This document shows, piece by piece, positions 1 to 64,000 of a DNA stretch of 64,000 nt. Position 1 is the first letter of the stretch, and each line of letters opens with the position of its first letter. The notes beneath the pieces are model-generated. The model was not told where the DNA came from. It was given only the letters and a program-made list of their open reading frames with translations, and did not search any database. This DNA comes from Candidatus Zixiibacteriota bacterium (lineage in GTDB: Bacteria; Zixibacteria; MSB-5A5; GN15; JACZUZ01). The position numbers and the translations under genes are program-made. The stretch is taken from the NCBI GenBank assembly GCA_024280775.1, contig JAJRPM010000013.1, positions 124,001-188,000 on the forward strand, written 5' to 3'.

Positions 1-599
1 CCTACTGACATCGCATTGACCAGCGGATTGCCGGTATAGCATTCATCAAAGAAGACTTCCCCGCCCACAGTCGGAACACCAAAACAGTTACCATAATCGC
101 CAATACCGCGCACGACACCATCAAGCAAATGCCGAACTCGCGGATTATCCAATGAGCCGAAACGCAATGAATTCAAAGAGGCTAACGGACGGGCTCCCAT
201 GGTAAAAATATCGCGATGGATACCGCCGACACCGGTCGCCGCGCCTTGATATGGTTCTAATGCGCTGGGGTGATTGTGGGATTCTATTTTGAAGACTACC
301 GCGAGCCCACCGCCAATATCAACAGCTCCGGCGTTTTCCTCTCCGGCTTTGGCCAGTAGCGCATCACCCTCACGCGGTAAGGTCTTTAGCAAGGCTATTG
401 AGTTCTTGTAGGAACAATGCTCAGACCACATGACCGAATAAACTCCCAACTCGGTAAATGTGGGCGTACGGCCAAGAAAGCCTTTGATTTGCTCGAATTC
501 ATCCGGCAGAATCCCCAGCTCTGAATACAGAGCCTCATTCACTTCCGGGTCTCCCGCTATGGGCTTTACTTCGCTGGTGATGGTATCACTGGAGGGCAT
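1..599 (-). CDS. purL: Phosphoribosylformylglycinamidine synthase subunit PurL, N-terminal part
   Basis: The frame opens at an ATG (597-599) and runs off the left edge, so only about 199 N-terminal residues are visible. PurL makes FGAM from FGAR with ATP and ammonia in de novo purine synthesis, in the cytosol. Seen: [13 protein letters not shown] at residues 55-67 with the conserved His, the nucleotide-binding stretch [18 protein letters not shown] at 106-123, and [20 protein letters not shown] at 167-186. The protein reaches these motifs without a long N-terminal domain. It is therefore the small PurL type that works with separate PurS and PurQ subunits (family knowledge); neither gene is in the window. 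Confidence 0.95.
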
Positions 600-972
600 A
601 TTAGCGCTTCCGTTTTTCAGAGTTCTATCGGAGGTCAAGCTCCATGGGAGGCAAACGATTTTCTCCCGTAACGAATGCAAATATATTGGCGTTATACCGC
701 CCAGTCAATTCCAGCGTAGCACATAACTTAACCGAATTGTCTTACCGGCAGAAAACTACTCGTAGGTCGGGTTCCGGAGTCCCATTAATGGGACGGAGAA
801 ACCCGACATCCCTAAAGTTCATAGTACCTCGACCTTAAACCCGACCTACTTCCTCACCAACAGAAGTCCACCAACGAGGTAGGGTGTCAGCACGACAAAG
901 AAATGTAACAAAAACACATAATTCGCCTTTGAAGGCGAGCGCTAAAGATTACAAGAGATTATATTCAGGATT
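600..972. other. Intergenic region between divergent purL and tilS
   Basis: This 373-base stretch separates the divergent purL and tilS genes. It holds one copy of the palindromic GTAG repeat (762-849). No convincing gene or promoter hexamers are visible. The short frames here have no recognisable domain. Confidence 0.6.
762..849. repeat. REP-like palindromic repeat, copy 1
   Basis: The element begins with GTAGGTCGGGTT and ends with the inverted copy AAACCCGACCTAC. Inside, GTCGGGTT pairs with AACCCGAC and encloses a perfect 16-bp palindrome GTCCCATTAATGGGAC. The first 48 bases match the copy at 29758 with only three mismatches. A GTAG tetranucleotide next to an imperfect hairpin is the known layout of REP elements mobilised by RAYT-type Y1 transposases. 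No such transposase gene is in the window. Confidence 0.8.
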
Positions 973-2442
973 ATGGCCAGTCCAAAACGAAAGAAGAAGC
1001 TTAATACGCAAGAGCTAAACTCCGAGTTTCTTGAGCAGGACTTTGAGAGAGAGGAAAGTGTACTAATCGGTCTCTCCGGCGGGGCGGATTCGGTGGCTCT
1101 TACCGATATGCTGGTACAGCTTTCTGAGACTATGGAATTATCTTTGACAGCCTGCCATATCAATCATCAATTACGAGGCGCCGAGAGTGATGCGGACTGC
1201 AAGTTTTGCGAGGAACTCTGCGATAAATGGGAGATTCCATTTATTCAGGCAGATATCGACATCGCTGAAATCGCCAAACAGCAAAAAATGGGGCTAGAAG
1301 AGGCTGGGAGAATCATACGCTACAATGTTTTCACCCAAATCGCCTCCGAGGACAAAATAGCTAGAATAGCGCTGGCGCATCACGCCGACGATCAGGTCGA
1401 AACCATGCTTTTCCGGCTTTTTCGGGGCACCGGTCCCGCGGGACTATCCGGTATCCCTCGTCAAAGAGGGAAAGTCATTAGGCCGCTACTTTCGTACAAT
1501 AAACAGGAAATCATTGATTATCTGAATAAACGCGGACTGCCATTTCGTGAGGACAGCTCAAATAAAGATGTAAAATTCTCCCGAAACGCGATTCGTCAGG
1601 AGATTCTTCCAGCAATCGAAAAGCATTTCCCTGCGGTGCGCCCGGCGATGTTGCGTCTTTGCAATATCCAAACCGATGAGAGTGAGCATTTGGGTTTCCA
1701 AACCAGGCTCATGTATGACGAACTCGTATCAGTGACACCTGGAGGAAGTAGCATAATTGACCTGGCGCGATTCAATCAGCAGTCACGCTGGATGAAACGA
1801 CGGGTTTTGCGTTGGACTCTCGATGAGATGACCGGCGTTCGTTGCGGTGTTAGCCTCGATACTATTGACGGCCTGCTGAAAATAGCCTCATCGGAGACCG
1901 GTGGAGCCAGCCTCAAACAGGGCTACCAGGCCAAAGTGGAGCGCGGGGACTTATACATTTACACTGCTGTGCCAGTTAGTATTACCCAGAGGCGCTTCGA
2001 AATCGGTATTGATTTGGAGCTTCCCGAGGTCAATAGCTACATGCGTTCAAAAACTATTCCCATCGCTGATGCCGTTTTAACTCGCCAAAACAAGGGTTTA
2101 ACTGTTCATATAGACCCCGAGAGTTTGAGCGGAAGTCTCTTTGTCCGTTCAGCCCGCAATGGCGACCGTTTCAGCCCATTGGGTATGATCGGGACTAAAA
2201 CTGTGGGTGATTTTTTGACAGATTTGAAAATCCCGACACCTCTGCGGCCAGAGATTCCAGTTCTTTGTGACGACAAAGGGATTATCTGGGTCATAGGGTA
2301 TCAGATTGATGACAGAGTTAGATTGGACTTCAAGATTGACCATCAAGAAGAAGTCAACAAGTCCGGGCAAGGGGCGCTTGAAATTGAAATAGTTCGTAAC
2401 AAGGAAGACGAAGAATACTATGACGACGAAGACGTCAACTGA
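973..2442 (+). CDS. tilS: tRNA(Ile)-lysidine synthase TilS
   Basis: TilS converts C34 of the CAU-anticodon isoleucine tRNA to lysidine with ATP and lysine, so that it reads AUA codons. The PP-loop motif SGGADS lies at residues 35-40, followed by the N-type ATPase domain with CHINHQLRG and LAHHADDQVETMLFRL. The segment near residues 390-467 (FVRSARNGDRFSP, VGDFLTDLKIP) matches the TilS C-terminal tRNA-binding domain. The length of 489 residues fits the long TilS form. The ATG follows CAGGA closely. The 3' end overlaps hpt by 23 bases, the usual tilS-hpt coupling. Confidence 0.96.
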   Translation: MASPKRKKKLNTQELNSEFLEQDFEREESVLIGLSGGADSVALTDMLVQLSETMELSLTACHINHQLRGAESDADCKFCEELCDKWEIPFIQADIDIAEIAKQQKMGLEEAGRIIRYNVFTQIASEDKIARIALAHHADDQVETMLFRLFRGTGPAGLSGIPRQRGKVIRPLLSYNKQEIIDYLNKRGLPFREDSSNKDVKFSRNAIRQEILPAIEKHFPAVRPAMLRLCNIQTDESEHLGFQTRLMYDELVSVTPGGSSIIDLARFNQQSRWMKRRVLRWTLDEMTGVRCGVSLDTIDGLLKIASSETGGASLKQGYQAKVERGDLYIYTAVPVSITQRRFEIGIDLELPEVNSYMRSKTIPIADAVLTRQNKGLTVHIDPESLSGSLFVRSARNGDRFSPLGMIGTKTVGDFLTDLKIPTPLRPEIPVLCDDKGIIWVIGYQIDDRVRLDFKIDHQEEVNKSGQGALEIEIVRNKEDEEYYDDEDVN

Positions 2443-2983
2443 TTCAACACTTGAGATGCGCAAGATAGATATGCTGTACCGACGTGACGTAATTGAATCA
2501 CGGGTACAGGAGTTAGGCGAACAAATATCCAAAGACTACGCCGAAACCAGACCAGTGCTGGTCGGGGCTCTGAAAGGCTGTTTCGTCTTCATGGCCGATT
2601 TGGCGCGGGCTATTACTATTCCACTCGAGCTGGAATTCATCTCCGCGGCCAGCTACCGCAACGGCGCCCAACAGGATGACACGATTGCGGTAGGTCCCGC
2701 CCCGATGCTCCCTATCAAAGGCAGGGACATACTTTTGGTGGAGGGGGTAGTGGATTCAGGCCGCACCGCTGAAGCTATCGTCAGCAGGTTGAAAATTGAT
2801 GAACCAAATTCAGTCGAGGTAGTGACGCTACTACACAAGACTCAGTCTTCAAATCTATCATTCCCGCTAAAATATGTCGGCTTCGAAATCGAAGACCTCT
2901 TCGTTGTCGGCTATGGGCTGGACTATTCCCAACTCTATCGCAATCTGAATTTCATCGGGCATGTAAGCGAATTCGAAAAGTAA
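2420..2983 (+). CDS. hpt: Hypoxanthine phosphoribosyltransferase
   Basis: This purine salvage enzyme joins hypoxanthine or guanine to PRPP. Its 187 residues carry VGALKGCFVFMADL near the start, the SYRNG loop, the PRPP motif LLVEGVVDSGRTAEAI and the C-terminal FVVGYGLDYSQLYRNL, all typical of the HprT family. One oddity: the acidic pair in the PRPP motif, normally Glu-Asp, reads Glu-Gly here. The ATG at 2420 lies inside tilS; an in-frame ATG at 2456, 13 bases past the tilS stop, is an alternative start that still keeps the whole domain. Confidence 0.93.
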   Translation: MTTKTSTDSTLEMRKIDMLYRRDVIESRVQELGEQISKDYAETRPVLVGALKGCFVFMADLARAITIPLELEFISAASYRNGAQQDDTIAVGPAPMLPIKGRDILLVEGVVDSGRTAEAIVSRLKIDEPNSVEVVTLLHKTQSSNLSFPLKYVGFEIEDLFVVGYGLDYSQLYRNLNFIGHVSEFEK

Positions 2984-3291
2984 TGTTGATTGCATTGTGC
3001 TCAATTGAAACATCCGAGATCCTTTCGATTCAAATGTCTGCGCTTTTCTTAGACAAATCACAGCATATCAACCACAGAATTCTAATATTATCCCCCCATC
3101 CTCCGAACCTATCCACTATAGGATGAAGCGGGGGCTCATCACGCACGTTTTTCGTTTTTCAACATCCGCACACTGTGTCGGCAGCTATACTTTCCGTCAT
3201 CATCCATAAGGACATTTAGTTGGCCATAATTGCGCTTCGCAATATGGTTTGTTTTGGCAACTGTGCCACCAATTAAGATTGAGTTAGAAAC
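2984..3291. other. Intergenic region after hpt
   Basis: This is 308 bases without a gene. The only structure seen is an imperfect GC-rich hairpin at 3092-3134, in which CCCCCATCCT faces AGGAT, a short bulge and GGGGG. It could end the tilS-hpt transcript, but no T-run follows. The region sets the signalling cassette apart from hpt. Confidence 0.4.
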
Positions 3292-4569
3292 ATGACCGAG
3301 ATCCAAACATTACTGTGGAGAGCTGTAGAACAGATTGAAGAAGCAATCATATTGACTGATGCATCCGGAAGAATCCTCTATGTGAACTCAGCCTTCGAAA
3401 AACTGAGCGGGTATTCTCGAGAAGAAGCTCTTCGTCAGAACCCGAAAATGCTGAAGAGCGGGATACAAGGCGATGAATTCTACGACAAAATGTGGAAGTC
3501 TCTAGCCGAGGGCAAAGTATGGAACGGACGAATCTCTAATCATAAGAAAGATCACTCTGTCTATACAGCAGACGTAACGATCTCACCTATCAGAAACGAG
3601 CAGGACGAAATAATAAGTTTTATGGGCATTCAAAAAGAGATTACTCACGAAGTTGAGCTTGAAGCGCAACTGATTCAATCTCAAAAGCTAGAGGCAGTCG
3701 GCTCTCTTGCCGCTGGAATCGCACACGAAATTAACACTCCAATTCAATTTATCGGGGGCAACACAGAATTCCTCGGAGAGGCCTTCCAAGAACTCACGAA
3801 ACTAATCGACTCAGTTGAAGGGGCGATTGCCGAAAGTATATCTTCTGCAGAGGACCGTCAGAAGTTTCTTGCAATTTTCGAAGACTGGAAACAAAAGTGT
3901 GATTACTCATACTTTCAGAAAGAAATCGGCCAATCTGTCACTCAAACACTTGAGGGCGTACATCGCGTCTCCTCGATTGTCAGCGCCATGAAGGACTTCT
4001 CGCACCCTGACGATGGCGAAATGTCGAAGGCAGACATAAATGACATTATCGCAACTACATTGACGGTCGCAAGGAACGAATACAAGTACGTTGCCGATGT
4101 TGAGGTTGAACTAGATGAAAACCTGCCCGAGATAGATTGCCTGCGGAACAAACTACATCAAGTGTTCTTGAATCTCTTAGTCAACGCAGCTCACGCTATT
4201 GAATCCAAATTGTCCGACACAGACGAACAAAGAGGTAAGATAGTAATCACTACGTGCGAGCAAGACGATCATGTAATTGTAACATTCACTGACAATGGAA
4301 CCGGAATCAAGGAAGAACACCGCGAGCACGTCTTTGAGCAGTTCTTCACAACAAAAGATGTGGGACGAGGAACCGGCCAAGGTCTGGCGCTTTCGCGAGC
4401 GATAATCGTCGAGACTCATTTTGGCGCTATGAGCTTTACCACAGAAGTGGGGGTTGGCACGACATTCATTATTTGCTTACCGATTAATCAGAAGCCATCA
4501 TCAAACTCTCGAGAAGCCAGTGCGATTACTTGTCAGCCCAATGATTGCGACCGATCTGAGAATAAATAA
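3292..4569 (+). CDS. PAS-domain soluble sensor histidine kinase
   Basis: This 425-residue kinase has no membrane segment, so it should sense a cytoplasmic signal. A PAS domain covers about residues 10-125 (AIILTDASGRILYVNSAFEK, then FMGIQKEIT). The phosphoacceptor His145 lies in SLAAGIAHEINTP. The ATPase domain shows an N box (HQVFLNLLVNAAHAIE), a G1 box (DNGTGI) and a G2 box (GRGTGQGLALSRAI). The next two genes on the same strand encode response regulators, so the three probably form one pathway (inference). The input signal cannot be read from the sequence. The tail after about residue 400 looks disordered. Confidence 0.92.
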   Translation: MTEIQTLLWRAVEQIEEAIILTDASGRILYVNSAFEKLSGYSREEALRQNPKMLKSGIQGDEFYDKMWKSLAEGKVWNGRISNHKKDHSVYTADVTISPIRNEQDEIISFMGIQKEITHEVELEAQLIQSQKLEAVGSLAAGIAHEINTPIQFIGGNTEFLGEAFQELTKLIDSVEGAIAESISSAEDRQKFLAIFEDWKQKCDYSYFQKEIGQSVTQTLEGVHRVSSIVSAMKDFSHPDDGEMSKADINDIIATTLTVARNEYKYVADVEVELDENLPEIDCLRNKLHQVFLNLLVNAAHAIESKLSDTDEQRGKIVITTCEQDDHVIVTFTDNGTGIKEEHREHVFEQFFTTKDVGRGTGQGLALSRAIIVETHFGAMSFTTEVGVGTTFIICLPINQKPSSNSREASAITCQPNDCDRSENK

Positions 4570-4696
4570 TAGTGGAGTGTATAAGAAACATCGAATTATT
4601 AGGGACACATTTCGTCTAAGTCGATTATGTAAATAGCATAAATTAGAGCATTGCGCATTTTTGGCGCCACTTCAAGGTTATGCTCACAAAGGAACA

Positions 4697-5920
4697 ATGC
4701 CAAGTATATTAAAGATAATTTTTGTGGATGACGACCCCAACCTGCTCAGTTCATTGCGTAGGATGTCGCATACTAAACGAGAGGAATGGGAAACTTCTTT
4801 CGCTAATTCCGGCGCAGAAGCGCTTGAAATTATGGCTCAACAGCGCTTCGATGTAATTGTCGCAGATATGCGGATGCCCCAAATGGACGGAGCCGACCTA
4901 CTGAGGAAAGTCGCGGAGCTGTATCCCGACACCCTTCGTTTCGTCCTTTCGGGACACTCCGACAAAGATTTGATACTAAAAGCTATACGCTGGACCCACC
5001 AATTCCTTGCCAAACCCTGCAACTTTTCGGTGTTGCACCAGAAGATTCAATCATCTTTGGCGTTGAGTAAGGCCCTCGACGACCACAAACTTCATGAGCG
5101 CCTTTCGTCAATCAAGAACCTGCCAGCATTACCCCAATCTTATGAGCGCCTGTGCGCTGAACTGGAATCTGATGAAGGCACAATCAAGAGCGCCGCTAAG
5201 ATTATCTCGAGTGATGTCGGCCTGACAACGAAAGTACTACAAATCGTTAATTCAGCGTTCTTTGCCCTGCCGCGGCATATACAGAGTCTGGAACAGGCCG
5301 TGGGGTTGCTGGGCTTAGAGACTATTCGGACCCTGACTCTGATGTCCGGTATTTTCAATGATTCCAAGGGAGCCCAGATTGGGGCAATCTCGGTACAGTC
5401 GCTGTTCGGGCATAGCGCCAAAGTTGGCGCAATAGCAAAGAAAGTTGCAAAAGAGCTCGGCCTTCCGCAAGAGACTATTGACGACGCCTTCTTTGCCGGC
5501 GCCCTGCACGACGTTGGTCATTTGATTATCCTGCATGAGTTTCCTGATGAGCTAAAGGAAATACAAACCCTTCAATCACAAGAAGGATTGACCGCGACTG
5601 AAGCAGAATACGCTTGTATAGGGGTTTCCCACTCTCTCATAGGCGCATACCTACTTGCTCTATGGGGCTTGCCTCACTCGATAATTGAAGCAGTTGCATT
5701 CCATCACGAGCCAGCGGAGTGCTACCACGGTGAAATCGATATTGCAATTGTAATCTATCTTGCAGAGGCATTGGCAGTAACCGAGCAAGAACATGATTAT
5801 GACGAGTTCGTATCTCGCCTGGATATGAGTTTCATTGAACGAATTGGAATAGAACCAAAACTAAAATCACTCTTTGCAGAATGTAACATTGTTGCCGAGA
5901 GTCAGGAAAGCGCATCATAA
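4697..5920 (+). CDS. Response regulator with REC and HDOD output domains
   Basis: The N-terminal receiver domain has the acidic cluster VDDD at residues 10-13, phospho-acceptor Asp57 in VADMRMPQMDG and a Lys in FLAKPC. It is followed by an HDOD domain (SIKNLPALPQSYERL, then VGLTTKVLQIVNSAFFALPRHIQSLEQAVGLLG with a short break in mind, then LHDVGHLIILHEFP). HDOD proteins are regulators that need no DNA-binding domain; how this one acts is unknown. I chose the ATG at 4697 because AAAGGA sits just upstream; a TTG 12 codons earlier is less likely. The stop overlaps the next gene as TAATG, so the two regulators are translationally coupled. Confidence 0.9.
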   Translation: MPSILKIIFVDDDPNLLSSLRRMSHTKREEWETSFANSGAEALEIMAQQRFDVIVADMRMPQMDGADLLRKVAELYPDTLRFVLSGHSDKDLILKAIRWTHQFLAKPCNFSVLHQKIQSSLALSKALDDHKLHERLSSIKNLPALPQSYERLCAELESDEGTIKSAAKIISSDVGLTTKVLQIVNSAFFALPRHIQSLEQAVGLLGLETIRTLTLMSGIFNDSKGAQIGAISVQSLFGHSAKVGAIAKKVAKELGLPQETIDDAFFAGALHDVGHLIILHEFPDELKEIQTLQSQEGLTATEAEYACIGVSHSLIGAYLLALWGLPHSIIEAVAFHHEPAECYHGEIDIAIVIYLAEALAVTEQEHDYDEFVSRLDMSFIERIGIEPKLKSLFAECNIVAESQESAS

Positions 5921-7128
5921 TGGAAGCTAAAACTCGAAAAGCGCTATTTGTCGACGATAACGTTAATCTGTTGGCAGGAATCAAGCGCCAGTTTCGCAGA
6001 AAGTACGACGTATACACCGCTGAGGGAGGAGCCGCCGGACTCGATGTCATTGCAGAGCACGGCCCTTTCACAGTGATAGTCTGTGATATGAAAATGCCTG
6101 ATATGAACGGGATTCAGTTCTTTACTCATGCACAACAGATTGCGCCTGAATCTGTTCGTATCATGCTAACTGGGAATGCAGATCTCGGTACTGCTATGCA
6201 TGCAGTCAACGAGGGCAATATCTTCCGCTTTCTGCTGAAACCCTGTGAAAAAGCAACCATAGAATGGGCGATTGATTCGGGGATAGAGTTCTACGATCTC
6301 AAGAGGGCCGAAAAGGAATTGCTGGAAAAAACATTACAGGGTTGCGTACGCACTCTGACCGACATGCTGTCTCTCTCGAATCCGCTGGCATACAGTCAAA
6401 CATCACGTATAAGCGCATATGTGAAACGAGTTGTGGAGCATTTGAATCTCGATAATAGGTGGGTTTATGAGCTAGCCGCTTCGCTATCACAAATCGGTTG
6501 TATCAGTATTCCGCGAGACACACTAGAGCGTGTATCAGTCGGCGGGGATCTGTCTGCGGAAGAAACGGAAATGTACCGCAGGCATCCCCAAATTGGCCAG
6601 GAGCTGGTCAGCGCCATACCGCGCCTTGAAGCTGTTGGCGAGATAATCGGTTCGCAGTTTACGTGGACTGGACGCAACACTCAGTCAGATATCAAAGAGA
6701 GTACCCCGGTTGAGATTGGTAGCGAGATACTATCAGTTGTCTCTGAATTCGACAATAAGGTGTGTCAGGGAATCTCAAAGAACCAAGCAATCACCGACCT
6801 GAGAAAAAGCGACAAGGCTATCTCCGAAGCTCTTATTGAAGCGTTAAAGTGCATCGAAATCGCCGGAACTGATGTTCAGACACGGATGGTCAAAGTTCGA
6901 GACCTGACAGACGTGATGATCATAGCCGAGGACCTTTATTCCAAGCAAGGCACTCTAATCGCCAGTAGCGGGCAGGAATTGAATCCTACTGTGCGCACAC
7001 TTCTTTCAAACTATGTTCTAAGGAAAGAGATTGAAGAGGACTTGCGCGTCTACAACCGCATTTCGGGTGTCACTTCGGACAGTGAGTCTACCGCAAGCAT
7101 TGAGACTGCCAACGAGGCCTCTTCATAG
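5920..7128 (+). CDS. Response regulator with REC and degenerate HD-GYP-like domain
   Basis: A receiver domain occupies residues 1-125, with LFVDD and phospho-acceptor Asp56 in VCDMKMPDMNG. The region from about 140 to 260 follows the HD-GYP fold (NPLAYSQTSRISAYVKRVV, LAASLSQIGCISIP, then MYRRHPQIGQELV). The HD pair expected in the LLHDIGKIGIP-type motif is replaced by Ser-Gln, and the HHE and GYP motifs are gone. It is therefore unlikely to hydrolyse cyclic di-GMP (inference). A C-terminal stretch (KVRDLTDVMIIAEDLYSKQG) resembles the extra module of RpfG-like regulators. The stop codon is embedded in a short tandem repeat. Confidence 0.85.
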   Translation: MEAKTRKALFVDDNVNLLAGIKRQFRRKYDVYTAEGGAAGLDVIAEHGPFTVIVCDMKMPDMNGIQFFTHAQQIAPESVRIMLTGNADLGTAMHAVNEGNIFRFLLKPCEKATIEWAIDSGIEFYDLKRAEKELLEKTLQGCVRTLTDMLSLSNPLAYSQTSRISAYVKRVVEHLNLDNRWVYELAASLSQIGCISIPRDTLERVSVGGDLSAEETEMYRRHPQIGQELVSAIPRLEAVGEIIGSQFTWTGRNTQSDIKESTPVEIGSEILSVVSEFDNKVCQGISKNQAITDLRKSDKAISEALIEALKCIEIAGTDVQTRMVKVRDLTDVMIIAEDLYSKQGTLIASSGQELNPTVRTLLSNYVLRKEIEEDLRVYNRISGVTSDSESTASIETANEASS

Positions 7129-7143
7129 TCGATTCATAGTCGA
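7122..7143 (+). repeat. 11-nt tandem duplication over a stop codon
   Basis: TTCATAGTCGA occurs twice in direct succession (7122-7132 and 7133-7143). The first copy contains the TAG stop (7126-7128) of the upstream response regulator. Confidence 0.85.
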
Positions 7144-7512
7144 TGCCAATTTCAATGCATGAGGGCAGAACCTATGCAGGTTTTGCTTTCATCTGCATCG
7201 ACCACATCTTGCTGGGCGCGGTTTCTGCATGCCGGAGAATTCCGTAAGAAGAAAAAGTGTCTCGTGTCTCGTGGCTCGTGGCCCGTCCCCCGTCCCAGGG
7301 TTGGTTTGGGTTGGGTAGGACAAGGCAACAATAACGTCTCTTCCTAAAACAGCCTGTGGACTTTTTCGAAAATATGCCGTATAAGTAACAAGCCGCTACG
7401 GACTTCCGTCGTGCGGTTTTCTTATTGCCTATGCCGATTCCGAGATGGAGAGGAAGCCGTCGGATTTGGCGAATGTATCCAAAACAGGACGAACATGTTT
7501 CGAGAGATGTAA
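7129..7512. other. Intergenic region upstream of ftsH
   Basis: This 384-base stretch holds the end of an 11-nt tandem repeat at its left end, then a heptamer repeat and G-rich tract at 7261-7319, described separately. The last 130 bases before ftsH should contain its promoter, but I see no clear pair of hexamers. Confidence 0.5.
7261..7319 (+). repeat. Heptamer repeat followed by G-rich tract
   Basis: Five successive 7-mers are visible: CTCGTGT, CTCGTGG, CTCGTGG, CCCGTCC and CCCGTCC. They are followed by a tract made almost only of G and T, with G-runs at 7298-7300, 7303-7304, 7308-7310 and 7313-7315. The C-runs of the heptamers place G-runs on the other strand. Both strands could therefore form G-quadruplex-like structures ahead of ftsH (inference). 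Confidence 0.75.
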
Positions 7513-9561
7513 ATGACTGAACACGAACAAGATAAAGAGAAAAAACAAGACCTGGATATGAGTACGCCACCATCTGGCAGCGGCAAAGGCCCTCGCCTGC
7601 CCAACTGGTCGGGTAAAAAAGATGATGGCAAATCCGGAGGTGATTCAGGAAGCTCCGGAGATTCAGGAGGGCGAGGAGGTTTTCCAGGTTTTCGCGGCCC
7701 GGGTAAATCTATTCTTTTCTGGGGACTTATTGCGGTTCTAATTGCCTTGATTTACAACTATACTGGCGGTATTCATCCCGACAGCGCTGAGATTACCTAT
7801 ACGGAATTCACTAAACAACTGGAAACCAAGAATATAACTGAGGTGGTTCTTGAAGGTCGTCAAATTAGCGGAACTCTGAAAGCCGCAAAATCATTCCCTA
7901 CCGCTAACGGTACGGCCCAATTCACGAAATTTAAGACTACCCTGCCGTTCGATGATAATAACTATCAAGTAATCAACAAGCTGGAAGACGCCGGTGTAAA
8001 ACTAAAAGTCAAAGAGCCCAGCTCTGGCTATATTGGACTTTTGGTCGGCTTTCTGCCCTGGATATTGTTGATTTTCATTTGGGTTTTCTTTATTCGCCAG
8101 ATGCAAGGCGGCGGTGGGCCCAAAGGCCTGTTCTCTTTTGGGAAAAGCAAAGCCAAGCTGGTTACTGATGACCGTCCGAAAGTTACTTTCAATGACGTTG
8201 CCGGAATTGATGAGGCTAAAGAGGAACTATCTGAAATCATCGAATTTTTGAAGAACCCTGGAAAATTCCAGAAACTCGGCGGAAAAATCCCCAAAGGTGT
8301 TCTGCTTTTGGGAGCCCCGGGTACCGGTAAAACCTTGATGGCCCGCGCGGTAGCCGGCGAGGCGGAGGTTCCGTTTTTCTCTATGTCCGGTTCGGACTTT
8401 GTGGAAATGTTTGTCGGTGTCGGCGCCAGCCGGGTTCGTGACCTCTTTGAACAGGGCAACAAGAACTCTCCGTGCATTATTTTCATCGATGAAATCGACG
8501 CAGTCGGTCGTCATCGCGGCGCCGGCCTCGGCGGCGGGCATGACGAACGCGAGCAGACACTTAATCAATTACTTGTGGAAATGGACGGTTTCGAGCCAAA
8601 CTCGGGAGTGATTCTGTTGGCTTCGACGAACCGACCTGATGTGCTCGATCCGGCGTTGTTGCGTCCTGGACGATTTGATCGTCAGATAACTGTCGCGCTT
8701 CCTGATGTAAAAGGCAGAGAGGGCATTCTCAAGGTTCACGCTGCAAAAGTAAAACTCAGCGAAGAGGTGAATCTCGGAATAATAGCCAAAGCCACTCCTG
8801 GTTTCTCGGGCGCTGATTTGGCAAATATGATTAACGAAGCGGCTTTGCTGGCCTCACGCAAAGATCTCGAAGCAATTGACATGCAAACTATGGAAGAGGC
8901 TAAGGACAAGGTGATGATGGGCGCCGAGAGACGCTCATTGGTTGTTACCGAGAAGGAAAAGGAAATGGTGGCATATCATGAGGCCGGTCATGCTCTGGTA
9001 GCCAAGTTCCTACCTGACGCCGACCCAGTATACAAAGTGACTATTATTCCGCGCGGACGCGCATTGGGACTTACAAGTTATTTACCCAATGACGAACGCT
9101 ACACCGAATCCAAGGCGGCGCTTGAGGCTCGTTTGGCATACGCAATGGGAGGCCGTGTCGCCGAGCAACTGGTATACAATCAGCAGACTACCGGCGCTGG
9201 CAATGACCTTGAGCGCTCAACCGAGTTGGCGCGGCGGATGATATGTAACTGGGGAATGTCTGATGAACTCGGACCTGTGACTTTCGGCAAGAAAGAAGAG
9301 CAGATTTTCCTGGGTCGTGAATTCGCTCAACATCAGGATTTTTCTGAGGAAACCGCAAAACTGATAGACAGTGAAGTCAGGAAGGTGCTTGAAAAGGCCG
9401 AAGAAACAGCTACTAGAATCCTGACAGCTCACCGCGCTGAACTAAATAAGGTTGCCGCCATGCTTCTCGATAAAGAAACCATAAACGGCGCGGAGATTGA
9501 CAAGATAATCGCCGAAACCGAAGGCCCCAAAGAGCCATCATCGGAGCCAGCTACTATCTAG
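7513..9561 (+). CDS. ftsH: ATP-dependent zinc metalloprotease FtsH
   Basis: FtsH is a membrane-anchored AAA+ protease that degrades damaged membrane proteins and short-lived regulators. The 682 residues show a Gly/Ser-rich N-terminal extension (20-65), a first membrane segment (about 65-81), a periplasmic domain, and a second membrane segment (172-194). The Walker A motif GAPGTGKT is at 267-274, Walker B FIDEID at 324-329, and the zinc motif HEAGH at 489-493. In many bacteria ftsH directly follows tilS-hpt; here a kinase-regulator cassette lies between. A GAGAG precedes the ATG. A start at the internal Met16 would only shorten the tail. A terminator follows at 9641. Confidence 0.97.
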
Positions 9562-9640
9562 ACTGACTAGCTAGTCAAGAAGTCTACCACACAGAGACTA
9601 TCTATTTGGACGACCACCTTCCAAGATGACTATTACCGAG

Positions 9641-9680
9641 ACGGCGGTTGAGTTTTTGCTCAATCGCCGTTATCTTTTTG
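9641..9680 (+). terminator. Rho-independent terminator after ftsH
   Basis: A 12-bp stem (ACGGCGGTTGAG against CTCAATCGCCGT, one G-T pair) with a six-base loop is followed by TATCTTTTT. This ends the ftsH transcript and implies separate transcription of folE. Confidence 0.9.
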
Positions 9681-9695
9681 GGTAGAGAATTTCGA

Positions 9696-9731
9696 GAGTT
9701 TCTTGACGGGAGTTTCTTGAATAGGCAAATA
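9696..9731 (+). promoter_or_regulatory. Possible folE promoter within an 11-nt direct repeat
   Basis: TTGACG (9703-9708) and CAAATA (9726-9731) are 17 bases apart, downstream of the ftsH terminator and 27 bases before folE. The -10 match is weak. GAGTTTCTTGA is present twice (9696-9706 and 9710-9720), so the -35 box lies within a duplicated sequence. Confidence 0.35.
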
Positions 9732-9757
9732 GAACAAGAATCGATAGAATCAACCAA

Positions 9758-10318
9758 ATGGATAGTAGCAAGATAGAGCAGGGTGTAAGACTTATCCTGG
9801 AAGGCATCGGGGAGGACCCCAAGCGTGAAGGATTGGCGAGAACACCTGAGCGAATGGCCGAATTCTACGCCGATGCGCTTGGCGGACTCAAAGAAGACCC
9901 CGCCGATATTCAATTCAATCTATATAACGTAGCAAACAACGAAGAGATGATTATTGTGCGTGATATTACATTTCACTCACTTTGCGAGCATCATCTGCTA
10001 CCGTTCTTCGGGAAGATCCATATTTGCTATATTCCGCGCCCCAATCGCACAACTGGCTTTTCCACACTGGTGCGTTTGGTAGATACACTAGCCAGGCGCC
10101 CCCAGATTCAGGAGCGTCTCACTTCCCAAATCGCGGACATTCTCGAAGAAAAACTAAAACCAATCGGTGTATTAGTTGTCATCGAAGCCGAGCATTTGTG
10201 TATGACTATGCGCGGAGTAAAGAAACCCGGCTCAGGAACTATAACCAGCGCTATCCGTGGCGGAATGCGACGTGACGCAACACGCGCCGAGGCATTCGCG
10301 CTGATTCGTAGTCACTAG
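9758..10318 (+). CDS. folE: GTP cyclohydrolase I
   Basis: FolE converts GTP to 7,8-dihydroneopterin triphosphate, the first committed step of tetrahydrofolate synthesis. The 186 residues include LARTPERMAEFY near the start and the zinc site SLCEHHLLPFFG, giving Cys76 and His79. The third ligand, Cys148, lies in AEHLCMTMRGVKKPGS. All catalytic zinc ligands are therefore present. The family length is about 185-220 residues, so this is a minimal complete enzyme. It lies 24 bases before folP on the same strand, and a Nudix gene of the NudB type lies 2 kb further on, together outlining the folate pathway. Confidence 0.96.
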   Translation: MDSSKIEQGVRLILEGIGEDPKREGLARTPERMAEFYADALGGLKEDPADIQFNLYNVANNEEMIIVRDITFHSLCEHHLLPFFGKIHICYIPRPNRTTGFSTLVRLVDTLARRPQIQERLTSQIADILEEKLKPIGVLVVIEAEHLCMTMRGVKKPGSGTITSAIRGGMRRDATRAEAFALIRSH

Positions 10319-10342
10319 TGTAAGCTCGACAAAGATTATTCC

Positions 10343-11239
10343 ATGAATACCAGCTCAATGTCACAAAACTCGCGCTCTACCAAAGCCAGGCGCAAAGGCG
10401 CGCTGGATTACAGCAGACCAATAGTGATGGGAATTATAAATGTCACTCCGGATTCATTCTCCGATGGTGGCGAGTTCATAGCAATTGAGAAAGCAGTAGC
10501 TCATGCGCTCACAATGATTGCCGACGGCGCTGATATTATTGATATCGGCGGTGAGTCATCCAGGCCGGGGGCGCAACCAGTCTCACTTGAAGAGGAGTTG
10601 CATCGTGTCATTCCGGTTGTTGAAGCCATACGTAAGAAATCGAGTATTCCGATTTCTGTTGACACTACCAAAGCGATAGTCGCACGAGAAGCGCTGAACG
10701 GCGGCGCAGACATAATCAACGACATCTCCGCTGGGCTATTTGACCCTGAGATAATACCTGTGGTTGCCAAGCATGGCGCAGGCTACATCATCATGCACAT
10801 GCAGGGAACTCCACAGACAATGCAGGACAATCCCGTATATGATGATGTTGTGTTGGAAGTAGGTAGCTTTCTGCAAAGTCGTCACAGATTCTGTATTGAC
10901 GCTGGTATCGAACACAACAAACTAATTATTGACCCGGGTATCGGATTTGGGAAAACCCCGAAACACAACCTAGAGCTACTCAAGAATATTAGCTCTCTGG
11001 CCACAATCGGCGCGCCAATACTAGTTGGTGTTTCGCGCAAGACGCTAATCGCGGCGCTTGATGACAACGCCGATACTGCAAAGGACCGGCTTGGCGGCTC
11101 ACTCGCGGCGGCGTTATTTGCAATAGAGCAAGGCGCAAGTATCATTCGGGTTCATGATGTCCTTGAATCTGCCCAGGCGTTGAAGACCTTGCTGGCTCTG
11201 CTCGAGGAGTCAACAAGCAAAAAGGAAGCGATACACTAA
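10343..11239 (+). CDS. folP: Dihydropteroate synthase
   Basis: FolP condenses p-aminobenzoate with dihydropterin pyrophosphate in folate synthesis and is the sulfonamide target. The 298 residues form the usual TIM barrel, with MGIINVTPDSFSDGG (residues 29-43), DIGGESSRPGA (the pterin and phosphate loop), DTTKA, NDISAG and, near the C terminus, RVHDV. The first 28 residues are a short basic leader, so the exact start is uncertain and the Met at residue 6 is an alternative. The stop overlaps the cdaA start as TAATG, with AAAGGAAG upstream serving as the cdaA ribosome site. Confidence 0.95.
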   Translation: MNTSSMSQNSRSTKARRKGALDYSRPIVMGIINVTPDSFSDGGEFIAIEKAVAHALTMIADGADIIDIGGESSRPGAQPVSLEEELHRVIPVVEAIRKKSSIPISVDTTKAIVAREALNGGADIINDISAGLFDPEIIPVVAKHGAGYIIMHMQGTPQTMQDNPVYDDVVLEVGSFLQSRHRFCIDAGIEHNKLIIDPGIGFGKTPKHNLELLKNISSLATIGAPILVGVSRKTLIAALDDNADTAKDRLGGSLAAALFAIEQGASIIRVHDVLESAQALKTLLALLEESTSKKEAIH

Positions 11240-12003
11240 TGGAGCTATTCAAAATTGGCTTCCTTTCATTTGGAATCAAAGACTTAGTCGATATCGGTAT
11301 TGTCAGTGCACTTATCTATAAGATGTTTGTGCTGATTCGCGGCACACGCACCGCGCAAATGGCAATCGGTTTGGCGCTGTTGATAGTCGTGGCATCACTT
11401 GCCTACTGGCTGGATATGTCAGCGCTCTCCTGGCTTTTCAGCAACCTGACTACTTTTGGACTGCTAGCGTTGGTGATTCTTTTTCAACCGGAACTACGAG
11501 GCATTTTGGCGAATATCGGACTATCTGGCCCATTGCGCCCGTTTAGCAATGTCACCGGACGTTTTCTAATTGAAGAAATCTCGCGCACCACAGTGCGCCT
11601 GGCCGAACTAAAATACGGTGGCCTGATTATCATCGAAGGCCGGGTTGGATTGAGAGACTATATTGAAACTGGAAAAGAGATGAACGCCAAATTTTCAGTC
11701 GAACTAGTGACAACTCTCTTTACCGGTTACACTCCATTGCACGACGGCGCAGTGATAGTATCCTCGGCCGGTCAGATTGCCGCCGCGGCCTGCACACTAC
11801 CGCTGACACAAAACCCACTATACCGCAAATTGTATGGCATGCGTCACAAGGCCGGTATTGGTATCACCGAGCTATCAGATGCAGTGGCAATTATCACTTC
11901 GGAAGAAACCGGGCATATCTCAATTGCCCACAACGGGAAATTACAACAAGATATTCACCGCAATGACTTCCGCGAAACTCTAGCCAACTATCTCACCAAG
12001 TAA
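11239..12003 (+). CDS. cdaA: Diadenylate cyclase CdaA (c-di-AMP synthase)
   Basis: CdaA makes the second messenger cyclic di-AMP from two ATP at the membrane; it usually controls potassium and osmotic balance. Three membrane segments fill residues 13-92. They are followed by the DisA_N catalytic domain with the DGA motif at 169-171 (TPLHDGAVIV) and RHKAG at 202-206, where the family norm is RHRAA. A folP-cdaA pair is common in bacteria. The usual downstream partners ybbR/cdaR and glmM are absent here and a GNAT gene follows instead. Translation is coupled to folP. Confidence 0.94.
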   Translation: MELFKIGFLSFGIKDLVDIGIVSALIYKMFVLIRGTRTAQMAIGLALLIVVASLAYWLDMSALSWLFSNLTTFGLLALVILFQPELRGILANIGLSGPLRPFSNVTGRFLIEEISRTTVRLAELKYGGLIIIEGRVGLRDYIETGKEMNAKFSVELVTTLFTGYTPLHDGAVIVSSAGQIAAAACTLPLTQNPLYRKLYGMRHKAGIGITELSDAVAIITSEETGHISIAHNGKLQQDIHRNDFRETLANYLTK

Positions 12004-12017
12004 CGCATCGCCGACTC

Positions 12018-12461
12018 ATGGATTTTACAATTCACAGTATCACCTGTGCAGAAACTGTTCTACTTCGTCAGCGCATCCTTCGCCCGCATCAGAGACCTGA
12101 AGACTGTATCTATCCGCATGACAATTCAACGGAGAGTTTTCATTTGGGAGCGTTCATCGATGAGCGCCTAATCGGGATAGCGTCATTCTTGTATGACTCA
12201 CACCCTGAATTACCTGAGCCGGAATCCCAATATCGAATTCGAGGTATGGCTACCGTACCCGAGTTTCGAAACTCGGGAATTGGAAGCGCTCTTTTGATGG
12301 AGGGCTTTGCAAAACTCAAAGATAAGAATGCAAAGCGCATTTGGTGCAACGCCAGGGAAACTGCATTTGCCTTTTATGAAAAGTTGGGTTTTGTGACGCT
12401 CGGCGAGATGTTTGAACTACCCGGAATCGGACCGCACAAAGTATTGTGGCGCGAAATCTAG
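12018..12461 (+). CDS. GNAT-family N-acetyltransferase
   Basis: The 147 residues carry the GNAT acetyl-CoA loop RGMATVPEFRNSGIGSALL at about residues 75-93, followed by CNARETAFAFYEKLGFVTLGE, which is the beta-strand and helix typical of motif B. The substrate cannot be told from sequence; family members acetylate amines of small molecules, antibiotics or protein N termini. It lies 14 bases after cdaA and probably shares its transcript, in the place where ybbR is often found. It converges with the Nudix gene, and no terminator hairpin is visible in the 26-base gap. Confidence 0.85.
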   Translation: MDFTIHSITCAETVLLRQRILRPHQRPEDCIYPHDNSTESFHLGAFIDERLIGIASFLYDSHPELPEPESQYRIRGMATVPEFRNSGIGSALLMEGFAKLKDKNAKRIWCNARETAFAFYEKLGFVTLGEMFELPGIGPHKVLWREI

Positions 12462-12487
12462 ACTAGAGACGACAACCTGCGACTTTC

Positions 12488-12934
12488 TCAGCGTGCATTC
12501 AATTCTTTTTCACAAATTGTTAGCGCTTCAATGTTTCCGGGATACTTGAGCATCTCTACCGCTTGGTGATATCCAACCCACAAGTATTCAGAATGTTCGC
12601 GTGAATCAATAACGGGTGTCACATCAGGAGCCACCCCCGTATGAAACGCATGCTCGGTCAGGTTAGTTATATTATTACTGAAGTAATGTTGCATTGATGC
12701 TGGAACTGGGAATGTCCTTCTGTAGTCAATCTGCACTATCACTGTGTCAACAAACCCTGTCTCTTCGCGCAACTCTCTGATCGCAGTTTGCAAAACAGTT
12801 TCATCATCCTCGACACCGCCGGTGACTCCCTGCCAAAAACCACCGGCTTCGGCGATTCTCTTTAGCAAAAGATACTCTCTAGCGCCATTCACTGTTCTGT
12901 AGATGTAGATGGCGACTTGGGTTGGTTTTCGCAT
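12488..12934 (-). CDS. Nudix hydrolase, NudB-like (dihydroneopterin triphosphate pyrophosphatase candidate)
   Basis: A complete Nudix box is present: GGVEDDE, seven residues, then RELREETGF. The preceding FWQGVTGGVE resembles the FWQSVTGSVE of E. coli NudB, and the C-terminal EHSEYLWV and LTICE segments also fit. NudB removes pyrophosphate from dihydroneopterin triphosphate, the product of FolE, so the nearby folE and folP support this role (inference). I chose ATG 12934 because the protein then begins close to the first beta strand. A TTG at 12946, directly after the lpxH stop, would add four residues. The substrate remains unproven; Ap4A or dNTP hydrolysis is possible. Confidence 0.8.
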   Translation of the reverse strand: MRKPTQVAIYIYRTVNGAREYLLLKRIAEAGGFWQGVTGGVEDDETVLQTAIRELREETGFVDTVIVQIDYRRTFPVPASMQHYFSNNITNLTEHAFHTGVAPDVTPVIDSREHSEYLWVGYHQAVEMLKYPGNIEALTICEKELNAR

Positions 12935-12946
12935 ACTATAAGGCAA

Positions 12947-13711
12947 TCACAATTCATTCAGTGTCAATTCGCCATCGACAATTTCAACATAGTTAAAGCG
13001 TCGAATGAATTCACCGGTGTTGACATACACGCCCTCCTCCCACTTGTGGAACAGGGGAGTGTGCAGGTGGCCTATTAACACTGCGTCATAACCTTCGCGT
13101 AGTTTGTTGCGCGCGTAGTCTTCGTAGGCCGAATGAAAGGAATGGATGCCCAAGTCTGTGCGTTGCGAGGTATGCTTGCGTGAACTACCCGCCACCCATC
13201 GCGCCAAGGGAATCCCCCAGTCGACGGGCAACAAACGATACAAGGCTACATTGAGTGGATTTCGCAAAATTCTCTTTAGGATTCGGTATTTCCAATCTTC
13301 GGGAGCAAGTCCGTCACCATGAATAAAGAACAAGCGCTTGTCCTGTTCATTCAATTCCAAAAGGTCACGATGAATAGTTATCCCCGCTTCAGTAGTTAGA
13401 AAATCGCCCAACCAAAAGTCATGGTTGCCACTGACATAGTCCACCGGGATTCCAGCTTCGACCAATTCGGCGAGTTTGAAAATAACCTTCAATTGTTGTT
13501 TGGGAATTGCATTCTTGTATTCGAACCAAAAGTCATAGAGGTCACCAAGAATCACTAAGCGAGAACCGCGCTCTTTGACCAACTCCAGAAGCTCGATGAT
13601 CTTGTTGCGCTTGAGACGTTCAAGTGTCTCATCGTTGGCGCCGAGATGTGCGTCTGAAAAAACGAACAGTGAACCGCGTTTCACAGGTTGTGAGAATTCT
13701 TCTGCTGTCAT
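12947..13711 (-). CDS. lpxH: UDP-2,3-diacylglucosamine diphosphatase, LpxH-like
   Basis: LpxH cleaves UDP-2,3-diacylglucosamine to lipid X in lipid A synthesis, at the inner face of the cytoplasmic membrane. The 254 residues show the metallophosphoesterase motifs in order: SDAHLGA, GDLYDFWFEY, GNHDFWLGDF, FIHGDGLAPEDW and GHLHTPLFHKW. The DFWF and helical-cap sequences fit LpxH and its LpxH2 relatives rather than general phosphatases. The start overlaps the putP stop as ATGA, so translation is coupled to the symporter. Its presence implies an outer membrane with lipid A. Confidence 0.85.
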   Translation of the reverse strand: MTAEEFSQPVKRGSLFVFSDAHLGANDETLERLKRNKIIELLELVKERGSRLVILGDLYDFWFEYKNAIPKQQLKVIFKLAELVEAGIPVDYVSGNHDFWLGDFLTTEAGITIHRDLLELNEQDKRLFFIHGDGLAPEDWKYRILKRILRNPLNVALYRLLPVDWGIPLARWVAGSSRKHTSQRTDLGIHSFHSAYEDYARNKLREGYDAVLIGHLHTPLFHKWEEGVYVNTGEFIRRFNYVEIVDGELTLNEL

Positions 13712-15258
13712 AGCGCTGCTGGATTATTCTGTTTACTGCTTTTGGCAGTCAGGTGACTGACAAGCCAAACTGCGAGTGTTGCGAGAAGAAATGCCGGGAC
13801 AATTTCAAACAAACCGGCGCCACCGATTTCGCTTTTCAGGTAAGGAACATTCCGCCAGACTATGGTCACTATCGAACCTGTGAGCATTCCCGCCAAGACT
13901 CCCTCGCGTGTAGTTTTCTTCCACCAAAGAGTAAAAAGCAGAGCCGGACCAAAAGCCGAACCGAGCCCCGACCAGGCAAAACCGACTATGCTGAAGACAA
14001 AGTCTTTTCCGGTAACTTGCGCATACCAGGCAAGAGCAAAAGCAACTACACCGATTATCAAAGTAGTCATGCGCGATAATGACACTAGAGACTTTTCGCT
14101 GGCGCCCGGGTTGATAGAACCGTGATAGACATCCTCGGATACCGCCGATGTGGCCACAAGTAATTGACTATCAGCAGTGGACATCATCGCGGCAATCGCG
14201 CCGGAAATCAGAATCCCGGCTAGCCATCCAGGTAGTAGGCGATTCGCCAGCAAGGGCATGATTTTCTCAGGGTCATCCGCCAATAGGGGTGTTATCTCTT
14301 TGAGATAATCCAATGGTTGACCGGCAAGGTACGCGGCGCCAAAAAGACCGATAAGCATCGCACCCAAAAACGCCACTACCGCCCAGCTGATTCCGATAAG
14401 CGCTCCCTTACGTAATTCATTGGGATCTTTGATAGCCATGAATCGAGTTATCAAATGCGGTTGCGCCATGTATCCCAACCCCCAGGCTAGACCTGTGGTC
14501 ACAGAGAGGATTGCCGCTATTCCAGTTTTCCCGCCGGTGAGAGAGCCGTATGACGGTTCGGCGCTCGCTACAAATGCGCTAACTTGCTCATAACCGCCAA
14601 GCTCAATTAGCAATGCAATCGGTAAAATCACCAATGTGCCAATCATCAATATCGCCTGCACAAAATCAGTCCAGGCCACTGCCATGAACCCGCCCATCAC
14701 GGTGTAGAACAAAATGATTCCACCGCCAAGGGCCATTCCCACAAACGGGTCGATGCCAAAAGTTACATTGAGAACTTTCCCAGCGCCGATAAACTGCGCT
14801 GCGACATAGAAAATGAAAAATACGACGATGATAACTGTCGCGAGATAGCGTATTGCGTGGGTCGAGTCATTGAAAGTGTTGGAAAGGAATTGCGGCAGAG
14901 TGATAGCCCCTACTTTTTCGGATTGCAAACGTAAAGGTTTGGCTATTACCATCCAGGAAACAAGTATCCCGGTAGTGCATCCAATCGCCACCCAAACATC
15001 AATCAAGCCGTTGGCATAGAGCGCCGCAGGTAAGCCGAGTAGTAACCATGACGACTCACCTGAGGCGCGCTCGGAAAAAGTTACGACCCAGATTCCAAGT
15101 CTCCGTCCGGCGAGCACATAGTCGCTGATGGTTTTGTTATGTTTGAAGGTAAGCAGGCCGACGATGAAAATAAGCGCTAGATAGACAACAAACCCGATTA
15201 GCGTAGCGCTCCATTCGAACAGCGCCAATGGGAACCCCGAGGATAGGAGGTCACTCAT
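13708..15258 (-). CDS. Sodium/solute symporter of the SSS family (PutP-like)
   Basis: The 516 residues form about 13 membrane segments of the sodium:solute symporter fold. Family features seen include SDYVLAGRRLGIWV near residue 45, FSERASGESSWLLLGLPAA in the second segment, WTDFVQAILMIG, and ADSQLLVATSAVSEDVYHG near residue 365, all close to the proline permease PutP. Proline is the likeliest substrate, but the family also carries pantothenate, sugars and carboxylates. The start overlaps the stop of a 34-residue membrane peptide as ATGA, and its own stop overlaps lpxH the same way. Confidence 0.88.
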   Translation of the reverse strand: MSDLLSSGFPLALFEWSATLIGFVVYLALIFIVGLLTFKHNKTISDYVLAGRRLGIWVVTFSERASGESSWLLLGLPAALYANGLIDVWVAIGCTTGILVSWMVIAKPLRLQSEKVGAITLPQFLSNTFNDSTHAIRYLATVIIVVFFIFYVAAQFIGAGKVLNVTFGIDPFVGMALGGGIILFYTVMGGFMAVAWTDFVQAILMIGTLVILPIALLIELGGYEQVSAFVASAEPSYGSLTGGKTGIAAILSVTTGLAWGLGYMAQPHLITRFMAIKDPNELRKGALIGISWAVVAFLGAMLIGLFGAAYLAGQPLDYLKEITPLLADDPEKIMPLLANRLLPGWLAGILISGAIAAMMSTADSQLLVATSAVSEDVYHGSINPGASEKSLVSLSRMTTLIIGVVAFALAWYAQVTGKDFVFSIVGFAWSGLGSAFGPALLFTLWWKKTTREGVLAGMLTGSIVTIVWRNVPYLKSEIGGAGLFEIVPAFLLATLAVWLVSHLTAKSSKQNNPAAL

Positions 15259-15359
15259 TTGCGCTCCTTACCGGGAGCGGTCTTCAAAAAGAAAACAAAA
15301 CCGACAGCAACCAAGACCACTGGCGGAACAAACAGCCAAAAGTTTTCCCAAAAGCCCAT
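15255..15359 (-). CDS. Symporter small accessory membrane peptide (34 residues)
   Basis: Reading the minus strand from ATG 15359 gives a 34-residue peptide. It starts MGFWENFWLFVPP, continues with one hydrophobic helix (VVLVAVGFVFFLK) and ends in a short basic tail (TAPGKERK). A purine-rich AGAAAGAG lies upstream of the ATG. Its TGA overlaps the symporter ATG as ATGA, which argues for real, coupled translation. Small single-helix subunits are known beside sodium symporters, such as the MetS subunit of MetPS and the small accessory proteins annotated beside SSS symporters. By analogy this one may stabilise the adjacent transporter (inference). Confidence 0.7.
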   Translation of the reverse strand: MGFWENFWLFVPPVVLVAVGFVFFLKTAPGKERK

Positions 15360-15374
15360 GCGCTCTAGCTCTTT

Positions 15375-16619
15375 CTAATTCTCTTTGGATTCTTCTGGTT
15401 TAGATGTTTCCTGCGATTGAACATTGGCATGATCTTCAACTGTACTATGTTCAGCAGTGTAACCTTTGACAGTGTCATCCAGCGGTGGATTTATCCACTC
15501 ACGCTCCAGGAACATCGGATCCTCAGCAGTGATGTCATAGTCATCACGAAACTTCCGAATAATCACATAGGCATACACCTGCGCAGTAGCCAAAATCGAA
15601 ATCCCGTATCCCCACACATAGGCAAAGATAATCGTCAAAGCAATCGCCATCAAAAGCGCTGCGAATCCGTCTGAGCCGCCTTTTCCCCAGCGACTAATAT
15701 CGAAACCAATTTCAACTCCCGCAACCTTTAGCCCGGGCCACAGATTTGTGGTAAACTCAATCAACCAACCACGCATCGGCAACATCCGCGCCCCACCGGC
15801 AAATGTGTGAGCGGCGCTTGAGCCGCCACTAAGAGTTGACAGCCACACAAAACCTTTTATCGCCAGCGTCGAAAGTCCCGCGAGTATCCAAACACAAAAC
15901 TTAGCCAATCCAAATGAAAACACTGTGTAACCAATCCAGCGAAACGGTTGACGCAGAAAAGTTGAAAATGTCTCGACTATCGAAGTAAATGATTCACCGA
16001 TGCGATCCGCCGCGGTGGCCGCAGGCAGTATTAGCCATGACAAGACAAATACTATGGCTATCACCACGGTAAACAACGCAACCAGGAATCCCGGGACCAC
16101 AAAAAGTATGCTATAAACACTTTCGCCTATCCAAGGAATGCGGGCGAGCAACCCCAGGCCGCTGTTGAAGGCCAGTAAGAACAGCAAGAACAAAGCAATT
16201 GAGCCCAATGCCAAAGAAGTTTGTTTCCAGCGGCCCAATGAAAAACGCAATCCCTCACGGGAGCTACACAATCGATTCCCGCGCAACTCTTCAATAGTAA
16301 CCAGCGCAATCGCCAGGAATCCGTGCATGACAGCAAACAATCCAGCTAAGATTCCCGCGCCATAGATGATTTTCGCGGTCTTTGTCACAAATCGAATATC
16401 CGAAAAGGGAAAGACCGAATGAGACTGGAAGTAATTACTGACTGAGAGTCCATCGATAGCAACAGCTACATAGACAAAACAATCATAGAGGGCCAAAGCC
16501 ACTAGCAATGACAATCCGCCAATAAAGATTTTTTTCAGCTCCAATGCTCGCGCAGGCGCTGAGACTATCTCACGAAAACTAAATACGAAATCTGGTTTGA
16601 GCGGGTTAATCTCTGACAT
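15375..16619 (-). CDS. Polytopic membrane protein of unknown function
   Basis: I do not recognise the family. The 414 residues contain about seven to eight hydrophobic segments, the first at residues 31-53 and the last at about 325-355, with a charged acidic C-terminal tail from residue 370 (EDPMFLEREWINPP, then a Glu/Ser-rich end). The middle has the repeated flavour of a bundle with VVPGFLVALFTVVIAIVFVLS and later GGARMLPMRGWLIEFTTNLW. It lies only 15 bases before the small symporter peptide on the same strand and so probably heads the same operon. Membrane remodelling or transport are possible roles, but nothing in the sequence decides. Confidence 0.75.
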   Translation of the reverse strand: MSEINPLKPDFVFSFREIVSAPARALELKKIFIGGLSLLVALALYDCFVYVAVAIDGLSVSNYFQSHSVFPFSDIRFVTKTAKIIYGAGILAGLFAVMHGFLAIALVTIEELRGNRLCSSREGLRFSLGRWKQTSLALGSIALFLLFLLAFNSGLGLLARIPWIGESVYSILFVVPGFLVALFTVVIAIVFVLSWLILPAATAADRIGESFTSIVETFSTFLRQPFRWIGYTVFSFGLAKFCVWILAGLSTLAIKGFVWLSTLSGGSSAAHTFAGGARMLPMRGWLIEFTTNLWPGLKVAGVEIGFDISRWGKGGSDGFAALLMAIALTIIFAYVWGYGISILATAQVYAYVIIRKFRDDYDITAEDPMFLEREWINPPLDDTVKGYTAEHSTVEDHANVQSQETSKPEESKEN

Positions 16620-16696
16620 ATACTAACTTCGTTCTAATTGGGCGCACTTGTCAACCAATATCCATACAATTCGGACGCTGTTGGAATCTCATCTCT

Positions 16697-17863
16697 CTAC
16701 TTGCCATAGCGCTGAACTAGCTCTTTGATCGCGTCGCAGACGCCCATAACTTCAGACCTCTTTAACTCCGGATATAGAGGCAAACTCACGACTCTAGCGT
16801 ACGACTTCTCAGTATGATACAATTCGCCGGCTTGAATCTTCAAAATATCCTTATATGCGCTGAAATAGTGCAATGGAATATAGTGGACTCCGCAGCCAAT
16901 TCCCAGTTTGGTCAATTCCTTTATGAATCTATCGCGTCCAATTTTCCAGCGCTTTAGATTCAACTTGACGATATACAAATGCCAGGCTTGGTTTGTGTTC
17001 TCAAACTGAGGCGGCAATTCTATGTATTCCTCAAATCGCCTTAGTTCATCTAAATACCACTTTGCGATTCTATGGCGCGAGGCTAGCAAAGAATCAAACC
17101 TCTGTATTCTCGAGACACCTAAAGCGGCGTTGAGGTCAGATAAGTTTGCTTTGAAACCAATCTCGCTTATATCATAGCGCCAATCAGCGGCTCTATTGCG
17201 TTGCAATGCGCTCTTGGTGATTCCATGTAGTGACAGCCTACGCACACGCTCAGCGATATTTTTGTTCTGAGTCAAGACCATCCCGCCCTCGGCGGTGGTC
17301 AGGTTTTTTGTCGAATAGAAACTAAAGACATTTACCGCGCCTATGACGCCAATCGCTACTGTGCGCTTAGAGCTAACTCTAGTCGCTGCCCCGAATGAAT
17401 GCGCCGCATCGCAAATCAGTTTCAGTTTGTGCTTACGACACAGCGCCAACAGCGCTCTGTAGTCGCAAGGTAATCCGGCAATATCAACAGCAATAATTGC
17501 TCTGGTACGTTTGTTAATTTTTCCGGCAACACAATGCGGGTCAAGATTGAGCGTAACGGGATCAATATCGGCAATCACCGGCTTGGCGCCGCATTGAACA
17601 ATTGCCGCGCAGGTGGCGGTGAAAGTGAATGCCGTAGTGATGACTTCGTCGCCAGCGCCTATATCCAAAGCTGCCAGAGCTAATTGCAATCCGGCGGTAG
17701 CCGATGACACAGCTACTGCATGTTTTGTCCCGCAGCGCTCTTTCACAAGAGTCTCAAGTTCAGCGGCCCTCTCTCCGGTAGTTAGCCATCCGCCAGCTAG
17801 AGTTTTTTTCACCGATGCAATATCAGCGGCGCTGGACTGAAGACGGAAGAAAGGGACTTTCAT
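16697..17863 (-). CDS. DegT/DnrJ/EryC1/StrS-family PLP aminotransferase (ArnB/PseC-like)
   Basis: Enzymes of this family transfer an amino group from glutamate to a keto nucleotide sugar. The 388 residues begin with PFFRLQSSAADI and continue with GGWLTTGERAAELE. SSATAGLQLALAAL binds the cofactor phosphate, CDAAHSFGA carries the PLP-contacting Asp, and Lys186 (FSFYSTKNLTTAEGG) forms the Schiff base. The C terminus has CGVHYIPLHYFSAYK, as in ArnB and PseC. It is the last gene of the polysaccharide block, 32 bases after the epimerase, and supplies a second amino sugar of unknown identity. Confidence 0.9.
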   Translation of the reverse strand: MKVPFFRLQSSAADIASVKKTLAGGWLTTGERAAELETLVKERCGTKHAVAVSSATAGLQLALAALDIGAGDEVITTAFTFTATCAAIVQCGAKPVIADIDPVTLNLDPHCVAGKINKRTRAIIAVDIAGLPCDYRALLALCRKHKLKLICDAAHSFGAATRVSSKRTVAIGVIGAVNVFSFYSTKNLTTAEGGMVLTQNKNIAERVRRLSLHGITKSALQRNRAADWRYDISEIGFKANLSDLNAALGVSRIQRFDSLLASRHRIAKWYLDELRRFEEYIELPPQFENTNQAWHLYIVKLNLKRWKIGRDRFIKELTKLGIGCGVHYIPLHYFSAYKDILKIQAGELYHTEKSYARVVSLPLYPELKRSEVMGVCDAIKELVQRYGK

Positions 17864-17895
17864 TTAGTTCACTGTTGTGTGTGTTTCTACGTTAT

Positions 17896-19047
17896 TCAGC
17901 GAATCTTCAATAGGCGCTTGGTGATTATCTCTGAGGGAAGGGCGCCATTAACTTTCCAGCGCATTTGTCGCGGCTTTGAATCTTTGGCATCACGAAGCGC
18001 TTTTTTGAGACGACCAACCGAATGTCCTATCAAATGATTCCCATATTGTAGAGTCTCCGGCCACTCTGATACATCGCGCATAGTGCAACATGGAGTCCGC
18101 AAGAACACAGCCTCTTTTTGCAACCCACCTGAATCTGTCACTACAACTCTCGCATTAGCCGCTAAAGTAAGATTTTCAACATAAGATAGCGGGGCTGTTA
18201 CTTGCACATGTGTCAGTTTTTTCAAGGCTCCCGATAAGCGGTTTCTTTTCAATGCCGCCACAGTGCGCGGGTGGACGGGGAAAATCACAGGCATTCTCAA
18301 GTTCGCAAGAATGTTCAACGCCTTCTTGAGTGTTTCGCGCTTATCCACCAAAGCAGGACGATGCGCTGTGAACAATGCATATTCTCTCTCAACAAGTTTG
18401 TACTTATCGAGAATACGCTGCGCTTGGGGAGAGCTCGCATCCAAGAGCGCTCTCAAGCTATCCAATGTTTCAAACATCAAATCGCCACAACGAATGATCT
18501 CCCCGGCAGGATTTTCGCGGCGCAAGTTTTTCACCGATTCGGAGGTAGGACAAAACAGCAATGAGCTTACATGATCACTAATCCGGCGATTGACTTCCTC
18601 CGGCATTTCCATATCAAACGATCTCAAACCCGATTCAATATGCGCAATCTCAATGCCCATCTTTGAGGCGACAACCGCGCCGGCTAGTGTCGTATTGGTA
18701 TCGCCATAAATCAGCAATACATCCGGCTTGCGCTTCTGAAACTCCCTTTCAAGCCCTCTTATCATTTTGGCGGTCATTTCTCCATGCGCTCCGGAGCCTA
18801 CTCGCAGATTCAAATCCGGATTTGGAATTTTCAATTGCTGAAAGAACACCTTTGAAAGGTCTGCGGCATAGTGTTGACCAGAATGGATGATCGAGTGCGA
18901 AATCTTGCCTTTGTAACGCGCCGAGCTAAATGTCTGCGCCAACGGCGCTAGCTTCACAAATTGCGGACGAGCCCCGACAAATGAAGTTACACGTAATTTA
19001 CTTCGCTGAGAAAGGCGGTTACTTTTTGGGGTCTTCTTCATTGGCAT
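17896..19047 (-). CDS. wecB: UDP-sugar 2-epimerase, non-hydrolysing, WbpI-like
   Basis: The GT-B-fold epimerase inverts C2 of UDP-GlcNAc-type sugars. Seen: SFVGARPQFVKLAPL at residues 22-36, HSGQHYAADLSKVFFQQLKI, YGDTNTTLAGA, HIESGLRSFDMEMPEEVNRR and TDSGGLQKEA. The GARPQFVK and FFQQLKIPNPD forms, together with GSGAHGEMTAKM, are closer to WbpI (UDP-GlcNAc3NAcA epimerase) than to classical WecB. That fits the dehydrogenase, acyltransferase and aminotransferase just upstream (inference). I took the ATG at 19047; an upstream in-frame TTG at 19068 lacks support, and the Met at 19041 is also possible. A terminator separates it from the upstream gene. Confidence 0.88.
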   Translation of the reverse strand: MPMKKTPKSNRLSQRSKLRVTSFVGARPQFVKLAPLAQTFSSARYKGKISHSIIHSGQHYAADLSKVFFQQLKIPNPDLNLRVGSGAHGEMTAKMIRGLEREFQKRKPDVLLIYGDTNTTLAGAVVASKMGIEIAHIESGLRSFDMEMPEEVNRRISDHVSSLLFCPTSESVKNLRRENPAGEIIRCGDLMFETLDSLRALLDASSPQAQRILDKYKLVEREYALFTAHRPALVDKRETLKKALNILANLRMPVIFPVHPRTVAALKRNRLSGALKKLTHVQVTAPLSYVENLTLAANARVVVTDSGGLQKEAVFLRTPCCTMRDVSEWPETLQYGNHLIGHSVGRLKKALRDAKDSKPRQMRWKVNGALPSEIITKRLLKIR

Positions 19048-19079
19048 GATTTTCAACTTATGAAACAAAACGAAGCGGC

Positions 19080-19112
19080 AAAAAAACCGCCCGGCTCAAA
19101 TGAACCGGACGG
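19080..19112 (-). terminator. Rho-independent terminator after the WbpE-like gene
   Basis: On the minus strand CCGTCCGG pairs with CCGGGCGG (one G-T pair) around a ten-base loop, followed directly by seven T. It ends transcription from the aminotransferase at 19180-20340, or attenuates readthrough into the epimerase. Confidence 0.88.
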
Positions 19113-19179
19113 ACAATATACTCTTTCTGCTAGTGGTCTGCAAAAACCCAGAATCTGGAGACAACCACCTGATTACTAT

Positions 19180-20340
19180 CTAACCTGAAATCTCCAGCAC
19201 AGAATCGGCAACCAATTCACGTTCAGCTTCGGTCAATTCCGGGAAAATTGGGATTGAAAGCACCGATTTAGCCGCTTTGACTGAGACCGGAAAATCATCC
19301 TTTTGGTAACCCAAGTCGGTGAAGCATTCCTGCTGATGGAATGTCAGCGGATAATACACTTCGCAACCGATTCCACGTTCGCGCAGAACCTTGAGCGCTT
19401 CGTCGCGATTTTCGACGGCAACAGTGTACTGATTGTAAATGTGGAAAGTCGTATAGTCTTTGACTACCGGTGTTTTGACCTTGCTGCCGGCAAAGCGTTT
19501 GTCGTAGTAGGCGGCATTAGCCTGACGCACCTCTGACCAGCCCTTCAAATGAGGCAATTTCACCAGAATCGCCGCGGCTTGAATAGTCGCCAGGCGCGAA
19601 TTGTAGCCTACAATCTTATGATAGTATTTGGGCTTTGAGCCATGCACTCGCAGGATGCGGCAAAAATCACCGGTTTCCTGGTCATCGATTACAATCATTC
19701 CGCCATCACCGACACCACCCAGGTTCTTAGACGGGAAGAACGAAAAACAACCGAGAGTACCCATGGAACCACAGAGCTTCCCCTTGTAGCTAGAGCCAAT
19801 CGACTGTGCGCCATCCTCAATGACCGATAGCTTGTGCTTCTTAGCTATCTCCATAATCGGATCCATATCCGCCATCTGGCCGAACAAATGCACCGGCACA
19901 ATTGCCTTAGTCTTATCAGTTATCGCCGCCTCTATCAGAGTAGGATCGATATTGTAAGAATCCTCTTCAATATCGACAAAAACCGGTTTTGCTCCTAAGC
20001 GGGCTATCACTCCGGCAGTGGCAAAAAATGAAAAGTCAGTGGTAATGACCTCATCACCGGGGCCAACTCCCACCGCGCGCAAAGCCAAAAGCAATGCGTC
20101 AGTGCCGGAATTCACACCAATGCCGTAGCCGACACCGCTATATTCGGCGACTTTCGCCTCCAGCTCTTTGACTTCCGGACCAAGGATAAACTTACCATGA
20201 TCCAGTACATTGAGCACGGCCTTGTCCATCTCGTCTTTGATGGTGACGTATTGACGTTTGAGGTCTAATAGCGGGACACCCTGTGGTTTTGCGGCTACCG
20301 TTGCGGCGCCTGCTGATTTTGTTGGACTTGTTGAACTCAC
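19180..20340 (-). CDS. DegT-family nucleotide-sugar aminotransferase (WbpE-like)
   Basis: After a Ser/Ala-rich leader of 20 residues, the sequence VPLLDLKRQYVTIKDEM and HGKFILGPEVKELE match the WbpE and FdtB type. SGTDALLLALRAVGVGPGDE follows, with IEDGAQSIGSSYKGK carrying the PLP-contacting Asp176 and Lys205 in FFPSKNLGGVGDGG. The end has GIGCEVYYPLTFHQQECF. WbpE aminates the 3-keto group of UDP-GlcNAcA derivatives using glutamate. The start is GTG at 20340, supported by AAAGGA nine bases upstream; no ATG occurs before Met38. Its neighbours encode the other predicted steps of the same pathway. Confidence 0.9.
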   Translation of the reverse strand: MSSTSPTKSAGAATVAAKPQGVPLLDLKRQYVTIKDEMDKAVLNVLDHGKFILGPEVKELEAKVAEYSGVGYGIGVNSGTDALLLALRAVGVGPGDEVITTDFSFFATAGVIARLGAKPVFVDIEEDSYNIDPTLIEAAITDKTKAIVPVHLFGQMADMDPIMEIAKKHKLSVIEDGAQSIGSSYKGKLCGSMGTLGCFSFFPSKNLGGVGDGGMIVIDDQETGDFCRILRVHGSKPKYYHKIVGYNSRLATIQAAAILVKLPHLKGWSEVRQANAAYYDKRFAGSKVKTPVVKDYTTFHIYNQYTVAVENRDEALKVLRERGIGCEVYYPLTFHQQECFTDLGYQKDDFPVSVKAAKSVLSIPIFPELTEAERELVADSVLEISG

Positions 20341-20532
20341 AATTCGATTTCCTTTAGAGGTATTACTTCGGATACAAATGAGAAAAGAAACAATCTCATA
20401 CAGTCTTTTGATACAGCATTCTCCGGCTGAACCTCAAACTGGCATTCGAGAATACCTGGCGCAACCGACCTGTATTATACACAAAATTGCTGAAAAGTCT
20501 TACCGAATAGTCTTTTATTCGAGATATTAGCC

Positions 20533-21291
20533 TTATTCCGGCCAACCCTGGTTTTCCAATAATTGCTCAGAATCCACGTCGCGCCATTCACGGGCCGGAA
20601 CTCCTGCGACAACTTTCTTATCAGCGGTATCCTTGGTCACCAAAGCCCCACCGGCAACTTGAGAATCTGCGCCGATTACCTTACCGGGCAGAATTGTCGC
20701 GTTCACGCCAATCCTGCCGCCCTTTTTGATGGTCACGCCCTTGAAGTGTTTGAAACGCTCTTCGGAACGGCCCATGTAATTATCATTCGAAGTCGCTGTG
20801 CATGGCGCCACAAATACTCTGTCTTCTAGCGTCGAATAGGCGCAAATATAGACATTGGATTCGAGCTTGCAATATCTGCCTATCTCGCAGAAATTCTCAA
20901 TTGTCACACCGCGGCCTACAATTGTGAATTCTCCAACTGTGACGCTTTCACGAACAGTTGCAAGATCAGCGACCAGTACTTTTTGCCCGATTTTGCAACC
21001 TCGATAGATTACCACGGTTGTACCGATGATGCAATTGGACCCGATAGTCGCCGCCAGCAGTTCTTGCTCTTTGGTGGTTGCCGAATTTGCAGCTTTCATC
21101 GGGTGTTTACCGATTACCGTGTTATCATCGATGCGAACATTATCACCGATGACCGTGTCTGCGTGAATCTTGACTCCATGACCGATAACACAGCCTGCGC
21201 CAATAGTTACATTCTCAGCAACCACACAGAACTCACCGAATCTGGTGTCACTTCCGATTGTTGCGGAATCTGAGATAATTGAAGTAGACAT
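20533..21291 (-). CDS. Left-handed beta-helix acyltransferase (WbpD-like N-acetyltransferase)
   Basis: The whole 252-residue protein is built of hexapeptide repeats, such as AENVTIGAGCVIGHGVKI and GDNVRIDDNTVIG, then a C-terminal coil set with FVAPCTATSNDNYMG and GVNATILPGKVIG. The coenzyme A exit segment is VVAGVPAREWRDVD. The C-terminal half resembles WbpD and WlbB, which acetylate the 3-amino group of UDP-GlcNAc3NA. The N-terminal half adds about 60 residues of extra coils compared with those roughly 190-residue enzymes. A different acyl donor or acceptor is therefore possible. The gene lies between the dehydrogenase and aminotransferase genes of the same predicted pathway. Confidence 0.85.
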   Translation of the reverse strand: MSTSIISDSATIGSDTRFGEFCVVAENVTIGAGCVIGHGVKIHADTVIGDNVRIDDNTVIGKHPMKAANSATTKEQELLAATIGSNCIIGTTVVIYRGCKIGQKVLVADLATVRESVTVGEFTIVGRGVTIENFCEIGRYCKLESNVYICAYSTLEDRVFVAPCTATSNDNYMGRSEERFKHFKGVTIKKGGRIGVNATILPGKVIGADSQVAGGALVTKDTADKKVVAGVPAREWRDVDSEQLLENQGWPE

Positions 21292-21344
21292 TTGAAGTAT
21301 CCCTAATGAAGTGCCTATGATAGTTTTTCTTGTTTGGAGCGCCT

Positions 21345-22352
21345 TTACTTGATTTCTATTGGAGCTCCGCCTTTTTCCATTGACTCCTGCGCCGCGCGCA
21401 AAACTTTCAATGTGCGCAGTCCCTCACGTCCGTCACTACGCGGACGCTCGCGTGATTCAACACACTCAAGAAAATGTCTGCATTCATCGGCGAGCGGCTC
21501 GCCACCGGGAATCTTAGGAATTACTATATCACCGGTGCGCAAAGTCAAATAGTCCGCATAGGTATCATAGTCCTGCTTTTTGTCTGCGCCCTTATCAAAA
21601 ATACGAATCTTCTCAGAGGCCTCAGTGTCGTCAAAGACTACCATCTTCTTGGAGCCAACCACAGTCATCTTGCGATCTTTCTGCGGATCCAGCCAGCTGA
21701 CATGAATATGCGCCATTTTCCCATCAGCAAAATGCAGAGTGGTGAAGACCACATCCTCGATGCCGTCTTGCAAATATGAAGCGCCAGTGGCGGTAACTCG
21801 CACCGGTGTTTTTTCCAGTAGATAAAGAATTATTGAAATGTCATGCGGAGCAAACGACCACCAGGCATTCTCAATCGACCGAACTTTGCCGAGATTCACC
21901 CGGCTGGCATACATATAATACACATCACCCAGCTCGCCAGAATCAATCATGTTCTTGAGATACAGTGTCGCTGTATGGTAGACCATAATATGGCCCACCA
22001 TCAATATGCGATTGTGCTTCTCAGCGGTCTCCACCATTCTTTCACCGTCTTCGACACTAAGCGCCAGTGGCTTCTCGACAAATACGTCTTTGCCCGCTTC
22101 CATTGCCGCAATCGCCAACTCGGCATGCGAACTAGGGGGCGTACCAATTACAATCGAGCCGATGCTATCATCAGCTATCAGGTCCGAAAAGTCATTTGTT
22201 GTCTGCAAACCGTTATAAGTAGCGCGAGCAGCCGTTAAACGTTTTTCATCTGAGTCGCAGGCTAGTGTCAACTTGCCTGAAGAAAGGTTATAGAAATTTC
22301 TAAGGAGATTCTTTCCCCAATCACCGATTCCAACTATGCCAATGTTTTTCAT
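21345..22352 (-). CDS. Gfo/Idh/MocA-family NAD-dependent oxidoreductase (WbpB-like candidate)
   Basis: A Rossmann dinucleotide fold opens the protein (NIGIVGIGDWGKNLLRNF, with GxGxxG), followed by IVIGTPPSSHAELAIAAMEAG and the family hallmark VEKPLALS, whose Lys is catalytic. The C-terminal half is the Gfo/Idh sheet domain, with FAPHDISIILYLL holding the conserved His. In the WbpB role it would oxidise C3 of UDP-GlcNAcA before amination; this comes from the neighbours, as the family oxidises many sugars. I chose ATG 22352; an in-frame TTG at 22364 is less likely. A TATAAT box lies on the minus strand at 22418-22423. Confidence 0.88.
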   Translation of the reverse strand: MKNIGIVGIGDWGKNLLRNFYNLSSGKLTLACDSDEKRLTAARATYNGLQTTNDFSDLIADDSIGSIVIGTPPSSHAELAIAAMEAGKDVFVEKPLALSVEDGERMVETAEKHNRILMVGHIMVYHTATLYLKNMIDSGELGDVYYMYASRVNLGKVRSIENAWWSFAPHDISIILYLLEKTPVRVTATGASYLQDGIEDVVFTTLHFADGKMAHIHVSWLDPQKDRKMTVVGSKKMVVFDDTEASEKIRIFDKGADKKQDYDTYADYLTLRTGDIVIPKIPGGEPLADECRHFLECVESRERPRSDGREGLRTLKVLRAAQESMEKGGAPIEIK

Positions 22353-22446
22353 GAATTCTACCAAACTGTGTTTCTAGGTGTGTATGTATATAATTTCTTG
22401 AATTAGAGTTACTATCTATTATACTATTGTAGAGTTTGAATACTGA

Positions 22447-23670
22447 TCATTTTGTGCGACGCTTGCCCCCGAACAAACTTTTAGAAAACACCATTGCTCT
22501 GCGATAGTCTGCAGGATTGGTGTTTCTCAAGTTCTTGAGATATTCCACCAGTATCGCTAGAAAGACCGCTAACACCACCGATAAACCAAAAGTAGCTCCG
22601 ACGATAAGTGTGCGTTGGGGTTTGAAACGAATCTCCGGCGCGGTTGCTCTATCTAAAGTTGCCACTGCCGGAGCCTTACGGTTTTCCTGCACACGCGCAT
22701 CATTCAACGCCAAGGTGAGATTCTCATAAAGTTTTTCGGCAACTCGCACTCTGGTGGTCAAATCGGCAAGCTGACTACGGAGACGAGGTGTTTCTGAAAT
22801 AGGGAGGGAAAAATATGAGCTGTCACTAGAGCCGGTTTCTAACTCCGAAACCTTGCGTTTCATCTCGCTAACTTTGCTTGAAAGCTCGACTACATCGGGA
22901 TGAGACTTTGAAAGAGTCTTCAGCTTAAGAGCCAATTCCACCTCGGTGGTGGCCAACTCTGTCATCAAAGCTGTAGCGGTTTCAATTGCCAGGGCTGTCT
23001 GTTTGTCCAGGTCGACTGTGCGGTTACGCTCCTGGAAATATCTCAACGCCAAACGCGCGCTATCCAATTCCAGTCTGGCCCCGGTCAGACTTGATTCAAT
23101 AAACTCCCGGCTCTTCTTGGTGCGCTCTGAGTATATACGACGGTTAATCTTATCTAACTCAGCTACAAAAGCATTTGCCACATCAGCGGCAAACTGCGGG
23201 TCTTTGTCTATGAAGTGAATCTGAATCATCCCTTCGGGAGTAACACGAAAATCAGAACGTTCATCGAGCTCGATATATGCTTCATATAAAGAGGTCGCTT
23301 CAAATCGCTCAATTAGATTAAAACTATCAATCACCGGATTCATCGAGGCTCTACTTCCTAACATACGCACATACAAATCCGAAGGTGTCACTAGCGCCGG
23401 CAAATTCAAACCGCCAGTCACCGAAGCCCATTCTGATAGGGCGCCACCAAAATTCAACATCGATAGACTTTCCTCTTTAGGCGGCAATAACAAAGCCTCA
23501 GCCCGATACCATTTCGGCAAAACCAAAGATATAACAATAGCGCCAATAGTTGCGACGGCAACAACTGTCAGAACCAAGCGCTTTTGCAACGCCAGAACTT
23601 CCATCAAGCGCCAAAAATTAGCGCCGTCGTCGATAGCCTCGGTTTCGATATCAGAATTAGTTTCAGGCAA
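22447..23670 (-). CDS. Polysaccharide chain-length determinant / Wzz-GNVR family protein
   Basis: Two membrane segments flank a long periplasmic domain: the first at about residues 32-52 (LVLTVVAVATIGAIVISLVL) and the second at about 358-380. The Wzz-typical start after the first helix is PKWYRAEALLLPP. The domain between is helical with coiled-coil character, and the segment before the second helix reads PAVATLDRATAPEIRFKPQR, the usual proline-rich Wzz motif. There is no C-terminal kinase domain. The start is a TTG at 23670, supported by GGAAG seven bases upstream. That site sits in a triplicated 16-nt repeat. The protein should set polymer length with the Wza-like partner. Confidence 0.88.
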   Translation of the reverse strand: MPETNSDIETEAIDDGANFWRLMEVLALQKRLVLTVVAVATIGAIVISLVLPKWYRAEALLLPPKEESLSMLNFGGALSEWASVTGGLNLPALVTPSDLYVRMLGSRASMNPVIDSFNLIERFEATSLYEAYIELDERSDFRVTPEGMIQIHFIDKDPQFAADVANAFVAELDKINRRIYSERTKKSREFIESSLTGARLELDSARLALRYFQERNRTVDLDKQTALAIETATALMTELATTEVELALKLKTLSKSHPDVVELSSKVSEMKRKVSELETGSSDSSYFSLPISETPRLRSQLADLTTRVRVAEKLYENLTLALNDARVQENRKAPAVATLDRATAPEIRFKPQRTLIVGATFGLSVVLAVFLAILVEYLKNLRNTNPADYRRAMVFSKSLFGGKRRTK

Positions 23671-23718
23671 TCTTAGCTTCCAATAATCTTAACTTCCAGG
23701 AGTCTTAATTTCCAACTT
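23671..23718 (-). repeat. Three tandem 16-nt units carrying the wzz ribosome site
   Basis: Three imperfect 16-base units lie end to end at 23671-23686, 23687-23702 and 23703-23718. On the minus strand each contains TGGAA followed by an ATTAAGA-like tail. The unit closest to the TTG start provides its GGAAG; the far one contains the TAA stop of the upstream SLBB gene. Confidence 0.8.
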
Positions 23719-25246
23719 TATCTATAGCAAACACAGTCAAAGCCACACCTGCGCCTATAAGGGTAACATCCCTCAACCAAGCTAGCGAACCGGAGCTTTT
23801 GGACTCACGCTTTCGGGCTACAAAGATGATGTCGCCATCATAGATTACATCAACCGAACTCAAGGGCGTAGCGCCACCGGCAATTTTGCGAGACACATAG
23901 GAACTACTCAAATCCGCCCAGGAGTTTGCTCCTCCCGCCAAATTGACATAGTCAAATACCGAACGTTTGCTGGTAAATGCCACCAACCCCGGGAATTTAA
24001 CTTGCCCCAATACGCTCACAAAACCCTCGGCAAACGGCACCACCACCGAATCCCCTGGAGCCAAGTCCGCCGATATCCCGGAGCGCACATTGGGGCTGGA
24101 CGCCGGGCCTAATGGCGCAAAAGCTCGCGCATTGGCTATTGCTGTTTTTTCTGCTCGCACCAGGAGATTCGCTCTAGTTGTATTATCAAACGAAGAATTG
24201 AACAGTGTAATACCTTCCACATAGGCTTCAGGTAGAGCGCCGCCTGCGATTGCCAGCAGGGATTCCAACGACATTCCCGTTACATAGGGATAACGTCCCG
24301 GATTCGTAATAGCCCCGGTTATCGATATGTCTTTTTCTTTGGCCCTGTCTCCCGAGGACAATGCAATAACTCGACTTCCCGGCGACAAGGACTTGGTGTC
24401 TGTAATGGCCAGCATACTTTGCCCGACGCCAGCGCCGGAACTCTCCCCGAAAAGAAATACTGAATCAACTCTGGCATTACCAGTAAATCCACCTGCAAGT
24501 TCAATCAAATCCATCACATTGTCACGTTCGCTATACTCAATCCAACCCGGTGAACTTACTTCACCGGAGATGTACAACCGCTTGGTAGAATCAGTAAACA
24601 ATGGCACAAAAATTACATCACCAAGATAAACCGCAGGGTTAGATTCCGGAGCGCCTACGTGGGAGAATTTTTCTAAGTCTACAGGGTACGTGGCGCCACT
24701 GTTTCCATGACCTCGAATCTCAATATTTCTTCGTGAGGCGCCATCTTTCAATCCACCGGCTTTCGCTATCAAGTCACTAACCAGCGCCGTCGCCTTGGAG
24801 TCGTAAAGCCCCGGATTCACAACCGCTCCGGCAACCAAGGTGCGCTTATTGCGAACCGTAGTCAGACTCAACTCAACACCTGAGCCGGAGAATCGCTTGT
24901 TAAGTCCCGCAACCAATTTTGCTTTGGCGGCGGCAAGGGTCAATCCGGCAATTGGAAATGTTCCCACCCCATCTATTGACGCCGCGCCTTCGACTCCGAC
25001 TTCTGTTGTAAAGGCAGGAATATTCGCTTCGGAAAAACTGACTGTGAAAATGTCTCCGGGGCCAATGATGTAGCGAGTAGAATCCACCAACTCTGCGGCC
25101 TTAAGCGTCGAAAACGCAAACCAAGGGGAAAAGAATAAACCAAAGAGAAAAGCGGCGCTCGCTAAGCGCCAAAACTGCCTGGATTCCCGACGGTGTATTT
25201 TTTTACCGACGCCTATTTGCCTTTTGGCGCCTGTCAATCTTACCAT
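23705..25246 (-). CDS. Polysaccharide export protein with SLBB domains (Wza-like)
   Basis: A basic leader and a hydrophobic segment (residues 27-49) end in STLKAAEL, a probable signal peptide. The polysaccharide export domain follows (STRYIIGPGDIFTVSFSE, near residue 57). At least three SLBB repeats come next: TLVAGAVVNPGLYD, LYISGEVSSPGWIEYSERD and ISITGAITNPGRYPY, with a fourth near FVSVLGQVKFPGLVAFTSK. A C-terminal hydrophobic helix (LAWLRDVTLIGAGVALTVFAI) is present. At 513 residues it is longer than Wza (about 380) because of the extra SLBB repeats. It should form the outer-membrane export channel paired with the Wzz-like protein. Confidence 0.9.
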   Translation of the reverse strand: MVRLTGAKRQIGVGKKIHRRESRQFWRLASAAFLFGLFFSPWFAFSTLKAAELVDSTRYIIGPGDIFTVSFSEANIPAFTTEVGVEGAASIDGVGTFPIAGLTLAAAKAKLVAGLNKRFSGSGVELSLTTVRNKRTLVAGAVVNPGLYDSKATALVSDLIAKAGGLKDGASRRNIEIRGHGNSGATYPVDLEKFSHVGAPESNPAVYLGDVIFVPLFTDSTKRLYISGEVSSPGWIEYSERDNVMDLIELAGGFTGNARVDSVFLFGESSGAGVGQSMLAITDTKSLSPGSRVIALSSGDRAKEKDISITGAITNPGRYPYVTGMSLESLLAIAGGALPEAYVEGITLFNSSFDNTTRANLLVRAEKTAIANARAFAPLGPASSPNVRSGISADLAPGDSVVVPFAEGFVSVLGQVKFPGLVAFTSKRSVFDYVNLAGGANSWADLSSSYVSRKIAGGATPLSSVDVIYDGDIIFVARKRESKSSGSLAWLRDVTLIGAGVALTVFAIDKVGN

Positions 25247-25570
25247 TAATAACCTATCTTAGTTACCGAAGCTTGGTCGTGGAAGCGTCGTGGGCGCTGA
25301 TTGCTACATTAAGTGGCTGACTCCGACGTAGTCCATGCTGATGACGACCCAAGACCGGGATTCGACTGCTTTCAAATATAAACAGCTATCGGACAGCAAC
25401 ATACTAGCGAATAACTATAGGAACAAGTAGTCTGTCACTGATAACTGTGACGTAGCTTTTCAGCTATAGACACCTAAAGCCCCCGACAGAAAGGCCCCTG
25501 TTCGCGGCAGAATACTGCCGCATATAGGGTATGTCAAGGAGCGCATTTTCAAGCCCTCCACCCATTGCAA
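25247..25570. other. Divergent intergenic region between the SLBB and glycosyltransferase genes
   Basis: This 324-base region must hold promoters for both directions, but I see no clear hexamer pair. The only structure is a perfect 7-bp hairpin with a four-base loop at 25504-25521 (GCGGCAG against CTGCCGC), 50 bases before the glycosyltransferase start. It could be an operator or part of the leader. Confidence 0.5.
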
Positions 25571-26290
25571 ATGGACTCCAGCCACTCAAAAAAATCAAGC
25601 CTGCGCCCGACACTAACTGTGCTGGTTCCTATCTACAACGAAGAGGCAACCATAGTGTCCTTGCTGGAGACTCTCAAGGAAAAGGTCACAGCAAACCAGG
25701 TGATAATCATCGACAATGGCTCCAGCGACAATACCGCTGAACTGGTTAAACCCTTCTGCGACGGCAAAAGCTGGGTATACTTGCGCTATGCGGAGATTCA
25801 AGGCAAAGGAGCCGCGATCCGAGCCGGGTTGAAATTGGCTACTTGTGATTATGTGGTGATTCAGGACGGTGACCTTGAATACGAACCGGCGGATATCAAC
25901 CGGCTCTTTGATTATGCCTGCGAGAATCAGGCCCGCGCGGTTTTCGGTTCACGAATACTGAATCAGCAGGCCGGTATTTCCTACCAACGGTACTATTGGG
26001 GAGGACGATTCCTCACCTGGCTGACCAATCGACTTTTTCATGCGGGTATAACTGACGAAGCCACCTGCTATAAGCTAATCGACAGGCGCCTGCTGGAATC
26101 CTTTGATTTGGAATGCCGGGAGTTTGAATTCTGCCCGGAAGTGGTGGCCAAGCTGGGACTAGCGGGAGTCAAGATTCATGAATTGCCCATAGCATATCAT
26201 CCTCGCTCAATTGAGGAGGGCAAAAAAATCCGGGGTAAAGACGGAATAGCGGCAATATGGACTCTATTGAAATGGAGCTTTCGTAGATGA
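25571..26290 (+). CDS. Glycosyltransferase family 2, polyprenyl-phosphate mannosyltransferase-like
   Basis: The GT-A fold begins with TLTVLVPIYNEEATIVSLL and IIIDNGSSDNTAELV. The metal-binding region DYVVIQDGDLEYEP lies near residue 97, and the acceptor region DEATCYKLIDRRLLESF, then EFEFCPEVVAKL, follows the DPM1-like pattern. There is no membrane segment, so it is a soluble or peripheral enzyme that likely charges a lipid phosphate with a sugar. Such lipid-linked sugars serve GT-C membrane transferases, two of which are candidates next door. The start is ATG 25571; an in-frame TTG lies two codons upstream. The gene converges with the membrane protein at 26308. Confidence 0.9.
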   Translation: MDSSHSKKSSLRPTLTVLVPIYNEEATIVSLLETLKEKVTANQVIIIDNGSSDNTAELVKPFCDGKSWVYLRYAEIQGKGAAIRAGLKLATCDYVVIQDGDLEYEPADINRLFDYACENQARAVFGSRILNQQAGISYQRYYWGGRFLTWLTNRLFHAGITDEATCYKLIDRRLLESFDLECREFEFCPEVVAKLGLAGVKIHELPIAYHPRSIEEGKKIRGKDGIAAIWTLLKWSFRR

Positions 26291-26307
26291 TTTGTCGGGC
26301 AACGCAG

Positions 26308-28068
26308 TTAGGCCAGCTTACGTCGATAGTGTAAGTACAACAAGACAGCGGCTATCACACTCAACAGAGAAACAATCAAGCCCAATCCAAAATAAGGCGT
26401 TCTATACCTCAAGAATATCTCTGATTCTCCGGCGGGAAAGCTTACCGCAAGCAACCCCTGCTCGGCGCGTATGACGCTGCTGGCTGGCTGAACAACCTCC
26501 CAGCCAGAATCGTAACCCATCCCGAGAGTGATTTCCCCGCCAGTCACCGAGTTTAGCTTATATTTGATTTCATTGCCCCGATAGGACCTGCTGATTACTT
26601 CGGCGCTACCGCTATCAATGTGCTCATCCAAGACCTCGCCATCGGCTGTCACCAGACCGCGACCTTCCTCGTAAGCGGATAGCCAGGGCGCAAGAATCAC
26701 GCCCCGGTTTTCCAGCACAGACTGATAAACCGCTTCGGGCTTGCCAATAGTTTGCTGAAAATCTTCCTGCCAATCCGCTTGAACTGCGGGGCGAATAAAT
26801 GGCTGATTCAGTGATTGTTGCGCCACCCAGCAATTCACTACTACTATTGAGCCAATCAAAATCGCAGGAGCAAACTTCAAACTGGTAAGCTTGTCCTTGC
26901 CTTTGGCCAGCGCCGCTTTGATTCGATCTCGAAATTCATCATAGCCGAAACCAGCCAACACACCTAGCGCCAGAATCACAAATTGAAAAGAGCGCCCCGG
27001 CGCGCGACTGCTGGCAAAACCCGGCAAATAGCTCAACAAACGCCATGGCGACCATTCGACAAATCCTCCTAGTCCATGCAGAAAAAAGAAAGCCGCCAGC
27101 GCTACCCAAATCCAGGAGGGTGAAAAGTTTCGCGCCGCATACCAAGCTCCAAGCAACAGCGCCGGGAAAAACACAAAGGCCCCATATTCATGCCACCCCC
27201 CGGCCAGACCAAGATCACGATGACTATATAGTCCTTGATTGAAACTGAAGAAAACATCGGTGAGAGCGCCAAATGGCACAATATCATACGGCTCTCCGGC
27301 CCAGAAATTGTTTTGTAAATGTATGAACAGAGGTATGAACTTGACAGCGGCTATTCCTAAGCCCAAAACCCAGATGAGTGACATTCTTGAGATAGGCTTA
27401 ATCGATTTGTCTCTTATGGCGTAGAGCAGAGCCAATGCGCCGATGAAAGTTGAAGTGAGTAAAAGCGGCGCTGCGGCGCCATTACCTAGAATCATCAATG
27501 CTAGAGCTATTCCGGCGAATATGATGTAACGCAGGTCTTGCGAAGACTGCGGGTTTTGCAGAGACCTCAGCCAAAAGAATCCTATCCAAGGTAGGTAACA
27601 GAATTGCGTAAATGGAATGTGTCCCTCAGAAAAATGTAACGCAAAATAGGCGGCGCCAAAGTAAACAGAAGCAAACAAATAACCGGCGCCTTCGGACATG
27701 CCCAAAGTTCTGGCAAAACGCACACTGCCCCAAAACCCCAAAAAGTAACAAACCATAACTTGAAGTTTCAAACCTATTACTGCGCCAAAGGCCAAAGTCA
27801 ACGCATACAAAGGTGAGAGAACCGATACTTCAGGATGATGGAAAAGAATATTTCCACCACCAATGTACGGATTCCAAAACGGAAACTGCCCAAATTTGAG
27901 AATCATTACACGCGGAATCTCGGCCATCGCGGTGAAGAGCTCCCAGTCATGCACCCCTAGTTTCGAGCCACTGAAGAGAAACGCCAGCGAATACACCAAT
28001 GCCGCTTGGGCGCAAACTAGCGCTTCGCGCGTGTAGTGATTCCTGTTTTCGTCAGTTAGCGCCGACAT
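26308..28068 (-). CDS. Large polytopic membrane protein, YfhO/GT-C-like
   Basis: The 586 residues have about eleven to twelve membrane segments and a C-terminal extracytoplasmic domain (about 430-545), ending in a last helix (GLIVSLLSVIAAVLLYLHY) and a basic tail. The early loop contains VHDWELF and then FPFWNPYIGGGNILFHHPEVSV, a pattern seen in YfhO-type and related GT-C membrane proteins, where acidic residues of the first loop are catalytic. It probably transfers a sugar from a lipid carrier, which fits the neighbouring GT2 enzyme (inference). Its start lies 17 bases inside the preceding gene, suggesting coupling. Confidence 0.75.
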   Translation of the reverse strand: MSALTDENRNHYTREALVCAQAALVYSLAFLFSGSKLGVHDWELFTAMAEIPRVMILKFGQFPFWNPYIGGGNILFHHPEVSVLSPLYALTLAFGAVIGLKLQVMVCYFLGFWGSVRFARTLGMSEGAGYLFASVYFGAAYFALHFSEGHIPFTQFCYLPWIGFFWLRSLQNPQSSQDLRYIIFAGIALALMILGNGAAAPLLLTSTFIGALALLYAIRDKSIKPISRMSLIWVLGLGIAAVKFIPLFIHLQNNFWAGEPYDIVPFGALTDVFFSFNQGLYSHRDLGLAGGWHEYGAFVFFPALLLGAWYAARNFSPSWIWVALAAFFFLHGLGGFVEWSPWRLLSYLPGFASSRAPGRSFQFVILALGVLAGFGYDEFRDRIKAALAKGKDKLTSLKFAPAILIGSIVVVNCWVAQQSLNQPFIRPAVQADWQEDFQQTIGKPEAVYQSVLENRGVILAPWLSAYEEGRGLVTADGEVLDEHIDSGSAEVISRSYRGNEIKYKLNSVTGGEITLGMGYDSGWEVVQPASSVIRAEQGLLAVSFPAGESEIFLRYRTPYFGLGLIVSLLSVIAAVLLYLHYRRKLA

Positions 28069-29047
28069 GGGAGCCTATGCTCTTTGAGAAGGACTTTTGC
28101 AACAATAGTAATGCGCTCGCATAAATCAATGGAGCGTACTCACCGAATATTCTTGTTTCATTCAGATTCCCAATAAGCAACATCGCCGCAAAGAAAAACA
28201 CCAAACCGAGCAGAGCCTGCTTGATAAAATCATCATCGATACGCTTGCGCCACGCCATCACCGGCGCCCACAAGAACCCGAAACTGGAAAGCAGAATTAA
28301 GACCCGCAACGGAGAGAACAAAAACTCGAGATTAGAATCCAAATGAGTGCGGTCACCAGCAACTCCGTAGATTTCAAAAACACTTCCGGGATTATCGGCA
28401 TACACCGTCCCTAGCCAGTACTTAATCGCAACCCATAGAACAAATTGCGCCCCGATGTGAAGCCACATTTCTTTTGCTGGAATACGTTTCCAACTCACCA
28501 GTAAATATATCAAAGTTACAAAACAAGTTGTCTCGCGATTAAGAGTCGCCAGCACAAATAGCGGATAGTACCAGCGCCAATTGCCGCGACTCATCAGCGC
28601 CAGCAAGAATGTGAAAAACATCACCGCCGGTAAATCAGCGGGAATAAATATCGCAATCTCTCGGGGCAACAAATAGTTCCAGGGTAATATCAACAGAATA
28701 CCCGCAGATAGAATATCCAGAGTCTTACCGCGAAAATGGGGGGCAAGGAAATAGCGCGTGGCGATTACCACACCCAACACTGCAAGCGCTTCGACTGATT
28801 GATACAGCGCGCCAATAGACACTCCGGTAAGGTCATGCAACTTTCCGACAATAGTGGGAACCAATATCCGATACTGAAACGGACGATAGGCTGTGCCATC
28901 GATTAGCGCCTGCATAGTTGCCAGCGGAAAGTCTCGGTTGAAAATGAAACGCAGGGAAGAAAAATACAGGGCGCCAGCGCTAACAGCTAGCCAGTATAGA
29001 ACCAGATAAACCGGGTTTTGCGAACTTGTCTTGGATGTATCGGGCAT
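28052..29047 (-). CDS. Polytopic membrane protein, possible GT-C glycosyltransferase
   Basis: The 331 residues contain about eight hydrophobic segments. The first loop has FNRDFPLATMQALIDG, then YRPFQYRILVPTIVGKL, a motif I recognise from uncharacterised GT-C-like membrane proteins but cannot name. An Arg-Glu pair occurs in LPREIAIF and again in LNRETTCF; such charged pairs near membrane faces may matter for substrate binding. It overlaps the next gene by 17 bases. The two probably act together in lipid-linked sugar transfer or envelope polymer assembly (inference). Confidence 0.7.
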   Translation of the reverse strand: MPDTSKTSSQNPVYLVLYWLAVSAGALYFSSLRFIFNRDFPLATMQALIDGTAYRPFQYRILVPTIVGKLHDLTGVSIGALYQSVEALAVLGVVIATRYFLAPHFRGKTLDILSAGILLILPWNYLLPREIAIFIPADLPAVMFFTFLLALMSRGNWRWYYPLFVLATLNRETTCFVTLIYLLVSWKRIPAKEMWLHIGAQFVLWVAIKYWLGTVYADNPGSVFEIYGVAGDRTHLDSNLEFLFSPLRVLILLSSFGFLWAPVMAWRKRIDDDFIKQALLGLVFFFAAMLLIGNLNETRIFGEYAPLIYASALLLLQKSFSKSIGSHVGAN

Positions 29048-29057
29048 GGTGAGATAG

Positions 29058-29705
29058 TCATACTGATGTAACCGATGGAATAATCTCTAACTCACCAAGT
29101 TTCGCGCGTAAAGTTTCAACTGATTCAAAAAGCACGGCGCTGATGCCCAAAGTTTTTGCGGCGTCAATGTTGGCCTGACGATCATCAATGAATATCACTT
29201 CATCGGAAGAGCGCCCCGACCGCTCAAGAGCCGCGACAAAAATCTCCGGTTCGGGTTTAACAAAACGCGTGTCACAAGAATTGCAACAAGTCTTGAAAAA
29301 CTTAAAATAATCAAACTGTGTGCGGACATAATCCAAATGCCAAACATTGGTATTAGACATCAACCATAAATCATGTTCCGCAGACAACTCCTCCACCAAG
29401 ACTCCCATCTCTGGTCGAGCTTCAAGAATATCCTGATAGGCATGACGGAACTTCGCGGCGAATTCCTCGGAAGGTTCAACCTCCATAATCGCGCAACATC
29501 TATCATAGAACTCGCTGGAAACAATCAAACCTCTATCGAAATCCATGCCTGGTGAATCCGCATCAGTAAACAAACGCGCATTTATCTCCTCGCCAGATAG
29601 TGAGCAAAGTTTTTTCAAACGCTCAGTGCGTAAGTCAGAACGAAAAGTCACCAATGTATTGGCAATATCAAAGAGTATGAGTTTTCCAGACTTGGAATCA
29701 GTCAT
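29058..29705 (-). CDS. HAD-superfamily hydrolase, YihX-like subfamily IA
   Basis: The protein opens with LILFDIANTLVTF, the HAD motif I, in which the first Asp is kept and the second is Ala, as in the FDLGNVL variants of YihX-like enzymes. Motif II is MSNTNVWH, motif III has the Lys in FVKPEPEIF, and motif IV is FIDDRQANIDAA. Such enzymes dephosphorylate small sugar phosphates, but the substrate here is unknown. I took ATG 29705 because AGGAG lies ten bases upstream; the GTG at 29729 has no such site. The gene lies just upstream of the GT-C-like genes on the same strand. Confidence 0.82.
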   Translation of the reverse strand: MTDSKSGKLILFDIANTLVTFRSDLRTERLKKLCSLSGEEINARLFTDADSPGMDFDRGLIVSSEFYDRCCAIMEVEPSEEFAAKFRHAYQDILEARPEMGVLVEELSAEHDLWLMSNTNVWHLDYVRTQFDYFKFFKTCCNSCDTRFVKPEPEIFVAALERSGRSSDEVIFIDDRQANIDAAKTLGISAVLFESVETLRAKLGELEIIPSVTSV

Positions 29706-29757
29706 TGTAGTGATGCTCCTATTTGTCACGCTGAGCGAAACAGAGTTACAAGTGGAA

Positions 29758-29885
29758 GTAGGTCGGGTTCCGTAGTCCCATTTATGGGACGAAGAAACCC
29801 GACATTCTCCTCACTTGCCAACAATTCACTTGCTAACAATGTCGGGTTTCTTGTTCGCTTCCGCTCACGACGGAACCCGACCTAC
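29758..29885. repeat. REP-like palindromic repeat, copy 2 (BIME-like pair)
   Basis: This copy begins with GTAGGTCGGGTTCCG and ends 128 bases later with its inverted form CGGAACCCGACCTAC. Two REP-like hairpins therefore face each other, the arrangement called a BIME in enterobacteria. The left half matches copy 1 at 762 in 45 of 48 bases. A third internal motif, GTCGGGTTTCTTGTTCG, lies at 29841-29857. It fills the gap between the HAD gene and the CDGSH gene. Confidence 0.8.
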
Positions 29886-29917
29886 AAATTCTACAAATTC
29901 AAAACATCAACGATACG

Positions 29918-30121
29918 TCAAACCGGATCGCTGGTAAAATTGCAATCCTTATGCGCTCCGTCACAATACGGCTTCTTGAGTGACGCCCCGCAACGGCAAA
30001 GCGCGAATTTCTCTCGCACTTCCATCTCTTCTCCGTCAGGACCAATCATCTCGACTGGACCCTCAACTAGAATCGAACCGTTCTTACGTAACGTCAGTTT
30101 TACTTTTGCGCCATCTGTCAT
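29918..30121 (-). CDS. CDGSH iron-sulfur domain protein
   Basis: This 67-residue protein is a single CDGSH domain. The motif CRCGASLKKPYCDGAH gives three Cys and one His ligand (Cys42, Cys44, Cys53, His57) for a [2Fe-2S] cluster. The N-terminal half (VKLTLRKNGSILVEGPVEM) forms the beta strands common to bacterial CDGSH proteins. No membrane anchor is present, so it is cytosolic. Bacterial members are thought to handle electrons or clusters, but no exact role is known. It lies 40 bases after the aminotransferase gene and is probably cotranscribed with it. Confidence 0.92.
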   Translation of the reverse strand: MTDGAKVKLTLRKNGSILVEGPVEMIGPDGEEMEVREKFALCRCGASLKKPYCDGAHKDCNFTSDPV

Positions 30122-30161
30122 AATTACCTAGCCCCTATGTTTTTTCAGCAGAGAAGACCCT

Positions 30162-31481
30162 CTAGCAGAGAACCTTCTCCATACGTTCGCAAATATAATC
30201 AATTTCAGCGTCGCCAATAGTCAGCGGCGGCGAGATTCTGATTGTGTGCCCGTGACTGTCGTTGGCCATCATGTCCATCTTCAGCAACTGGTGACAATAC
30301 TTCATGGCATCGCCATCATTGACTTCAACACCAATAAACAATCCGCGGCCGCGAACCTCTTTGACTTTGCTGGATTTCTTACCGATTTCCTCGAGACGGG
30401 CTTTCAACTTGGCGCCCATTTCTGCAGAGCGCTCGGAGAGTTTATCATTTACATGATTATCAAGCGCGGCAATTCCCGCCGCGCAAGCCAATGGATTACC
30501 ACCGTAGGTTGAACCATCACGACCCGGAGTGAACACCATATCCATCAACTTCGAGTTTGTCACCAAAGCTGACAGAGGTGTCAAACCACCTGAAAGAGCT
30601 TTGCCGAGAATAACCGCATCGGGAATAACATTCTCATGCTGGAAACAGAAATCCTTACCAGTGCGACCAAGTCCAACCTGAATCTCATCGAAAATCAACA
30701 TCAGGTTGTTATCATCAGCCAAAGTGCGCAAACCAGCCAGAAATTCCGGCGGCGGAACATTCATTCCACCCTCGCCCTGCATCGGCTCGACAAGAATTCC
30801 GCAAGTGTTTTCGTTTATCAAAGCCTTAGTAGCGGCAAGATCGCCATACGGAGCAGACGGAAAACCAGGGGTCAAAGGCCCAAAGCCCTGTTTATACTTT
30901 TCCGATGAGCTAAATGAAATCACTGAGATTGTGCGGCCATGGAAATTGTTATCAAAAACAATAATCTCCTGCTTGCCGTCCTCAATCCCGCGTTCTTTCC
31001 AACCATAGTAACGCGCCAGCTTCAACGCAGTTTCCACCGACTCAACTCCACCGTTCTTAGGCAGTGACTTGTTGCCATTGGCTCCAAATCTGGGGGCCAA
31101 TTGTGGCAAAAAGGTAGAAAGCTTTTTCAAGAATATCGACAGCGCCGAGGTATAGACTACATTCGATATTACCGAGCCGCGTTGTTCGGTAAGGCAATCG
31201 ACCACGCCCTTAACGATGTTTGGGTTGTGATGTCCGGCATTTGCAGAGCTGTAAGCCGCAAGACAGTCAAGTATCTTCCGTCCGTCAGCGGTGTAGAGGT
31301 AGCAACCCTCGGTCTTGCGCACTACAGTCTCAAGGCGCTCATAGTGATGCGCGGCAAACACGTGATCATCATCGATAACCTGTTTATCCGAGACAGTAAA
31401 AAAATCGTTATTGGGGAAATTGGTTTCCACTGCGACTCCGTCATTTTTTGTGGTAGATGTTGTTGTATTTGTAATAGTCAT
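30162..31481 (-). CDS. rocD: Ornithine aminotransferase (class III PLP aminotransferase)
   Basis: The 439 residues match the ornithine/acetylornithine aminotransferase group. YERLETVVRKTEGCYLYTADG is followed by LDCLAAYSSANAGHHNPNI, which is the OAT signature with the Tyr-Ser-Ala pattern. NGGVESVETALKLARYYGW, VEPMQGEGG, FDEIQVGLGRTG and the PLP-Lys in GKALSGGLTPLSALV come next. Ornithine aminotransferase makes glutamate semialdehyde from ornithine, linking arginine and proline metabolism. The GVES variant is typical of OAT rather than ArgD. Lysine or putrescine as donor cannot be excluded. GAGAG lies upstream of the ATG. Confidence 0.85.
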   Translation of the reverse strand: MTITNTTTSTTKNDGVAVETNFPNNDFFTVSDKQVIDDDHVFAAHHYERLETVVRKTEGCYLYTADGRKILDCLAAYSSANAGHHNPNIVKGVVDCLTEQRGSVISNVVYTSALSIFLKKLSTFLPQLAPRFGANGNKSLPKNGGVESVETALKLARYYGWKERGIEDGKQEIIVFDNNFHGRTISVISFSSSEKYKQGFGPLTPGFPSAPYGDLAATKALINENTCGILVEPMQGEGGMNVPPPEFLAGLRTLADDNNLMLIFDEIQVGLGRTGKDFCFQHENVIPDAVILGKALSGGLTPLSALVTNSKLMDMVFTPGRDGSTYGGNPLACAAGIAALDNHVNDKLSERSAEMGAKLKARLEEIGKKSSKVKEVRGRGLFIGVEVNDGDAMKYCHQLLKMDMMANDSHGHTIRISPPLTIGDAEIDYICERMEKVLC

Positions 31482-32145
31482 AATATCACTCTCAAATTCA
31501 ATTTAGTTAAGAACCTAATCGGCCTGGTTTCTAGTTATTAGGACGCTGTTGTCCAACAGTTCCGTGGACAATAACTTCCTGCTGGGAAATACCGTCTTTA
31601 GGAAGAGAACTAGACAAAGGAACTACGTTCCCAGCTCATCCATAGTTTATTCTTATGGAATAATTGGCCACGTTCACTCCATCCGAGTAGTGGTATTCTT
31701 TCAGTCGAGATTTCCATCGATACTTTTCAACTATCAGACTAACTAGGGTGTCTGCAACTAAATAGGGCAACATATTGTTACAATAATTCGAAACCAGGAC
31801 CGTTTCCTGCCGTACTAAAATGAGCAGAGGAGACCGACCTTTCGTCGAGAACCCAATATAAAGAATAGTAATAGCTTGTAAAGCTCTTTGGCAATGCAAG
31901 CGGTTCGTCTCTTCGCAAGCTCGTTAACCTATTGAATAACTGAACATACAACCTTGGGGATTCGATCTTTGAAAAGAATGTCTCTGACTCTCGAACTTGA
32001 CCGACAGCCTCTGGTTTCTGTATGTTCTCAAATCCCGATACGTCCTCGCCTATCGGAAATATGCTCCCCTCACAATATTATTCTTACAAATTGTGAGCTA
32101 AGCATATTGTATCCATCTCTTAAACCCCGGATGAATTGATTGATA
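31482..32145. other. Long intergenic region between rocD and the secreted protein gene
   Basis: About 660 bases have no credible gene. The longest frame (87 residues on the minus strand) has no domain and no ribosome site. Small inverted repeats occur, such as TTGTCC against GGACAA at 31549-31571 with CTGTTGTCCAACAG inside. A strong composite hairpin lies near the right end (32059-32107). Promoters for both divergent genes must lie here but are not obvious. Confidence 0.5.
32059..32107. promoter_or_regulatory. Composite inverted repeat upstream of the secreted protein gene
   Basis: ATATGCT (32059-32065) pairs with AGCATAT (32101-32107), and inside it CTCACAAT (32069-32076) pairs with ATTGTGAG (32090-32097). 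Three-base internal loops separate the two stems, and the central loop is 13 bases. No T-run follows, so it is not a standard terminator. It lies 39 bases before the start codon and could be an operator or a leader structure. Confidence 0.55.
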
Positions 32146-34770
32146 ATGCGCCTTGGAACTAAGCCACATATAGACTTAAACCAGCCTCAAAGGTCAATTT
32201 CAACCCTTGCCCTGATGGTAGGGGTAATGATACTCGCTACAATATTTCCCCCGAATCCGGCGAAAGCGCAAATACCGAACTTCACGCCTCCCAGATTCGA
32301 CACCCTCCGCCATAATATCGGATTTCTAACTGTGGCAAAAAGTAACGGCGGATACATGTTCGACGGAATCTATTCGCAACAACCCCGTGAGTATGCCCGC
32401 ATTGCCGGGCTTTGGGTCGGTGGCGTTCTCGGTCGAGACACTCTAGTTTCCACTGCAGTGGATGACACCTGGCTCTTTGGAGGGAATTTCGGAGTTTTCG
32501 AAATGTGGGGTGGGGTAAATGATTCTATATCTCGCAAATCAAGCAATATCGGTGACCCGTTCTATAGCCCCGATGCAAAATCAGAGCTGGATATGACAGC
32601 TGTTTACTATGACACCCTAATTGACCCGCGCGGAACTGGGATAGACTTCATAGACAATCGCTTTCACCGACCCTTGAATCTCCGCATTTCCGAAACCAGC
32701 TATCAATGGGGGTTCGATTTCGCCGATGACTTTGTCATATTCGACTATAAAATCACCAATATTGGGATCCGCGATATCACCTCTGCCTTTGTGGGAGTGT
32801 ATTACGACGGAGATGTCTTTTTCGGAACTGGCGGTGGTTTGCCGGCGATTATTGGCGGTGAGCAGTTTACCAGTGGAACCAACACCGATGATGTCTGTGG
32901 GTTCTTGCACACTGCTCCAGGGGATTGCGGTTTTGAGGACACACTTGATATCGCCTATATAATGGACAACGATGGCGACCCTAACCCTCCTGAATTCTGG
33001 AACCAACCGTTCTCTCTGAGAGATGTTTGCGGCATTAGAGTCTTGCGTGTTCCAAGTGAAGCCACGCAACGCAATTTCAACTGGTGGAATTTTTCTTTCC
33101 AGGCCGGACGGAATTTTGCCCCGCGTAAAGCTGGAACACCAGAGTTCCCGTTCAGAAACATGAACGGCTTTTTCGGAACTCCTTTTGGAGACAAAAACAA
33201 GTATTACGTCATGAGCAACGGCGAACATGACTATGACCAAATCACTACTGCGTTGAGTCACTCAATCGACGGCTGGCTCCCGCCTCCCAACAATGCGCTA
33301 CAAATCAGCGCTGGTGATGACGTTCGCTTTATGCTCTCTTTTGGCCCCTTTGATATTAGGGCCGGAGAGAGCATCCACTTCACTTTTGCTCTGGTAGGCG
33401 GAGAAAAAGCTCATGTAGAGCCAACTAGTTTTGCCGATAATTTCAGCCCCTTTAATCCATCGAAGTTCAAAGAGACATTGGATTTTTCACACTTCGCCAC
33501 CAATGCACGCTGGGCGGGCTGGGTTTATGACAACCCTGGCGTTGATACTGATGGTGACGGTTACTTCGGAAGGTCCCGTGAATGTGTGCTGGGAGAAAAA
33601 ATCGTTTTTGACACTACTATTGTGTCAATTGATTCATCATTTATTCCATACGACACAATTCTGAATATTACAGAGACAATAGTGCCTACTGAAACACGAC
33701 GTGATTTCTTTGAAGGTGATGGTGTTCCAGACTTTCGCGCGGCTTCGCCTCCTCCTGCGCCACGAACCTATTTTATCACCGAGCCGGGCAAGATCACCGT
33801 CCGCTGGAATGGATTCAACTCGGAAACCACGCCAGACCCGATTACCAGCGCTATTGATTTCGAAGGCTACAGAGTATACAAGTCGCTCTCAAATAATCGC
33901 GAGGATTTTGAACTGCTAACCTCTTTTGACTTTGAGGATTTCAACCGCTATCGATTCCTGCCGGATGCCGGCTCATTCGAACTTACCGACCCGCCCTTTT
34001 CACTGGCGGAATTGCAGACTCTGTACGGCGCTAATTTCTCGCCCTTGCTCTATGGCCGTGACAATCCATTCGTTTTCACCGATCGCCGAACCGGCAAGAA
34101 AACAACTTTCTATTTCACCAAACAGGATTGGAATCAAAACTCTCTCAACACACCCGTATCCATATCCAAAAGATTCCCTAACGCTACCTTCCCGGGCATC
34201 GACCCGACTAAGTGGACTCTTGACGACTTAACCGAAGACGGCGATCCGAAGTTCTGGGAGTATGAATATGTAATAGACCGACTTCTGGAATCAGTTCCTA
34301 TTTGGGTGGCTGTAACAGCATTTGATTACGGATCGCGTAGCGTTGGTCTATCGAGCCTGGAAACCAGTCCCTTGAAAAACTCCAAACAGGCCTTCCCCTT
34401 GACAGACTCTGACGAGTTTACCGACAAGCCACTTCAAGTGTCAGTCTATCCTAATCCATATCGGGTAGATGGGAACTATCGTTCAAGTGGATTTGAGGGA
34501 CGAGGAAATGAACAACTAGCTGACGAAAGAGTTCGCGCCATTCATTTCATCAACCTCCCGCCAAAATGCGAAATCAACATCTTCTCGCTTGATGGAGACC
34601 TAATCAGACAGATTATTCATGACACACCGCCCGGTGACCCGACCGCTATGCATGATTCATGGGATCTAATTTCACGCAATCTGCAAATTGTAATGTCTGG
34701 AATCTACTACTACGTGATAGAAACTCCCGGAGGCGAAACTCAGGTGGGTAAGTTTGTTGTGATTATGTAG
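32146..34770 (+). CDS. Large secreted protein with FlgD-Ig-like C-terminal domain
   Basis: A signal peptide with a hydrophobic core at about residues 18-32 ends near PAKAQ (cleavage around 41). The mature 830 residues are rich in Asp, Phe and Tyr and show no catalytic motif I recognise. Asp-rich turns such as DNDGDPNPPEF and DTDGDGYF may bind calcium. The last 110 residues (VSVYPNPYR, INIFSLDGDLIR, WDLISRNLQ, SGIYYYVIE, GKFVVIM) form the FlgD-Ig/sorting-like beta domain common on exported proteins of FCB and related bacteria. It is probably surface-exposed or released. The ATG at 32146 is preferred to the TTG two codons upstream. Confidence 0.85.
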   Translation: MRLGTKPHIDLNQPQRSISTLALMVGVMILATIFPPNPAKAQIPNFTPPRFDTLRHNIGFLTVAKSNGGYMFDGIYSQQPREYARIAGLWVGGVLGRDTLVSTAVDDTWLFGGNFGVFEMWGGVNDSISRKSSNIGDPFYSPDAKSELDMTAVYYDTLIDPRGTGIDFIDNRFHRPLNLRISETSYQWGFDFADDFVIFDYKITNIGIRDITSAFVGVYYDGDVFFGTGGGLPAIIGGEQFTSGTNTDDVCGFLHTAPGDCGFEDTLDIAYIMDNDGDPNPPEFWNQPFSLRDVCGIRVLRVPSEATQRNFNWWNFSFQAGRNFAPRKAGTPEFPFRNMNGFFGTPFGDKNKYYVMSNGEHDYDQITTALSHSIDGWLPPPNNALQISAGDDVRFMLSFGPFDIRAGESIHFTFALVGGEKAHVEPTSFADNFSPFNPSKFKETLDFSHFATNARWAGWVYDNPGVDTDGDGYFGRSRECVLGEKIVFDTTIVSIDSSFIPYDTILNITETIVPTETRRDFFEGDGVPDFRAASPPPAPRTYFITEPGKITVRWNGFNSETTPDPITSAIDFEGYRVYKSLSNNREDFELLTSFDFEDFNRYRFLPDAGSFELTDPPFSLAELQTLYGANFSPLLYGRDNPFVFTDRRTGKKTTFYFTKQDWNQNSLNTPVSISKRFPNATFPGIDPTKWTLDDLTEDGDPKFWEYEYVIDRLLESVPIWVAVTAFDYGSRSVGLSSLETSPLKNSKQAFPLTDSDEFTDKPLQVSVYPNPYRVDGNYRSSGFEGRGNEQLADERVRAIHFINLPPKCEINIFSLDGDLIRQIIHDTPPGDPTAMHDSWDLISRNLQIVMSGIYYYVIETPGGETQVGKFVVIM

Positions 34771-34784
34771 TTATGATTATGTAA
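34757..34784 (+). repeat. 14-nt tandem duplication over a stop codon
   Basis: TTGTGATTATGTAG (34757-34770) is followed directly by TTATGATTATGTAA (34771-34784). The first unit ends in the TAG stop of the secreted protein gene and the second ends in another in-frame-looking TAA. Confidence 0.8.
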
Positions 34785-34793
34785 CTTAGTTGG

Positions 34794-35222
34794 CTAGCTC
34801 TTCGGGGGCCAATCGAAAGATATCACACGGCCATCGAAGTCTAACTTGATATTGCTTTCAAATGTGCGCTTCTCAAAGTGGAAAGTCACTCCGGCGCTAT
34901 GGCCGTCAGCTGATGCGTCAATATCAACTCTTTCTATTCTGCCGTTTTCCTGCTGTGAGTCACGAAGCTGACGTCCAGTAGCGACAAGTGGATTTTCTAC
35001 CAGAAGTTTTGCCCCCAGATGACGCCGGAAGTTTTCCGAATCTAGCGTGTTGTAAGATGTCACTAGATTATCTACCACTAACTGCATTCTTTCGGTAACA
35101 TTTCCCTTTGTCGAACCTTTGGATGAGTCTGCCCCTGAACATCCTGTAAGAGAAATGCTGGAGAAGGTGACAACCACCAGCAACCAATACTGTAACGAAA
35201 CGAGAGTTGAATTCTTTTTCAT
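34794..35222 (-). CDS. Small lipoprotein of unknown function
   Basis: From the ATG at 35222 the protein starts MKKNSTLVSLQYWLL and has a lipobox SLTGC, so it should be lipidated at that Cys and anchored to a membrane. The mature part is about 115 residues. It begins with a Ser/Gly-rich linker and then a domain with DNLVTSYNTLDSENFRRHLG and FHFEKRTFESNIKLDFDGR, which looks like an NTF2-like or SnoaL-like fold (uncertain). A TTG at 35243 is an alternative upstream start. It converges with the secreted protein gene on the other strand. Confidence 0.75.
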   Translation of the reverse strand: MKKNSTLVSLQYWLLVVVTFSSISLTGCSGADSSKGSTKGNVTERMQLVVDNLVTSYNTLDSENFRRHLGAKLLVENPLVATGRQLRDSQQENGRIERVDIDASADGHSAGVTFHFEKRTFESNIKLDFDGRVISFDWPPKS

Positions 35223-35433
35223 GCTTTCGATTATCCTATACAAACTCCGGTTAGCACATAGCGATGATCGCTACTTGATGATTCCAAAATCAGTTAAGTA
35301 AGCAATATCTCATACGTCTCTACAACAGGACCGGCCCCTAAGGGTTTCATCTTTGCGAAACATTCTATGGTTAACGACAAATATAACCCGCGAGCGCCAA
35401 AGACTAAAAGAAAGAAATACCACAGACAAGTAT

Positions 35434-36828
35434 TTAGCTTTTCTTGGCCCCTTTCTCTAGTTTCTTCTCTATGTCCTTGCGAGTTAGGTGTAGCTTGTTG
35501 AAGCTATCTGCGGAAATCACATAATACCAATCAGCGAATCGGCTATTAAGTTCATCAGAGCGCTCACGCCCAAATGTCACTATCTGCTCCCAATCCGAGT
35601 GAAGATCATCGAGTGACTTGTTTTTCTTGTCCTTTTCAGACCACAGACTATCAGGCTTGTTTAGATATTCAGTGTCGGATGGAGCAATCGGCTCAGGAAA
35701 ATCTGACTCCTCAAAATTGGTAGTCACAAACAAGTAACGGTTCTCTCCCGGGCCGCCATCTTTTTTATCACTCGCGGCTGTGCCCGCTGAGACATCCTCA
35801 CCACTTCCATAGACTATCTCTCCAAAGCGTAGTGAATAAGTAACACCGCGATATGTGTGGATCTGAAGCTCGCCCTCGTTGGAGCGCAATGACCCGTCAC
35901 GAGTCATGAAAAACCCTTTGCTTTGCAAAGAGCGTATGTTGTCCGTGGTAATCTCTGTTGTCGCTTCAGATTTACTCAAACTAGCCGAAAGCCCCGCGGG
36001 CTTGCGTCTCACTCCTACAATGGACAGTGAGTCAATCGCAGTTATCAGTGAATCCATTTTCAAAGAGTCTACCTCATAGCCCTTGTGACTCTTCTTGGTT
36101 CGCCATCCCTGCTCATCCAGAGCCAGCAGAATATTGTCCCTGGTATTCACTGACCCTGTTCTCTCATTGATTGAATAGTCCTGAATAGTTACAGCGGCGA
36201 TTTCGGATCCGCTTAAGTCCAGCAAATCCTGATTTATCCAATCCTGAAATTTCGTAGAGAGCTCAATATCCATCCGTGAAGCATAGACTCGTTTCTCACC
36301 GGGGATTCGCACGAATCTAAAACCCTGATGTGACGGAACTGGCTTGCCAACAATAAAGTCTGCCAAAACAGCTCCGCTGGCATCTTTGAGTGTAATACGT
36401 TTGCCACGACCTTCCAGCGATGGTGATGTGTCATCAAGCGGATCAATAACACCACAGCCTTCATGTTCGACAACATTGTCAGTTCTGAAATCATCCTTCT
36501 TGATGCCAATCACTCCTGCGGCAGTCTTTGCTAACCTGTCTTTTGCATCGGCAGGGTAGTCATGATGTGACGGTATGGTCCATTTGCCGTCTTTGAATGT
36601 CACCTTAAACGGAATCGTCGAGCCGCTGTTTGAGTCATACTCAATCACTTCCAGCGTTGTAGCAACATTCGGATCGGTGAACTCCGGGAAAAACGCCTCC
36701 CCCTGATCTAAAAAGGCATCAGGAGTGGCGCCGGGCTTGGAAAGAAGAAATGCAATTGAAGCCAAGACAAGGGCCGCTATTCCAAGACTGATTGTTTTCT
36801 TAGTTTCGTTCATAGTCAAGATATTCAT
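35434..36828 (-). CDS. DUF4340 domain protein of a Gld-type ABC module
   Basis: One N-terminal membrane segment (about residues 12-30) is followed by a long extracytoplasmic part. It contains VTFKDGKWTIPSHHDYPADAKDRLAKT, a helix pattern of DUF4340 proteins, and repeats of it with RSLQSKGFFMTRDG and later VTTNFEESDFPEP. DUF4340 genes very often follow genes for GldA-like ATPases and GldFG-like permeases, as here, so it should be an accessory of that transporter. Its substrate is unknown. ATG 36828 gives the longest form; ATG 36813 (MNETKK) is equally plausible. Confidence 0.85.
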   Translation of the reverse strand: MNILTMNETKKTISLGIAALVLASIAFLLSKPGATPDAFLDQGEAFFPEFTDPNVATTLEVIEYDSNSGSTIPFKVTFKDGKWTIPSHHDYPADAKDRLAKTAAGVIGIKKDDFRTDNVVEHEGCGVIDPLDDTSPSLEGRGKRITLKDASGAVLADFIVGKPVPSHQGFRFVRIPGEKRVYASRMDIELSTKFQDWINQDLLDLSGSEIAAVTIQDYSINERTGSVNTRDNILLALDEQGWRTKKSHKGYEVDSLKMDSLITAIDSLSIVGVRRKPAGLSASLSKSEATTEITTDNIRSLQSKGFFMTRDGSLRSNEGELQIHTYRGVTYSLRFGEIVYGSGEDVSAGTAASDKKDGGPGENRYLFVTTNFEESDFPEPIAPSDTEYLNKPDSLWSEKDKKNKSLDDLHSDWEQIVTFGRERSDELNSRFADWYYVISADSFNKLHLTRKDIEKKLEKGAKKS

Positions 36829-36869
36829 CTATTGTTACAGGTGTTACAATTGTTTGCTATTCCTGTTGG

Positions 36870-39545
36870 TTATTTGTTTGTTCGCAAGGTTCGCGCCGCG
36901 CTCATGCTTTCGCGCTCGCGTTTACGACGACGCATAAATATGAAAATACCAAAAAACAATGCCGGAAGCGGCGGAAGCGCTACCGCCATAGTTTTGATGC
37001 GGCTTTGGATGCTACGTATTTGCAATTCCATCTTTTCTTTGCTTCGCGCAATGTCCGCTTCTTTTTTGGCTTCGATATTCGTCTTGATTGCCTCAAACCT
37101 GCGGTTCTCAACCTCTTGTAGGTTTTGAGCCATGATTTGTTTGGTCTGTTCGTCCAAATCTGTGCGTAAACTTACTTCGGCAACTTTGTCATTTAGTCGC
37201 TGTTGCGCTTCGGTTAGCTCTTTGGTTGCCGCTTCTTCGGCAATCTTTTCATCGGCGATACGTTTGTCATAATAATCCCGTGACTGCTCTTCCACAGTTG
37301 TCAAAGTGCGGTGCTTAACTCGTTTCCTGCGTAAAGCGATAAACGAAGTGTCACCGACCAGCACATCCATGCAATTCAGGAAAAACGGGATATTATCAAA
37401 ATCGAGATTCTTATTCCCCATATTTCGTATCTGAAAAAACTGATCGCCCACAAAATCCAAGTCAGCTATGACAATCATATTGACGTCCGCCGGAGGCGAA
37501 GTAGAATCTCTAACCGGCAAACTACCGGCAACCCTCGCCGCTGGAACATAGTAAAGCGCATCCTGAGATCGCCTCGGGTTTCGATTCAATGACAGCCCAA
37601 AGAAACTGCGTTGCACCAATTGTTGTAGAGGTGTCACTCCCGAAGTTGCTCCACTGGAAATCAAAGGAGTGAATTCAACATCAATGATATCAGACTTTTG
37701 TAACATGCCGGGATATAGAAGCACCATCTCCTGCATACCGGCGCTGGCCGGCTCGCTTTGATTGAACGCCTCTTTTGCGCCATTGCCCTGCGATATGAAA
37801 ACTAGCTCAGGCGGTAATTGCGCCAATTCAGGATGCGGATTATACGCATCCCAAAAGACATTCCCCGGATTCCATTCTATCCCAAATTCCACCAACAAGC
37901 GATGCACATCACCCTTCGGTTCTTTTTGAGGCTGTTTATTCTGCTGGAACGGATTCGCTCCGGCATTACGAGGCAATAGTGGCGCCAGCCCCAAATCAAA
38001 GGTAGGCATAGGGTCAACCAGCATCAAAGTCGGAGCGCCGGTTTTGATGTAGGTCATCACATTATCCATTTCGTCAGTGGTCAACACCGATGGCAAAGCC
38101 ACCAAAAGAGCGTCATAGGTTCCGGTGATGGAATCAGCAGGAGAAACCTGCGTTACTTCATATTGTTTTTGCAGTTCAGCTACAATCGGCCAGGGTGGAC
38201 TGCTCTTGAATGTCTGGAAATCAAATCCGCCAAAGAGCTTGGCGTCGGTGGTGACAATACCCACAGTCTTGCGCTCGGTATGCGCCACCGAACGAATGCT
38301 ACGAGTCAATTCATATTCAACCGGCATCCCGCGTTCAAAAAACGGAATCACATCCTCGCGCGAGCCGCAGGTGAAAGCAATGCCCATAAACACCTGTTGC
38401 ATATTTGTACGCGCTGTCCCGCCGCCAACTAGCTCGCGAGGTGTTATGCCAAATTTCTCGCGGGCGTCTTGCGCGTTTTGGGTGTAGGGTTCGGTTTCCC
38501 GAATGATAACTTGCACGTTATTGCCTGAGCTGGCGCCGATTTCAGTTAGAAATCCTATTATGTTCTCGCGGGTCTCAACTAGAGATTGCGGGACACTCGG
38601 ACTTAGGAAAGCCTGAATCAGAACCGGCCGGTCATCCGGCAATTCAGCTAATAGCTCTTTAGTTGTATCTGACAGAGAATGTAGTCCTTCGGAGGTTACA
38701 TCCAGTCGCAGGGAGGAGTAAGCCGCAATCGAAGTGGCGCTGATTACGATTACTATCAAAGCAAGCGCTCGAAGAACAAAATGATTCTGCATGCTCAAAG
38801 CGCCAACTTTTTCGCGCAACCAATGTCGACGACCAAGAACCACTATATTTAAGTACAAAGCGAAAGCGGCAATCGAAACGAAATATGTCAACCCAGAGAA
38901 ACTAATCACGCCCCGGCTGAAATCATCGAAATGCTGGAAAATCCCCAGCGGAGCTATGGCCTTGCCGAAAACTTCGCTGAAAGCAAATTGGGGTGAATCA
39001 ATAAACACTAAGAACGAACAGAATATCGCTCCCAGTATAAATGACACTGTGACATTAGAAGTTAGTGACGAGGCAAACATCCCCACCGCCACCAAAGCCG
39101 CGCCAATCATCCAGTAACCAAAATAGTTTCCAAACATCAAACCCAAATCCGGGTCACCAAGCCATGACAACACAAACACATGACTGAGCGAAAGCGCCAG
39201 TGATGCGCTATAAACACCCAACACTGCAAAATACTTTCCGAGGGTGATCTCCAGATCGGTCGCGGGTAGTGTCAGCAGTAACTCATCGGTGCCCTGCTTG
39301 CGCTCTTCGGCCCACACACTCATAGTCAACGCTGGAATGAAAAACAAGAGCAAGAACGGGAAGTAGACATTCAGTTGATCTAAATTCGCCAGATTATTCT
39401 GAAAAAAATTCTCGCTCCAGAAAGCCGCCGCGGCGCTCAGAAAAATAAACAATGTCAAAAACACATACCCCGAAGGGTTCATGAAATAGGAGCGCAAGTC
39501 TCTCTTAGCGACAGCGAAAATTATATCTTTGTTAATGTTCATCAT
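36870..39545 (-). CDS. Fused ABC-2 permease and GldG-like auxiliary protein
   Basis: Residues 1-245 form an ABC-2 type permease with six membrane segments, starting IIFAVAKRDLRSYFMNPSGY as in GldF. A helix at about 255-275 starts a GldG-like ABC-auxiliary domain (VTSEGLHSLSDTTKELL, then TYDALLVALPSVLTTDE and MLVDPMPTFDLG). A coiled coil at about 756-850 and a last membrane helix at about 852-871 with a basic tail follow. In Bacteroidetes gldF and gldG are separate genes; here they are one 891-residue chain. The start overlaps the ATPase stop as ATGA. The exported substrate is unknown. Confidence 0.9.
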   Translation of the reverse strand: MMNINKDIIFAVAKRDLRSYFMNPSGYVFLTLFIFLSAAAAFWSENFFQNNLANLDQLNVYFPFLLLFFIPALTMSVWAEERKQGTDELLLTLPATDLEITLGKYFAVLGVYSASLALSLSHVFVLSWLGDPDLGLMFGNYFGYWMIGAALVAVGMFASSLTSNVTVSFILGAIFCSFLVFIDSPQFAFSEVFGKAIAPLGIFQHFDDFSRGVISFSGLTYFVSIAAFALYLNIVVLGRRHWLREKVGALSMQNHFVLRALALIVIVISATSIAAYSSLRLDVTSEGLHSLSDTTKELLAELPDDRPVLIQAFLSPSVPQSLVETRENIIGFLTEIGASSGNNVQVIIRETEPYTQNAQDAREKFGITPRELVGGGTARTNMQQVFMGIAFTCGSREDVIPFFERGMPVEYELTRSIRSVAHTERKTVGIVTTDAKLFGGFDFQTFKSSPPWPIVAELQKQYEVTQVSPADSITGTYDALLVALPSVLTTDEMDNVMTYIKTGAPTLMLVDPMPTFDLGLAPLLPRNAGANPFQQNKQPQKEPKGDVHRLLVEFGIEWNPGNVFWDAYNPHPELAQLPPELVFISQGNGAKEAFNQSEPASAGMQEMVLLYPGMLQKSDIIDVEFTPLISSGATSGVTPLQQLVQRSFFGLSLNRNPRRSQDALYYVPAARVAGSLPVRDSTSPPADVNMIVIADLDFVGDQFFQIRNMGNKNLDFDNIPFFLNCMDVLVGDTSFIALRRKRVKHRTLTTVEEQSRDYYDKRIADEKIAEEAATKELTEAQQRLNDKVAEVSLRTDLDEQTKQIMAQNLQEVENRRFEAIKTNIEAKKEADIARSKEKMELQIRSIQSRIKTMAVALPPLPALFFGIFIFMRRRKRERESMSAARTLRTNK

Positions 39546-40318
39546 ACTGAGCCTCCTGCAAGTCCGGCTGTCGCGGCGGAAGTTGCCTGCGAATTATCTG
39601 TGAGCCTGTAGAAGCTTTCCTCAAGTGTGCAGTCTTGGTGAAGATCTTGCGGGGCGCCGTCAAAAACCAGCTTGCCCTCATGAATGAATAATACTCTATC
39701 GGCCACCGCCTCTACCTCGCCTAGAATATGTGTCGAGATAAGAATAGTTTTGGACTTACCAAGTAGTTTGATATTCTTTCTGAATTCGCGAATCTGATTC
39801 GGATCAAGACCTGAAGTAGGCTCATCCATTATTAGCGCCTGTGGATCATGCAACAACGCCTGCGCCAAACCAACCCGCTGACGATAGCCGCGTGATAGCT
39901 TGGAAATCGGTTTTTCCAGCACATCGCGCAAATCCGTTTGATGTACAACTCGCTCGACGCTATCGGTAAGCGATCTATTCTTCAATCCACGCGCCTCGCC
40001 GAAGAACTCCAGCAATTCACGCGGAGTCATGTTTTCATAAAGCGGCCCGTTTTCCGGCAAATATCCCAAAGCGCGCGAGGCCGCCAGACGGTCTTTCGAT
40101 ACATCATGACCGGCGATTGCCGCGCTCCCTTTGTTTGGGGCTAAGAATCCACTCAGGATTTTCATGGTAGTCGACTTCCCGGCCCCATTCGGTCCGAGAA
40201 AAGCCACCACCTGGCCTTTGGGAATGGAAAAAGTAATGTCTTCAATGGCGACGAAGGGTCCGTAGTACTTAGAAAGCCCACTAGCCTCGATTATCGTCTC
40301 TGCTGTCTGTTCACTCAT
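39542..40318 (-). CDS. ABC transporter ATP-binding protein (GldA-like)
   Basis: The 258 residues form one ABC ATPase. Walker A is GPNGAGKST at 42-50, the Q-loop region ends in YLPENGPLYENMTPRE, the signature is KLSRGYRQRVGLAQALL, Walker B is ALIMDEPTSGLD and the switch His lies in LISTHILGEVE. The YLPENGPLY sequence is typical of GldA and related ATPases that energise ABC-2 exporters. It drives the fused GldF-GldG permease encoded next. It is not a good candidate for the metal transporter further on, since ZnuC ATPases are of a different subfamily. Confidence 0.93.
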   Translation of the reverse strand: MSEQTAETIIEASGLSKYYGPFVAIEDITFSIPKGQVVAFLGPNGAGKSTTMKILSGFLAPNKGSAAIAGHDVSKDRLAASRALGYLPENGPLYENMTPRELLEFFGEARGLKNRSLTDSVERVVHQTDLRDVLEKPISKLSRGYRQRVGLAQALLHDPQALIMDEPTSGLDPNQIREFRKNIKLLGKSKTILISTHILGEVEAVADRVLFIHEGKLVFDGAPQDLHQDCTLEESFYRLTDNSQATSAATAGLAGGSV

Positions 40319-40627
40319 TCATCTGTCCTGCAATAGTTTATCTACGTAACTGTCGTTCTTTGTCTCTATTTGGGTTTATACCAAAAACCGCCCCGATAGT
40401 TTTCTCAGCCTCGAGTTTTTTTTCGAAATTCTCGAAAAAATCAACTCCAAACTCACAAACCCGAGGTCTGGATATTTTTCATCCGCCTCGTTGAACTATC
40501 GCGGTGAGGAATATATAGACGAAGAGGGAGTTTGGGCAAGTCGAGCGCGAACTTGCCCTCGAAACTTCACCTAAAGGCTTGTTGATCAAGAGCCCCATTT
40601 GATGTGTGATATCTTATTCAACAAGCC
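40319..40627. other. Intergenic region between the GldA-like and metal permease genes
   Basis: The 309 bases contain two inverted repeats described separately: 40418-40440 and 40574-40629. The promoter of the GldA-like operon should lie in the left part. I see no clear hexamers. Confidence 0.5.
40418..40440. promoter_or_regulatory. AT-rich 9-bp hairpin upstream of the GldA-like operon
   Basis: TTTTTTCGA pairs perfectly with TCGAAAAAA around a five-base loop, inside a longer T-run and A-run. It lies about 100 bases upstream of the ATPase start and could be an operator or a curved-DNA promoter element. Confidence 0.4.
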
Positions 40628-40629
40628 TT
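40574..40629 (-). terminator. Long-looped hairpin at the 3' end of the metal uptake operon
   Basis: AAGGCTTGTTGA (40574-40585) is perfectly complementary to TCAACAAGCCTT (40618-40629), and the second arm overlaps the TAA stop of the permease gene. On the mRNA the stem would form right after the stop codon with a 32-base loop. No long T-run follows, so it may protect the 3' end or end transcription with Rho. Confidence 0.5.
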
Positions 40630-41449
40630 AACGTGCCCTCAATCTCGGACGTAGTCCACGATACAAAGCGTAAAGAAGTAGCATCAATCCGAAAGCGCAC
40701 ACAATTGTAGCCCCGGTAGGAGTATCAAGCCAAAAGGATGATACTAGCCCCAAAACCGAGCTAACTATCCCAAATATCCAAGCGAGAATCAGGCGATGGC
40801 TGAATTTTTCCGCCACAAGGGAGCCGAAGACACCTGGTACTACAAGAAAAATGAAGACCAATAATACACCGCAGATTTTGACCGCAGTTGTGACCATAAT
40901 TGCGAAAGTTGCATAGAATAGGAAATCCCAAACACGATGAATTGATGGGCCACTTTGTTTTCCGAAGGTCAGTGGAATGAATCGAGATCGCGCAAGCCAG
41001 TGAAACAACCCGATCGCGCCAAAAACCAGCGTGGCGCTTAACACTACATCCGGCGTAACTGTAAGAATACTACCTATTAGAAGATGCTCAATGTGTTCAG
41101 AGCCCTCTGGGGAATGGCTGACCGCAAGAATCGACGCTGCAGCTGACACAGCGTAAACGATTCCGATTATTGCTTCTTGAGGAACTTTACCTTTCACTCC
41201 TCTAGCGAAAGTAAATATGATTGCGCCCACAAAAGCGAATCCTAGAGAAAACAAGTACGGGACAGTCCCTTCCGGTTCATAGCCAAGCAAAAACGCCATC
41301 GTCATTCCCAAACCGGCGATTTGCGCCAGGGACAAGTCTACAAAGATAATCCCACGCTTTATAACATGTAGACCAAAATACGCATGTATGGCCACGGTGG
41401 CCAGGCAGATCAAGAACGGCCAGAAGAGAAACTCTATGTAATCCATCAT
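40628..41449 (-). CDS. Metal ABC transporter permease (ZnuB/ABC-3 family)
   Basis: Eight to nine membrane segments of the ABC-3 permease family are visible, with the family motif VIKRGIIFVDLSLAQIAGLG near residues 30-50 and LLVFIFLVVPG near residue 200. This family imports zinc, manganese or iron. The start at ATG 41449 overlaps the ZnuA-like stop as ATGA; a longer frame to 41491 would lie deep inside that gene. No ATPase gene of the ZnuC type is found next to it. The partner ATPase must therefore be encoded elsewhere or the system uses another one. Confidence 0.88.
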   Translation of the reverse strand: MMDYIEFLFWPFLICLATVAIHAYFGLHVIKRGIIFVDLSLAQIAGLGMTMAFLLGYEPEGTVPYLFSLGFAFVGAIIFTFARGVKGKVPQEAIIGIVYAVSAAASILAVSHSPEGSEHIEHLLIGSILTVTPDVVLSATLVFGAIGLFHWLARSRFIPLTFGKQSGPSIHRVWDFLFYATFAIMVTTAVKICGVLLVFIFLVVPGVFGSLVAEKFSHRLILAWIFGIVSSVLGLVSSFWLDTPTGATIVCAFGLMLLLYALYRGLRPRLRAR

Positions 41450-42381
41450 CTGACGACCTCTAGCACTGCTTCTACATTTGCGGAAATCCACTGCAAGTAT
41501 GTTTCGTTTTTGTCTCTACCTCCAACAGAAGGATACAGAGAAACAACCTTGGCTTTTGAACCAGCGGAGATTTTTTCTGCCGGGCGTTTGTCGAAATAAA
41601 CTTCCACACCTATGGCCTTGATGTTTTTATCACGAACAAGGTCGCTGATTTTCTTCAATTGTGATGGCGAGGGTTGCACACCGGGGTATGGCTCGATGAA
41701 GCCAGCGGTAACTAGGCCCGTGAAGTCATTAAAGTAGGGCCAGGAATTGTGGTAGTAGACTATCTCAACTCCTTTGAGTGAATCCAACTTTGGTTGCAGT
41801 TTAGCGATACCGTCATTTAGTTTGTTTAGCACACTGTCACGTCTCGCTGAATACTCTTCAGCGCGTTTTGGGTCGAGTTTCGATAGCCCGCTTAAGATAA
41901 CAGAGCTAATTGGCTTCACACTGGCCGGAGTTAGCCAGTAATGTGGGTTACCTTGCTGGTGGATATCGCCGTAACGCGCATCGGCCTTGTATTTGGGGAC
42001 TTCCAGAGGTTTGATATCTTTTGAACAGTCCAACACCAACAGATTACTATTGCGGGACCCGTTTATGATATTATCCATCCACAGATCGAGTCCAAGTCCT
42101 ACCTTGAAAACAATGTCTGCTTTGGCGACTTTCATCATGAAACTTGGGCGAACATCAACAAAATGTATGTCCCGCTTGGGGCGGGCTATTACATCTACTT
42201 TTACTTCATCACCCCCTATTGCCCTGGCAAAGTATGCAAGATCATTCGTAGAACAGACTACACGAGTCTTGGCATGTGAAACCTGGAATGCGGTTACAAT
42301 CATGAGTGAAATGGTCCAAACAGTCAGTCGAGGCAAAAAACGACTGGATGACTTACGTGTTTTGTATGAATCTCTGAGCAT
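41446..42381 (-). CDS. Metal-binding periplasmic protein (ZnuA/TroA family)
   Basis: A signal peptide (core about residues 20-33, ending VSHA at 37) leads into a TroA-fold protein. Ligand candidates are His73 in RDIHFVDVRPS, His147 in GNPHYWLTP and His211 in YYHNSWPYF. The fourth position, usually Asp or Glu near the C terminus, falls in SLYPSVGG and has no acidic residue. No His-rich loop is present. The family binds Zn, Mn or Fe for an ABC-3 permease, encoded next. The gap to the upstream barrel gene is only eight bases. Confidence 0.88.
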   Translation of the reverse strand: MLRDSYKTRKSSSRFLPRLTVWTISLMIVTAFQVSHAKTRVVCSTNDLAYFARAIGGDEVKVDVIARPKRDIHFVDVRPSFMMKVAKADIVFKVGLGLDLWMDNIINGSRNSNLLVLDCSKDIKPLEVPKYKADARYGDIHQQGNPHYWLTPASVKPISSVILSGLSKLDPKRAEEYSARRDSVLNKLNDGIAKLQPKLDSLKGVEIVYYHNSWPYFNDFTGLVTAGFIEPYPGVQPSPSQLKKISDLVRDKNIKAIGVEVYFDKRPAEKISAGSKAKVVSLYPSVGGRDKNETYLQWISANVEAVLEVVR

Positions 42382-42389
42382 GCTGTCTC

Positions 42390-43493
42390 CTAGAAGTTAT
42401 GTGGTTTGTGCGGGCCCAACGAAAACACAAGTTGTGTTGTGATTTCCCAAAATCCTTTTTGATTCTCCGGTTGAGTGAAATGTCCTGCGATACGCACTAC
42501 AGAAGTTTCTTCTACTGGAGAAAAACCCAAGAAAACGCCGCTACGCCAAAGCGTACTACTCGATTCAACATATGCCCCCGAAGAGCCGGATAGTTCTTTT
42601 TGTGCAACGAGTTCGAAAATTGCGCCGATATTGTATCGTCGTCTGAATCGATAGTCCAAATAGCCATACCCGCCATGCGAAGTCAGGCGTCCAATTGGTG
42701 TATCGTCCGAGCGTAGCAACGCTTCCCCTTCAACTTGCAGTCCTTGGTATTGTGACGGATGATATTTCAGTTTGAAGTCAAAACCGACTATCCAGGAGCG
42801 ATACTGTTGCAACCCGGACGACGGCATAAGCGCAACTGAATCCATGCGACTAACTTCATTCAACCCTGAAACTCCTAATGCCAATTCGGTTGATTCTCCA
42901 GCTGCGAAAGAAGAGGTCAACCGACCGAAAAATCCCGCATCTGGTTTCTCACTTTGCATAGTGATTTCCGCTTCACTGAACAGTCCCTCTCCTTGAACCA
43001 CGCCCACCATTAACTCTGTATAGGCTTCGCCAGTCGGTAGCAACCGAGAGGCAACTAACGAAATCTCGTTGAGACCTTCATCAGTGAAAAAGAGCGCATG
43101 GGGCAATGGCCTCTTCAAAAATGACCACGCATGCTCATGCACAGAGTTTAGTCTCCCGAATTTCAACAGACTCTTACCGGCGAGAACACTCAAACCTAAA
43201 GGAAGTCCTCGATTAACGGTCAGGTACAACTCTTCAATATTTGCCGGTTCGCCGTCTGCCGCAGAAAGAATACCTACGGCGTAGGTATACGGATTCACAT
43301 AGCCCGCGAAATTCAACTCCATCTCTGGATTAGCTAGGTTCAACTCACGTATTTCCGATGGACGCGCCACGTCATTGTGAGTGAATACCCGAAGATCACT
43401 GATAGCTGAAATATCTGGATTCAAGGTTGTTTGAGCTGTAGCATATCTCGCGAGAGACAATACAGCGCACAGCAAGAATATGAAACGTATCAT
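42390..43493 (-). CDS. Putative outer-membrane beta-barrel of the metal-uptake operon
   Basis: A signal peptide (residues 1-20, ending ARYATAQ) precedes 347 residues of alternating short strands, such as YLTVNRGLPLGLSVLAGKSL and YGYLDYRFRRRYNIGAIFEL. It ends in an aromatic residue (HKPHNF), as outer-membrane barrels do. There is no plug domain and no TonB box. His-containing segments occur at LNSVHEHAW and ALFFTDEG. It heads an operon with ZnuA-like and ZnuB-like genes, so it may pass the metal through the outer membrane (inference from position). I cannot assign a named family. Confidence 0.7.
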   Translation of the reverse strand: MIRFIFLLCAVLSLARYATAQTTLNPDISAISDLRVFTHNDVARPSEIRELNLANPEMELNFAGYVNPYTYAVGILSAADGEPANIEELYLTVNRGLPLGLSVLAGKSLLKFGRLNSVHEHAWSFLKRPLPHALFFTDEGLNEISLVASRLLPTGEAYTELMVGVVQGEGLFSEAEITMQSEKPDAGFFGRLTSSFAAGESTELALGVSGLNEVSRMDSVALMPSSGLQQYRSWIVGFDFKLKYHPSQYQGLQVEGEALLRSDDTPIGRLTSHGGYGYLDYRFRRRYNIGAIFELVAQKELSGSSGAYVESSSTLWRSGVFLGFSPVEETSVVRIAGHFTQPENQKGFWEITTQLVFSLGPHKPHNF

Positions 43494-43572
43494 GCAACAA
43501 ATCTCCCAACACTCAAAGACAAGCCCATATCCTTGCGAATAACCAAAGTTAACCCAGCCGGAATACGCAGAG

Positions 43573-43594
43573 CTAGAATTTGAGTGAATTCTAG
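43573..43594. promoter_or_regulatory. Perfect 8-bp inverted repeat upstream of the metal uptake operon
   Basis: CTAGAATT and AATTCTAG are separated by six bases, 80 bases before the barrel gene start. A run of seven T follows at 43602-43608 on the plus strand. It could be the operator of the metal operon. Confidence 0.45.
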
Positions 43595-43655
43595 TGTTAA
43601 GTTTTTTTGATGAAAACTATTAGTTCAATCTCGCAGATAAATGCAAGACCGGGGA

Positions 43656-43949
43656 CTAGAGATGTGGAGGAGGACGAACGAGGGATTCAAAAGTTATGCT
43701 GATACTGTAGTTGTAATATGGCGAGCAATTGATTATCTCGAATTCGTGAAGAAAGCGCTCGACTTCAATGGCGGGAGTCGGCTTTGTTATCCTCTGACTC
43801 GTTTTACAAATTGCACATTCACTAGATTTGTTTTCGCCTGAATCGCAGTGAGCCACATGCGCCACCATTAGCGTAAAGCCTGTTAGCACAAATACTGATG
43901 TTATGGCCCTCAAGTACGGGTTAGAAAATGGAATCGCGCGGCGTATCAT
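43656..43949 (-). CDS. Small membrane or exported protein with Cys-rich motif
   Basis: The 97 residues have one hydrophobic segment at about 14-30, ending in MVAHVAHC, then CDSGENKSSECAICKTSQ with a CxxC pair, and an end reading RPPPHL. Short proteins with one helix, a CxxC or HxC motif and a proline-rich end (the DUF2946 type) often lie in copper or zinc gene clusters. The resemblance here is only in layout, so I leave the family open. It is upstream of the metal operon on the same strand and 222 bases from a divergent Rrf2 gene. Confidence 0.55.
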   Translation of the reverse strand: MIRRAIPFSNPYLRAITSVFVLTGFTLMVAHVAHCDSGENKSSECAICKTSQRITKPTPAIEVERFLHEFEIINCSPYYNYSISITFESLVRPPPHL

Positions 43950-43965
43950 AGTCTTTCAAGCTAGC

Positions 43966-43984
43966 GATAATGAATTCTCATGTC
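43966..43984. promoter_or_regulatory. Possible Fur/Zur-type operator
   Basis: GATAATGAATTCTCATGTC has the inverted halves GATAATGA and TCATGTC around ATTC, resembling the ends of a Fur-family box, although the right half is one base short. It lies 17 bases before the Cys-rich protein start. The evidence is a visual match only. Confidence 0.3.
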
Positions 43985-44115
43985 AAATAGTCCTGAAAAA
44001 CCATGCTATGGCGACTACTTGAGACGATAATTAAGGACACAAACGTTGTTCTGCTATCGCAGGCAGACATAACATACTCTCTTGCATGAGGTTACTGTTC
44101 TAGCCGCTATCCCAC

Positions 44116-44144
44116 TTGCCAAACGGAGTAAAACTTGCTATTAT
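44116..44144 (+). promoter_or_regulatory. Sigma-70-type promoter of the Rrf2 gene with direct repeats
   Basis: TTGCCA (44116-44121) and TATTAT (44139-44144) are exactly 17 bases apart, 28 bases before the start codon of the Rrf2 gene. AACGGAGT occurs at 44122-44129 (in the spacer) and again at 44151-44158. The regulator may therefore bind its own promoter (inference). Confidence 0.65.
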
Positions 44145-44171
44145 TCCGATAACGGAGTCCGAAATCCGATT

Positions 44172-44606
44172 ATGTCTTCCCTACTCTCAAAATCTTCGAT
44201 CTACGCTCTCAGGGCATCGCTATATATGGCAACCTTACCGCCAGATGAATATGTGCCGGTGCATGATATCGCTGAGAAGCTGGGTATTTCATTCCATTTT
44301 CTAGCGAAAATTCTCCAAGCTCTTACCCATCGTGGGATTCTTAAGTCGTTCCGCGGCCCTCACGGCGGAGTGGCGTTGGCTCGTCCAGCGGATGATGTTT
44401 CTTTGAATGAATTGATTGAGGCTGTTGATGGCCAACAACGATTCGAGGGGTGCCTGATGGGGTTGCCGGGTTGCGGTGTGGAGAAACCCTGTCCGCTACA
44501 TGAGCAATGGGAAAAGACTCAGGCTTCGATATCAGCGATATTCACCTGCTCAACCCTCGGCGAACAGGCGCGTAGAATCAAAGAATTGGACTTGCGACTT
44601 CATTGA
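44172..44606 (+). CDS. Rrf2-family transcriptional regulator with cluster-binding cysteines
   Basis: From ATG 44172 the 144 residues show the Rrf2 winged helix (SSIYALRASLYMA, VHDIAEKLGISFHFLAKILQAL, SFRGPHGGVALARP). Three Cys follow (Cys94, Cys101, Cys107) with His110 in PCPLHEQW, the same spacing as the [2Fe-2S] ligands of IscR. It probably senses iron-sulfur status, redox or NO. No isc or suf genes are nearby; the neighbours are a metal-uptake operon and secDF. A TTG at 44082 would add 30 residues, but that segment contains the promoter, so it is rejected. Confidence 0.88.
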   Translation: MSSLLSKSSIYALRASLYMATLPPDEYVPVHDIAEKLGISFHFLAKILQALTHRGILKSFRGPHGGVALARPADDVSLNELIEAVDGQQRFEGCLMGLPGCGVEKPCPLHEQWEKTQASISAIFTCSTLGEQARRIKELDLRLH

Positions 44607-44634
44607 GAACAAGTACGCCAGGGTAATAAAAACA

Positions 44635-44665
44635 GGGAGCGTCATCGCTATTCGATGACGCTCCC
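44635..44665. terminator. Bidirectional terminator between rrf2 and secF
   Basis: A perfect 13-bp stem (GGGAGCGTCATCG against CGATGACGCTCCC) has a five-base loop. TTTGTG follows on the plus strand and TGTTTTTATT on the minus strand, so it should stop transcripts from both convergent genes. Confidence 0.92.
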
Positions 44666-44699
44666 TTTGTGTATCTAACACAGAATATCTTGAATCAAT

Positions 44700-45626
44700 T
44701 TATTTGAAACGCTTCGGCGAAGCCGCTTCCCAAATTGCAATAATCGGACTGGCCACAAATACCGAACTATAGGTTCCGACCAGTACGCCGAGAATTAGCG
44801 CCAGCGAGAAATCATGAAGCACTTCTCCACCGAAAAAGAACAGCACTGTCACTACTGAGAGTGTAGTCAGTGAGGTAATAATCGTACGTGATAGTGTTTC
44901 ATTGATTGATAAATTGATAGCCGGAACAAATTCCGCTTTTTTGCGAAACTTCTTTAAGTTCTCGCGAATCCTATCATAGATAACCACAGTATCTGTCAAC
45001 GAATATCCCGCTATAGTCAACAGCGCGGTGACTACCAGCAAAGTAATCTCGATATCCATCAGATAGAAAATACCCAGCACTGCGGCAATGTCATGGAAGG
45101 TGGCGATTGTTGCCGCTACACCTCCGCGGAAGTCAAAGCGTATGGCAATATAGAAGAGGATACCGACGACAGACCAAACAATCGCCCAGAAGGCGTCCTT
45201 ACGCAAAGAAGCCCCAACTGAAGGTCCAATGGTGTGCTCGGAGTCCTTGACGAATTTGTTATCGGCTATCTCTGTGGTTATTGCATTTTCTAAGCGATGT
45301 GAAGCTGTTACACCATCCACCGCCTCAGTCTGCTTGATACGAATCAAGAAAGTGTTCGGGGTTTCTCGTGACTGGAGCTGTTGAATTGTAGCTCCGCTAA
45401 ACCCCGCTCCTTCGACAACTGAGCGAAGTTTGTCAATTCCAATGTCTTTTTCGAAACTACCTTGAATCATGGTGCCGCCTGCAAAGTCGATACCCATGTT
45501 TCCTTTATCTAAGGCTATCATGGTGAAGGCGTACAAGCCTATGGCCATAAGCAAGGCTGAAATTCCAAAAGACACTTTGCGAGCGCCAATGAAATCTATA
45601 TCTGTTTTTCCAATTATTCTAAACAT
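44700..45626 (-). CDS. secF: Protein translocase subunit SecF
   Basis: SecF works with SecD to pull exported proteins out of the SecYEG channel using the proton or sodium gradient. The 308 residues show the N-terminal segment DFIGARKVSFGISALLMAIG, the signature GIDFAGGTMIQ, a periplasmic P4 domain, and then five membrane segments with DTVVIYDRIREN and TLSRTIITSLTTL. The length and topology are standard. It is the second gene of a secD-secF pair, 105 bases after secD, with tandem repeats in the gap. Confidence 0.96.
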   Translation of the reverse strand: MFRIIGKTDIDFIGARKVSFGISALLMAIGLYAFTMIALDKGNMGIDFAGGTMIQGSFEKDIGIDKLRSVVEGAGFSGATIQQLQSRETPNTFLIRIKQTEAVDGVTASHRLENAITTEIADNKFVKDSEHTIGPSVGASLRKDAFWAIVWSVVGILFYIAIRFDFRGGVAATIATFHDIAAVLGIFYLMDIEITLLVVTALLTIAGYSLTDTVVIYDRIRENLKKFRKKAEFVPAINLSINETLSRTIITSLTTLSVVTVLFFFGGEVLHDFSLALILGVLVGTYSSVFVASPIIAIWEAASPKRFK

Positions 45627-45691
45627 AATCTGTTATCCAGTTCTTATCCTTTAATGCGTACATTTCGTACAGATTCTCTTAACCTGTTTCT

Positions 45692-45725
45692 ATCACTGTG
45701 CATTCAATCACTGTGCATTCAATCA
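45692..45725 (-). repeat. 15-nt tandem duplication in the secD-secF gap
   Basis: ATCACTGTGCATTCA is present twice in succession (45692-45706 and 45707-45721), followed by ATCA, the start of a third unit. It lies just after the secD stop codon. Confidence 0.9.
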
Positions 45726-45731
45726 GTCGCT

Positions 45732-47444
45732 CTATATGCTGAGAGTTTTGTAATTCTTGCGCAAATTGAAGAACATTCTAGTGATGAACCAAGCGGTTAT
45801 AAGTGAGATTCCAACACCCAGGAACAAGGTGACAGCAAAGCCGCGCACCGCTCCGGAGCCGAAAATGTAGAGCATTCCGGCGGTTATCATAGTTGTTACA
45901 TGCGAATCAATAATCGCCAGAAACGCTCTTTCGTAACCGGCGTCAATTGCCGAGCGAACATTTTTGCCGGAGCGCATTTCTTCTCTGATGCGCTCAAAAA
46001 TCAGCACGTTGGCGTCAACTGCTATACCAAGGGTCAAAATGATTCCGGCGATACCAGGCATTGTCAGTGTTGCGCCAAGTCCGGCCATGATAGCCAGCAG
46101 GAAGAACAGATTGAATATCAACGCCACATCGGCAATAACACCTGAGAGGCGATAGTACACTCCGATGAACACGAGAACGACTAAGAGTCCCCACAGAGAA
46201 CTGGTGTATCCCTTGTGAATAGAATCCGAGCCTAGTGTCGGGCCGACCAGATTTTTCTCGATGATTTCGACGTCGACCGGCAAGGCTCCAGCTTTGAGAA
46301 CTGTTTCCAAATCTTTAGCGTCCTTTGCGCTGGCTGAACCACCAAGTGTGATCTGTCCGCTGGTTCGAATACGTCCATTGATAAACGGCGCGCTCTCGAC
46401 CTTATCATCGAGCACAATTGCAAAAGGCTTATCGATATTGTTACTGGTCAAGCTGGCAAACTTGTTTGCCGCCTGTCCTGATAGTTTGAAATTAACCACC
46501 GGTGAACCGGTTTGGTCACGATTGGAGCGAATGGACTCCAGATCTTTTCCAAGGAAACGCACTTCGTTTTTCAAGAAATAGATTCTGAAGACTTCCTGAT
46601 TGTTTTCGACAGCGTCACGCGTCGAAAATAGAATCTGAGTGCCCTTGGGGATAGCCCGCTGAACTTCAGGCATTTTCAAGATCTTCTGAATCTTCTTCTT
46701 CTCGCTAACCGGGATAGTGATTGTCGGCCAGGGAACATTCAATCTGCTGATGCTATTGCGACTTAAGAAGGTTGAGCTAAACGGCTGTTCTTCTTCAGGA
46801 GTCGTTTGATCAAAGAGGCCAGTATCACCACTGGCTGTATCTGTTCCAAGAAGTTCAGAGAGCAAATCGTCACTATTGGCGGCGGTATCAGCGTTAGCCG
46901 TTTCAGCATCGTCAGCCTGGTTCTCTTCTGAGGTTTCGACCGGCGTAGCGTTACTGGCTTTGGCGACCAAAATGCTATCAATCTTGCGAATAATTTGATT
47001 GGCTGTCTCCATTGTCTCGACCATTTTGAATTCGAGACGAGCTGTACCACTAATTAGCTGCTCTGCGCGTTCTTCATCTTTCCAGCCCGGTAAGTCAATG
47101 ATGATTCTATCGACACCCTGAGTTTGGATAATCGGTTCGAAAACTCCTTCGGGATCGACGCGATTACGAATGATTTCTTTGACACGATTGACAGCATCGG
47201 CGCGTTCGCTCTCAGGTAGAATCTCTACTTTCGCACGAACGACAGTGTGAATTCCACCCTGCAAGTCCAAGCCCAATTGCATAGAGCCGCTGAGCAGTTT
47301 CTTGTATTCATCAGGATTGGTTTCGAGCAACAATTGTCGCTCGGACTCATCCATTGTCCAAAGCCTGAATGTCTTTTGAGAGGCGATAATACTGATGACT
47401 ATCATCAGCACAGTAACTATCACACTCCATTTTTGCTTACCCAT
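45732..47444 (-). CDS. secD: Protein translocase subunit SecD
   Basis: SecD is the large partner of SecF in the Sec export motor. The 570 residues start with a first membrane helix (WSVIVTVLMIVISIIASQ) and the motif LGLDLQGG. The P1 periplasmic domain has RNRVDPEGVFEPIIQ and the six-helix C-terminal part carries NVLIFERIREEMRSGK. An unusual acidic, low-complexity insert (about residues 161-222) interrupts P1. I chose ATG 47444, which follows AAAGGG and gives the standard N terminus; a GTG at 47486 would add an unusual basic leader. The gene begins the pair. Confidence 0.96.
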   Translation of the reverse strand: MGKQKWSVIVTVLMIVISIIASQKTFRLWTMDESERQLLLETNPDEYKKLLSGSMQLGLDLQGGIHTVVRAKVEILPESERADAVNRVKEIIRNRVDPEGVFEPIIQTQGVDRIIIDLPGWKDEERAEQLISGTARLEFKMVETMETANQIIRKIDSILVAKASNATPVETSEENQADDAETANADTAANSDDLLSELLGTDTASGDTGLFDQTTPEEEQPFSSTFLSRNSISRLNVPWPTITIPVSEKKKIQKILKMPEVQRAIPKGTQILFSTRDAVENNQEVFRIYFLKNEVRFLGKDLESIRSNRDQTGSPVVNFKLSGQAANKFASLTSNNIDKPFAIVLDDKVESAPFINGRIRTSGQITLGGSASAKDAKDLETVLKAGALPVDVEIIEKNLVGPTLGSDSIHKGYTSSLWGLLVVLVFIGVYYRLSGVIADVALIFNLFFLLAIMAGLGATLTMPGIAGIILTLGIAVDANVLIFERIREEMRSGKNVRSAIDAGYERAFLAIIDSHVTTMITAGMLYIFGSGAVRGFAVTLFLGVGISLITAWFITRMFFNLRKNYKTLSI

Positions 47445-47610
47445 ACGGATAATACCCTTTCTGTTTGTTCCCCTATTAGCTTTCACTAAAGCGGAGCCAA
47501 ATTTATTAACTGCCTCCTGCCATCGTCAGCAGAGAACAGTCCCTCTTAATATTATTGTCTGATGAAATTTCGCGGCTGATTCTTTTGCTAAGAATCACAT
47601 GGAGCAAAAA

Positions 47611-48147
47611 CTAACTAACGCCAGATGGTTTATGACCCAATAGCGTTGCGGCGAACCGCTTGGCGGGATGCTCGGGGTGAATTGAAGTTGCTGCAATTGT
47701 AATAGTCGATGGCCGACGGGTGTGAATGTCTGCGGCATCTGATTGATCGTGGAAGCGAGTTGAATTTGATGAGCTGACAGTTCCGTTGGCTGAGGCGCTT
47801 ACTAACCAGAGTGTAACAGGCGAACCGCCTGGAGGATTGTGAGTCATTCCGCCATCTTGTGCGAGCGGGTCACCCTCTGTTGTATTTGCGGTAAGGTCGT
47901 TTGATTGAATTGTAGACGGTGTAAAAGGATTATGGGTAAACCTTAGTGAAAGTGAGTTGCGCCTGTCAGTATTGGTTTCGTGCGTATTTGATTTCGCTGG
48001 ATGGCCAACAACCGAGGCTACAGGTGAGTCAGGGGTTGAGACATAATACAGAGGTGATGCGCCGGCGCCGACTAGCGAGAATATCCATAGCGCGATTACC
48101 GAGAGGCGCAAGGGAGAGAGTGGGCTTTGAATTCGTTGGCTTATCAT
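47611..48147 (-). CDS. Hypothetical exported protein
   Basis: I do not recognise this 178-residue protein. It begins with a basic start and a hydrophobic core (LSVIALWIFSLVGAGA), a likely signal peptide. The rest is rich in Ser, Thr, Asn and His and low in complexity, with no conserved motif. Such a composition suggests a disordered or surface protein. It lies alone between secD and the EIIA-CBS gene, all on the minus strand. Coding is plausible from the signal peptide, but the frame could be spurious. Confidence 0.45.
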   Translation of the reverse strand: MISQRIQSPLSPLRLSVIALWIFSLVGAGASPLYYVSTPDSPVASVVGHPAKSNTHETNTDRRNSLSLRFTHNPFTPSTIQSNDLTANTTEGDPLAQDGGMTHNPPGGSPVTLWLVSASANGTVSSSNSTRFHDQSDAADIHTRRPSTITIAATSIHPEHPAKRFAATLLGHKPSGVS

Positions 48148-48383
48148 CTTAGTTACTCTGTATCTCGAAACATCTACGCGCTCTTTGGGGCTACTTCATG
48201 AATTGATATACCATCGGCCTCACTGAGCGTTTGGTCAATATAGATGACCCAATTCAAGTGTCAACCTGGTATGTGAAAGTCGAACTGGAATCTCCATATC
48301 CTGGTTTAAGCAAAATCCAAGCCGGTCAGGTTTGAAATACGCCAAATCGCCGGATTGGAGCAGTAATAATAGCTGCAATAATA

Positions 48384-49292
48384 TCAGCCGCGTAAGATCA
48401 TGTTAACTATGTCTTTACGGTGCAGGACTCCTATGGGCCTATTGTCCTCGTCGACTACATACATCCGTCTGAGGTCATTCTTTATCATCAATGCAGAAAC
48501 CGGCACAATATTGTCGGTTGGCAGGACAATTTCGTGGTCATCCTGAAAAATCTGAGAAATCTCAATCTTGTCCGCCTTCTTGAGAAGCTCCTCGAAAGGC
48601 TCCTCGGGCACATCGTAGTCGGGTGTAGAGGCCAAAGATTTATAGTCAGGTAGGGCGGCGGTGAGTAAATCGCTATCAGAGATTTGACCGATTAGTTTTC
48701 CGGCATCGTCGATAACCGGAAGAGCCGAGAGGCGATGGCGAAAGAGATCATTGGCCGCCTGCCTGAGAGATTGGCTTTCTGAAATAATTACCGGATTATG
48801 TCGCATCAAGTCTGCCACAGTGATTTTCCGATTAACCATCACTCCTGACTGCCAAATAACATCCAGCATTTCATAGGGCGTATTCGCCTTTTTCAACTTA
48901 TCAATGTTCTCTCTTGAGCGAGCGAAGTTTGCCAGCGCAGAAAGTGTCTGCAGATATAAGCGAGAGATATTTGAAGGAGTCAGTAGCAAACAGACAACCT
49001 CCAGCGGAGTTCCATCGCGACAGTTCTCTACCCCGGTGCGTGAGACACCCATAGCAAGATACATTTTTGACACCGCGTCAGTGCGCGCATGCGGGAAAGC
49101 GAAACAATGCCCGTAGGAAGTGTCCTCTATCATTTCGCGTTCGAGAATCTTTTTCATGACCTCATCGGTGTCGATAGATGGGTCATGTGCAGTGATTTTC
49201 TCCAATAGTTGGTCGATGGCCTCAACTTTGCCACACCCGGTAATGTCCGGTATTAGAAACTCAGGGTTCAGCAATGTCGCCAGACGCATCAT
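48384..49292 (-). CDS. PTS EIIA (PtsN-type) domain fused to CBS pair
   Basis: Residues 1-150 form a fructose/nitrogen-type PTS EIIA domain. The phospho-acceptor His68 lies in HCFAFPHARTDAV and the family end is VCLLLTPSNIS. Residues 155-302 form two CBS domains (ITVADLMRHNPVIISESQ, ALPVIDDAGKLIGQISDSDLL, then MYVVDEDNRPIGVLHRKDIV). CBS pairs bind adenine nucleotides, so this may be an energy-sensing EIIA regulator (inference). No other PTS gene is nearby. Its start overlaps the stop of the DUF502 gene by four bases, and the two are translationally coupled. Confidence 0.88.
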   Translation of the reverse strand: MMRLATLLNPEFLIPDITGCGKVEAIDQLLEKITAHDPSIDTDEVMKKILEREMIEDTSYGHCFAFPHARTDAVSKMYLAMGVSRTGVENCRDGTPLEVVCLLLTPSNISRLYLQTLSALANFARSRENIDKLKKANTPYEMLDVIWQSGVMVNRKITVADLMRHNPVIISESQSLRQAANDLFRHRLSALPVIDDAGKLIGQISDSDLLTAALPDYKSLASTPDYDVPEEPFEELLKKADKIEISQIFQDDHEIVLPTDNIVPVSALMIKNDLRRMYVVDEDNRPIGVLHRKDIVNMILRG

Positions 49293-50080
49293 TTTGAGGC
49301 CCTCTCGGGATTTTGTTCTTCGGAGACATCCATGGCGCTAGAGATTGTTACATCTGAATTATGTGAGTTTGGGGGCTCAGGAGCAAGTCTCTTGGAATAA
49401 TCCTTTGCTGGATAAACCGTTTGGTACGGACGTCCTTTCATTGAATCAGGTGCGGCGATTCCACCGGAGACCAAGAACTTGAAGCCTTCTTCGATTGTCA
49501 TATTCAATAGTGTCACATCTGCAGGTGGAACGAGAATCACCATGCCAGATACTGGAGTCGGGGTCGAGGGGATAAAGAGGCAGACGAGATCTTTCTTGGT
49601 GGAGATGTTAGTATTGGGGCTATTGGTATCGGTGTTGTTTTCATCGATTTGCAATTCCGTACGATTCACCAAAAACGCCAACGCGTAAGAGCCGCGACGA
49701 GGATACTCCACCAGCACAACTTGCTTGAAGGCATGCTTGTTGGGTAGAGTGACCCCTTCTACTAGTTGCTTAGCAGCGCCATAAATTGTGCGCACACCCG
49801 GAAAACTGGTAAGGAGTTTTTCGCCATAGCGCAGAAAGTTTGCTCCGACTAAGTTTCTCGCAAAGAAACCTACCAAGAGGATTAGCAGTATGGTGGTGAC
49901 AAGTCCCAAGCCGGGGATACTGTAACCGAAAATATGTTTGACAATCGGCGCGAGCACACCATCGATAGTCTCAAAGAAAAATCTAAGCAGAATGAAAGTG
50001 AGTATCAGCGGCGCAACCACCAGAGCGCCGGAGATGAAATTCCGCTTGAGGATTAGTCTTATACGTTGGGATAAAGGCAC
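49289..50080 (-). CDS. DUF502 family membrane protein
   Basis: The 263 residues begin with a basic stretch and the DUF502 hallmark NFISGALVVAPLILTF, followed by a second helix (GLVTTILLILLVGFFARNLVG). FPGVRTIYGAAKQLVEG then FVLVEYPRRGSYALAFLVN-like sequence and a cytosolic tail are the usual features. DUF502 proteins lie in the membrane and their role is unknown. The start is GTG, supported by GGAG seven bases upstream. The link to the EIIA-CBS gene by overlap suggests a joint function (inference). Confidence 0.87.
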   Translation of the reverse strand: MPLSQRIRLILKRNFISGALVVAPLILTFILLRFFFETIDGVLAPIVKHIFGYSIPGLGLVTTILLILLVGFFARNLVGANFLRYGEKLLTSFPGVRTIYGAAKQLVEGVTLPNKHAFKQVVLVEYPRRGSYALAFLVNRTELQIDENNTDTNSPNTNISTKKDLVCLFIPSTPTPVSGMVILVPPADVTLLNMTIEEGFKFLVSGGIAAPDSMKGRPYQTVYPAKDYSKRLAPEPPNSHNSDVTISSAMDVSEEQNPERASK

Positions 50081-50242
50081 GAATGCTCCATACAGCTAAG
50101 AAATAATTTTGTTACGCATTCCCGCTTCTAGAATTGATTTTGAAAAGCGGGATTGCCTCTCTAAGTCAAAGTTAGCGCTTTACTCGGCAGAAAACTGAAA
50201 CAATCGTATTTTTCTTTCTCTTGTCTCTCATTCAATGCAAAC

Positions 50243-51820
50243 CTAGAACCCAAAGACGCTGGCGGCCTGAACAGTAATTTCCTGAACAGCCGCAGGGTTT
50301 ATACCCGCATAGACGAGCATCGCACAAGTGAGTACCGCCGCCAGCCTCATTGAAGGAGTAAGATGTGGCGTTGTGTAAGTGAGCCCTTGCTTCGGCTTGC
50401 GGAGCATACTCCAGATTACCCGGGCAATCGAGAACATTATCACAAGTGAGACGACAATGATTAGTGAGAACGCCCACCATTGCTGGGAATCAAGCGCCGA
50501 TTCAACCAGTTCTTTTCTAGCTATGAAACCTCCGGTGAGCGGGACAGCGCCTATTGAGGCTAGCGTCAGAATCAGCAACCCGGCGGTGAGTGGCGAACGA
50601 TGCGCCAGTCCGCTCAAATCTGAAAGCGAGGTTTCGGCAATTCGTCCGTTCTGATGCTGAGTCTTGGTTTCCCGGGACTCTATGCGTTCAATTAGCGGTA
50701 TGGCTACAGCCAGAGCGAGAACCGCGAAAAGAACTTGAAGTAATGAACCGGAAAGTCCGACTGTGCTGGCGCTGATTATTCCAATTAGAGCAAATCCACC
50801 CTGCGCGAGAGAAACCCAAAGCAACAATCTTCTTGCTGAGCGCTCGCGAAGTATTACGATAACTGTCAGGAGCATAGAAATCGTGAAGATAGTAGTCAGC
50901 GCCGGAGCCCAATCCAAGGGCGCCATTACATCACCGGAAAAAGCAATCAGCACGTTATCGAAAATTCTTGCTATGGCAATTGTGCCCGACAGTAAGCCGG
51001 TGAGAATAGCGAGCGGCAGAGCGCCGCAACGTCTTGAGGCATGGAATTCTCCCAGCCACATATGAAACGGCGCCAATCCCAATTTCGACGCCAACCCTGC
51101 CGCTATTAGCGCTATCGCAAGTATTAGCCCCGGTCCTAGTTTCTTGTAGGTAAGGAATACAATCGAAATGTTGATGCGTAGCTGAAGCAGGTTTGTCTCC
51201 CCGCCAATTCCGTATATAGTGGCAATTCCAAAGAGCAGAATAAGCGAGCTAAAGAGGCCGTAACCAAAAACCCGCAGAAAGCGAGAGCGTAATTCTTCGG
51301 AATCATTATTCTCCTCGCCATTAGTGTCAGTTTTGATTTCACTCTCTGCAATTTCAGTTATTCCACGATAGTACAAATACAATGGTATAGCGCAGAGTTC
51401 GATTCCAATAAACAAGGTCAACAGGTCATAAGCGGCTGACAGAAAGAAAACTCCTCCGGCGCTAAGCAACATCAGCGGGTAAGTAAGCTCCAGAACACGC
51501 CTGTGTGAACGAGTCGCCAGAACTGAGTCAGACGCCGGAGGCAGGAAAATTGCCATCAAGGCAAACCCACCTACTGCGGTGAGTCTGAAAAACCTGCTAA
51601 AGGGGTCATGCATCATGGTCGCCATGAAATCCGACGAGAATTGCGTTTGCAATTCCAGCCAACCGCTCAGTAGCAATATGGTGATTGTCCAAAGACGCAA
51701 GATTGCCGCGCGATTGGATTCAGGTACGATGCGAGTGAGTACCATCCCTAGCGCTGCGCCGCAGAACAAAAGAAGAATCGGACCTAGGGAGATGAGTGTG
51801 GAGGTGTTTTCTGCGCTCAT
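50243..51820 (-). CDS. NuoN-like proton-pumping subunit, divergent
   Basis: The 525 residues have about 13-14 membrane segments of the antiporter-like NuoL/M/N family. Glu141 in TLFIGIELCAIPLY is conserved (the TM5 Glu) and so is Lys246 in GLASKLGLAPFHMW (TM8). The lysine of TM7 is replaced by Arg183 (SRFLRVFGYGLF). The TM12 position has Arg435 (GGFIARKELVE) where Lys is usual, although Lys436 follows. It is therefore complex-I-like but not a canonical NuoN. It overlaps the NuoK-like gene by four bases. The other Nuo subunits are not in the window. Confidence 0.8.
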   Translation of the reverse strand: MSAENTSTLISLGPILLLFCGAALGMVLTRIVPESNRAAILRLWTITILLLSGWLELQTQFSSDFMATMMHDPFSRFFRLTAVGGFALMAIFLPPASDSVLATRSHRRVLELTYPLMLLSAGGVFFLSAAYDLLTLFIGIELCAIPLYLYYRGITEIAESEIKTDTNGEENNDSEELRSRFLRVFGYGLFSSLILLFGIATIYGIGGETNLLQLRINISIVFLTYKKLGPGLILAIALIAAGLASKLGLAPFHMWLGEFHASRRCGALPLAILTGLLSGTIAIARIFDNVLIAFSGDVMAPLDWAPALTTIFTISMLLTVIVILRERSARRLLLWVSLAQGGFALIGIISASTVGLSGSLLQVLFAVLALAVAIPLIERIESRETKTQHQNGRIAETSLSDLSGLAHRSPLTAGLLILTLASIGAVPLTGGFIARKELVESALDSQQWWAFSLIIVVSLVIMFSIARVIWSMLRKPKQGLTYTTPHLTPSMRLAAVLTCAMLVYAGINPAAVQEITVQAASVFGF

Positions 51821-52464
51821 ATCTTGCTAGTCCTGGCGTTAATAATAGACTGATTGGCATTGGAGGGCCGCGCTTTGCCAGGCTTTGTTTTTCCTGGCTT
51901 TGCCTTCTCTAGCTCGGCTTTCTTGCGACGATGCAGGATGTGTGACAGGGCGCCTACCCCAAACACAAAGGCTAATGCCGCGGGGATTGATAGTCTCATT
52001 AACAAGTAACCAATGACAAAGACAATCAACACTGCGACTTGAAAGGCGAAACTCTCTGAAAAGGAAACGATGCCTGTAAATCCGTCACCTCCGCGTCGCG
52101 AGAAACCCATCCTGGCAGTCGTGGATGATGTTGCGCCATGGAGCGCCGCTTCATTCTTGGCATCTTCTGAGAAGTTGTGTTTCTGTGTAGCTGGAGCGGT
52201 TTTTCGCGCATCGACTCGTCGGACGAATTGGGCCACGAAGACTCCATACACTACAGACAACAGTATCACAAAGAGCGCAAAGAAGTAACCATTTGTCTCT
52301 GCGGGTTGAATCAATCGGTTGAAGGTCACAAAGGCCAAGACGATAGCGGCCGCTGAAATTGAGAGCGATAAGAGAGCCCCGGCGAAGGAGCGTCTAGTTA
52401 GCGCGCCATAGAAACCGATTGCGAATAACAGGCCGGCAAGAGTCATGTAGCGTACAATTTCCAT
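51817..52464 (-). CDS. NuoK-like membrane protein lacking both key glutamates, with C-terminal extension
   Basis: Residues 1-88 match NuoK by its three-helix pattern (LLFAIGFYGALTRRSFAGALL, broken here for length, then FALFVILLSVVYGVF). The two membrane glutamates essential in E. coli NuoK (Glu36 and Glu72) align with Ser35 and Tyr73 here. The 127 C-terminal residues (from about 89) are not NuoK. They include a charged linker, two hydrophobic segments and a Lys/Pro-rich end (AKPGKTKPGKARPSN). Loss of both glutamates argues against proton transport by this subunit. The stop overlaps nuoN. Confidence 0.7.
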   Translation of the reverse strand: MEIVRYMTLAGLLFAIGFYGALTRRSFAGALLSLSISAAAIVLAFVTFNRLIQPAETNGYFFALFVILLSVVYGVFVAQFVRRVDARKTAPATQKHNFSEDAKNEAALHGATSSTTARMGFSRRGGDGFTGIVSFSESFAFQVAVLIVFVIGYLLMRLSIPAALAFVFGVGALSHILHRRKKAELEKAKPGKTKPGKARPSNANQSIINARTSKI

Positions 52465-53015
52465 TAATTCTGAAATTCCTTTTCAGTAACAGCCGGTTTA
52501 TTCTGCGCAACAACTTTACCTCGCCTGACTTGGTAGGCGAACAGCGCCACAACACCCAGCGCCAAAAGCCAGCCAACTACAGCGGCCAAATACTGACCGT
52601 TAAGTTTGCCGAAGATCTGTGAAGTAATATCCAGTGAAGCAACACCGGGTTGTGGGCTCCAAATGCTGTAAATCCAAACGGGCGTGACAGCCATTACGAA
52701 ACAAAGCAGAACAAATACCGCCACCATTTGATTCGGGCTTGCCACCATACGCACATCATCATCCGCCCGTTCGCCGTAGTTCTTGAATTTGACTTGATAC
52801 ACAACAAGAGCAATAACTCCTATTGCGCTTTGCGCGATTGCCAAAAACACCAAGTCCAACCAGAAAAACATGCCACCCAAACTCAGACAAAACAGAGAGA
52901 AGGCAAACACTGCGCTTTTGGGAGATTTTATTGTCACAGCGCTGATAGCTGTTGCGAGGATCCCAATGGCGAAGGCGAAGAACGCAAAGTCTGATGTTGT
53001 CCCTGTTGGCGCCAT
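52464..53015 (-). CDS. NuoJ-like membrane protein, divergent
   Basis: The protein begins MAPTGTTSDFAFFAFAIGIL and follows the NuoJ layout: SPKSAVFAFSLFCLSLGGMFFW, then QSAIGVIALVVYQVKF in place of the NuoJ helix with the conserved Tyr-Ala-Gly-Ala motif. The Tyr of that pi-bulge region aligns with Ala here. A C-terminal helix (LNGQYLAAVVGWLLALGVVALF) and a polar tail complete the 183 residues. I chose ATG 53015, with GGAAAT upstream; the TTG at 53072 is unlikely. The stop overlaps nuoK as TAATG. The three genes form one operon. Confidence 0.65.
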   Translation of the reverse strand: MAPTGTTSDFAFFAFAIGILATAISAVTIKSPKSAVFAFSLFCLSLGGMFFWLDLVFLAIAQSAIGVIALVVYQVKFKNYGERADDDVRMVASPNQMVAVFVLLCFVMAVTPVWIYSIWSPQPGVASLDITSQIFGKLNGQYLAAVVGWLLALGVVALFAYQVRRGKVVAQNKPAVTEKEFQN

Positions 53016-53203
53016 TTGTTCTATTTCCAATACGAGTTGTTTTCGAGTATGTGTTCCGTTTTGGAACTTCAATGCCCTGCCATCTGCAAGCCATCTATGA
53101 TCTCAACCATCTCCTAGGCATCCTTCAGGTTATCGGCTTACTGTCAGGTTAGCGACACCTTTGAACTAATCTTTTCCTGAGAGATGCGCCCAATTTTGGC
53201 TTA

Positions 53204-53593
53204 CTAGTCGAAGACTACTATCGCATCGATTTCTACCAAAACATCCTTCGGTAATCGCGCGACTTCTACAGTTGCTCTAGCGGGAAACGGTTCGGAAAAG
53301 AATGTGCCGTAGACAGCGTTGATTGCCGCAAAATCATCCATTGATTTTACGTAGATGGTGGTCTTGACTACGTGCGCGAGGTTAGCGCCACCGGCGCTGA
53401 TAACAACGCTTAGATTTTGCAGGACTTGCTTGGCTTGCTCTGTAGCGTTGGAGCCGACAATTTCAGCGGTATTCGGGTCAAGCGGGATTTGTCCGGAGCA
53501 ATACAACGTTCGGGCGCCGGAACTAATTACCGCTTGTGAGTAGGGTCCGATTGCTGACGGGGCTTTATCGGTTTGAACTATCTCTTTCGACAT
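53204..53593 (-). CDS. ridA: RidA family reactive intermediate deaminase
   Basis: RidA hydrolyses reactive enamine and imine intermediates released by PLP enzymes to keto acids and ammonia. The 129 residues show AIGPYSQAVISSGARTLYCSGQI, LQNLSVVISAGGANL, then KTTIYVKSMDDF and the family end ARATVEVARLPKDVLVEIDAI. The Arg in PARATVEV binds the carboxylate. The ATG at 53593 is preferred because AGGA lies eight bases upstream; another ATG three codons earlier lacks spacing. It is a single gene after the divergent Nuo-like trio. Confidence 0.95.
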   Translation of the reverse strand: MSKEIVQTDKAPSAIGPYSQAVISSGARTLYCSGQIPLDPNTAEIVGSNATEQAKQVLQNLSVVISAGGANLAHVVKTTIYVKSMDDFAAINAVYGTFFSEPFPARATVEVARLPKDVLVEIDAIVVFD

Positions 53594-53811
53594 ATTGCAC
53601 ATCCTTTTGGTTTGAGGTCTTGAAAATTAATGAATTGCCGGCGCCCTAATACGCAGGCGCATCGACTAAGGAATCCTATAGCCATTCGAAAGTCAATTTC
53701 GATGAAAGAAGATGAAAGAGTTGTCTGTGCAAATCTGAAAACAGCAGGTTGAAAGTGCGATTAGGAATACGCGAGGCGTTTTCCGCGTGGGTTGGAAGCC
53801 TCGATGATGAA

Positions 53812-54864
53812 CTAAATGATAAAGTCGTCATCAAATAAATAGGAATCATCCGCCGGCGCCTCTGCTGAGACATTTGTCTCGTCGGAGGGACCAAGCAGGA
53901 CGGTAAAACAGCGCATTAACTCCGGATCGTATGCATCCGACTCGGCATACATAATTCTGAGCGCTTCAAAGGGACTCAACGCTTTTTGATAAACTCGGTC
54001 TGAAGTCATTGCGTCAAAGCTATCCACAATAGCTACAATCTTGCTGAAGATGTGCATTGATTTCAGGTCTAGATTGTTCGGATAGCCGCGTCGATTCCCT
54101 CTTTCATGATGTTGAATCACTGGGAAATAGCTTTCCTCGGGGATTTCGTCACTTTCACGAAGTATTTCGATTCCCCACTGAGGGTGACGCTTGACGATTT
54201 CAAATTCTTTTAGTGACAGACGTGTCGGCTTGCTTAGTATTCTCTCAGAGACTTTCGACTTTCCGACATCATGCAACAATGCGCCAACACCCAATTCGTA
54301 AAGGAATTTGGAGTCTGTGAATCCCGCTTGTTGCGCTAGTGACAGAGTGAGAGTGCAAACATTAACCGAGTGACTAAAGGTCGAGTAATTCACATTGGTG
54401 ATTTTCATTAAATTGAGAAACGCCTCACGACCTTGCAAGAGGTACTCAATGGTGTTACCGACTAGCTCTTTGCTACGAATTATATTTTCGCCATAGGTTG
54501 GATTCTCGAAAAGGTCTTCGATTAGCGCCTTGCTGGTTTCATAGAGAATGCCGGCTTTCTTGTATTGCGGGATATCAGGGTTGGAGAGAATGATGTCAAG
54601 GTTCCTCTCCAGGTAACGCTGGAAAACTACTTTGTCTTTGCCGGAAACATAGAGAACGTCAATTCCGTTTTCCAGTAGTTTTCTTTGGGTAACTTCAGTG
54701 AAAGGCAAATCGGAGCTACGATAGAGAGTCATCTGACGCTCATGCTTGACATACAGGTCAAAATCCAAAACAGTATCAAGTCGAAGAGTCTCTAAATGTA
54801 TTGGCGCGAATTGAAACAGTTTTGCCTTTGCCGCTTTAGAGTATTTGGATTGAAACATCACCAT
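53812..54864 (-). CDS. HD-GYP domain protein (c-di-GMP phosphodiesterase)
   Basis: The 350 residues have an N-terminal domain of about 150 residues, then an intact HD-GYP domain. It contains the HD at 198-199 (LLHDVGKSKVSERILSKP), IVKRHPQWGIEIL and HHERGNRRGYP at 252-262. The metal ligands and the GYP are present, so it should hydrolyse cyclic di-GMP. The N-terminal domain reads YRSSDLPFTEVTQRKLLENG and resembles the DUF3391 domain found before HD-GYP. A C-terminal acidic tail is present. It contrasts with the decayed HD-GYP domain at 5920-7128. Confidence 0.92.
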   Translation of the reverse strand: MVMFQSKYSKAAKAKLFQFAPIHLETLRLDTVLDFDLYVKHERQMTLYRSSDLPFTEVTQRKLLENGIDVLYVSGKDKVVFQRYLERNLDIILSNPDIPQYKKAGILYETSKALIEDLFENPTYGENIIRSKELVGNTIEYLLQGREAFLNLMKITNVNYSTFSHSVNVCTLTLSLAQQAGFTDSKFLYELGVGALLHDVGKSKVSERILSKPTRLSLKEFEIVKRHPQWGIEILRESDEIPEESYFPVIQHHERGNRRGYPNNLDLKSMHIFSKIVAIVDSFDAMTSDRVYQKALSPFEALRIMYAESDAYDPELMRCFTVLLGPSDETNVSAEAPADDSYLFDDDFII

Positions 54865-55049
54865 GGGGAGAGCCTGATTCGCGCTATGTCGTTGTGTTGT
54901 GTTATGTCGTTAGTGTCACGGAGACCAAAGTATTTTTGCATTCAGAATGTTGCCGGTATCCATTAACTAATATCGACAGATAACCGCCAGCTTCTTTGCG
55001 CAATCGATGAACAATTCCTGTGCGATAGAGATGGGTGAAGAAGTGTATT

Positions 55050-55095
55050 GAGAAAGAAAAAGCCGAATCCCAGGGAGAGAGTCGGGATTCGGCTT
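55050..55095 (-). terminator. Rho-independent terminator of the 209-residue hypothetical gene
   Basis: On the minus strand AAGCCGAATCCC pairs with GGGATTCGGCTT (12 bp, 12-base loop), followed by TTTTTCTTTCTC. It lies 65 bases after the stop at 55160. Confidence 0.88.
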
Positions 55096-55159
55096 GGCTA
55101 CAGAGAAGGGAAGGGAGAAAGACGCTTCGTGAAAGCGTTTCACTTTTGTCTGACGCTTA

Positions 55160-55780
55160 TCAAGGTTGATAGTTTTTAATTCGCATCAGCACAGTTTCCA
55201 ATGAATCATTTATACTGCCGAGCGCTTTGGCGTAACGTCTCAACAATTCGCTGTATTGCCAGCGCATTTTGAAGGCTTTATCTGGAAAGTCAAAAAGCCC
55301 CAATAACGTCGCTTTGCAGATTTCATCTACATACTTGATGACATAGTACGGATAGTCCGGTACAAATTCATCGTGTGTGTCACCGCGACTTAGTCGTTCG
55401 CGATATACTTCAATCTTTTCGAGAGCCACGGTACCAAAACACCAGGGTGTCATTATGACTCCGAAGTTGGAGTTGTCGGTGTAAAAATTGAAAGCGGTGT
55501 TGCGCACGATATTGAGGATAATCATTTTGGCGCGATAGTACGCCAGTGTCTCTGCGTTTTCCTCGGGAGTGGTTTCTATCTTTTCCTCAACAGCCAGCAT
55601 TTGTTCATTACAACTTTCATATACCTTGCTGAGGAATTCATAGTAATCATCAAAATACACTTTCACATTCTCTGATAGTGTCTGGACATAGAACCCGCCT
55701 TCATCTTCGCGCACACGCGGTTCGACGGTTCGTCCTAATCGTTCTGCTGTAAATCCGCGCTGGTGTTTTCCGTCGAGCAT
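55160..55780 (-). CDS. Conserved-looking hypothetical protein, soluble
   Basis: I do not recognise the family. The protein is helical, with charged segments (MLAVEEKIETTPEENAETL) and then RAKMIILNIVRNTAFNFYT, then YYVIKYVDEICKATLLGLF and a C-terminal WQYSELLRRYAKALGSIN. There are no membrane segments or catalytic motifs. ATG 55780 follows AGGAG by ten bases and is preferred; ATG 55789 would leave only one base after AGGAG. The strong terminator downstream shows that it is a real transcription unit. A regulatory or structural role is possible. Confidence 0.7.
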   Translation of the reverse strand: MLDGKHQRGFTAERLGRTVEPRVREDEGGFYVQTLSENVKVYFDDYYEFLSKVYESCNEQMLAVEEKIETTPEENAETLAYYRAKMIILNIVRNTAFNFYTDNSNFGVIMTPWCFGTVALEKIEVYRERLSRGDTHDEFVPDYPYYVIKYVDEICKATLLGLFDFPDKAFKMRWQYSELLRRYAKALGSINDSLETVLMRIKNYQP

Positions 55781-56067
55781 ATCTTTCATTCTCCTTTTGC
55801 GTGTCCTGTCCCGTTAACCCATGTTAACCGAACCCTTCTAGCGCAAAGCTGGCGCCCTTTTGCTCTCGGAGAGCTTTTTGACAGGCAAGAAGAGTTGGCA
55901 GTAGCGTAAGTCACTGTCAGGACAAGAGATACGATGCGGGAGAGAACGTCATTGCGTGCTGGTCAAGGCGTTGCGCACAGCAAAGCGCTAGATTCAATAG
56001 TCGCAATGATTGACACATGCGCAAGGAGTTGCGCAAGAGATGCGGTAGACTTGGGGGATGAAAGCTC

Positions 56068-57153
56068 TTAGCGATTCCAATCGCAAATGAAGATATTGGT
56101 TTCGCCGCGCTTACTGTTGTTCCGATTCGAAGCAAAAACTAATTTCTTGCCGTCATAGGAGAACATTGGGAACCCATCAAATGTCTCGTTGAAAGTAATC
56201 TGCTCAATTTCTTTGGTTTTGATGTCTACTATATAGAGATCAAAATTACGTCCTCGGGGCGCATTCATATTGGAGGCAAATACAATATAGTCTCCGGAGG
56301 GATGCCAGTAGGGGCCAAAATTGGCTTTTCCATTGTCGGTTAGCCGCACGATATCAGTTCCATCTACGTTGGCTATATATATGTCCAGTTTGCTCGGACG
56401 GATAAGTCCTTCCGATAGTAGAGCGTGATACTCTTCCAGCGCTTCGCCTTCGGGTCGTGATGCGCGCCAGACAATTTTCTTGCCGTCAGCTGAGAAAAAC
56501 GCGCCACCGTCATAACCCGGTGTATTGGTAATTCGGGTTTGCTCTGTGCCGTCGGGGTTCATTGTGTAAAGCTCAAGATCGCCATCACGAACCGATGTGA
56601 AAATAATCTTGTCACCTTGCATAGAATACACACCCTCAGCGTCATAACCTGGGGTATTGGTCAGGCGCTTGAGATTTGAGCCATCGGGATTTGCTGAAAA
56701 AATATCGTAGTCTTTGTACACCGCCCAGACATAGCCGCGACTGTGGTCAGGTTTGGGAGGGCAGGATTCACCACCGAGATGGGTTGAGGCATATACAATT
56801 GATTTTCCATCGGGAGCAATGAACGAACAAGTCGTTACGCCTTTGCCAGAGGAAATCTGGTGTACGTCTTTGCCCTCGGCAGTCATTATGAAAATCGCAT
56901 CACAACCCATATCGCCATGAGTGGCCTGGAAAATCAACTCTGAACCATCCGCGGAAAAATAGGCCTCGGCGTTTTCACCGCCGAATGTCAATTGACGCAT
57001 ATTGGAAAAGTATTTTTCGCCGGATAGTATCAGTCCGGACTTCTTGGTTCGTGTAGCAGTAGAGTCATTGGCGTAGGTTACATTTGCCGTTAGGACTATT
57101 GCTGAAAGCAGGACTAGTGACAATATATTTCTAAGTGCGATATTCGAATTCAT
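56068..57153 (-). CDS. TolB-like beta-propeller protein (PD40 repeats)
   Basis: After a signal peptide with the core NILSLVLLSAIVLTANV ending ANDSTA, the mature 330 residues repeat the WD40-like PD40 unit. Examples are AEAYFSADGSELIFQA, GKSIVYASTHLGG, SMQGDKIIFTSVRDGDLELY, GGAFFSADGKKIVWRAS and GFPMFSYDGKKLVFAS. These form a six- to seven-bladed propeller like that of TolB. It is likely periplasmic; such proteins scaffold complexes or bind proteins. There is no peptidase domain. I chose ATG 57153 because CAGGA lies seven bases upstream. Confidence 0.85.
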   Translation of the reverse strand: MNSNIALRNILSLVLLSAIVLTANVTYANDSTATRTKKSGLILSGEKYFSNMRQLTFGGENAEAYFSADGSELIFQATHGDMGCDAIFIMTAEGKDVHQISSGKGVTTCSFIAPDGKSIVYASTHLGGESCPPKPDHSRGYVWAVYKDYDIFSANPDGSNLKRLTNTPGYDAEGVYSMQGDKIIFTSVRDGDLELYTMNPDGTEQTRITNTPGYDGGAFFSADGKKIVWRASRPEGEALEEYHALLSEGLIRPSKLDIYIANVDGTDIVRLTDNGKANFGPYWHPSGDYIVFASNMNAPRGRNFDLYIVDIKTKEIEQITFNETFDGFPMFSYDGKKLVFASNRNNSKRGETNIFICDWNR

Positions 57154-57199
57154 TTTTTTCCTGTCCTGCATGATTGTGGGAATCGAGGTTATTATCATC

Positions 57200-57240
57200 C
57201 TTGACTATTACTTGACCATGTCCTACTTGACTATGTCCTG
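57200..57240. repeat. 15-nt tandem repeat in the mfd-to-TolB-like intergenic region
   Basis: CTTGACCATGTCCTA (57211-57225) and CTTGACTATGTCCTG (57226-57240) are adjacent near-copies. They follow a shorter CTTGACTATTA (57200-57210). Confidence 0.8.
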
Positions 57241-57341
57241 ACTATTAGTCGCCTCGAATTAGTAAACTTTCATCATGGCGGATGTCACAAGTTTGTCATT
57301 GAATCGGGAGGACTTCAACTAAATTCGACATAGCGGCTATT

Positions 57342-60300
57342 TTATTCATCGCTTCCGATGCGCTCTAATTCCTGACGCAAGTGATGCAATCGGTTATCTG
57401 CGGCGACTGTGGAATGGTCGATAACCACTCTTGCGTGGGGGGTGAATGAGAACTCCATGTGTTCGTCTACGGCCTGCCTTAGTCGTTCGATATCAGCTCT
57501 GGTAAGAGCTTTGGTGGGTTCGTAGTGCAACTCAACCCTGCCGGATTTGACTCGCACTTTTGCCACTCCTAGTTCAGAGGCTAGAATCTTCACTGCAGTT
57601 GATTCAATCAGATTCTCAGCTACCTGCGGCGGTCGTCCGTAACGGTCAACTATCTCGTCACGGATTCTCCATACTTGAGTGAGATTTGTCGCTTGAGCCA
57701 GGCGACGATAGATATCGACTTTGTGTTGTTTGATATCGATGTATGAATCCGGCAGAAGCAATTCAGCGTCAGTTTCCAGAGTGACATCCGAAAGCGCGCG
57801 AGTTGTTTCGCCGCGCAACTCCGCCACTGCTTCTTCAAGCATTTTGGTATACATCTCAAAACCGATTTCATCAATGAAACCGGACTGCCTGGCCCCGAGC
57901 ATGTTGCCTGCGCCGCGAATTTCCAAGTCGCGCATAGCCAGCGCGAAACCACTTCCAAGTTCGGTATGTGATTCGATTGCTTTGAGACGGCGACGAGCTT
58001 CTTCGGTCATTCGCCGATAGCCGGGAGTCAGGAAATAGGAATAGGCCTGCTCGGATGAACGTCCGACTCGTCCGCGTAGTTGGTATAGTTGTCCCATTCC
58101 GAATCTGTCGGCGCGGTCCAGAATTATCGTGTTGACATTCGGGATATCCAAACCCGATTCAATAATTGAAGTGCATAACAGCATCTGCGCCTTTTTCTCA
58201 ACGAATTGCATCATTACGTTTTCGAGCTCACGCTCGGGCATTTGTCCATGCGCAACCAACACCGAGACTTGTGGCAACAGGCGTTGCAAGTAGTTTTTCA
58301 CCGCCGGCATTGAGTGCACGCGGTTGTGCACAAAGAACACCTGCATATCACGATCAACTTCGCGTAACACCGCCTCGGCAATAATTTCTGCGGAGAATTC
58401 ACTGACAACTGTGTTTATCGGCAATCTACCACGCGGAGAACTGGCGATTAGTGACATATCATGCGCTCCGGAGAGCGACATCTGTAGTGTGCGCGGTATT
58501 GGTGTGGCTGTCAGTGTAATAGTGTCAATACTAGTGCGGAACTCACGCAGTCGCTCTTTGTGTTTCACGCCAAAGCGCTGTTCCTCATCGATAACCAGTA
58601 GACCCAAATCACGGAATGAGACTTTCTTATTGAGTATGCGATGAGTTCCAATCAGAATATCCACCTGGCCCTTGGCCACCGCTTCCTCGGAGGCCCTAAG
58701 CTCTTTGGCGGTTCTGAAGCGACTCATCAAATCAATGCGAATCGGGAAATCTTTCATGCGCTCGGTGAAAGTGTTGTAGTGTTGTTGCGCCAAAATTGTT
58801 GTGGGCACCAGCACTGCAACTTGCTTTCCGGCTTCAACACATTTCAGCGCCGCGCGCACCGCCACTTCCGTCTTTCCGAAACCTACATCGCCGCAGATAA
58901 GTCTGTCCATCGGCGAAGGCTTTTCCATGTCCTTCTTGACCATGTTGATGGCTTTGAGTTGGTCCTCGGTTTCTTCATAGGGAAATGAGGCTTCCAGTTG
59001 GCGCATCCAATTTGTATCGGGGCCGAATGCGAAACCGGGATTAGCTTTGCGCTCGGCATAGAGTCGCACCAGACGCTCGGCCATTTCCTCGATGCTCTTC
59101 TTAGCGCGGGTCTTGAGATTGTCCCATCCCTGCGCGCCAAGAGTCGAAAGAGAAGGCGAGGCGTCTTTGCCGGCATATTTGCTGACGCGGTTGAATTCTT
59201 CGATAGGCACAAACAGCTTATCAGATTTCGCATATTGCAAAGTAAGGCAATCGCGCCTGCGCTCATCGAGGGTGATGGTCTCCAAACCCAGGTATCGCGC
59301 AACGCCGTGTTCGGTGTGGACCACATAGTCACGTGGCTCAAGATTGGTGTAACTACTAATGGTCACACCTTCTTTGAAATGCTTGCGTTTGCGGCGGCGA
59401 TAGGCGCTCTTGAATATCTGATGGTCAGTTAGAATTGAAAATTTTGCCTCGGGGGAAAACCAACCACCCTGCAATAACGCTACCACCACCTGCGGGTCTT
59501 CACCGGGCACATTGTCACGTATCAAGTCATTGAGACGTTCGGCTTGACCGGGGTTGTCCGCACATATGATATAGGATATTTTTGCGATTCTATATGCCGC
59601 CACTACCTCAGCCAGCTTGTCCATCTTTGCGCCAATCGGAGGCGGTTCTTTGCAACCGAGGTCTATTACATCCGGCGAGGAGCCGTGAAACATGCGAATG
59701 TCAATTCTAGAACGCTTTTTTGAAGCAGTCTGCTCTTCATTGATGAATAAGTTATCATCCAATAGCTCGGTCGGCTCATGATAAAACGGTTTCATCGCTG
59801 CCAGCGAAGGCAGAGAAGACACCATTCGCTCTTTGCGCTGGAGTCCGTCACGTAGAATCTCTTTGGCCTCTTCTTTGAGCGCATCCAGATTATCCGTGAC
59901 GATGATACCTCTGCGGGGGAAGTGGTCGAGGGCTGTTGAAGTTTTTGTCCCGAATACCGGAGCCAGCCATTCTAATCCTGGAGCCTCAGGGTCACTGACG
60001 AATCGAGTTCGTAGCAATTCGTCCTCGGCAGGTGAGACCGAATCAAGCAATGATTCCACCTTATCGGTGAGATAGGGATATTCCCTCCGAGGGAGCAAGT
60101 GACACTCTTGCAATTGCTCTCTTGTGCGCTGGTCGGTTACATCAAATGTCCTAATTGATTCGACATCATCGCCAAAGAATTCAACACGTATTGGAGAAGT
60201 GAATCCCGGCGAGAAGAAATCAATCAAGCCCCCGCGAAGTGAAAAGTCTCCCACTTCCTCCACATTGGCCGCGCGTCTGAATCCGAGCCTAACCAAAAAC

Positions 60301-60818
60301 TCAGCAAGTTTCTCCAGACCATATTCTGACCCGACCCGCAAATGCGCTGATTGGGAGTTTAAGTCCGCCGGACTAATGGTCGGTTCCATCAGGGCTTTCA
60401 ATGGGGCGATGAAAACTCCCGGGGTTCTATTTTTCATCGCCGCCAGAGCGGAAATTCGCCTGCCGAGCATCTCGCCGGAGGGTACAGCGAATTCATAGGG
60501 TTTTGTGCGTAAGGATGGAAAATGATGAGTTTGATTGGCGCAGGGCAGTGATTCAAGGTCCTGGGCCATTGAAAAACCGTCCTCGGGTTGGGCGCAGACA
60601 TAGAGCAATGGTCGTTTGAGTTCAGTGTGCAGTGTGTTTAACAAGAATGCGCGCGCCGAACCAGCCAGGCCGCTCACTGAAATTGCGTAGGGACCTTCTG
60701 ACCTCCGGGCGTCATTGACCACGCGCTGGACACTGCTCGATTTCGTAAAGAGCTCTGCAAAAGCTCCCAATCCAGCCTGTTTCGGTTTATCCAGTAATGT
60801 TGTGGTTGTCTGTGCCAT
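57342..60818 (-). CDS. mfd: Transcription-repair coupling factor Mfd
   Basis: Mfd removes RNA polymerase stalled at DNA lesions and recruits UvrA for repair. The 1158 residues show the UvrB-like N-terminal module (PLLYVCAQPEDG, then FPSLRTKPYEFAVPSGE), the RNA polymerase interaction domain (RDYVVHTEHGVARYLGLETI) and the translocase with Walker A GDVGFGKTEVA. The DEEQ box is in LLVIDEEQRFGVKH, followed by TLTATPIPRTLQMSL and RADRFGMGQLYQLRGRVGRS. The C-terminal domain (LLPDSYIDIKQHKVDIYRRLA) is present. The length matches the family. A short tandem repeat lies downstream of its stop. Confidence 0.97.
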   Translation of the reverse strand: MAQTTTTLLDKPKQAGLGAFAELFTKSSSVQRVVNDARRSEGPYAISVSGLAGSARAFLLNTLHTELKRPLLYVCAQPEDGFSMAQDLESLPCANQTHHFPSLRTKPYEFAVPSGEMLGRRISALAAMKNRTPGVFIAPLKALMEPTISPADLNSQSAHLRVGSEYGLEKLAEFLVRLGFRRAANVEEVGDFSLRGGLIDFFSPGFTSPIRVEFFGDDVESIRTFDVTDQRTREQLQECHLLPRREYPYLTDKVESLLDSVSPAEDELLRTRFVSDPEAPGLEWLAPVFGTKTSTALDHFPRRGIIVTDNLDALKEEAKEILRDGLQRKERMVSSLPSLAAMKPFYHEPTELLDDNLFINEEQTASKKRSRIDIRMFHGSSPDVIDLGCKEPPPIGAKMDKLAEVVAAYRIAKISYIICADNPGQAERLNDLIRDNVPGEDPQVVVALLQGGWFSPEAKFSILTDHQIFKSAYRRRKRKHFKEGVTISSYTNLEPRDYVVHTEHGVARYLGLETITLDERRRDCLTLQYAKSDKLFVPIEEFNRVSKYAGKDASPSLSTLGAQGWDNLKTRAKKSIEEMAERLVRLYAERKANPGFAFGPDTNWMRQLEASFPYEETEDQLKAINMVKKDMEKPSPMDRLICGDVGFGKTEVAVRAALKCVEAGKQVAVLVPTTILAQQHYNTFTERMKDFPIRIDLMSRFRTAKELRASEEAVAKGQVDILIGTHRILNKKVSFRDLGLLVIDEEQRFGVKHKERLREFRTSIDTITLTATPIPRTLQMSLSGAHDMSLIASSPRGRLPINTVVSEFSAEIIAEAVLREVDRDMQVFFVHNRVHSMPAVKNYLQRLLPQVSVLVAHGQMPERELENVMMQFVEKKAQMLLCTSIIESGLDIPNVNTIILDRADRFGMGQLYQLRGRVGRSSEQAYSYFLTPGYRRMTEEARRRLKAIESHTELGSGFALAMRDLEIRGAGNMLGARQSGFIDEIGFEMYTKMLEEAVAELRGETTRALSDVTLETDAELLLPDSYIDIKQHKVDIYRRLAQATNLTQVWRIRDEIVDRYGRPPQVAENLIESTAVKILASELGVAKVRVKSGRVELHYEPTKALTRADIERLRQAVDEHMEFSFTPHARVVIDHSTVAADNRLHHLRQELERIGSDE

Positions 60819-61123
60819 GCGCCAATGACTAAGTGTAGGGAATTCAAACCTCTTAACGAAATATCTGCCAATCTCTGCCTAGAGTAATACAGAAATATCG
60901 CCTGAAACTACGTCACAGAGCTGGTATGTCAAGTGATGCAACGGTATTGGCGTTGACACTTGCATACATATTACTTTGGTAATAGATTCGGCATCAGTAG
61001 GCGGCATCGTCAGACGGCATGAACCGCAAAAAACGCCTCTCAGATAAGAATCTCATCTGAGATTTCAGCCAATCGATATTGTCGTGTGTATATGAATCAT
61101 TCCTCTATAGGATACGGAAATCT
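60819..61123. other. Divergent intergenic region between mfd and the antiporter
   Basis: This 305-base region holds a TTGACA at 60955-60960 that lacks a good -10 partner. An 8-bp hairpin (TCTCAGAT against ATCTGAGA, loop of nine) at 61038-61062 lies about 60 bases before the antiporter start. Confidence 0.45.
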
Positions 61124-62536
61124 ATGAACCTATTGAACCGAAATAGCAATCGACTTTTCTCCGGCAAAAGATCAATGGCGGTCTTTGGTGGATTGGTAGT
61201 GTATATGGTTTTCTCGGCGATTGACGCTTATGCCTCAGGCGGCGGGCAGGCCCAACAAGTCAGCGACACGCTTCTTGGTTTGGTGGTTATTCTGCTGGCG
61301 GCCAAATTAGGAGGCGATCTATTCGAAAGGGCCAATCAGCCAGCGGTGCTGGGTGAACTGATAATCGGAATTATTCTCGGTAACCTTTCTCTTATTGGTA
61401 TAGATGGAGTTGATGCCCTCAAGCATTCATTGCCACTGGAGGTGCTGGCCGAAATAGGGATCATAATTCTGCTTTTCCAGGTTGGGCTTGAATCCTCTAT
61501 TAAGGAAATGCTTTCAGTTGGAGCTACGTCATTTTTGGTAGCGTCAGTAGGGGTTATTGCTCCATTCTTTCTTGGCTGGGGAGTTTCAATCTATTTCTAT
61601 CCTGAAAGCAGTTTGCTAATTCACCTATTCATCGGAGCTACATTAACTGCAACATCGGTTGGAATCACCGCCCGAGTGCTAAAGGACCTTCACAAAAGCA
61701 CAACCAAAGAGGCAAAGGTTATCCTTGGAGCCGCCGTCATTGACGATATCATGGGTTTGATAATCCTGGCGGTTATTCAGGGGATTATCGTGGCGAACAA
61801 TCAGGGCGGGGACTTGGAGTCCACCGAGATACTGATAATCTGCCTCAAGGCGGTTGGCTTCGTGGTTGGAGCGCTGGCAATTGGAAACTACCTCTCTCCC
61901 AAGATTTTCTTCGTTGTAAAGGGGATGAAAGTCTCAGGAGTTTTGCTCTCAGTGTCTCTATTTATATGCTTTGGCCTTGCTTGGATAGCATCGGTAATAG
62001 GTTTGGCGCCGATAGTCGGAGCATTCGCCGCAGGATTGATATTAGAGAAAGTGCATTATCAAGTGCATCCAACTTTCAAAGACTATTCAATAGATAAACT
62101 GGTAGATCCAATAGCTGTGTTTTTAGTCCCCATATTTTTTGTGCGAATGGGCATGATGGTCGATGTTACCCATTTTGGTAAGATGGAAGTGCTGGAGTTT
62201 GCATTGATGCTGACCATTGCCGCGTTCGTTGGAAAGCAGGTTTGCGGCTTGGTTGTGCGCGACAGGTCAATCAGCAAGATGTCAGTAGGATTGGGAATGG
62301 TTCCCAGGGGCGAAGTAGGACTTATTTTTGCCGGAATAGGAGCCAGTTTGATGGTCGGTACTGAAAAAGTGATTTCTCCGGAAGTCTATTCGGCGGTAGT
62401 GATAATGGTCATGGTAACGACACTGGTAACTCCGCCGGCTTTGAAGTGGAGTTTGATGAAATCCGAATCAAAGAATAGTACGTCTGCCACAATTCCGGGA
62501 GAGGGTACAACTCCATCAGCTCCATCAGCGGAGTAA
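61124..62536 (+). CDS. Cation/proton antiporter of the CPA2 family (KefB/NhaS-like)
   Basis: The 470 residues have about 13 membrane segments of the Na+/H+ antiporter fold. Seen: LGELIIGIILGNLSLIGIDG, VGLESSIKEM, GATLTATSVGITARVL, and the ion-binding segment AAVIDDIMGLIILAVI with the Asp-Asp pair of the NhaA/CPA2 type. No C-terminal TrkA domain follows; the end is a short polar tail with a 9-nt tandem duplication before the stop. It should exchange Na+ or K+ for protons. The N terminus begins with a possible signal helix. I chose ATG 61124 rather than the TTG at 61079; GGATACGGA lies upstream. Confidence 0.88.
   Translation: MNLLNRNSNRLFSGKRSMAVFGGLVVYMVFSAIDAYASGGGQAQQVSDTLLGLVVILLAAKLGGDLFERANQPAVLGELIIGIILGNLSLIGIDGVDALKHSLPLEVLAEIGIIILLFQVGLESSIKEMLSVGATSFLVASVGVIAPFFLGWGVSIYFYPESSLLIHLFIGATLTATSVGITARVLKDLHKSTTKEAKVILGAAVIDDIMGLIILAVIQGIIVANNQGGDLESTEILIICLKAVGFVVGALAIGNYLSPKIFFVVKGMKVSGVLLSVSLFICFGLAWIASVIGLAPIVGAFAAGLILEKVHYQVHPTFKDYSIDKLVDPIAVFLVPIFFVRMGMMVDVTHFGKMEVLEFALMLTIAAFVGKQVCGLVVRDRSISKMSVGLGMVPRGEVGLIFAGIGASLMVGTEKVISPEVYSAVVIMVMVTTLVTPPALKWSLMKSESKNSTSATIPGEGTTPSAPSAE
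62511..62528 (+). repeat. 9-nt tandem duplication before a stop codon
   Basis: CTCCATCAG occurs twice in succession (62511-62519 and 62520-62528), six bases before the TAA of the antiporter gene. Confidence 0.85.
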
Positions 62537-62667
62537 GAAACCGGACATTCATCGCTCTAACATAGTTATGGAAACACCAAGCATAAGCGTTCAATCCCCC
62601 GGATTAGAACTAGCGAAGCGATTTCTCCTCCTTCGAAACTAAATAGCATATAAGATACACGGATCAT

Positions 62668-62696
62668 TTGACATCTAAGAATCGGCGACGTATGTT
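62668..62696 (+). promoter_or_regulatory. Promoter of the initiator tRNA gene
   Basis: A consensus TTGACA (62668-62673) and TATGTT (62691-62696) are separated by exactly 17 bases. The -10 box ends 12 bases before the tRNA, so transcription would start a few bases upstream of the mature 5' end. Confidence 0.78.
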
Positions 62697-62708
62697 TGTC
62701 GCCCTGAT

Positions 62709-62785
<77 letters not shown>

Positions 62786-62790
62786 ATCTT

Positions 62791-62829
62791 AAACTCCCGA
62801 GGTGTAACAACCTCGGGAGTTTCTTTTTT
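62791..62829 (+). terminator. Terminator of the initiator tRNA
   Basis: AAACTCCCGAGGT pairs perfectly with ACCTCGGGAGTTT (13 bp, six-base loop) and is followed by CTTTTTT. It lies five bases after the tRNA CCA end. Confidence 0.93.
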
Positions 62830-63315
62830 GGTGGGTTTTCCTTCGAAAAACGGATTTTCTAACAAACCTTCCGAGAAACGTTTTCCCCTTATCTGGAGCG
62901 CACTTAGGGTTAAGCTTTTTCCCCACACCCTATCATTGCAAATTACTGAGGTCGTTGACAAGCAAGTCAAAGTGTGAAGCGTTTTACAAGCGTACTTAGC
63001 TGAACAGTCCAACCAAAGAACAACCTGTCAACTTTTCTCTCAAGTCGCAGTTCAACAATTATCAACCACATTTCTCGCAGAGGGGCGGCAAGAGATTTAT
63101 CGTGTCCGAATTGTGAATACCGATTTGCCAACGCAGTTCGCTAAGCATATTATGCTAATCGGTATTACTAGATTTTTGTGAGGAATGCCTCATAAACACT
63201 CTATTAGACATCGAGATGGTACAACTTATGGGTCCTCTCAGGACAATATCGCTCCCCCAATACGGACTAGGTTTCCTAAGGAGTAGACATTAAACCAAAA
63301 CATGCAGCTGAGCGA
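62830..63315. other. Intergenic region between tRNA and sigma factor
   Basis: These 486 bases contain no credible gene. The region is AT-richer than its neighbours and shows no long inverted repeat. AAGGAG lies at 63278-63283, 32 bases before the sigma factor ATG. The tRNA is a usual integration site, but no integrase or second copy of its 3' end is seen. Confidence 0.5.
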
Positions 63316-63861
63316 ATGTCCCACGATGAAACTGTAATCATTGAATCTTACCTTAAAGGTGTTAGTCCGGGCTTCGAGGAAGTTAAGAATTGGATAGATA
63401 CTGTACTCCAGTTCCACGGCTGGGGGACACGGCTGGATATTGTGGAAATAAGACAAGCGACGCTTGTCGCTGTCTTGGATAACTTGCAACAGTCAAAATA
63501 TAAGGGACAGGGTCTCAAAGGTTATGTCCAGTCAATTTGCAAGCGGATTTGCTTAGATGATCTCCGGAAAAGCTACCGCAAAGAAAGATTTCTGGCAGCC
63601 AGAGAATTACAAACGCCCGCCAGTGTATCTCAAACTCCCGAATCTATCCTTATAGAAAAGGAAAAGAATGATTCTTTTCATCAGATAATGCTAGAACTCT
63701 CAGACCAATGTAGACAATTGCTACGTTGGAAGTTCTATGATCATTTCAGCCACAAGGAAATAGGCGATAAGCTTGGCCTAACCGCTGGCGCATCTCGGGT
63801 TCGAGTACATAGGTGCCTGGAAGAAACATCTAGAATTAGGGCTAGACTTGAAGAAGATTGA
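63316..63861 (+). CDS. ECF-like RNA polymerase sigma factor
   Basis: The 181 residues show sigma region 2 (YLKGVSPGFEEVKNWIDTVL, GYVQSICKRICLDDLRKSYRKER) and region 4 (LELSDQCRQLLRWKFYDHFSHKEIGDKLGLTAGASRVRVHRC), here read with breaks at about residues 125-168. It belongs to the ECF-like sigma-70 family, shorter than housekeeping sigma factors. The target genes are unknown. The nearest good ribosome site (AAGGAG, 63278-63283) is 32 bases before this ATG; an ATT codon at 63289 would fit its spacing but is a rare start. A possible downstream gene begins at 63958. Confidence 0.85.
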   Translation: MSHDETVIIESYLKGVSPGFEEVKNWIDTVLQFHGWGTRLDIVEIRQATLVAVLDNLQQSKYKGQGLKGYVQSICKRICLDDLRKSYRKERFLAARELQTPASVSQTPESILIEKEKNDSFHQIMLELSDQCRQLLRWKFYDHFSHKEIGDKLGLTAGASRVRVHRCLEETSRIRARLEED

Positions 63862-63957
63862 TGACTTCATGTAACATTTCCGCCCTATGGGCTACTATAG
63901 TAGTGTGATGGTATCGAATATCTATTGGTTCTGTTATAGCAAATATATGGAAATAAA

Positions 63958-64000
63958 ATGGAAATTGAACAGTGCAATAATCCCGAAACTGACTACCCAT
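63958..64000 (+). CDS. Possible start of a gene downstream of the sigma factor
   Basis: An ATG at 63958 opens a frame (MEIEQCNNPETDYP) that runs off the right edge. GGA lies eight bases upstream. It lies about 96 bases after the sigma factor stop. Sigma factors of this type often precede an anti-sigma or target gene, but only 14 residues are seen, so the call is tentative. An ATG at 63947 in another frame is an alternative. Confidence 0.3.
   Translation, partial: MEIEQCNNPETDYP

Follow-up and report, generated by a model that had tools for sequence, protein, structure and literature searches.

Introduction

In complex I, the subunits NuoJ, NuoK and NuoN are grouped with the end of NuoL at the heel of the membrane arm. 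The modular evolution of this enzyme is usually described as a process of addition, in which small antiporter-like modules joined redox modules. A membrane block of the J-K-N type is reused with different partners in complexes of the Mbh/Mbx/Fpo type (also PMC7419157). NuoJ, NuoK and NuoN are the counterparts of MrpA-C, MrpC and MrpD of the Mrp Na+(K+)/H+ antiporter, for which a Na+ route has been proposed at the MrpC/MrpD interface near the TM5 glutamate, and in which MrpC has histidines in place of the NuoK glutamates (PMC7419157). In E. coli, the NuoN substitutions K247A and K395A severely reduced activity (PMC13073174), and removal of TM16 of NuoL left negligible quinone reductase activity (PMC3274701).

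Here we describe a locus of Zixibacteriota that encodes relatives of NuoJ, NuoK and NuoN. It is located in a stretch of 64,000 nucleotides that was analysed as a whole and is called the window throughout. A first-pass annotation of the window had singled the three genes out as a stand-alone, possibly purpose-built membrane module. In the open-access literature that was searched, neither a J-K-N unit standing alone nor a reduction of complex I in Zixibacteria was described.

Results

The three genes are found at positions 50243-53015 of the minus strand and overlap at TAATG and ATGA junctions, as the first-pass annotation had reported. The NuoJ-like gene (52464..53015, minus strand) encodes 183 amino acids without the NuoJ motifs YVGA and FE. 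It overlaps by 1 bp (TAATG) the NuoK-like gene (51817..52464, minus strand; 215 amino acids), which is NuoK-like from residue 1 to about residue 88 and continues in a long C-terminal extension. The latter overlaps by 4 bp (ATGA) the gene for a NuoN-like antiporter subunit of 525 amino acids (50243..51820, minus strand). The N-like protein matched the Pfam family Proton_antipo_M with an E-value of 5.7e-29 and the NCBIfam NuoN subfamily model with 2.2e-42, and the K-like protein matched Oxidored_q2 (E 7e-9). The match of the J-like protein to Pfam Oxidored_q3 (E 8e-4) is under the curated cut-off; a profile-profile comparison with canonical NuoJ gave a probability of 97.9 and an E-value of 4e-13. 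AlphaFold models of J and K, built on four-row alignments, had a mean pLDDT near 54 and are informative barely past their helix counts; the weak J model had NuoJ chains as its best Foldseek matches (E 0.018 at best), which is supportive at that level. Profiles, the synteny with full operons and the trees described below bear out the common descent of the trio with complex I genes.

The first-pass annotation had proposed that a second, complete nuo set elsewhere in the genome would make the trio a separate unit, and that otherwise it could be a split complex I. The window genome (3.17 Mb, 97% complete) contains seven Proton_antipo_M genes, which are the L, M and N genes of each of two complete nuo clusters plus the N gene of the trio. 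Both complete clusters are on contig C7, with subunit names mostly assigned from reading the sequences and not from a library search, and each has its own J, K and N. One is of the 14-subunit type with NuoE, NuoF and NuoG, and its start lies beyond the stretch retrieved. The other is of the 11-subunit type and adjoins 2-oxoacid:ferredoxin oxidoreductase genes; at L008:358-18127 it comes directly after genes that read as subunits of this enzyme, and a 1198-aa DNA-methylase-like protein is encoded directly downstream of its nuoN. The genome G001, of the same genus, has two L-M-N sets besides the trio, and each of the five trio carriers of a sister family (f4) keeps a single further complex I that includes L, M and N; in G012 it was read gene by gene. 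In G006, two more Proton_antipo_M genes are found outside the known nuo clusters (contig C10:3785-8238) and possibly belong to a Mrp or hydrogenase-type complex. Since the genome of the window has two complete complex I clusters, the trio stands apart from them and is not a split complex I. The idea that it represents a divergent complex I with the remaining subunits scattered elsewhere would account for the homology of its subunits to those of complex I, but it is refuted by the two further sets with their own J, K and N; moreover, the trio lacks E-channel residues that every other copy keeps. We give that idea next to no chance.

To follow the locus in relatives, 132 genomes of the phylum were searched with the K profile and with DUF502, and the loci were then read gene by gene. 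A single J sequence used as the query gave no match outside the family of the window, a problem that the use of DUF502 as an anchor got round. Many NuoK matches in other genomes were located about 5 kb upstream of DUF502. In the window, the reduced locus is bordered upstream by a RidA-family gene (53204..53602, minus strand), part of a conserved framework, and downstream by the gene for a DUF502 membrane protein (49289..50080, minus strand), which adjoins the full nuo operon in relatives. The DUF502 gene is overlapped by a conserved downstream neighbour that encodes a PTS EIIA-2 + CBS protein (48384..49292, minus strand). The synteny of the trio proved to be conserved in four of the four genomes of the window's family (f1), with RidA on one side and DUF502 on the other; the contig of G003 stops within N, so that its DUF502 side is unseen.

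A full nuoABCDHIJKLMN operon of 11 subunits was found beside DUF502 in the families f2, f3, f4, f5, f10, f12, f15 and f16; some of these operons are truncated by contig ends, family f11 was partly read, and PTS_EIIA/CBS is mostly also present. The full 11-subunit operon at the RidA...DUF502-PTS_EIIA/CBS locus is the state of most Zixibacteriota read. The upstream framework TolB-DUF-HDGYP-RidA is shared with G030, and in G021 RidA adjoins nuoA. J, K and N only were found in ten genomes: G000-G003 (f1); G012, G024 and G081 (g12); G082 (g48); G018 (g16); and G069 (f8). Here g12, g48 and g16 are three genera of the sister family f4, and f8 is a distant family of a different order, in which the upstream side of the J-K-N locus was unmatched to RidA. 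In G015 the locus has no nuo genes, with DUF502 directly after RidA, and several more distant families have DUF502 without nuo genes beside it. None of the eight loci inspected outside the phylum (L050-L057, with L050 cut at its edge) has a J-K-N trio; there the match is accompanied by other nuo or antiporter genes. It is well supported that the trio is an 11-subunit operon reduced in place by deletion of A-I and L-M, with J, K and N left. The purpose-built system envisaged at first has thus given way to a remnant of a complex I operon that is still intact at the same place in relatives.

Other features of these loci deserve mention. In many of the phylum's families the DUF502 and PTS_EIIA/CBS pair (48384-50080) adjoins the 11-subunit complex I, and it persists where the nuo genes were reduced or lost; a regulatory link of this pair to the ion or energy state is possible. 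In f16 (L074, L145, L146) an extra gene of ~236 aa separates nuoK from nuoL in the full operon, whose NuoJ is unusually long (about 284-299 aa). In L143 (G111), nuoM and nuoN are separated by two additional genes (188 and 199 aa).

NuoH, NuoL, NuoM and the peripheral arm had been described as missing from the trio. Indeed, none of the nuo A, B, C, D, H, I, L or M genes is near it in the window, but NuoL is not wholly absent: residues 144-180 of the K-like protein (51925..52035, minus strand) resemble the C-terminal end of NuoL, i.e., the last TM helix and the helix that follows. A C-terminal extension on K is found in f1, g16 and f8 and is absent from g12 and g48. The NuoL likeness is borderline for the window copy alone and significant in its relative G002, in g16 and in f8. 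The NuoL end was the best match of the f1 tail among all eleven subunits of the full operon, and also of the g16 tail (compared with L, M, N and J) and the f8 tail (with seven subunits). With a pooled NuoL profile the E-values were 7e-6 for the g16 tail, 1.8e-4 for the f8 tail and 0.009 for the f1 tail. Among 300 hydrophobic control segments the smallest E-value was 5e-3, with none near the 7e-6 of g16, and 4 of the 300 reached the 0.009 of f1; these controls had the length of the g16 tail and were run with the pooled NuoL profile only, outside the family-wise profiles, so that for f8 and f1 they give a rough guide. When the NuoL ends were grouped by family, the g16 tail fitted f4 (E 2.4e-9), the f8 tail fitted the outer families (E 2.3e-5, with f4 second at 7e-5) and the f1 tail fitted f3 (E 7.9e-4). 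Both the NuoL of the outer families and the f8 tail end after one helix, with no second helix. The tail of G002, the clearest in f1, scored 58-63 against all four f3 tails (shuffle maximum 44), and the window's own tail scored 50 (shuffle maximum 47).

In the family of the window, K appears to have gained the NuoL end, with the last membrane helix, by fusion. Most simply, the deletions would have ended inside nuoL in three lineages (f1, g16 and f8), each time in the lineage's own NuoL. That each K tail best matches the NuoL of its own relatives speaks for separate deletions in place that led to one and the same result. A helix needed in complex I, TM16 of NuoL, was thereby kept in three lineages.

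In a species tree built from the NuoL-M-N of the 14-subunit complex, f1 grouped with f2 and f3, and f4 contained the remaining trio carriers, a topology that needs at least three changes between the full and the J-K-N states, plus f8. In a joint NuoN tree the trios all fell into a single clade (95/99), under a long-branch warning, and f1 was placed with g16 at 84/69; this tree was read with reserve, as long branches come together in it. When NuoN was added one lineage at a time, f1 was located outside f4, g12 and g48 inside f4, and f8 with the outer lineages; g16, on a very long branch, went to f3, not to f4. An arrangement with f1 and f8 outside f4 was not rejected by the AU test (p 0.10), and the tree of the flanking gene DUF502 follows the families. 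A single reduction, with a J-K-N cassette then passed horizontally to the same locus of other lineages through recombination of the flanking regions, would explain the unity of the trio NuoN in the joint tree, including the pairing of f1 with g16, as well as the K-NuoL fusion common to three lineages. Against such a spread stand the long-branch warning on that tree, the position of f1, g12, g48 and f8 near their own relatives when placed singly, the fit of each K tail to the NuoL end of its own relatives (including f8 without the second helix), the lack of a tail in g12 and g48, and the vertical descent of the flanking DUF502. We consider it distinctly improbable; most likely, judging from these comparisons, the same J-K-N reduction would have arisen independently at least three times.

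Residues were compared in a table of the retrieved trio, 11-subunit and 14-subunit sequences, in which all 11- and 14-subunit copies keep every listed residue and motif. The shared divergence of J, K and N that had been noted from the letters of the window was borne out. The same losses recur in every trio: the first NuoK glutamate, the NuoJ motifs YVGA and FE and the TM8 lysine of NuoN are all gone. In the NuoK-like protein of the window both channel glutamates are replaced (Ser35, Tyr73), and among the trios the second one is found in g12 only. The NuoN-like protein of the window retains the conserved TM5 glutamate, Glu141 (51398..51400, minus strand), and the conserved TM7 lysine, Lys246 (51083..51085, minus strand); the central TM8 lysine is lost to Leu276 (50993..50995, minus strand), and the TM12 lysine position keeps a basic residue, Arg435 (50516..50518, minus strand). 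The TM5 Glu/TM7 Lys pair is present in all trios except f8, and the basic TM12 residue in every trio, as Arg in most and Lys in two, with the N sequence of G003 cut off after TM7. The loss of pump residues, considered together with the E. coli mutant data, makes it unlikely that the trio works as a normal pump.

Selection was measurable in g12 only, where the dN/dS values (NG86) were 0.12-0.17 for J, 0.04-0.08 for K and 0.16-0.21 for N, next to 0.09-0.14 for the neighbouring RidA and 0.05-0.09 for HD-GYP; saturation of synonymous sites in the genus of the window left K and N without ratios. The frames are open and tightly packed in ten genomes of five lineages, and in f1 the trio is present in four of four members despite about 25-65% identity. 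We infer that the trio is under purifying selection, from the measurements in g12 and, elsewhere, from the intact frames in ten genomes. A module under selection has a function. The series of full, J-K-N and empty loci, together with the fast sequence divergence and the lost catalytic residues, could instead describe a functionless, decaying relic, at a late stage between the full operon and a loss such as that in G015. Such decay is hard to reconcile with open, tightly packed frames in all five lineages, with g12 ratios of 0.04-0.21 comparable to those of RidA and HD-GYP, with the same three genes being left each time, and with the trio's presence in every f1 member at that level of identity. 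We therefore regard a relic as very unlikely.

Discussion

The sequences indicate that the trio is likely a maintained, redox-independent membrane module, in which J, K (with the NuoL tail) and N would stay together as the membrane block that they form in complex I. Since it has no quinone subunit, peripheral arm or E-channel residues, the trio cannot be a redox-driven pump, and the loss of the TM8 lysine means that it is not a standard proton relay. The half-channel signature of N, i.e., the TM5 Glu/TM7 Lys pair with a basic TM12 residue, favours a redox-independent ion exchanger or a regulated leak. Redox-independent ion exchange or leak is our first choice for the transport function, a tentative one that we place well below an even chance; the f8 trio, without the TM5 Glu and TM7 Lys, counts against an ion transport common to all trios. 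The joint proposal that the operon was reduced in place, has been maintained and would now likely be a redox-independent ion exchanger or leak is, in our judgment, evenly balanced.

The main rival is that the trio forms an accessory or assembly subcomplex, bound to the 14-subunit complex I, whose membrane arm it would modify or stabilise. In every trio carrier that was searched (all but G069) a further L-M-N set of complex I has been kept, J, K, N and the NuoL end are adjacent at the membrane-arm heel, and an accessory part would tolerate the loss of pumping residues. However, the 14-subunit enzyme already includes a J, a K and an N, further complex I sets are also present in the trio-less G015 and in genomes with the full operon, and the trio and the 14-subunit complex I have no gene neighbourhood in common. 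We find an accessory role unlikely and prefer the redox-independent module.

While complex I evolution is usually seen as addition, the Zixibacteriota show the reverse, apparently repeatedly: an enzyme taken back to one membrane block, which is selected without its redox engine. The series of full, J-K-N and empty states at one locus, with the K-L fusions, amounts to a set of natural mutants that may show which parts of the membrane arm can stand as a unit on their own and what role falls to the TM8 lysine and the E-channel residues. The pattern suggests that a piece of complex I may repeatedly have been given a new job. We put somewhat below even the full claim that complex I was repeatedly and independently reduced to a J-K-N block, with an L helix fused in three cases, and that this block would have a new redox-independent job.

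Among the known systems, complexes of the Mbh/Mbx/Fpo type differ from the trio in having a redox module, of which none is encoded at the trio locus. The core of the Mrp antiporter (MrpA-C, MrpC and MrpD) is a block homologous to the trio, and the NuoK glutamates are absent from both. Unlike the mrp genes, six or seven of which occur together, there are three genes here, with RidA and DUF502 as neighbours and without genes for the MrpA N-part, B, E, F and G. The aligned segments of the trio also show no MrpC His37/His40, no counterpart of MrpA-C Glu706 and no MrpD TM8 lysine (residues as named in PMC7419157), and its N protein scored 145 bits with the NuoN model vs 74 bits with the models of Na+/H+ antiporter subunit D. 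The specific Mrp residues being absent, the trio is not filed as a Mrp antiporter. Compared with the 11-subunit complex I, it has no A, B, C, D, H, I or M and only the end of L, so that at the locus it is without the quinone-site and peripheral-arm subunits (H, B, C, D and I). The E-channel residues were lost from the window and the other trios, with g12 keeping the second NuoK glutamate, and in NuoN the TM8 Lys was lost and the TM12 Lys of the window became Arg435, while TM5 Glu141 and TM7 Lys246 were kept. Nonetheless, the J, K and N of the trio are homologous to those of the 11-subunit enzyme, and they are found in the same order and at the same chromosomal place as in the full operon of its relatives.
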